Virus record (IMG/VR): IMGVR_UViG_3300010354_000750
Location: 1 to 22,253 of that record
DNA: 22,253 bases
Source: a virus
Strand: one strand, 5' to 3'
Every line of letters begins with the position of its first letter. Positions within the stretch are counted from its first letter, which is position 1. This document shows, one piece after another, positions 1-22,253 of the stretch. The notes below the pieces were generated by a model. The model ran no database searches, was not told where the DNA came from, and saw only the letters and a list, made by a program, of their open reading frames with translations. Made by a program: the position numbers and the translations under genes.

Positions 1-19
1 AATCTGTAGTGGGAATGTT

Positions 20-286
20 ATGAAATACACACTATCACAGGCATATGTCTTTTACATGGGTCAAGTTGTGCGTATGTATTTCATACAAAATCTTCCATAT
101 ACCTTTGATGAACTTCCACAACTGATCCAAGATCATCCTTCTGTTCAAACAGAAGCACTTTCTCACAGAGATTATGATGATGAAGATTTGTGGAGAATAT
201 CAAACTATCTTATTATGGAAGAAATGCATCCTTTGATGTTTAATATAGAAGTAGAAAATCCTGAACTGTTACCTAAAGATGATTGA
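20..286 (+). CDS. Small hypothetical protein (88 aa)
   Basis: I do not recognise this protein. It is 88 residues long, acidic towards its C-terminus, and carries several aromatic residues (Tyr/Phe/Trp). I see no signal peptide or membrane segment. The ATG at 20 is the first in frame, but the frame has no stop between it and the window edge, so the true start could lie upstream. A TAG at 7-9 in another frame may be the end of the preceding gene. Its 3' end overlaps the start of the CpeT-like gene by 8 bases (ATG at 279, stop at 284-286), which suggests translational coupling and one transcript. The uninterrupted frame and the overlap support it as a real gene; the function is unknown. Confidence 0.7.
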   Translation: MKYTLSQAYVFYMGQVVRMYFIQNLPYTFDELPQLIQDHPSVQTEALSHRDYDDEDLWRISNYLIMEEMHPLMFNIEVENPELLPKDD

Positions 287-755
287 CAAATTTTGTAAAT
301 ACTTTGAAGGAACATTTGAGAACAAAATGCAAGCAATGTGTGCTCCCACGCAGTTTGCAATGATTGAACTACTTCATATTCCCTATGACACACATATGTT
401 TCGTTGTATTCAACGATATTATGTTGACAAACAGGAATATCGCAACACCATCATTTCTGTTTCTGAGCAAGATTCCTGCCTTATTGTAAAGAACTTCAAG
501 GAAAACGATGGACAGTTGACACATCTCGAAGGATGTGATATAATGTTTGAACAGATCGGCAACGAGTTTCACGGCAAAAATCTTTGTAAAGAATGTTTTG
601 TATCATGGTCGGGAAAACAAACCTATCTTCAAACAGAAAGTATCCTCGGAAACGACTACTATAATGTAATCGACAAGGGATATGATATACATACTGACGA
701 ACATATTTGGGGATCTTTTCATGGATCCTTTAAGTTCGTCAAATCGCCTGAGTAG
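279..755 (+). CDS. cpeT: CpeT/CpcT-family phycobiliprotein lyase-like protein
   Basis: The 158-residue product matches the CpeT/CpcT chromophore lyase family, beta-barrel proteins that in cyanobacteria attach bilins to phycobiliprotein cysteines. Visible family features are the N-terminal FCKYFEGTFENKMQA segment (about 5-19), a central GCDIMFEQIGNEFHGK segment (85-100), and the C-terminal DKGYDIHTDEHIWGSFHG segment (132-149), which fits the family pattern D-x-G-[FY]-D-x(5)-[QH]-[VI]-W-G-S. Cyanophage copies are generally shorter than host enzymes. It may alter phycobiliproteins of the infected host, but lyase activity in phage homologues is not assured. It overlaps the upstream gene by 8 bases. 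Its TAG stop lies inside the tRNA acceptor and D-arm region, so the last 10 bases are shared with the tRNA gene. Confidence 0.85.
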   Translation: MIDKFCKYFEGTFENKMQAMCAPTQFAMIELLHIPYDTHMFRCIQRYYVDKQEYRNTIISVSEQDSCLIVKNFKENDGQLTHLEGCDIMFEQIGNEFHGKNLCKECFVSWSGKQTYLQTESILGNDYYNVIDKGYDIHTDEHIWGSFHGSFKFVKSPE

Positions 756-819
756 CTCAGCTGGATAGAGCAACGGTTTTGTAAACCGTAGGTCGTCGGT
801 TCAAGTCCGACCTTGGGCT
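746..819 (+). tRNA. tRNA-Thr (anticodon UGU)
   Basis: A full cloverleaf can be drawn by hand. The acceptor stem GCCTGAG (746-752) pairs with CTTGGGC (812-818) using two G-T wobbles. The D-arm is GCTC/GAGC. The anticodon stem ACGGT/ACCGT encloses the loop TTTGTAA, giving anticodon TGT (threonine; reads ACA best). The five-base variable region is AGGTC. The T-arm GTCGG/CCGAC has loop TTCAAGT, and T819 is the discriminator. The 3' CCA is not encoded and must be added by the host. The first ten bases overlap the end of the cpeT-like coding sequence, and a terminator follows about 20 bases downstream. Cyanophages often carry tRNAs that serve their AT-rich codons; the very Thr-rich giant gene follows immediately. 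Confidence 0.96.
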
Positions 820-840
820 TCCGTGTGAAGGAAGTCGTGA

Positions 841-868
841 AACCTGAGGTATCCCCCTCGGGTTTTTT
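841..868 (+). terminator. Rho-independent terminator after tRNA-Thr
   Basis: AACCTGAGG (841-849) pairs with CCTCGGGTT (856-864), nine pairs including one G-T wobble, around a six-base loop (850-855). A T-rich run follows (863-868). It closes the cpeT-like/tRNA unit just before the late promoter and may also set the 3' end of the tRNA precursor. Confidence 0.88.
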
Positions 869-870
869 AT

Positions 871-878
871 TATAAATA
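871..878 (+). promoter_or_regulatory. T4-type late promoter (TATAAATA)
   Basis: The octamer TATAAATA is an exact match to the T4 late-promoter -10 element, which in T4-like phages is read by the phage late sigma factor (gp55) with the sliding clamp. It stands two bases after the terminator T-run and about 38 bases upstream of the ATG of the giant structural gene. It is the only exact copy I found in a non-coding position in the window. It probably drives the fibre genes and perhaps the oxygenase block downstream. Confidence 0.85.
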
Positions 879-916
879 ACTCAGAAGAAATCACCACAGC
901 ACGGGTTACTGAGACG

Positions 917-3900
917 ATGCCATTAACCAGATTAGATAATCTTATTTCTAGCAAAACTGGAAAATATCTTTATGTTTCACCTGACGATTTTAATGCAAGT
1001 GACGCATTAGACAATAGAGGAAACTCGCCAACCAGACCATTTGTAACTATTCAGAGAGCATTCTTAGAAACAGCTCGTTATTCTTATGTTCCTGGATCCG
1101 ATAATGATCGTTTTGATCAATTTACTATTCTTTTAGCTCCTGGTAATCACTATATTGACAATCGCCCTGGTGATGCAGATGCGAGTACCATTCCTGCGTT
1201 TGCTTTTTCTGGTGGTGAGTGGACAGATACTTCTATTCTCGATCTTTCAAATCCAAACAACATCCTTCGCAAGTTCAACTCTGTAGAAGGTGGTGCAATC
1301 ATTCCTAGAGGTACTTCTCTTGTAGGTACTGACCTTCGTAGAACACAAGTAAGACCTTTATATGTACCAGATCCTGCAGATAAGGATATTGGGAGAACTT
1401 CTCTTTTCCAAGTAACTGGTGGTTGTTACTTTTGGCAGTTTACTATTCTTGATGGTGATTTAACCCCTAATAACCCACTGTATGACGCTACTGCTGGTGT
1501 AGGTAAAGTATATTCACAACCAGACGGCACCGTACTCTCTATTCCTGAATATTCTCACCATAAGATTACTAACTTCGTTTTTGCTAGAAAAGAAGATTTA
1601 GGACCACTGTATCAAAAAGTTGCTAAAGCATTCAGCAACTATCAAACTACAATTGATGATCCAGGAGAGTTTGCGTTTAAGATTCAAGAGAATAGAATCG
1701 TTGGACCACTTTCAGACTCAGTAACAATCGAAAAGATTGAACCAACAAATATTACAACTGGCCCTTTTTCTGGGACATGTGATATTACAGTAACTACTAA
1801 GATTAATCATGGTTTCTTTACGGGTCAGTATGTTGCTATCACTGGTTTAAATGCTGGTCAAGACAAGCTGAATGGTGTATTCAAAGTAAAATCTATTAGT
1901 GGTACAAATCTAAAAGAGTTTACTTACAATGTGCCTTATAGTGCTGCTGGATTGGGTCTCACAAGCGGTGCTACCTATACAGAATCCTCAACTGTCAAAC
2001 TAAGTAAGATTGGAACTACTGCTTCTGTTCAGGCGGAAGTTGATTCTGTAGAATCCGCATCTCCATATGTCTTTAACGTTTCGATTCGTTCAACTTGGGG
2101 TATTTGTGGTATCTGGGCAGATGGTTCGAGAGCAACTGGTTTTAAATCCATGGTTATCGCCCAGTATACGGGTGTTTCCCTACAAAAAGATGACCGTGCC
2201 TTTATTCGTTACGATGAGTTTACGAATACTTGGAATCAGGCAAATCTTCAAGATGCATTTTCTACAACTCCATACCACATTGATGGAACTGCATACTGGA
2301 AAGATGATTGGAGAAACTTCCATGTTCGTGCTTCAGAAGATGCATTCATTCAGTGCGTTTCGATCTTTGCTGTAGGTTTTGCTGACCACTTCTTGATGGA
2401 GTCTGGTGGTGATATGTCTATCACCAACTCAAACTCTAACTTTGGTAATACATCACTCCATACAATTGGTTATAAGGGATTTTCCTTCAACCAAGATAAG
2501 GGTGGATATGTAACGCACATTATTCCACCTAAAAAACTGATTGACTCCACGCAAGATATTAAAAACTATTATACAATAAATGTTCCATTATCTAATGATG
2601 CAAGTAATAATACTAAACTGTATTATGGTATTGATAATGCTAGTGATCCTACAGATCGTCCAGCAGCATCTATTCAAGGATATAAACTTGGAGCAAAAGC
2701 TGGTGAAAAACTATATGTAAAACTTGATGCTGTTACTGGTGAATCTGGTAAACAAATCAAAACTGCTATTGTTGTTCCTAATGGTGTTAAAAAATGGACA
2801 GCATCTTTAAGCACACTATCACCAACTGGTTTGTTTACAGCAGATGAGAATAAAAACCAAGATGCTGCCAACTTAATTGATGCCAATAAAACATTTATTC
2901 AAGCAGAAGCATTTGGGTATATTTTACAAAAATATCCTGCTCTCCAAAATATTTCTTATGTCAACCCAAATATCAACTCCGATACTGGTAGATATAGAGA
3001 TGCAAGTAATCTAATCAAAGCAAATCGTACAGAGATTATTGAGAGAGCGTTTTTAGAGATTGCTGTTCAATATAATGAATCTCTTTGGGGTAATAACTGG
3101 GTTGTTCCTGGTGATTCTACCAACCAACAAGTTAACAGATATTGGGATGCATATCGTCTGATTCAAAAAAATAGAAATATTATTGTTGAAACTGCATATG
3201 CCACTGTAGTTGCAAGCCCACCATCACCAGCACCAACAAATATGCTTGCTAAGTGTAAGCGTGACATTGGATATTTTGTTGATGCTATTTCGATGGATAT
3301 TGGTTCATCAGGTGGCAACAGATATACTCGTAAGTTTGTTCAGCAGTATTTTTCTGGTAACACCACACTTCTTACAAATGGTCTTGCTGGTGAAGTAACT
3401 CAGTCAATCACTGCATTCGATAAAGCCCGTGATGCTATCAAGGCAGCGATCACAAATACTCTTGCTTCATTCTCTGGAGTTGTTACTTCATCTCCTGCTG
3501 GCGGAACTTGGGTAGACGGTAGCACGGGTTCTCAAACAGTCTATACAGACCTTACAATCACTGCAGGAACTTCTACTTATGGTGGCGGTGGTGCAACGAT
3601 TGCGAACAATAATGCTACTGCTTGTGCTGATGTAAGGAGTGCTGTAGACACTCTTGCTACGATTGTATCAACAACTTTAACCGCCGTTGATCTTTCAACT
3701 CTACCAGTAGAAAGTACAGGCACTGCTGATGGTGCTGGCGAAAGCAAGTGTAAACGTGATATTGGTTACATTGTAGATGCTGTTGTTTCCGACTTATACA
3801 ATGGCGGAAATGCTGGTATCATTGATGCTACTAAAGCATACTTTACATCTGCTGGTGCTCCTATTTCTCCTGGATTGATTGGCGAAGAAACACAATCAGT

Positions 3901-6900
3901 CATTGCCTTTAATAAGGCCCGTGATTGGATGAAGAAAGCATTGACCAATCAACTATATGTAAAAGATACAACCCTGATTGACGATCCATCAACAGGATCT
4001 AATCTAAGCGAGAACTCATGTGCTAATGTTAGAGCAACTGTAGATAGTTTGACTTCTATTATCACTAGTGCAGTGTCTTCTGGAAACATTTCTTCTCTAC
4101 CTCCTAGAGACCCAGGAGCGTGGTCTTCTGTTGGTGAAACAAGTAAGTGTAAGCGTGATATTGGATATATCGTGGAAGCAGTTACTTCCGATTTAAGATT
4201 GGGTGGTAATGTTAATATTGTTAATGCTGCAGAATCATATTATGTTGGTACAACATTAGATTATATTAATAATGAAAAGACGGAAACATTAGATGCTTAC
4301 AACTATGTAAGAGATTTGTGTATTGCTGCGATGAGAAACTGGAGTTTTACAATCCAGAATGCAACAATAGTAAATGGTTCACCTACGGTTACTGTTGCTA
4401 GTACTATTGGTCTTGTTATGGGTATGACAGTTACTGGAACTGGTATTCCAGTAGGTGCTTATGTCAAGCGAGTTATTAATGCAACGAGTTTTGAACTAGG
4501 AACTTCCGATAGTTTCTTAAATCTTGGTGCTACTGTTAATGCTACTGCAAGTTCAACAACTGTAACTTTAACATTTAATCTGACTGGTGGTATCTGGGCT
4601 GATACATCTAATATTCAACCAGTAACAGATTCTTCGGTTATTGTAGATACAAACTACCCAGAGTGTGCCAACGTTGCAACCACGATTACAACTCAATTCC
4701 AAACTATTTCGACAATCATTAACAATGGTGTTGGAACGGTTCCAGTATCTTCACCTACATTAGATACTGCTTCTTTAGCAACTAGAGCAACTTTATTTAA
4801 ACTTACAGAGATTACTACATCAAATACAAATCCTCACAATCTAGAAACAGGAACACCTGTTAGATTAGTGCCTAAAGCATTGAATGATAGTGTTGATAAG
4901 AGGTTGGTTCGTCTTCCAAAAGGATTTGATACAAACACAAAATATTATGTAATCGCTCCTGGAAGAAATACAGAACCATTTGATTTCTCTTCATATACCA
5001 CATTCAATGGTGCCACAAGTACTCAACAAGCACTTATGCTTGCTACTAGTGAAGAAAATGCAAATGCTGGTATTTACATTTATTCTCCTGAAACGGAAGC
5101 TATTGACCTTAATGTAGTTATTGAAGTTCATCAATATGTTCAAGATATGGACTATGACTTGTATCAATACAAGGCAAATATTGTTAATGGAAGTAATGAA
5201 GTATTTGAAACCGAAGGACCACATTCATTTGATAAACAAGCATCTAATACCACTCCACAAAAAGTATTTTTTAGAACAGGTGTAGATATTTCTAGTTCTA
5301 CTTTACCAACTAGATCGACACCATCTGGCGGAGGAACACTGCCAACAAATATTGAGTACTATGTAAGATATGTTCCACCAGTAACTACAACTGAAGCAAG
5401 AAATACCAAGTTTACGATTCACACCTCACACATTGATGCGATTAATGGAACTAATGCGGTTCAGTTTAGTGCTGCTGGAACTAAGTTTTATGTATTCTGT
5501 AATAAGAGAAGAACTCCTGTAAGATTTGATGCCGAAGCTTCAATACAAGATGTTGATGGAAATAAAGGATCTTGGTATATCCAAACGTTATCTACAGATA
5601 ATACTATTCTAGAAAGACTTAAAACCTCTGTATATGCAGATACTACAGGAAAAACGAGGACAACTGATACTTGGTTCTATCGTGTAAATGATGATCGCAC
5701 ATCTTCCGACAGAGCATATCGTATTAGATATGTTATTCCAAAAGAAGGAAACTATAGAGATCCTATCAATGGATTTGTTCTTAAGATTAGAACTGACGAG
5801 ACAAGAAGACTATTACCACAAAAAATAGTTCTCAAACCAGTTGGAGCAGCAAACTCCTTTGCTAATGTTGTTAAAAATGGCGAAAGACTGGGATTAACAA
5901 CAACAGAACAAAAGACAGGAAGTGCATACAATACTGCAAATCCAAACTTTATCAGTCAATATGATCCATATAAGGATCCATATGTGGGTGAAACTGATAA
6001 TAAAATCAGTTTTTCTGTTCAATCAGCTAAGAAGATTAATGTTGACGGATCCAACTATTTGCAGTTAACTGTATTTGATGTTGGTATTATTGATCAAGCA
6101 TTGAAAACATCTCTCTTTACTAGTGTAAAAGTAAGCACACCGCAGGGAGGAACTGGTAACTTTATTGCAAACAGTGCTGTTACTTGGTCTGGTGCTAATA
6201 CAGGATCTGCTACTGTACATGCTTGGTTCCCTTCACATAACTATTTGATCCTTAAAAATGTAACTGGATCTTTAGATTACTCGGCTTTTGCAGATACAAC
6301 CTTTACTCAAGGTTCTGTTACTGCAGTTATGCAGGAAGAAAAAGATGGTGGTCGTTCTAATAAGAAAAACTATCTCTATACAGTAGATGGTGTTAATGTT
6401 TATACACTAACTCCTGGTGATACGATTACACTACCTTCAACTTCTGGTGGTAATGCCCAGTATCGTATTGATAGTGTACAAGATGTTGATGATCTTGCAA
6501 ATACTTATTATGTCTTTAAATCCGAAACGATTCGTAGAAGAATCAAAGGGCAGCAGGATGGTATCTATTATCTAACTGCTATTCGTGGAGATATTAGACC
6601 ATATCCAGTCGGTTCTGGTATTGGTGAAAACTTTAGAAACTTTAAGTTCTCTCAACCAGTTTCTAGAATCTACCCTCTCAACCAAAAAAATGATCCACTA
6701 TGGTTCCAAGTTACTGACAGTGTAACCAATCAAGACAATCCTTCAAGAGATACGACACTTCTTGATCCACCTGCTACTGTATCCAGTGCAGACAACTATA
6801 TCCATGGATATGTAACAGTCAATGACGCTAAGCGTAGCGTAACTAAAGAAGCTATTCTTGATCTTGTTGCAGATCCTGGAACAGGATCACATATCTTTAC

Positions 6901-9900
6901 TGGTGATAATGCTATTACCGCTAAGGAAGGTGGTGCATCTGCTGGGTCGGAATCAAGAAAGATTCCTGTTTCAGGTGAATCCGATTTCCCAACGGAACAA
7001 AGATTATATGTAGAACTTCGCAGACCATCTATTGCTCGTTCTGGTAACCACACATTTGAATATCTAGGTTTTGGTCCTGGTAACTACTCGACTGGTTTCC
7101 CAGCAAGACAGCAAGTTATCTTAACAGATAAACAAGACTTCTATGCACAAGCAAAGAAAGAAGATGCTGGTTTAGTTCTTTATACAGGATTAAACTCAAG
7201 TGGAGACCTTTACATTGGTAATCGCAAGATTAATGCTATTACTGGCGAAGAAACATTCTTAGATGCTCCTATTACAGAAGAAGAGAATGAAGATGTCGGT
7301 ATCACTAATGTATTAGTAACTACATTTGATGATCCAGTTACGTTTAACAATACGGTTGCATTTAACTATAATCAAGTTATTCCCGCAAATCTTCCTATTG
7401 TAGCATACAATGTACCTATTTCGATCTCTTCCGACACTACAAATAGTGCTGGAGCGGTAATCAAACCACCTCTAACTATTATTAACTATAGTTCTCCTTC
7501 TGGAACGGATGCTAACGATCCTAAGCAGAATGGAAATGGGGATATGACACTAGGCAATAATATCTTTGCTTTTGGTGTTTGGGATATGAACGTTCGTGGT
7601 TCTCAGGATTATAGATGGAGAACTGCAACTAATAACTATACTCCTGTCCAAGTTTCATCTTATGGATCCGATTCTTCTAGAGGTGCAGCTGGATTCTTTA
7701 ATACTTCTCAACAGATTACCACTGCTAATTCTAGTTGGGGAAGTAATCCTCCTAAATCTGGAGAAATACTACTCAAGGGATCTAAGGTCACATATAGTGG
7801 ATCTATGGGTTGGATTTATGCAAATGATTATGAGGAAAAAACTACCACAGGTGGAACTCCTCAAGTTATTAGCGTAAAATCTTATGCTACCTATTCAATC
7901 ATTAGAGTTGAGTTTGGTGATACACTATCTAATCTTAATATTAGACAAGATTCTCAGATTAGAATCACGAACTCTTCAAATAGTTCCATAAACTCACCTA
8001 CTGCATGGTCTATTCCTACAACAAATGTTATTATTAGTGCAGATGCGAATGGTGGAGTCGCTATCAATGAACCTGCATATCCTGGAGCAAGTGCCACTTA
8101 TCTATATTTGTCTATTTCTCCAAATGTAGGAACAACTACCGTAATACAAAATGCCTCTGCCCTTGGTCTTAAGTTCTATGTTTCCAATAATCTTTGGAAA
8201 GAATGGGGTGTCATTGGTTCGGAATCTATCAGAACAAAAACATCTACATTCGGTGATTACAAAGTAGGTATTAATACTCTTGCAAGATCTACAGATACTG
8301 CTTATCAAGAAGCATACATAACTACCGAAACAGAACCAAGAGCAAATCTTGATATTGTTGGTAATACATTTATCAGCGGTAAGTCTACTGCTGTTTCTAT
8401 CAACTCTTCTGGTGTTTCTACCAAAACATCATCAAATCTAGATAATGCTTTCTTAGTTGGTGGAGATAGTGAAACTCCTGCTAATACCGCAACTCTTCGT
8501 GTTGCGACGACAAATAGTGGTAGAGTTGGTATTAATATAGCAAACTCAAGTTTGGATAGAACCCTTGTAGTTTCTGGTAATGGCAGAATAACAGGAGATT
8601 TCAGATTTGAATCTGATATTGAAGTAAATGGTGGTGATTTAACATCAACATCTTCTACATTCAATCTTCTCAACAACTCATCATCTCCAACAACGGTTCT
8701 TAACCTTGCTGGTTATGCTACCACGGCAAATCTGTTCAATACTACAACTTCTTCACAGTCGATTAATGTTGGTACTGCATCAACATCAACTACATCATTC
8801 AATCTCCATACTGCTTCTACTAACTCAACTATTAATGTTGGAACAGTAGGGAATGCAAATAATACATATCAATCTTTGATTACCCTTGGTGGCGCTTTTG
8901 CTAATCCATCAGCAAGTATCTTTAGATCTAAAACATATCAAAATATTCTTGATGGCAATCTACAGATTAATGGTGGAGAAAACGTTGTTGATGGTGGTTA
9001 TGTTAAGACTAGAGCAACTATTAACTCTAGTGCAAACATTCTTAATATGTTCACTGAGTCTGGTGCTGTAACCACTCTTAATATTGGTACATACGCTACT
9101 GCCGTTACTTTAGGTGGACTTGCTGGAACGACAACTATTCAAAATAACTTGGTTGTTAAAGCTGCCTCGCAGTCATTCAGTAGTTTAACTATGAATGGTG
9201 GTTATCTAAGTGCTTCAGCATCCGTAACTAGAGGTCAACTTGGTACTACTGCTTCAGTTCACCAAACTGGTTCTGGATCGTCACTAAACATTGATTATTA
9301 TAGATTTATTTCTGATATTGATGGTTCTCAGAACATTACTTCTGTTAGCGGCAACACATTCAACGTTGTTAGCAGTACTCAATATTTCCAAAACAACCAA
9401 CTTATTTGTTTCCCTGTTGTTACTGGACTCACTGGTATTACGCAGTCTTCGTTTGATGTTTATGGTGATCCAACTGGACCTTACTATTATGTTATTAATG
9501 CAACAGCAAACTCATTCCAAGTCAGTTTGACAAATGGTGGTCCTGCTGTTACTATTGGTGGAACATTTGTACAAGCTACTGCTACTTTAAGATATACTAC
9601 TGTCTATAGTGATGGGTTCTCCTCTTGGAATGCTACCTCCACTACATTACCACTTAATAATGGTAAAGGTATCGGACCTAACGAATATCTGTTGATTGAT
9701 AACGAGATTGTTAAGACAACAAACTTCCCAACATCAACATCACCATTTACTGTTACCGTTACTAGAGGAGTTGACGGAACAACTGCTGCATCGCATGGTT
9801 CCGACACACAAATCTTTAAACTGCAAAAAACTCCTACTGCAAGTTATATAACACCAAACTGGATACCTGCTTCTACTATTACGAAGACAGGCACAGGACA

Positions 9901-11269
9901 GATTTCTGTTAACACTTCAACCAATCAACTAACTACAACTGGAACTGATTTAAATAATACTTATATTATTCAGTTTACTAATGTTGGTGGATTGACGGGT
10001 GTTAATACTAGTACAAAGTACTTTGTGGTTAACATAACTACAGGAGCATCAACACAAACATTCCAGATTTCTCCAACATATCCAAATCTGACAGCAGTTG
10101 ATATTGAAGGTTCAGTAACTGCAGCAACTTCATTTACTGTCGATTCGACAAATATTAACTTAGCTGAATTTGGTGGAAGTTTTGTTCCGAGAGATTACTT
10201 AAGAATCGATGGAACAAACGTTTCTGGTAGTGGTGTTTCTGAATATGTTAAGATTATTTCTACACCAACTGGTGATACTAAGAAGTTCAGCATCAATAAT
10301 GGCGCACCAACTCCAACTGTAGTATTCTCTGTCGATAGTATCACTGGTGATACAAGTATTGCTGGAAATCTAACTCTCGGGAAAAATCTAACAGTTAATG
10401 GTTCTACGATTGCTAATACTGATTTATTTACTATTACTGATGGAGCTCCAACACCAATCACAAGATTCCAAGTTGATAGTAGTAGTGGCAATACTGTTAT
10501 CGGTGGATCTACTTCTGGTGGTTCACTAACTATTGGCGATGATTTTACCATTAAAAATGGTATTTCTGGTGGCACAACTTATTTCTCAGTTGATGCACAA
10601 ACAGGCAATACTGTTATTGGTAGTGGAAACTCTGGAACTTTAAAGATAGAATCTAATGCTTCATCTACAAATACTTCTAGTGGTGCATTAGTTGTTGACG
10701 GTGGCGTTGGTATTGGAGAAAACTTAAATGTTGCTGGTGATATTACTCTTGGTGGTGGAGATTTAACTGTTAATGATGGTTCAACCAAGAGATTTAAAGT
10801 TAATAATACTGGTGTTATTGATTTAGGAGGCATTGATTCATATTTCACTTCTAGTGGTGGCAGAAAGTGGGTGTTCATTAATACCGATTCAAATACAGAA
10901 GCTACTATTGGTGCTTCTGAACAGTTGGTATCAAATGTTAACTACCTAGTTAAACCTTCAGGAGCTCCTGCAAACCTCATTCTTAAGTTACCTACAAGTC
11001 CACAAACAGGAGATATGATTAGAATTGTTGACGTTGGTGGTAATATTAAATATAACTGTCAACTAGTTATTAGAGCTCCATCTGGAGTTAAGATTCAAGG
11101 AGATGATACTGGAACCAATATTGGATTAACTTCTGGAACTTATAGCGGTGGTGAACTGATTATCAATACTCCAAATGCTGCATTTGGATTAATATATTCT
11201 GGAACAGTTGATGGAAGTGGAAATGGCATACCTTCCTCTTATAGAGGTTGGTGGTTAATGGAGATTTAA
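917..11269 (+). CDS. Giant virion structural / tail-fibre-like protein (3450 aa)
   Basis: This uninterrupted frame covers almost half the window. The N-terminal module (about residues 8-90, with YLYVSPDDFNASD, GNSPTRPFVTIQRAF and a PGNHYIDNRPG-like segment) looks like the start of a right-handed beta-helix, as I recall from other cyanophage structural proteins. Next come three DAxxLIxxNR repeats (649, 695, 744), three CKRDIGY modules (Cys780, Cys945, Cys1078), long Ser/Thr/Asn/Gly-rich beta regions, and near the C-terminus three FxVDxxxGxTxI repeats (3137, 3184, 3223). The last 110 residues resemble a C-terminal domain seen in other cyanophage fibres and end in GWWLMEI. I see no signal peptide. 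A fibre or baseplate-associated adhesin role is inferred. The start follows a late promoter and a weak TGAGA ribosome-binding site. Confidence 0.9.
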   Translation: MPLTRLDNLISSKTGKYLYVSPDDFNASDALDNRGNSPTRPFVTIQRAFLETARYSYVPGSDNDRFDQFTILLAPGNHYIDNRPGDADASTIPAFAFSGGEWTDTSILDLSNPNNILRKFNSVEGGAIIPRGTSLVGTDLRRTQVRPLYVPDPADKDIGRTSLFQVTGGCYFWQFTILDGDLTPNNPLYDATAGVGKVYSQPDGTVLSIPEYSHHKITNFVFARKEDLGPLYQKVAKAFSNYQTTIDDPGEFAFKIQENRIVGPLSDSVTIEKIEPTNITTGPFSGTCDITVTTKINHGFFTGQYVAITGLNAGQDKLNGVFKVKSISGTNLKEFTYNVPYSAAGLGLTSGATYTESSTVKLSKIGTTASVQAEVDSVESASPYVFNVSIRSTWGICGIWADGSRATGFKSMVIAQYTGVSLQKDDRAFIRYDEFTNTWNQANLQDAFSTTPYHIDGTAYWKDDWRNFHVRASEDAFIQCVSIFAVGFADHFLMESGGDMSITNSNSNFGNTSLHTIGYKGFSFNQDKGGYVTHIIPPKKLIDSTQDIKNYYTINVPLSNDASNNTKLYYGIDNASDPTDRPAASIQGYKLGAKAGEKLYVKLDAVTGESGKQIKTAIVVPNGVKKWTASLSTLSPTGLFTADENKNQDAANLIDANKTFIQAEAFGYILQKYPALQNISYVNPNINSDTGRYRDASNLIKANRTEIIERAFLEIAVQYNESLWGNNWVVPGDSTNQQVNRYWDAYRLIQKNRNIIVETAYATVVASPPSPAPTNMLAKCKRDIGYFVDAISMDIGSSGGNRYTRKFVQQYFSGNTTLLTNGLAGEVTQSITAFDKARDAIKAAITNTLASFSGVVTSSPAGGTWVDGSTGSQTVYTDLTITAGTSTYGGGGATIANNNATACADVRSAVDTLATIVSTTLTAVDLSTLPVESTGTADGAGESKCKRDIGYIVDAVVSDLYNGGNAGIIDATKAYFTSAGAPISPGLIGEETQSVIAFNKARDWMKKALTNQLYVKDTTLIDDPSTGSNLSENSCANVRATVDSLTSIITSAVSSGNISSLPPRDPGAWSSVGETSKCKRDIGYIVEAVTSDLRLGGNVNIVNAAESYYVGTTLDYINNEKTETLDAYNYVRDLCIAAMRNWSFTIQNATIVNGSPTVTVASTIGLVMGMTVTGTGIPVGAYVKRVINATSFELGTSDSFLNLGATVNATASSTTVTLTFNLTGGIWADTSNIQPVTDSSVIVDTNYPECANVATTITTQFQTISTIINNGVGTVPVSSPTLDTASLATRATLFKLTEITTSNTNPHNLETGTPVRLVPKALNDSVDKRLVRLPKGFDTNTKYYVIAPGRNTEPFDFSSYTTFNGATSTQQALMLATSEENANAGIYIYSPETEAIDLNVVIEVHQYVQDMDYDLYQYKANIVNGSNEVFETEGPHSFDKQASNTTPQKVFFRTGVDISSSTLPTRSTPSGGGTLPTNIEYYVRYVPPVTTTEARNTKFTIHTSHIDAINGTNAVQFSAAGTKFYVFCNKRRTPVRFDAEASIQDVDGNKGSWYIQTLSTDNTILERLKTSVYADTTGKTRTTDTWFYRVNDDRTSSDRAYRIRYVIPKEGNYRDPINGFVLKIRTDETRRLLPQKIVLKPVGAANSFANVVKNGERLGLTTTEQKTGSAYNTANPNFISQYDPYKDPYVGETDNKISFSVQSAKKINVDGSNYLQLTVFDVGIIDQALKTSLFTSVKVSTPQGGTGNFIANSAVTWSGANTGSATVHAWFPSHNYLILKNVTGSLDYSAFADTTFTQGSVTAVMQEEKDGGRSNKKNYLYTVDGVNVYTLTPGDTITLPSTSGGNAQYRIDSVQDVDDLANTYYVFKSETIRRRIKGQQDGIYYLTAIRGDIRPYPVGSGIGENFRNFKFSQPVSRIYPLNQKNDPLWFQVTDSVTNQDNPSRDTTLLDPPATVSSADNYIHGYVTVNDAKRSVTKEAILDLVADPGTGSHIFTGDNAITAKEGGASAGSESRKIPVSGESDFPTEQRLYVELRRPSIARSGNHTFEYLGFGPGNYSTGFPARQQVILTDKQDFYAQAKKEDAGLVLYTGLNSSGDLYIGNRKINAITGEETFLDAPITEEENEDVGITNVLVTTFDDPVTFNNTVAFNYNQVIPANLPIVAYNVPISISSDTTNSAGAVIKPPLTIINYSSPSGTDANDPKQNGNGDMTLGNNIFAFGVWDMNVRGSQDYRWRTATNNYTPVQVSSYGSDSSRGAAGFFNTSQQITTANSSWGSNPPKSGEILLKGSKVTYSGSMGWIYANDYEEKTTTGGTPQVISVKSYATYSIIRVEFGDTLSNLNIRQDSQIRITNSSNSSINSPTAWSIPTTNVIISADANGGVAINEPAYPGASATYLYLSISPNVGTTTVIQNASALGLKFYVSNNLWKEWGVIGSESIRTKTSTFGDYKVGINTLARSTDTAYQEAYITTETEPRANLDIVGNTFISGKSTAVSINSSGVSTKTSSNLDNAFLVGGDSETPANTATLRVATTNSGRVGINIANSSLDRTLVVSGNGRITGDFRFESDIEVNGGDLTSTSSTFNLLNNSSSPTTVLNLAGYATTANLFNTTTSSQSINVGTASTSTTSFNLHTASTNSTINVGTVGNANNTYQSLITLGGAFANPSASIFRSKTYQNILDGNLQINGGENVVDGGYVKTRATINSSANILNMFTESGAVTTLNIGTYATAVTLGGLAGTTTIQNNLVVKAASQSFSSLTMNGGYLSASASVTRGQLGTTASVHQTGSGSSLNIDYYRFISDIDGSQNITSVSGNTFNVVSSTQYFQNNQLICFPVVTGLTGITQSSFDVYGDPTGPYYYVINATANSFQVSLTNGGPAVTIGGTFVQATATLRYTTVYSDGFSSWNATSTTLPLNNGKGIGPNEYLLIDNEIVKTTNFPTSTSPFTVTVTRGVDGTTAASHGSDTQIFKLQKTPTASYITPNWIPASTITKTGTGQISVNTSTNQLTTTGTDLNNTYIIQFTNVGGLTGVNTSTKYFVVNITTGASTQTFQISPTYPNLTAVDIEGSVTAATSFTVDSTNINLAEFGGSFVPRDYLRIDGTNVSGSGVSEYVKIISTPTGDTKKFSINNGAPTPTVVFSVDSITGDTSIAGNLTLGKNLTVNGSTIANTDLFTITDGAPTPITRFQVDSSSGNTVIGGSTSGGSLTIGDDFTIKNGISGGTTYFSVDAQTGNTVIGSGNSGTLKIESNASSTNTSSGALVVDGGVGIGENLNVAGDITLGGGDLTVNDGSTKRFKVNNTGVIDLGGIDSYFTSSGGRKWVFINTDSNTEATIGASEQLVSNVNYLVKPSGAPANLILKLPTSPQTGDMIRIVDVGGNIKYNCQLVIRAPSGVKIQGDDTGTNIGLTSGTYSGGELIINTPNAAFGLIYSGTVDGSGNGIPSSYRGWWLMEI
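2861..3180 (+). repeat. Three DAxxLIxxNR helical repeats within the giant protein
   Basis: The patterns DAANLIDANKTFI, DASNLIKANRTEI and DAYRLIQKNRNII start at residues 649, 695 and 744 of the giant protein, spaced 46 and 49 residues apart. Each is followed by an Ala-rich amphipathic stretch. They read as short helical units in an otherwise beta-rich protein and lie directly before the CKRDIGY modules. The repeats are diverged at the DNA level, so they are old protein repeats, not recent tandem copies. Confidence 0.75.
3251..4730 (+). repeat. Three CKRDIGY modules within the giant protein
   Basis: Each module begins with CKRDIGY followed by [FI]V[DE]A (Cys780, Cys945, Cys1078) and ends with a second conserved Cys in CADVRSAVDTL, CANVRATVDSL or CANVATTITTQ. 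Between them, modules 1 and 2 share a GLxGExTQSxxAFxKARD segment. Module 3 keeps the first Cys and the closing Cys but is interrupted by an inserted beta-rich segment (nucleotides about 4345-4610) containing GMTVTGTGIPVGAYVK. The two conserved Cys per module could pair or bind metal; that is inference. Confidence 0.8.
10290..10640 (+). repeat. Three FxVDxxxGxTxI beta repeats near the giant protein C-terminus
   Basis: FSVDSITGDTSI, FQVDSSSGNTVI and FSVDAQTGNTVI occur at residues 3137, 3184 and 3223. Each is preceded by a [TI]xxGAPTP- or NGISGG-like turn, and the first two are followed by LTLG or LTIG-like strands. This is the appearance of a repetitive beta-structured fibre shaft leading into the C-terminal domain. 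A degenerate further copy (FKVNNTGVIDLGG) follows near nucleotide 10795. Confidence 0.7.
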
Positions 11270-11272
11270 AAA

Positions 11273-12319
11273 ATGGCAAAGTATTATAGCAACTCTAAGT
11301 CTATGCGAGGGGTGGCAGTAGGAACCATTATGCCTTGGGCTGGAGATATTACACGCATCCCTTCTGGGTGGGTCAGATGTGATGGCGGCACATTGAATAT
11401 AAACGATTATCCAGATCTTTATTCTGTTATAGGAACGATGTATGGTGGGGGTGCGGGGACATTTTTATTGCCAAATATTACAGGAAAATGCTTGACTGAT
11501 TATCATCCAAATCATCAAAGTATTTCTGGTATTGGAATGCCAAATTCATTTAAAAATAGAATTGGAACTGATGTTGCAAATACTACATCTGGTACTGCTT
11601 CTAATATTGATTTATTTTTTACAAAAACAACTATTAGTAATGTACAAGCTGCAGTTACTGGTACTAATCTGAATACTATATCTTATTCTGAATCGGTTCA
11701 AGTTGTACCTAGATTGTTGGGCGATCATCATACTGGTGGGCATTCTCACTCTGGAAGTATAAACTCTGTCGGTAATGCTACTGGATGGGTGGAAGAATGT
11801 CAAAAAAACTTTTTTGCAAACTGTGGATTTAACTGCCCTGATGATTGTAATAGTTTTCAATGGTTCCATTATGAAATCAATGGATATGCATCTGTTAACA
11901 CTATGTCTTGGGTAAAACCAACCCAAATAAATGCTGGTGGTGGAACTGGTACTACGTTGGGTGCCGCTTATGAAAATAATTCTGCTACTGGTCAGTTAGC
12001 AAGAACAAATAGCCCTAGAAACTATATTGATCCAGGAGATGATTGCCTAGAAAATAGTGGAAATATTGGTGTATATCCAGTTCATTTACAACACAATACA
12101 GTAAACTTTGTCGGTCAAGTTTTTGGTCACACTCATCCAGGGGTCGATTGGTCTTTTACGCAAGGAAGTATGAAAACACCTAACAACATTTCCATAAATA
12201 ACATATCTACCAGCGGAATAACTCCAGTTAATTCTGCAAATGAGGGAGTTGGCACTTTTAGAGTCGATAATGTAAATACTCCCTCTCTTAATGTAATATA
12301 CATCATAAGAGCATTTTAA
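11273..12319 (+). CDS. Tail-collar-domain fibre protein (348 aa) with Cys cluster
   Basis: The N-terminal part is a clear phage tail-collar domain: VGTIMPWAG (16-24), IPSGWVRCDG (29-38), then YPDLYSVIGTMYGGG (46-60) and TFLLPNITGK (63-72). Such domains occur in T4 gp12-like short tail fibres and other receptor-binding fibres. Two HxH motifs (H157-S-H159 in GGHSHSG; H286-T-H288 in GHTHPG) resemble the iron-coordinating HxH sites known in T4 gp12 and gp37 trimers. Unusually, Cys176, Cys184, Cys188 and Cys192 lie within 17 residues, with another at 258. The C-terminus SLNVIYIIRAF resembles the ends of the next two proteins. It starts three bases after the giant gene, so the two are surely co-transcribed. 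The exact fibre role is inferred. Confidence 0.85.
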   Translation: MAKYYSNSKSMRGVAVGTIMPWAGDITRIPSGWVRCDGGTLNINDYPDLYSVIGTMYGGGAGTFLLPNITGKCLTDYHPNHQSISGIGMPNSFKNRIGTDVANTTSGTASNIDLFFTKTTISNVQAAVTGTNLNTISYSESVQVVPRLLGDHHTGGHSHSGSINSVGNATGWVEECQKNFFANCGFNCPDDCNSFQWFHYEINGYASVNTMSWVKPTQINAGGGTGTTLGAAYENNSATGQLARTNSPRNYIDPGDDCLENSGNIGVYPVHLQHNTVNFVGQVFGHTHPGVDWSFTQGSMKTPNNISINNISTSGITPVNSANEGVGTFRVDNVNTPSLNVIYIIRAF

Positions 12320-12321
12320 AA

Positions 12322-13197
12322 ATGGCTAGAACATATTCTTATGAAAAAGGTAAATATCACATGGTTACTGGTACAATCATACCATTTGCCAGATATTTAG
12401 ATGGAGTTGATCCACAAGGTCCAGATTGGACTTCGTATGTTCCTGCTGGATTTTTGAGATGTGATGGTAAGATTTATAAAGCAAGAGATTTTAGAGCATT
12501 GGCAGATGTTCTTGGTACTGGTGCTGCTTCTAAGTTTAAAAAAACTGGTGTTACTTTAGAAGAAGTAAATGAAAGTCTAACCTTGGGTCAGTTTCAACTT
12601 CCAGATTTAGGATCGAAGTATATTAGTGCTGCTACAGCGAATGGAACATATAATGAGTTGTATGTTACAAATCCTATTACTAATGCTTTAGAAAAAAAAG
12701 TTGGCGTTGCAGTTGAACTGTCTATCAATCAAACACCAGTAGAAATGAGATATACAGGTAACTTTAGTGTTCCTGCCACAAGTATAGATTTTCCTTCTAT
12801 TCAAAATTTTGGTATTACTATAGCTAATACTGTTGGCACGGAAGGTATTACATCTGAAAATCTTTTAGCGCATGGTCATTTTTCTAACGCTGTAGTTGTT
12901 AGGGATGGACCTTATAATGGGTATGCTGCTTCTGGAGGTGGTGCTACTAGTTCTGCTACAGATGCTGATGTTATTACTTCAGATTTCACTAGTGTGGGTG
13001 GAAGTGATGCTTCTACACAACATAATCATCAGTTACAACATACCAATCCAACACGTAGCACTGTGTCAAATATAAGCGCATTTAGTGTTAATCCATCTGA
13101 AATAGTTACTTCGGTAACTTTAAATAAAACAAACTTATATAAACTTGATGATGCACAACATAAATTTATTTTAGTAGAATATCTAATAAAAATATAA
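12322..13197 (+). CDS. Tail-collar-like fibre protein (291 aa)
   Basis: This is a diverged member of the same set of three. VTGTIIPFARYLD (15-27), PAGFLRCDGKIYKARDFRAL (41-60) and FQLPDLGSKYI (91-101) follow the collar-domain pattern 'GTI-P...P-G-[WF]-xx-C-x-G...LPD', but a longer insertion separates the parts. HxH motifs are H184-G-H186 and H234-N-H236, with His240 close by. The C-terminal end FILVEYLIKI matches the family tail. It starts two bases after the preceding stop codon. A minor fibre or baseplate-tip role in host recognition is inferred from the domain and position. Confidence 0.8.
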   Translation: MARTYSYEKGKYHMVTGTIIPFARYLDGVDPQGPDWTSYVPAGFLRCDGKIYKARDFRALADVLGTGAASKFKKTGVTLEEVNESLTLGQFQLPDLGSKYISAATANGTYNELYVTNPITNALEKKVGVAVELSINQTPVEMRYTGNFSVPATSIDFPSIQNFGITIANTVGTEGITSENLLAHGHFSNAVVVRDGPYNGYAASGGGATSSATDADVITSDFTSVGGSDASTQHNHQLQHTNPTRSTVSNISAFSVNPSEIVTSVTLNKTNLYKLDDAQHKFILVEYLIKI

Positions 13198-13199
13198 TC

Positions 13200-14321
13200 A
13201 TGGCAGTAAGATATTCCAAACAAGTTTCTAAAACTGGCGCAGCAGTAGGAACAATAATAGCTATTCCAAAACCATCTACATGGACAGATTCTAGTAGTTT
13301 ATCTACAGAATCTTCGAACTGGAATATTGCCAACTTATATCCTGGGTGGATTGAATGTGCTGGACAAACTTTAAATGTTTCTGAATATAGATCTTTGTAT
13401 AGTGTTATAGGAAACACTTATGGCGGAACTGCAGGTGTTGATTTCAAACTCCCAGATTACAGATCTAAAAAATTAATGGGTACAGGATTTGTTGATGGTA
13501 ATACTGCTTCTGGTGCTTCTTTAACTCCTAACTTAAGTCCAGCTGGTGGATCTGGAGGATCTTATAATATTCCAGGATCCGTGGGTGGTACTTATTCCAT
13601 TTCGACGATTAGACAGTTACCTCCTAGTAGTGAAATAACTCCTGGAGCTCCAACCAGTCCAGCAACTATCGGTGGAACTGCCAGCGATACTTTTGTATTA
13701 GGCACGTATACTTCTTCGGGATTTTCTAATACTATTAACACTATACAACCAAATTTTTCTGGAAATTTATCGATCAGTGTTGGTAGTAGTAATGGAACTG
13801 ATCAAAGATTAGTAGGAGCCGCTCCTGCTCATGCTCATCAACTAAGACACGTAACTAGGGGAAATACAGCAATGGCGAGTGGAGATCCTTATTTTGCTGG
13901 AGGCAACCCTGGTGCTGGTTTTATGCCTCAAGCAACAGGATCTGTTATTACTTTTGATAGGGGTGGTTCTCCAGTGAGACAGCATTCTCATTATATTGCT
14001 TGGTCTATTACTGGCACTCCAGCATCATATGGACATGATGAAGGAGCAGGATCTAGTGGTTTAGTTAATGGCGTAATCGTTGGCACTGTTGCTCATGGAT
14101 CTTCTTATGGTGCTATTAGTAATAATATAGGTACTACTATTAATAAAACTATTGATTTGGTAAACCAAGGTGGTGTTACAATAAATAGTGCAACGGTAAC
14201 TTTAAAAAATAGTTCTCGTATTGATTTTGATAACTCTATGAATGTTAGATTACAATCTGCTGAAGAAATACCTTTGATGAGTCCATATTTTAGAGTTAAA
14301 TATATAATAAAGGCATATTAG
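13200..14321 (+). CDS. Tail-collar-like fibre protein (373 aa)
   Basis: This is the third collar-type protein in the row. AAVGTIIAIPKP (14-25), YPGWIECAGQTLNVSEYRSL (47-66), YSVIGNTYGGTAG (67-79) and FKLPDYRSKK (82-91) follow the collar-domain pattern. The middle is rich in Gly/Ser/Pro/Thr, as in a flexible or beta-structured fibre. HxH motifs are H211-A-H213 (APAHAHQLRH) and H262-S-H264. The last residues, YFRVKYIIKAY, show the shared C-terminal tail most clearly. It starts two bases after the previous stop. It is probably a receptor-binding fibre component that is co-expressed, and possibly co-assembled, with the two upstream proteins. Confidence 0.83.
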   Translation: MAVRYSKQVSKTGAAVGTIIAIPKPSTWTDSSSLSTESSNWNIANLYPGWIECAGQTLNVSEYRSLYSVIGNTYGGTAGVDFKLPDYRSKKLMGTGFVDGNTASGASLTPNLSPAGGSGGSYNIPGSVGGTYSISTIRQLPPSSEITPGAPTSPATIGGTASDTFVLGTYTSSGFSNTINTIQPNFSGNLSISVGSSNGTDQRLVGAAPAHAHQLRHVTRGNTAMASGDPYFAGGNPGAGFMPQATGSVITFDRGGSPVRQHSHYIAWSITGTPASYGHDEGAGSSGLVNGVIVGTVAHGSSYGAISNNIGTTINKTIDLVNQGGVTINSATVTLKNSSRIDFDNSMNVRLQSAEEIPLMSPYFRVKYIIKAY

Positions 14322-14326
14322 AATAC

Positions 14327-14331
14327 AGGAG
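14327..14331 (+). promoter_or_regulatory. Shine-Dalgarno site for the 14339 gene
   Basis: AGGAG lies seven bases before the ATG at 14339. It is one of the better ribosome-binding sites in the window and supports independent initiation of the oxygenase gene after the fibre genes. Confidence 0.7.
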
Positions 14332-14338
14332 TGATTAT

Positions 14339-14986
14339 ATGACGATTGTGCCAATCAAACCAGTTGAGTTGATGAATGGAGAGTTTTCTGATTTTATAGG
14401 GGTTTGGAAAGATCACGTTCCTAAAATAATCTGTGATAAAGCGATTAAACATATTGATGATATTTTAGAAAATGCCAGTTATAATAATGGAAAAACGGAA
14501 CATTTTATTATGGAAGGTGATCAACAGTTTCCATCAAAAAATCTAGGTAGAAAAGATTACAGTTTAATATTAAATCATTCTGATGGTCTTTTAAATCATG
14601 AACTTATGCAATATTTACATGCATGTTTTTTAGATTATTTAAATGAATATGGGCAACTTCAAAACTCTTCAATGGTTTCCACTGAATCTAAATTACAGAG
14701 AACAGAACCAGAAGGAGGATATCATGTTTGGCATTATGAAGATGCTGGATATGAATTTGCACAAAGAGTTTTAGTTTGGATGATATATTTAAATGATGTT
14801 CCCGAGGGAGAAGGTGAAACAGAATTTTTATACCAGAGAAGGAGAATACCTCCAAAAGCTGGAACTTGTGTTATTTGGCCAGCATCATATACGCATGTTC
14901 ATAGGGGAAATCCAGTATATAGTCAAAATAAATATATTTTGACGGGATGGTATCATAATCTACCTACAATCATGCGTCCTTCATAA
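14339..14986 (+). CDS. 2OG-Fe(II) oxygenase, prolyl-hydroxylase-like (215 aa)
   Basis: This is a member of the 2-oxoglutarate/Fe(II)-dependent dioxygenase superfamily, which couples 2OG decarboxylation to substrate hydroxylation. The proximal metal site is GGYHVWHYEDAG, with H132-x-E134 as the likely pair (Glu in place of the commoner Asp). The distal part THVHRGNPVYSQNKYILTGW follows the P4H pattern H-x-G-x-P-V-x(4)-K, giving H188 as third ligand and K198 as the 2OG-binding residue. EGEGETEFLY is the core strand-turn of the family. It sits between the last fibre gene and the chaperone-like gene, so fibre modification is a reasonable guess, but the substrate cannot be read from the sequence. 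It has a good ribosome-binding site. Confidence 0.87.
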   Translation: MTIVPIKPVELMNGEFSDFIGVWKDHVPKIICDKAIKHIDDILENASYNNGKTEHFIMEGDQQFPSKNLGRKDYSLILNHSDGLLNHELMQYLHACFLDYLNEYGQLQNSSMVSTESKLQRTEPEGGYHVWHYEDAGYEFAQRVLVWMIYLNDVPEGEGETEFLYQRRRIPPKAGTCVIWPASYTHVHRGNPVYSQNKYILTGWYHNLPTIMRPS

Positions 14987-15007
14987 AGTAAACTTTCTAA
15001 TACTACA

Positions 15008-16045
15008 ATGTCTATTACTTCACCAGAAAAAGAACCATTAGTTCAGTTTTACTTGAGAGAGAAAAAACTCTTTTATCGAGGATATACTGCGATTATCCCA
15101 GATGACATTATCGAATCATTTGATAAAATATTGCCACCTTTTTGGTGGAATAACAAGGATGTTTTGTCATTATTTACATATTATGACGACGGTTCTTTTT
15201 CTTGTGAAAGAAAAAAGGAAGTTTTTGACCATTCTATACAACAAAAAGTAGAAAGAATATATTCATTTACTTCTGCTACGATAGAACAAGTAAGAGAACT
15301 AGTTGATATTTTTATTCAAGTTTATGAAGATTGTAGATTGCAAAATTTACAATCAGCAAAGGATCAAATAAAAGATAGAATACAAAAAGAATTTAGTCTT
15401 ATTGTATTAAATCTTAAAAGCTTTAGAAGTTCACTATTATCCAAATCTGACTGGACTCAACTTCCTGATAACAACTTAAGTGATGAAATAAAAGATTTGT
15501 GGAAACAATATAGACAATATCTTAGAGATATCACTGATGATCCTAACTGGTGGGCTAATAATATTTTATTAGTTGATTTCCCGATTGATCCAGAAAACTA
15601 TTTGTTGAGGTATCCAGATAAGAGTGTTGCTTACCTATCAACACCAGATCAGTTTGAAAATCATGCTATAATGGCAGTTAAAGCAAAGTTAGTAACATTC
15701 CTTGGTTATTTGGGGTTACATCATTTACAAACTGTTGGTGGATATGATAGAGAAAATGTACAAAATTCTAATATTTCTCAAATGACTCTGGAAGATTTAG
15801 AGTTCTTTAAAAATCCAGATGCAATCCAAGAATCTAGTTATGAAAAACTTAGAGCATATGTAGAAAGAAAACTGAAAAGAATCAGTGAAGATTTATCTTT
15901 GGCGATTACTGTGCAAGAATCTTCATTGGGCGCTTGTGCAGATTCTGGTACTAATCTACAATCTGGTATGACGCCAGAAGCACAAATAGTTTATGATGCA
16001 ATGATAGCTAATAATCCACCGAATCGTATTATTGAGGTAGAATGA
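15008..16045 (+). CDS. Protein with tail-fibre-assembly-chaperone-like segment (345 aa)
   Basis: Residues 137-193 (LKSFRSSLLSKSDWTQLPD, then DLWKQYRQYLRDI, then FPIDP) closely match the R..LL..SDWTQLPD...W..YRQ.LRDI...FP pattern of phage tail-fibre assembly chaperones. In many coliphages that domain forms the end of a protein placed just after a fibre gene. Here it is embedded in the middle. The first ~130 residues (aromatic-rich, then helical) and the last ~150 (with a predicted charged helix at about 276-300) are not familiar to me. The position just after three fibre genes and one oxygenase supports a fibre folding or attachment role. The start at 15008 has no strong ribosome-binding site. 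Confidence 0.72.
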   Translation: MSITSPEKEPLVQFYLREKKLFYRGYTAIIPDDIIESFDKILPPFWWNNKDVLSLFTYYDDGSFSCERKKEVFDHSIQQKVERIYSFTSATIEQVRELVDIFIQVYEDCRLQNLQSAKDQIKDRIQKEFSLIVLNLKSFRSSLLSKSDWTQLPDNNLSDEIKDLWKQYRQYLRDITDDPNWWANNILLVDFPIDPENYLLRYPDKSVAYLSTPDQFENHAIMAVKAKLVTFLGYLGLHHLQTVGGYDRENVQNSNISQMTLEDLEFFKNPDAIQESSYEKLRAYVERKLKRISEDLSLAITVQESSLGACADSGTNLQSGMTPEAQIVYDAMIANNPPNRIIEVE

Positions 16046-16048
16046 TTT

Positions 16049-16744
16049 ATGATATATGTTGTGAAGGATTTTCTTGATGATCAAAAAATAAAAAAACTTA
16101 ATGAACTATACGATAGTGCAGATTTTGAAGAAGGTAGGATGAATGGTGATAAAATAATCACTGATCATAAAAATAATAAAGAAATTTTATATTCTGATAA
16201 TAAACATAGTTATTATCATGAATGTGAAAAAATATTAATAAAAGCAGTAAATGATAATGTAGATTTTAAAGAGTTGACAGCTCTAAGATATTATGGTGTT
16301 ATGATATTTTCAGAATATTCTGAAGGAATGTATTATCATTCTCATAATGATTTTTATAAAATGAGAGATATAAGAACAGACTATAGTTGCACAGTTGCAC
16401 TAAATAGTCCTGAAGAATATGAAGGTGGTGAACTGTTTATTGATATTGGCGATAGAGAAATACCATATAAACTTAATCCAGGTGAATTAGTTCTCTATCC
16501 AACAGGATTTTCTCATAGAGTAAATACTGTAACTTCTGGTAAACGCAGAGTTGCTGTATTTTGGGCAGAATCTTCTATACGTGATAGAACTATAAGAGAA
16601 ATGCATCAAGACATGTATATTGCATTGCGAGATCATGGTGAAGAAATGAAAGACAATAAAAATCTACACAATAGATTAATGAAAGTTAAGTTCAATCTTA
16701 TGAGAAACTACGGAGAGTTTGGAACAAAAGGCATATGGAAATGA
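16049..16744 (+). CDS. 2OG-Fe(II) oxygenase, PKHD/PiuC-like (231 aa)
   Basis: The protein matches the PKHD-type hydroxylase pattern. The metal site is YYHSHNDF, with H99-x-D101. EYEGGELFIDIG (123-134) is the core turn, LNPGELVLYPTGFSHRV contains the distal H156, and VTSGKRRVAVFWAESSIRDR carries R166 for 2OG. The C-terminal region with a basic helical part (about 180-231) also fits the PiuC family. Bacterial PiuC is linked to iron uptake; phage substrates are unknown. GAGGT at 16034-16038 lies ten bases before the ATG. Its stop overlaps the start of the next gene in an ATGA junction (16741-16744), so it begins a translationally coupled four-gene run ending with the halogenase. Confidence 0.88.
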   Translation: MIYVVKDFLDDQKIKKLNELYDSADFEEGRMNGDKIITDHKNNKEILYSDNKHSYYHECEKILIKAVNDNVDFKELTALRYYGVMIFSEYSEGMYYHSHNDFYKMRDIRTDYSCTVALNSPEEYEGGELFIDIGDREIPYKLNPGELVLYPTGFSHRVNTVTSGKRRVAVFWAESSIRDRTIREMHQDMYIALRDHGEEMKDNKNLHNRLMKVKFNLMRNYGEFGTKGIWK

Positions 16745-17079
16745 AGCACTGTACTTTATTTGAAATCTTAGGCACATATTGTGCCCTCAATAACAAATCT
16801 TTACTTTTTTATGAGATAAAATATTCTGATCAACAAGAAAGACAAAAAATTGTTGATTACTATGACGGTAAAATTGATGATGATATTTTTGAAGCACTCA
16901 AAAATGATGATCAAAATTTTATCATTTTTTCTGACAGAGAAACTGCATTAGACTATGCAGATCATAGTTTTCCTACAAAAAGGATTATAAAAAGTTCAAC
17001 AAATGACATGTCATTATATATTTTTAGTTGTGTTTTTGATAATACTGGACAATATTCATGGGACAACACTCTGGAATAG
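16741..17079 (+). CDS. Orphan small protein between two oxygenases (112 aa)
   Basis: I do not recognise this protein. It is acidic, with a central cluster DDDIFEALKNDDQNF, and has Cys at its N-terminus (KHCTLFEILGTYC) and once near the end (FSCVFD). I see no signal peptide, membrane helix or metal site. I chose the ATG at 16741 because it forms an ATGA overlap with the preceding stop; an in-frame ATG at 16735 is also possible and would add two residues. Its 3' end overlaps the next oxygenase by 22 bases. Its fixed place inside a coupled oxygenase/halogenase run suggests an accessory role for one of these enzymes, but this is inference from position only. Confidence 0.75.
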   Translation: MKHCTLFEILGTYCALNNKSLLFYEIKYSDQQERQKIVDYYDGKIDDDIFEALKNDDQNFIIFSDRETALDYADHSFPTKRIIKSSTNDMSLYIFSCVFDNTGQYSWDNTLE

Positions 17080-17573
17080 ATGCTTTTGAATCTATATTAT
17101 CTACAGAAGATTTTAATGTAGTTTTAAATATTTTAAAATCTTCTAACTGGTCTTATGGGCATCACAGTGATGCAAATCAAGATCATAAAAAGTTTTGGAA
17201 TATGAATCTTATTGATGACTTTTATTTTGCCGATTATTTTTTTGAAAAAATAAAAACAGTTCTGAATATAAATGATGCTAACTTATTGAGAGTTTATGCA
17301 AATGGTCAAACTTTTGGTTTAGATGGTAGCTGGCATCAAGATTCTTGCAAAGATAACGAGTTTACTTTTTTATACTATTCTGTACCTGATTGGAAAATAT
17401 CTTGGGGAGGAGAAACCGTATTCAACGTTAATGGTAGAATAGTTTCTTTTTTTCCTAAACCTAACTGTGCATTGTGTTTTCCTGGGAAAATAGAGCATTT
17501 TGCAAGATCTCCCTCTAGAGAATGTTATGAGTTGAGAACTACGATTGCTTTTAAATTTGAGGTGAATGATTAA
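17058..17573 (+). CDS. 2OG-Fe(II) oxygenase (171 aa)
   Basis: This is a small 2OG-Fe(II) dioxygenase. SWHQDS gives the H93-x-D95 metal pair, SWGGETVFNVNG (115-126) is the core turn, FPGKIEHFAR supplies the distal H147, and ELRTTIAFKF provides R160 for 2OG binding. The order and spacing are normal for the superfamily although the protein is short. LRVYANGQTFGLDG before the metal site is typical of phage and cyanobacterial members. It overlaps the preceding orphan gene by 22 bases with no ribosome-binding site of its own, so translation is probably coupled. The halogenase start follows one base after its stop codon. Substrate unknown; a tailoring step linked to the halogenase is plausible. Confidence 0.85.
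   Translation: MGQHSGIDAFESILSTEDFNVVLNILKSSNWSYGHHSDANQDHKKFWNMNLIDDFYFADYFFEKIKTVLNINDANLLRVYANGQTFGLDGSWHQDSCKDNEFTFLYYSVPDWKISWGGETVFNVNGRIVSFFPKPNCALCFPGKIEHFARSPSRECYELRTTIAFKFEVND
17559..17563 (+). promoter_or_regulatory. Shine-Dalgarno site that decides the halogenase start
   Basis: GAGGT ends only two bases before an ATG at 17566 but eleven before the ATG at 17575. The second spacing is workable and the first is not, so I take 17575 as the halogenase start. This also gives the MHICIIGTGAAGW N-terminus usual for the family. Confidence 0.65.
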
Positions 17574-17574
17574 A

Positions 17575-19032
17575 ATGCATATTTGTATTATAGGAACAGG
17601 CGCAGCTGGATGGTTGGCGTGCAATCTCCTAAAAAGAAACAAAACAAAAAACATAGAAAAAATAACAATCATTGGATCTCCAGAAATACCTTCTATTGGA
17701 GTTGGAGAATCTAATACATTGACATTGAATAATATTCATGCATCGATGAATATTGATTTGAACGAGTTTGTTCATGAATCTGATGCTGCATTGAAGTATG
17801 GTGTTTTATATGATGGATGGTCAAAAAATAAGTTTCTTCATTTTTTTAAAGGTGATCAACTTTGGAATGAGTTAGCTATAAACTATGGTGATTACGGTAA
17901 AACTTTGGCAAATAAACCAACTGATGTTAATATTTCTGACATATATGGAGAATATTTGACATCTTGTGCTCTTCAAAATAGAATATGTAGAAATCAGTTA
18001 TACTATCCATATTCTTGGCATTTTGATGCTGGATTGTATATCAAGTTTCTAAGTAAACTAGCTTTAAAAGATAAAAAAGTAAGTTTAATACATGATACGG
18101 TAATAGATTGTGAGTTTGAAGAAGATGAAAAGATTAAAAAAATATTTTTAAAAGAAAGGGGTGCTATTGAGGCAGATTATTATATTATTGCTACTGGTTC
18201 TACACAACTCAACGAAAAAGTGTTAAAACAAGAATATCATGATCTTTCTGATATTTTATTGACAAATAAAGCTTTATTTCTTCCTTTAAAATATACTGAT
18301 AAGAAAAAACAGTTTCATCCATATACAGCTTCAAAAACAATGAAACATGGGTGGAGATGGATTACACCAACTTATTCTAGGGTTGGGACTGGATATGTTT
18401 TTAGTTCAAATCATGTTAGTGAAGATGAAGCGATTTCTGAACTATTAAATGATATTGGAGATACTTCATTGTCACCTAATATTGTTAATTTTGGTGCAAA
18501 ATATAATAAAAAAACTTTCAAAGAAAACTATTGCACGATTGGTATGGCAAATGGGTTCTTGGAACCATTAGATGCCCCTGGATTAACTTTATCAATGTTG
18601 GTACTAGGTAGATTAGAAACTCTATTGTATCAAAAAAGTATTATGAATGATGAACATATATTTCGGTCTTCTAGAGAGATTGCGAATGATTTTATTGATA
18701 AACATTACAAGTTCTGGTCAGCATTTATTTTGTGTCAATATAAAACATGTATGAGAAATGATACCGATTTTTGGGCAGATCATAAAAATGTAAAGTATGA
18801 TTATTATGATTTTGTAATGGAAAGTTTAGATTTTTCTGAAGATCCTAACTATGGAATGTTGTACCACACAATTGCAGGTAAAGATGTTCAATGGAAAACA
18901 CCTTATGATTCTTTACCATTTAAAGTTCCTGATGCAATAGTCGAAACAATGGACCATTTGGAGTTTATTGAACAAGTAAGAAAAAGATATAAAGAAAAAA
19001 CCGACCCATCTTCACAAAATATTTGGAAGTGA
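17575..19032 (+). CDS. Flavin-dependent (tryptophan-type) halogenase, VirX1-like (485 aa)
   Basis: Flavin-dependent halogenases use FADH2, oxygen and halide to make hypohalous acid that halogenates an electron-rich substrate. Seen here: an N-terminal dinucleotide-binding GTGAAG (7-12), the family's GVGES (42-46), the likely catalytic lysine K74 in ESDAALKYGV (equivalent to PrnA K79), WHFDA (148-152), a tryptophan motif WRWITP (260-265; family consensus WxWxIP), and FLEPLDAPG (328-336) with the conserved Glu330. The length is close to the usual ~500-540 but somewhat short. A cyanophage enzyme of this family, VirX1 from Syn10, was shown to halogenate diverse substrates and to prefer iodide; this looks like a relative. 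No flavin reductase gene is visible in the window. It ends the coupled oxygenase run, and a new promoter starts right after it. Confidence 0.9.
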   Translation: MHICIIGTGAAGWLACNLLKRNKTKNIEKITIIGSPEIPSIGVGESNTLTLNNIHASMNIDLNEFVHESDAALKYGVLYDGWSKNKFLHFFKGDQLWNELAINYGDYGKTLANKPTDVNISDIYGEYLTSCALQNRICRNQLYYPYSWHFDAGLYIKFLSKLALKDKKVSLIHDTVIDCEFEEDEKIKKIFLKERGAIEADYYIIATGSTQLNEKVLKQEYHDLSDILLTNKALFLPLKYTDKKKQFHPYTASKTMKHGWRWITPTYSRVGTGYVFSSNHVSEDEAISELLNDIGDTSLSPNIVNFGAKYNKKTFKENYCTIGMANGFLEPLDAPGLTLSMLVLGRLETLLYQKSIMNDEHIFRSSREIANDFIDKHYKFWSAFILCQYKTCMRNDTDFWADHKNVKYDYYDFVMESLDFSEDPNYGMLYHTIAGKDVQWKTPYDSLPFKVPDAIVETMDHLEFIEQVRKRYKEKTDPSSQNIWK

Positions 19033-19038
19033 TCCCTC

Positions 19039-19068
19039 TTGACAGGGGCTTGACACCTGTGCTATAGT
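19039..19068 (+). promoter_or_regulatory. Sigma70-type promoter (early/host-like)
   Basis: TTGACA at 19039-19044 and TATAGT at 19063-19068 are separated by 18 bases, close to the bacterial housekeeping consensus. A second TTGACA (19051-19056) sits in the spacer, too near the -10 to act with it. ACAGG (19042-19046) and CCTGT (19056-19060) form an inverted repeat across the spacer that could be a protein-binding site. The ATG at 19095 lies 26 bases downstream. It probably starts an early or middle transcript covering the small genes and dam. Confidence 0.78.
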
Positions 19069-19094
19069 GGCAACGTACTGGATGAGAGACCACC

Positions 19095-19328
19095 ATGATT
19101 GGCGCTATCGACTATGGTGATGACGGTGTGATTCCGATGATTGAGTCGGACGACGTAGAAACCGTTGTCGAAAACATTCTTGAATATGTAGAAAATCGTT
19201 TTGATGTTCTTGACAAAGAAGGTAGTCGTGATGCTGACATCATGGCACTGTGTCAAGAGTTTTATGAATGGGGTTCTGCAGAACAAGGTGACGAAATTTC
19301 TTATTATGTTTGTCCAAAGTTTCAATAA
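19095..19328 (+). CDS. Small acidic hypothetical protein (77 aa)
   Basis: I do not recognise this protein. It is strongly acidic (many Asp/Glu, for example ESDDVETVVENILEYVENRFD) and probably mostly helical, with one Cys near each of residues 53 and 73. It is the first gene after the sigma70-type promoter, with a GAGAG ribosome-binding site at 19084-19088. Its GC content is noticeably higher than that of the halogenase just upstream. Small acidic early proteins are common in T4-like phages and often act on host proteins; nothing here shows that directly. Confidence 0.75.
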   Translation: MIGAIDYGDDGVIPMIESDDVETVVENILEYVENRFDVLDKEGSRDADIMALCQEFYEWGSAEQGDEISYYVCPKFQ

Positions 19329-19357
19329 ACCTACATATTAATACTTAAACTAGGACA

Positions 19358-19483
19358 ATGACTACGCCCAACTGGCAACATCATTCCAAAAAAGAACAAA
19401 AACGCACCCTAAAACCACAGGCGATGCGTCAGGCAAAAGCTCGTAAACAAGCACTCAAGCGTCAGATGGAGGTAATCAAATGA
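19358..19483 (+). CDS. Very basic 41-residue protein
   Basis: This short frame runs from ATG 19358 to TGA 19481-19483 and overlaps the next start in an ATGA junction. The product has eight Lys and four Arg plus two His against two Glu, with a helical repeat-like stretch QAMRQAKARKQALKRQM. It could bind nucleic acid or simply be a small structural peptide; I cannot assign a function. A TAGGA at 19351-19355 could serve as ribosome-binding site, though only two bases remain before the ATG. The junctions on both sides and the lack of another gene in the gap support it as real. Confidence 0.6.
   Translation: MTTPNWQHHSKKEQKRTLKPQAMRQAKARKQALKRQMEVIK
19468..19473 (+). promoter_or_regulatory. Strong Shine-Dalgarno GGAGGT for the 19480 gene
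   Basis: GGAGGT lies six bases before the ATG at 19480. It is the best ribosome-binding site in the window and sits inside the end of the 41-residue gene. Confidence 0.8.
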
Positions 19484-19671
19484 CTCATTATGATAAACTG
19501 ATGGATTCCATCATCGATGAAATCTATTATGTCTGGACTGAAATCTGTGAATGGGACTGTGAAGAAACTCAAGAAACAGTAAGGGAGACAGCACAACGCA
19601 TTCTGCAACATGTAGAAGAGTTTCAAACTAATCGTACTAATGTTACTGCACAATGGAGAGCATCTGACTAA
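19480..19671 (+). CDS. Small hypothetical protein (63 aa)
   Basis: I do not recognise this 63-residue protein. It is acidic and appears to be helical throughout, with aromatic positions in YDKLMDSIIDEIYYVWTEI. It contains one Cys pair region (ICEWDCEE, residues about 22-29), too small to call a metal site. It has a strong GGAGGT ribosome-binding site, overlaps the upstream basic protein gene by ATGA, and shares one base with the next gene (TAATG at 19669-19673). The tight packing with an acidic and a basic partner suggests joint expression. Confidence 0.78.
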   Translation: MTHYDKLMDSIIDEIYYVWTEICEWDCEETQETVRETAQRILQHVEEFQTNRTNVTAQWRASD

Positions 19672-20282
19672 TGAATGTAGGTGATTTATTTGCCATTCCA
19701 TTGTTTATGGAAAAAATATTATTAGATGATTCTAAGGTAGAAGAATCATGGAAACTTGTTAACTGGAACTATCCGCAGTTAATCAGTTTTGATATGGATC
19801 TCCTAGATACTCATTTTTCTTTCTTGATGCCACAAATAAGTGACTTTGTTAGAAAAGTCATGGATATGATTGGATTTTCTGGAGTTGATTTTTATATTTT
19901 CAGTAGTTGGGGCACTATTACACCTCCAAACATGTTTTCTAGTTATCATAAACATACTAACTCATTTATGAGTGGTGTAATATATTTTTCAGACGAAACT
20001 TCTCCTATTTTGTTTGAAAATCCTTTTCAGATGCCATATTCACATATAGCAAATCAAAGTTCTCCTTCTGAACTAACTAAGTATACTAAATCTAGAGTTG
20101 GATTGTCTCCTAAAAAAGGAGATGTAATCATGTTTAGCTCTATGATTAATCACATGATTAGTCCAAATAGTTTTTCTGAAGATAGAAAATCTATCGCTTT
20201 TAATGTGGTCCCTATTGGAACATATGGAGAAAAAGATTGTAAAATAACTTTGCATAAAAACAATGAAAAAACTGATTCGTAA
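19671..20282 (+). CDS. 2OG-Fe(II) oxygenase-like protein, TIGR02466 type (203 aa)
   Basis: The pattern fits the putative 2OG-Fe(II) oxygenase family TIGR02466, frequent in cyanophages. It shows an N-terminal LFAIPLFMEKILLDD, a central SSYHKHTNSFMSGVIYF (90-106), then ILFENP (113-118), LSPKKGDVIMFSS (145-157) and NHMISPNSFSEDRKSIAFNV (160-179). Candidate ligands are H93 and H95 in HKH, the distal H161 and R172 for 2OG. The usual HxD/E acidic residue is replaced by His (HxH), which as I recall is normal for this family, so activity is not excluded. It starts within the previous stop (TAATG) and overlaps the next gene by 20 bases. Its base composition is AT-rich like the main oxygenase block. 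Substrate unknown. Confidence 0.8.
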   Translation: MNVGDLFAIPLFMEKILLDDSKVEESWKLVNWNYPQLISFDMDLLDTHFSFLMPQISDFVRKVMDMIGFSGVDFYIFSSWGTITPPNMFSSYHKHTNSFMSGVIYFSDETSPILFENPFQMPYSHIANQSSPSELTKYTKSRVGLSPKKGDVIMFSSMINHMISPNSFSEDRKSIAFNVVPIGTYGEKDCKITLHKNNEKTDS

Positions 20283-20481
20283 AATAAAACAAAACGTATC
20301 AGCAACTCGCATGACATTTTTATCTGTTGCATGTGTTGTTGCTATTGGAAATACTCTCACTGGTTGGGGGGTAGTTTCTTGGATATTGTGGATTCCTCCT
20401 ATTGCTTTGTCTTTGGCAGCAATCACTGGTGTTTGTCCCTTTAAGATTATTTTTGAAAAACTTGGTTTCGCTAACGATTGA
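20263..20481 (+). CDS. Small membrane protein, DUF2892/YgaP-like (72 aa)
   Basis: After a basic N-terminus (KKLIRKIKQ) there are two hydrophobic stretches, about residues 18-31 and 37-56, separated by a short Gly/Trp turn, then TGVCPFKIIFEKLGF. The TGxCP motif after the second helix resembles the DUF2892 (YgaP transmembrane-like) family, though the match is from memory and the family N-terminus is not obvious. It probably sits in the host inner or thylakoid membrane with its basic N-terminus inside. It overlaps the upstream oxygenase-like gene by 20 bases, and its stop is two bases from the next ATG. Confidence 0.7.
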   Translation: MKKLIRKIKQNVSATRMTFLSVACVVAIGNTLTGWGVVSWILWIPPIALSLAAITGVCPFKIIFEKLGFAND

Positions 20482-20483
20482 TT

Positions 20484-20690
20484 ATGGCATTATCTAAACA
20501 AGTAGAAGAATCGCTTGACGAAGCACAAGCAGCACTGCGTAATGCACTTGCATATGCAGCAAGAAACGAACGCCCTGTGGTAAACCAGGGCATTGCAGAT
20601 TTAATGTGTAGTATTGACAAACTGAAATCTGTAGATGAATTATTTGACACCCTTGACAAGTGGAAAGATGAGTCTTCTAAAAATCAATAA
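20484..20690 (+). CDS. Small helical hypothetical protein (68 aa)
   Basis: I do not recognise a function. The product is a helical, heptad-like protein (QVEESLDEAQAALRNALAYA), acidic towards the C-terminus, with IDKLKSVDELFDTLDKWKDE. I use the ATG at 20484; a TTG at 20478 in the same frame overlaps the preceding stop and is less likely. It has the highest GC I sampled in the window (31 of 60 bases in 20521-20580). It overlaps the next gene by 23 bases. It looks like a conserved small cyanophage protein, possibly a coiled-coil oligomer. Confidence 0.72.
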   Translation: MALSKQVEESLDEAQAALRNALAYAARNERPVVNQGIADLMCSIDKLKSVDELFDTLDKWKDESSKNQ

Positions 20691-20883
20691 AGGTGCTCTA
20701 TACGAAGTACCAGTAAAAACAACGCCAGAGAATGTCAAAGAGGCAAACGAAGCGTTGTTTAACTGTACAATGACTCTTCCTGCTGCAGCAAAACACTGTG
20801 GCATGACTAAAAAAGAAATGAAGTTGACATTCTTTGAGTACTTGAAGTATCATCCACCTACTTACAACAATACAGATGCCTAA
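20668..20883 (+). CDS. Small HTH-like hypothetical protein (71 aa)
   Basis: I chose the ATG at 20668 because it limits the overlap with the upstream gene to 23 bases; an in-frame ATG at 20635 would add 11 residues with unconvincing sequence. The segment TLPAAAKHCGMTKKEMKLTF looks like a helix-turn-helix ('AAKxxGMTxKEMKxxF'), so a small DNA-binding or regulatory role is possible. This rests on pattern only. It overlaps the dam gene by 8 bases, so the two are probably translated together. Confidence 0.7.
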   Translation: MSLLKINKGALYEVPVKTTPENVKEANEALFNCTMTLPAAAKHCGMTKKEMKLTFFEYLKYHPPTYNNTDA

Positions 20884-21715
20884 AATCAAACCTCTATTCA
20901 TTTGGGCAGGCGGCAAAACCAAAATGCTCAAATATCATACTCCATATCTACCATCGACAGTCAATAGTTATTCTGAACCGTTTTTTGGTGGTGGTGCTAT
21001 GTTTCTGTATGTGATGCAGAAATATAATCCTGAACGGGCATATATCAATGATATTAATGCAAGTATTGTCAATATTTACCGATCGGTAAAACAATCTCCC
21101 GATGAGTTTTGCAATGTGGTTGATGCATTTCAATCCACATATATTCCCATGAGCAAAGAAGATAGGAAGAAATACTTCTTTGATGTCAGGCATTTACATG
21201 CATATGATTATCACCAATGGGGTGAAGTTTATGAAGCAGGAGTTCTATATTTCTTGATGAAGACAGGATTCAATGGTATTTGGCAAATCAATAAGAATAC
21301 CAACGGTAGATATGGTACTCCTTCTGGTCTACTAAATCAGAAAGATGTTGTGTATGATAAAGCAACTGTATATGCTTGGAGTGATCTATTGCAGAATGTA
21401 GAGATTTATTGTGGTGACTACAAAGATTGCCCTACTGGTGATTTGAACTATTTTGACCCACCATATCGTGATAGTTTTACTAAGTATGGTACAAGTTGGG
21501 GAGATACAGAAACGGAAGAACTGATTCAACATGCAAAGAACATAGATGGTACAGTACTTTTATGTAATCGATGTGATGGATCTACATTCTTTGATGACAG
21601 AAAAGGAGATCTAAATATCGCTAGGTTCCCTGTTACTTATACTGCAGGGCGTCGCAAGAAAACCACTACTGGTTATGTTGCTAAACCTGCAACGGAAGTT
21701 CTTCTCTATGGGTAA
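20876..21715 (+). CDS. dam: DNA adenine methylase, D12 class (Dam-like, 279 aa)
   Basis: This is an N6-adenine DNA methyltransferase of the D12/Dam class. It has the SAM-binding start PLFIWAGGKTKML (6-18), the motif I loop PFFGGGAMFL (35-44), the acidic residue following in YINDIN (56-61), TGFNGIWQINKN with RYGTP (130-149) typical of T4 and E. coli Dam, and the catalytic DPPY (194-197). Dam enzymes usually methylate GATC. GATC is present and not avoided in this window (for example at 1097 and 1106), so the phage DNA could be self-methylated, perhaps against restriction. It overlaps its upstream neighbour by 8 bases and its stop overlaps the next start by one base (TAATG). Confidence 0.93.
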   Translation: MPKIKPLFIWAGGKTKMLKYHTPYLPSTVNSYSEPFFGGGAMFLYVMQKYNPERAYINDINASIVNIYRSVKQSPDEFCNVVDAFQSTYIPMSKEDRKKYFFDVRHLHAYDYHQWGEVYEAGVLYFLMKTGFNGIWQINKNTNGRYGTPSGLLNQKDVVYDKATVYAWSDLLQNVEIYCGDYKDCPTGDLNYFDPPYRDSFTKYGTSWGDTETEELIQHAKNIDGTVLLCNRCDGSTFFDDRKGDLNIARFPVTYTAGRRKKTTTGYVAKPATEVLLYG

Positions 21716-22253
21716 TGGATTATAATAACGAGAAACTAAATCAGATATTTCGAGATACTTGGCCTAATCTAGGATGGGCAAAAAAAGATAATGTATTTGC
21801 TGGCAACTATCCTGGACCATTATATGCACCTCACCCTGATATTAAAAAAATGACACACGAAGAAATGCTTGAAGAAGCAGCACTTAGAGCAGTAGATAAA
21901 CTCTACGAAGAAAATGGTGATGCTATGAAACAACTAGCAGAGATTGAAAAGGAAGAGCTAGAGCGACCATTCTATCGTTTCTTTGCTATTGAATATTTTG
22001 CTACTGGAGAGGGGATGTCTTTCTGGTTGAAAGTATGTCGTAACTATGCTATACATGATGGTAAAGACTATGATCTTGAAAGGTTTGTTAAGTTTATTGG
22101 TGTAGGTGCCGACCACTACATTCATGGTCTAACACAGCCTACACAAGAAGAGTTTATGACTCAGTATGCTAATCTGATTCCTGCATATATTGTAAAGATG
22201 ATTGAGCGTAGAGACCAACCATGCTTAGACTGGGAAACACACTTTCACTTTAA
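21715..22253 (+). CDS. Hypothetical protein, open at the 3' end (at least 179 aa)
   Basis: An open frame starts at the ATG at 21715, one base overlapping the dam stop codon, and runs 179 codons to the window edge without a stop. I do not recognise it. It contains DTWPNLGWAKKDN, then NYPGPLYAPHPDIKKM, an acidic helical part (EEAALRAVDKLYEENGDAM), then aromatic-rich PFYRFFAIEYFATGEGM and DYDLERFVKFIGVGADHYI. No membrane segment is visible. Codon quality and the absence of stops make it a convincing gene. Its end is beyond the window. Confidence 0.75.
   Translation, partial: MDYNNEKLNQIFRDTWPNLGWAKKDNVFAGNYPGPLYAPHPDIKKMTHEEMLEEAALRAVDKLYEENGDAMKQLAEIEKEELERPFYRFFAIEYFATGEGMSFWLKVCRNYAIHDGKDYDLERFVKFIGVGADHYIHGLTQPTQEEFMTQYANLIPAYIVKMIERRDQPCLDWETHFHF

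Follow-up and report, generated by a model that had tools for sequence, protein, structure and literature searches.

We tentatively interpret the window, a 22-kb fragment (22,253 nucleotides) of an uncultured cyanobacterial virus genome, as a variant of a widespread cyanophage fibre-linked protein-modification module that carries an accessory halogenase. The locus on which this reading rests is a standard, long-conserved one: the order fibre-ox1-CHAP-ox2-(ox3/ORPH)-uvsW (genes named as in Table 1) is found in S-PM2, S-H9-1 and ACG-2014h, as well as in about 70 of 80 IMG/VR loci chosen by ox3, and it is normally devoid of a halogenase, none being present in these 80 ox3-selected loci.

Table 1. 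Features of the fibre-linked locus, with positions in the 22,253-nucleotide window
Feature	Position	Strand	Basis
Long fibre-like protein, 3450 aa	917..11269	+	C-terminal part matches long fibre of L005/L006 and L027-L032, same position
Three collar/short-tail-fibre genes	11273-12319, 12322-13197, 13200-14321	+	First phrog_4591 short tail fibre; third PF07484; synteny with S-H9-1, ACG-2014h
ox1, 2OG-Fe(II) oxygenase, prolyl-4-hydroxylase-like	14339..14986	+	PF13640 3.3e-12
CHAP, fibre-assembly-chaperone-like	15008..16045	+	PF16778 6.6e-11; phrog_4697 2e-43
ox2, PiuC/YbiX-type PKHD hydroxylase, 231 aa	16049..16744	+	PF13640 3.7e-12; NF003974
ORPH, 112 aa, conserved in cyanophages, same family as S-PM2 gene cluster GC 742	16741..17079	+	Relatives at 82 loci; alignments A3, A4
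ox3, 2OG-Fe(II) oxygenase, 171 aa	17058..17573	+	PF13640 3.9e-5; phrog_274 6.6e-28
Flavin-dependent halogenase homologue, virus-only clade	17575..19032	+	PF04820 1.1e-73
Sigma-70-type promoter, TTGACA-18-TATAGT with TG	19039..19068	+	11/12 match; right edge of block

In the window, the fibre genes followed by ox1, CHAP, ox2, ORPH and ox3 form a nearly gapless run. The coordinates confirm the junctions that an earlier note on this DNA had described between an oxygenase, a 112-aa protein, a second oxygenase and a halogenase: ox2 and ORPH are joined by an ATGA overlap (an alternative in-frame ATG at 16735 would yield a 114-aa ORPH), ORPH and ox3 overlap by 22 bases, and a single base separates ox3 from the halogenase, whose start lies about 11 bases past GAGGTG (an alternative in-frame ATG at 17566 would create an 8-base overlap with ox3). 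The third oxygenase and the fibre-chaperone-like protein that the note had placed upstream, behind three fibre genes, are equally present (ox1 and CHAP in Table 1), and positions 19671-20282 hold a fourth oxygenase. In GC3 the halogenase (0.19) is like the block (0.14-0.23) and unlike the right flank (0.27-0.31). A motif scan placed no CTAAATA late-promoter motif convincingly ahead of the block.

Comparison with relatives separated the constant from the variable part of the locus. S-PM2 (S-PM2d225-d229), S-H9-1, ACG-2014h and Sf-CH1b share with the window the tight fibre, ox1, CHAP, PiuC-type ox2 and 112-aa family. S-PM2 and Sf-CH1b also carry ox3, but there ox3 and the small protein stand in the reverse order, and all four phages are without a halogenase at this site, which holds a g743/PhyH-type gene or a helicase instead. 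The order fibre-ox1-CHAP-ox2-ORPH-halogenase is retained in five other IMG/VR contigs belonging to two close lineages (L027, L028, L029, L032 and L042), in none of which ox3 was found; in L027 and L032 the enzymes are kept while uvsW is not seen nearby. Since the gene order recurs in independent contigs and in isolates, the arrangement is not due to chance. A fixed four-gene unit is nevertheless rejected, ox3 being missing from these five contigs and the halogenase from the 80 ox3 loci; of the proposed four-gene order, conservation thus extends to the oxygenase/ORPH block. That block can be called neither undescribed, being already standard in the isolates and IMG/VR loci cited above, nor the home of an orphan, as the 112-aa family is present at 82 loci. 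The halogenase is the variable part; its slot is the final one ahead of a conserved promoter. The contents of this slot swap, backbone relatives holding other genes there, and the promoter element recurs ahead of a u77 homologue in L027, L032, L085 and L093 regardless of what the slot contains. The window is itself mosaic at the ox3/halogenase junction; the downstream dam gene is 79-88% identical to that of L027/L032, against 23-58% for the fibre and block genes.

Evidence that the enzymes belong with the fibres came from pairwise identities. Given uvsW, the partial correlation with fibre identity reached 0.89 for ox1, 0.93 for CHAP, 0.72 for ox2, 0.80 for ORPH and 0.81 for ox3, whereas the partial correlations with uvsW given the fibre ranged from 0.02 to 0.50 (0 of 2000 permutations). 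The divergence of ox1, ox2, ox3, CHAP and ORPH therefore tracks the fibre and not uvsW. Enzymes that change together with fibres across related viruses hint at chemical decoration of the host-recognising part, although the co-divergence could reflect linked recombination instead of enzyme-substrate pairing. In the explanation that we favour, the block would be transcribed late, together with the fibre genes; the 2OG enzymes would act as hydroxylases on side chains in the fibre or in its chaperone-bound form, with ORPH possibly serving as an adaptor or specificity factor; the halogenase, supplied with reduced flavin by the host, would halogenate these receptor-binding proteins, too, on an aromatic side chain; and the modification would alter their stability or receptor recognition. 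The weakest step of this explanation is the identity of the substrate, and the amino-acid composition of the fibre revealed no obvious modification target.

The three oxygenases of the block, judged from their alignments, all keep intact Fe/2OG ligands. Firstly, ox1 has an HxE form of the iron/2OG site (H132 and E134, with H186/H188 and the basic K198); residues H129, H132, E134, H186, H188 and K198 are invariant, and its profile matches the P4H structures 3itq, 5hv0 and 5c5t at about 6e-7. A DNA-level phage search recovered the ox1 core only. Secondly, ox2 exceeds the NF003974 cut-off across its full length (154 bits vs 143) and its profile matches the PiuC structures 3dkq, 9ghl and 9qn1 at 3e-44 to 1e-40, the HxD...H ligands and the 2OG-binding Arg (H99, D101, H156, R166) being invariant in 36 sequences. 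It thus resembles the PiuC/YbiX PKHD hydroxylases over its full length and in all ligands but differs in adjoining a phage fibre locus; an established substrate for PiuC/YbiX was not found in the literature examined. Thirdly, the iron ligands and 2OG-binding basic residue of ox3 (H93, D95, H147, R160) are invariant in the alignment, and its best solved relative is OGFOD1 (4nhx, 3.7e-5). The PHROG label "DNA endonuclease V" attached to ox3 is a misannotation, ruled out by the HxD..H..R ligands and the PF13640 match. The closest solved relatives of the three enzymes are accordingly prolyl hydroxylases, OGFOD1 and PiuC, and no AlkB-type enzyme figures in the lists of these relatives.

CHAP is a phage tail assembly chaperone-like protein by domain match (42.3 bits against a PF16778 cut-off of 26.6), with a putative role in fibre folding. 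Its predicted model consists of a beta domain, a 55-residue helix and an APC domain; a structure search of the PDB retrieved CV0426 (2kz6, 54 columns, 2.1 A) and, apart from the APC domain, PAS-like noise only. The ORPH model was predicted with a pLDDT of 96.4 and has five BFVD matches, every named one from a cyanophage, while the PDB offered nothing at E<=0.001 and hence no known fold. An exact-peptide scan for ORPH gave zero matches because the family is too divergent.

Halogenases also sit beside fibres in other cyanophages. A separate halogenase lineage occupies a fibre locus with 2OG genes in Syn9/Syn10 (VirX1), P-RSM6, P-TIM40, S-WAM1, S-SZBM1 and S-CREM1, and across 13 isolate genomes halogenases have 34 2OG genes no more than 6 kb away where 10.2 are expected, a count that overstates independence, the genomes being partly related. 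The halogenases of S-PM2, Syn1 and P-SSM2 lie far from fibres. VirX1 (Syn10 CPUG_00131, PDB 6qgm) is, like the window protein, a PF04820 halogenase located 3' of fibre/adhesin genes and 5' of a string of 2OG oxygenases. It shares about 25% identity with the window halogenase and has the canonical motifs EPLESTG and WNIP; unlike the window, its locus has a tandem second halogenase and an upstream glycine-rich gp38-type adhesin, and CHAP, a PiuC-type ox2 and ORPH were not seen in the stretch. Of the proposed tailoring pathway, the linkage of enzymes to fibre genes is supported, and near-universal synteny, fibre-tracking divergence, protein-hydroxylase or PiuC-family relatives and the separate halogenase lineage speak indirectly for modification of the fibre; one fixed four-gene unit with an orphan partner is not supported. 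The many 2OG oxygenases of cyanophages still lack an explanation, and the literature examined gives them roles in DNA repair, 2OG balance or iron, and the halogenase a role in antibiotic or metabolite chemistry; fibre linkage, co-divergence and the analogous locus of VirX1 make a virion protein a candidate substrate. Whether cyanophages hydroxylate, and in some lineages also halogenate, their own receptor-binding fibres by dedicated fibre-co-evolving enzymes, VirX1 being a fibre halogenase, is a broader proposal that we regard as rather doubtful. The available part of the S-SZBM1 virion proteomics report lists virion proteins and mentions no search for hydroxylation or halogenation (PMC9146016).

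The substrates of most flavin halogenases that have been studied well are small molecules or molecules bound to a carrier. The enzymes might accordingly decorate a host metabolite, a lipid or a surface polysaccharide, and lie beside the fibres as part of a shared pool of host-interaction genes. VirX1 is reported to have an open active site and to iodinate diverse small substrates (PMC8407142), and no report of its native substrate was found in the literature. In the jumbo cyanophage S-SSM6a, a halogenase beside 2OG enzymes, as in the window, belongs to a cluster with carbamoyltransferases and sugar genes whose predicted product is a halogenated metabolite or a capsule decoration (PMC7824862); the S-SSM7 locus resembles this cluster. 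A role in antibiotic protection has been proposed for prnA (PMC2984593). The S-SSM7/S-SSM6a cluster differs from the window, however, in its carbamoyltransferase, nucleotidyltransferase, sugar kinase and isomerase genes and in lying away from fibres; the searched genes of the 22-kb fragment included none recognisable as scaffold-building or as a carbamoyl-, glycosyl- or nucleotide-sugar gene. As the block also diverges with the fibre and encloses an assembly-chaperone-like gene, tailoring of a small molecule or glycan seems possible, if somewhat doubtful.

The genes could, alternatively, be independent accessories of a hyperplastic region, the 2OG enzymes serving iron/nitrogen balance (by 2OG draw-down) or DNA repair beside uvsW, and the halogenase being an unrelated passenger. 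DNA repair and 2OG/NtcA modulation have been proposed in the available parts of two reports (PMC3037559; PMC9146016), as has iron uptake linked to PiuC (PMC13184970), and the swapping slot and mosaic junction would fit such a region. We consider this unlikely: about 70 of the 80 loci retain the ox1-CHAP-ox2-ox3-ORPH order, divergence follows the fibre and not uvsW, ox1 and ox2 flank an assembly chaperone, and L027/L032 keep the enzymes with no uvsW in sight.

Homology places the window protein in the flavin-dependent halogenase superfamily (249 bits against a curated PF04820 cut-off of 21), and its halogenating activity is predicted. As in the tryptophan halogenases PrnA and RebH, the FAD motif (GxGxxG, here GTGAAGW at residue 10), the catalytic Lys79 of PrnA (K77, aligned in all phage homologues) and the WxWx(I/T)P region can be recognised, the latter reading WRWITP, with both Trp and the Pro retained and Ile replaced by Thr clade-wide. 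Some flavin-hypohalite-type chemistry is therefore likely retained. In contrast to PrnA/RebH, no biosynthetic cluster surrounds the gene, and the EPLDAPG motif has Pro at Thr348 and, in 13/13 clade members, Asp at the catalytic Glu346; wild-type PrnA has Glu at 346, structure 2jkc has Asp, and the S-PM2/Syn1 halogenases have Gln. That the clade comprises derived flavin monooxygenases or binding proteins instead of working halogenases, as these clade-invariant substitutions and the low yet observable activity reported for a Glu to Asp mutation there (PMC8407142) might suggest, appears highly improbable, the FAD motif, K77 and both Trp being invariant or nearly so and the Glu346 position not being uniform among phage homologues. 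No bacterial relative that might indicate the origin of the clade was found in 84,980 bacterial/archaeal genomes, by a pattern scan that rests on two short peptides and is a weak negative, and three members (L002, L039 and L041) have neither a fibre nor a 2OG gene in sight. The 13 members form a virus-only clade with 100/100 support, whose Asp at the catalytic Glu makes it a new target for halogenase enzymology.

We confirmed the four-gene arrangement of the earlier note: two 2-oxoglutarate (2OG)-Fe(II) oxygenases (ox2 and ox3), a 112-aa protein (ORPH) and a halogenase are all present in the window (table). The ATG at 17575 is the likelier halogenase start, because GAGGTG lies about 11 bases 5' of it and homologues begin with the same MH(I/V)CI; a 1-base gap after ox3 is thus preferred over the 8-base overlap created by an alternative start at 17566. 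Upstream lie a gene for a 3450-aa fibre, three collar/short-fibre genes, a first oxygenase gene (ox1) and the gene of a tail-assembly-chaperone-domain protein (CHAP); small genes, a fourth oxygenase gene, a small hydrophobic protein gene and a DNA methyltransferase gene follow the halogenase. The window is the entire virus record, of 22 kb. The CpeT-like gene is consistent with a cyanobacterial host with phycobilisomes.

Features of the window (positions in nucleotides)
Feature	Position	Strand	Remark
CpeT-like antenna protein	279-755		phrog_488, 7e-35
tRNA-Thr (TGT)	746-819		between CpeT-like gene and long fibre
ox1	14339-14986
CHAP	15008-16045		PF16778
ox2	16049-16744	+
ORPH, 112-aa protein	16741-17079	+	begins at ATGA at 16741
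ox3	17058-17573	+
Halogenase	17575-19032	+	PF04820, 1.1e-73
Sigma-70-type promoter	19039-19068		before gene u77
Fourth 2OG oxygenase, overlapping gene for 72-aa hydrophobic protein	19671-20481		PF13759 (oxygenase)
DNA methyltransferase	20876-21715		phrog_56

The oxygenases belong to a long-established, conserved cyanophage locus. Behind the fibre genes of S-PM2, S-H9-1, ACG-2014h and Sf-CH1b come ox1, the chaperone-like gene, ox2 and a member of the 112-aa family, which adjoins ox2 directly or is preceded by ox3; the helicase gene uvsW lies a few genes beyond the block in the first three. Among 80 IMG/VR loci chosen by the presence of ox3, we recognised ox2 in 74, ORPH in 71, and CHAP and ox1 in 70 each, several of the loci without these genes being short contigs or different loci. 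The 112-aa protein, previously called an orphan, therefore belongs to a conserved family, since its relatives recur in isolate and IMG/VR loci. Of the four genes, the oxygenase/ORPH part is conserved as a block, whereas the pairing of halogenase with ox3 does not recur in these loci: none of the 80 has a halogenase, and ox3 is absent from the five other contigs with a halogenase behind ORPH (L027, L028, L029, L032 and L042). Most of the 80 loci have the order ox3-ORPH; ORPH-ox3 occurs in the window, L005, L006, L045 and L046. AlphaFold models ORPH confidently (pLDDT 96.4) as an alpha/beta fold; nothing in the PDB matched it at E<=0.001, and of its five viral structure matches the four named ones are all cyanophage proteins.

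The iron and 2OG ligands are kept in all three oxygenases (alignments of 31-36 relatives). Ox2 is a PiuC/YbiX-type PKHD hydroxylase, above the curated cut-off in a profile search, and its best solved relatives are PiuC structures; the ox1 profile matches prolyl-4-hydroxylase structures, and ox3 weakly matches OGFOD1, its best solved relative, and, below cut-off, an NCBIfam model named FlmC. AlkB-type repair enzymes are absent from the lists of solved relatives of the three. The families phrog_274 and phrog_2297 are labelled DNA endonuclease, yet their matches are 2OG-Fe(II) oxygenases whose ligands are intact; ox3 homologues carry the same label in RefSeq phage annotation.

The block diverges with the fibre. 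In a set of 26 non-redundant loci, each with the full gene set, the correlation of pairwise identity with that of the last fibre gene was 0.92 for ox1, 0.95 for CHAP, 0.80 for ox2, 0.87 for ORPH and 0.86 for ox3; with that of uvsW it was 0.54, 0.63, 0.53, 0.71 and 0.51, respectively. When uvsW was controlled for, partial correlations with the fibre were 0.72-0.93; when the fibre was controlled for, those with uvsW were 0.02-0.50. Even ox3, which lies nearer uvsW within the block, tracks the fibre (0.81 versus 0.03). Between the window and L027/L032, fibre and block genes are 23-58% identical and the methylase 79-88%. The latter, 88% identical to that of L032/L042, is far better conserved than the adjoining fibre block. 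This co-divergence supports coupling; because physical linkage contributes to it, an enzyme-substrate relation remains putative.

The place of the halogenase can be read as a variable enzyme slot ending the fibre module. In the five halogenase-bearing contigs, a long fibre, three fibres, ox1, CHAP, ox2 and ORPH precede the halogenase, and the window's downstream order u77-u63-u70-u82-dam follows. They represent two lineages: one of three near-identical contigs (L027, L028, L029), the other of L032 and L042, whose values are identical; between lineages, ox1 is 91% and the halogenase 89% identical. L085 and L093, with downstream genes 71-94% identical to the window's, carry between ORPH and u77 a gene for an unknown 295-299-aa protein and two 2OG genes in place of the halogenase. 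At this place the cassette is often succeeded by a gene for an unknown protein of about 295 aa (L007 8505-9392; L085 8878-9765; L093 8844-9743), which is phrog_4851 in S-PM2 and likewise diverges in step with the fibre (Spearman 0.86); the L085 and L093 genes gave no match to phrog_4851, and kinship with the S-PM2 gene is putative. The sigma-70-like promoter marks the right edge of the slot, its core being the same and its surroundings conserved in all five contigs compared (the window, L027, L032, L085 and L093), whose preceding genes differ. The window is a mosaic with a join near the ox3/halogenase boundary, because best matches switch there from L005/L006 (every gene from long fibre through ox3) to L027/L032/L085/L093 (halogenase, most downstream small genes, methylase). 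By third-position GC, the halogenase (0.19) goes with the cassette (0.14-0.23), not the right flank (0.27-0.31).

Fibre linkage of halogenases recurs in isolates. Counting 2OG genes no more than 6 kb from a halogenase in 13 genomes (Syn10 excluded as a near-duplicate of Syn9) gives 34, whereas random rotation predicts 10.2 (s.d. 4.4) and never reached 34 in 4000 rotations; relatedness inflates this excess. In Syn9/Syn10, P-RSM6, P-TIM40, S-WAM1, S-SZBM1 and S-CREM1, halogenases of the lineage of VirX1 (Syn10 CPUG_00131; 6qgm, chain of 531 aa) follow fibre or glycine-rich adhesin genes (PF21722, phrog_863) directly or at a short distance, and strings of 2OG genes come further downstream. In S-SRM01, where 2OG genes are few, another halogenase is flanked by fibre genes and a gene annotated adhesin tip; S-PM2, Syn1 and P-SSM2 are counter-cases. 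The data establish how the genes are arranged and conserved, that the oxygenase active sites are intact and that the block co-diverges with the fibre. The best-supported mechanism is that the resident protein-hydroxylase-type enzymes, aided by a dedicated chaperone, would modify fibre proteins, the halogenase being an optional addition; hydroxylation and halogenation may share this presumed substrate, and ORPH may take part. In the main rival reading the enzymes would tailor a host metabolite or a glycan of the surface; known halogenase chemistry speaks for it, as does the prediction made for the S-SSM6a cluster (PMC7824862). In earlier reports, cyanophage 2OG genes are ascribed to DNA repair, 2OG/NtcA or iron (PMC3037559, PMC9146016, PMC13184970) and phage halogenases to an antibiotic or metabolite role (PMC2984593, PMC9964418, PMC10452541). 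The locus itself is known and its halogenase-bearing form is new; we found no description of a fibre-linked module in the literature searched, of which subscription papers and preprints were not part. From fibre modification follows a testable proposal for VirX1-type enzymes.

Together with 12 other viral sequences, to which it is about 41-53% identical, the window halogenase forms one clade with 100/100 support. This clade stands on a long stem and excludes VirX1, S-PM2/Syn1 and the remaining phage halogenases. WRWITP and EPLDAPG occur in 13/13 members; no member turned up when 84,980 bacterial and archaeal genomes were scanned for patterns of two short peptides. The clade Asp aligns with Glu346 of the tryptophan halogenase PrnA, where PDB chain 2jkc has Asp and wild-type 2apg Glu. 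Glu-to-Asp leaves low but observable activity and Glu-to-Gln none (reviewed in PMC8407142); activity of the Asp clade is therefore plausible. The halogenases of Syn1 and S-PM2 (L019 5007-6443 and L024 5010-6485) have Gln at this place (LEPLQATS), a change that reportedly abolishes the activity of tryptophan halogenases. The 72-aa hydrophobic protein is suggested to travel with the halogenase, because a homologue immediately precedes a same-clade halogenase in L003 and lies a short way upstream of one in L031, L033 and L034. L040 (5064-8548) carries two halogenases of different clades, DAPG and P-SSM2-like, about 0.5 kb apart.
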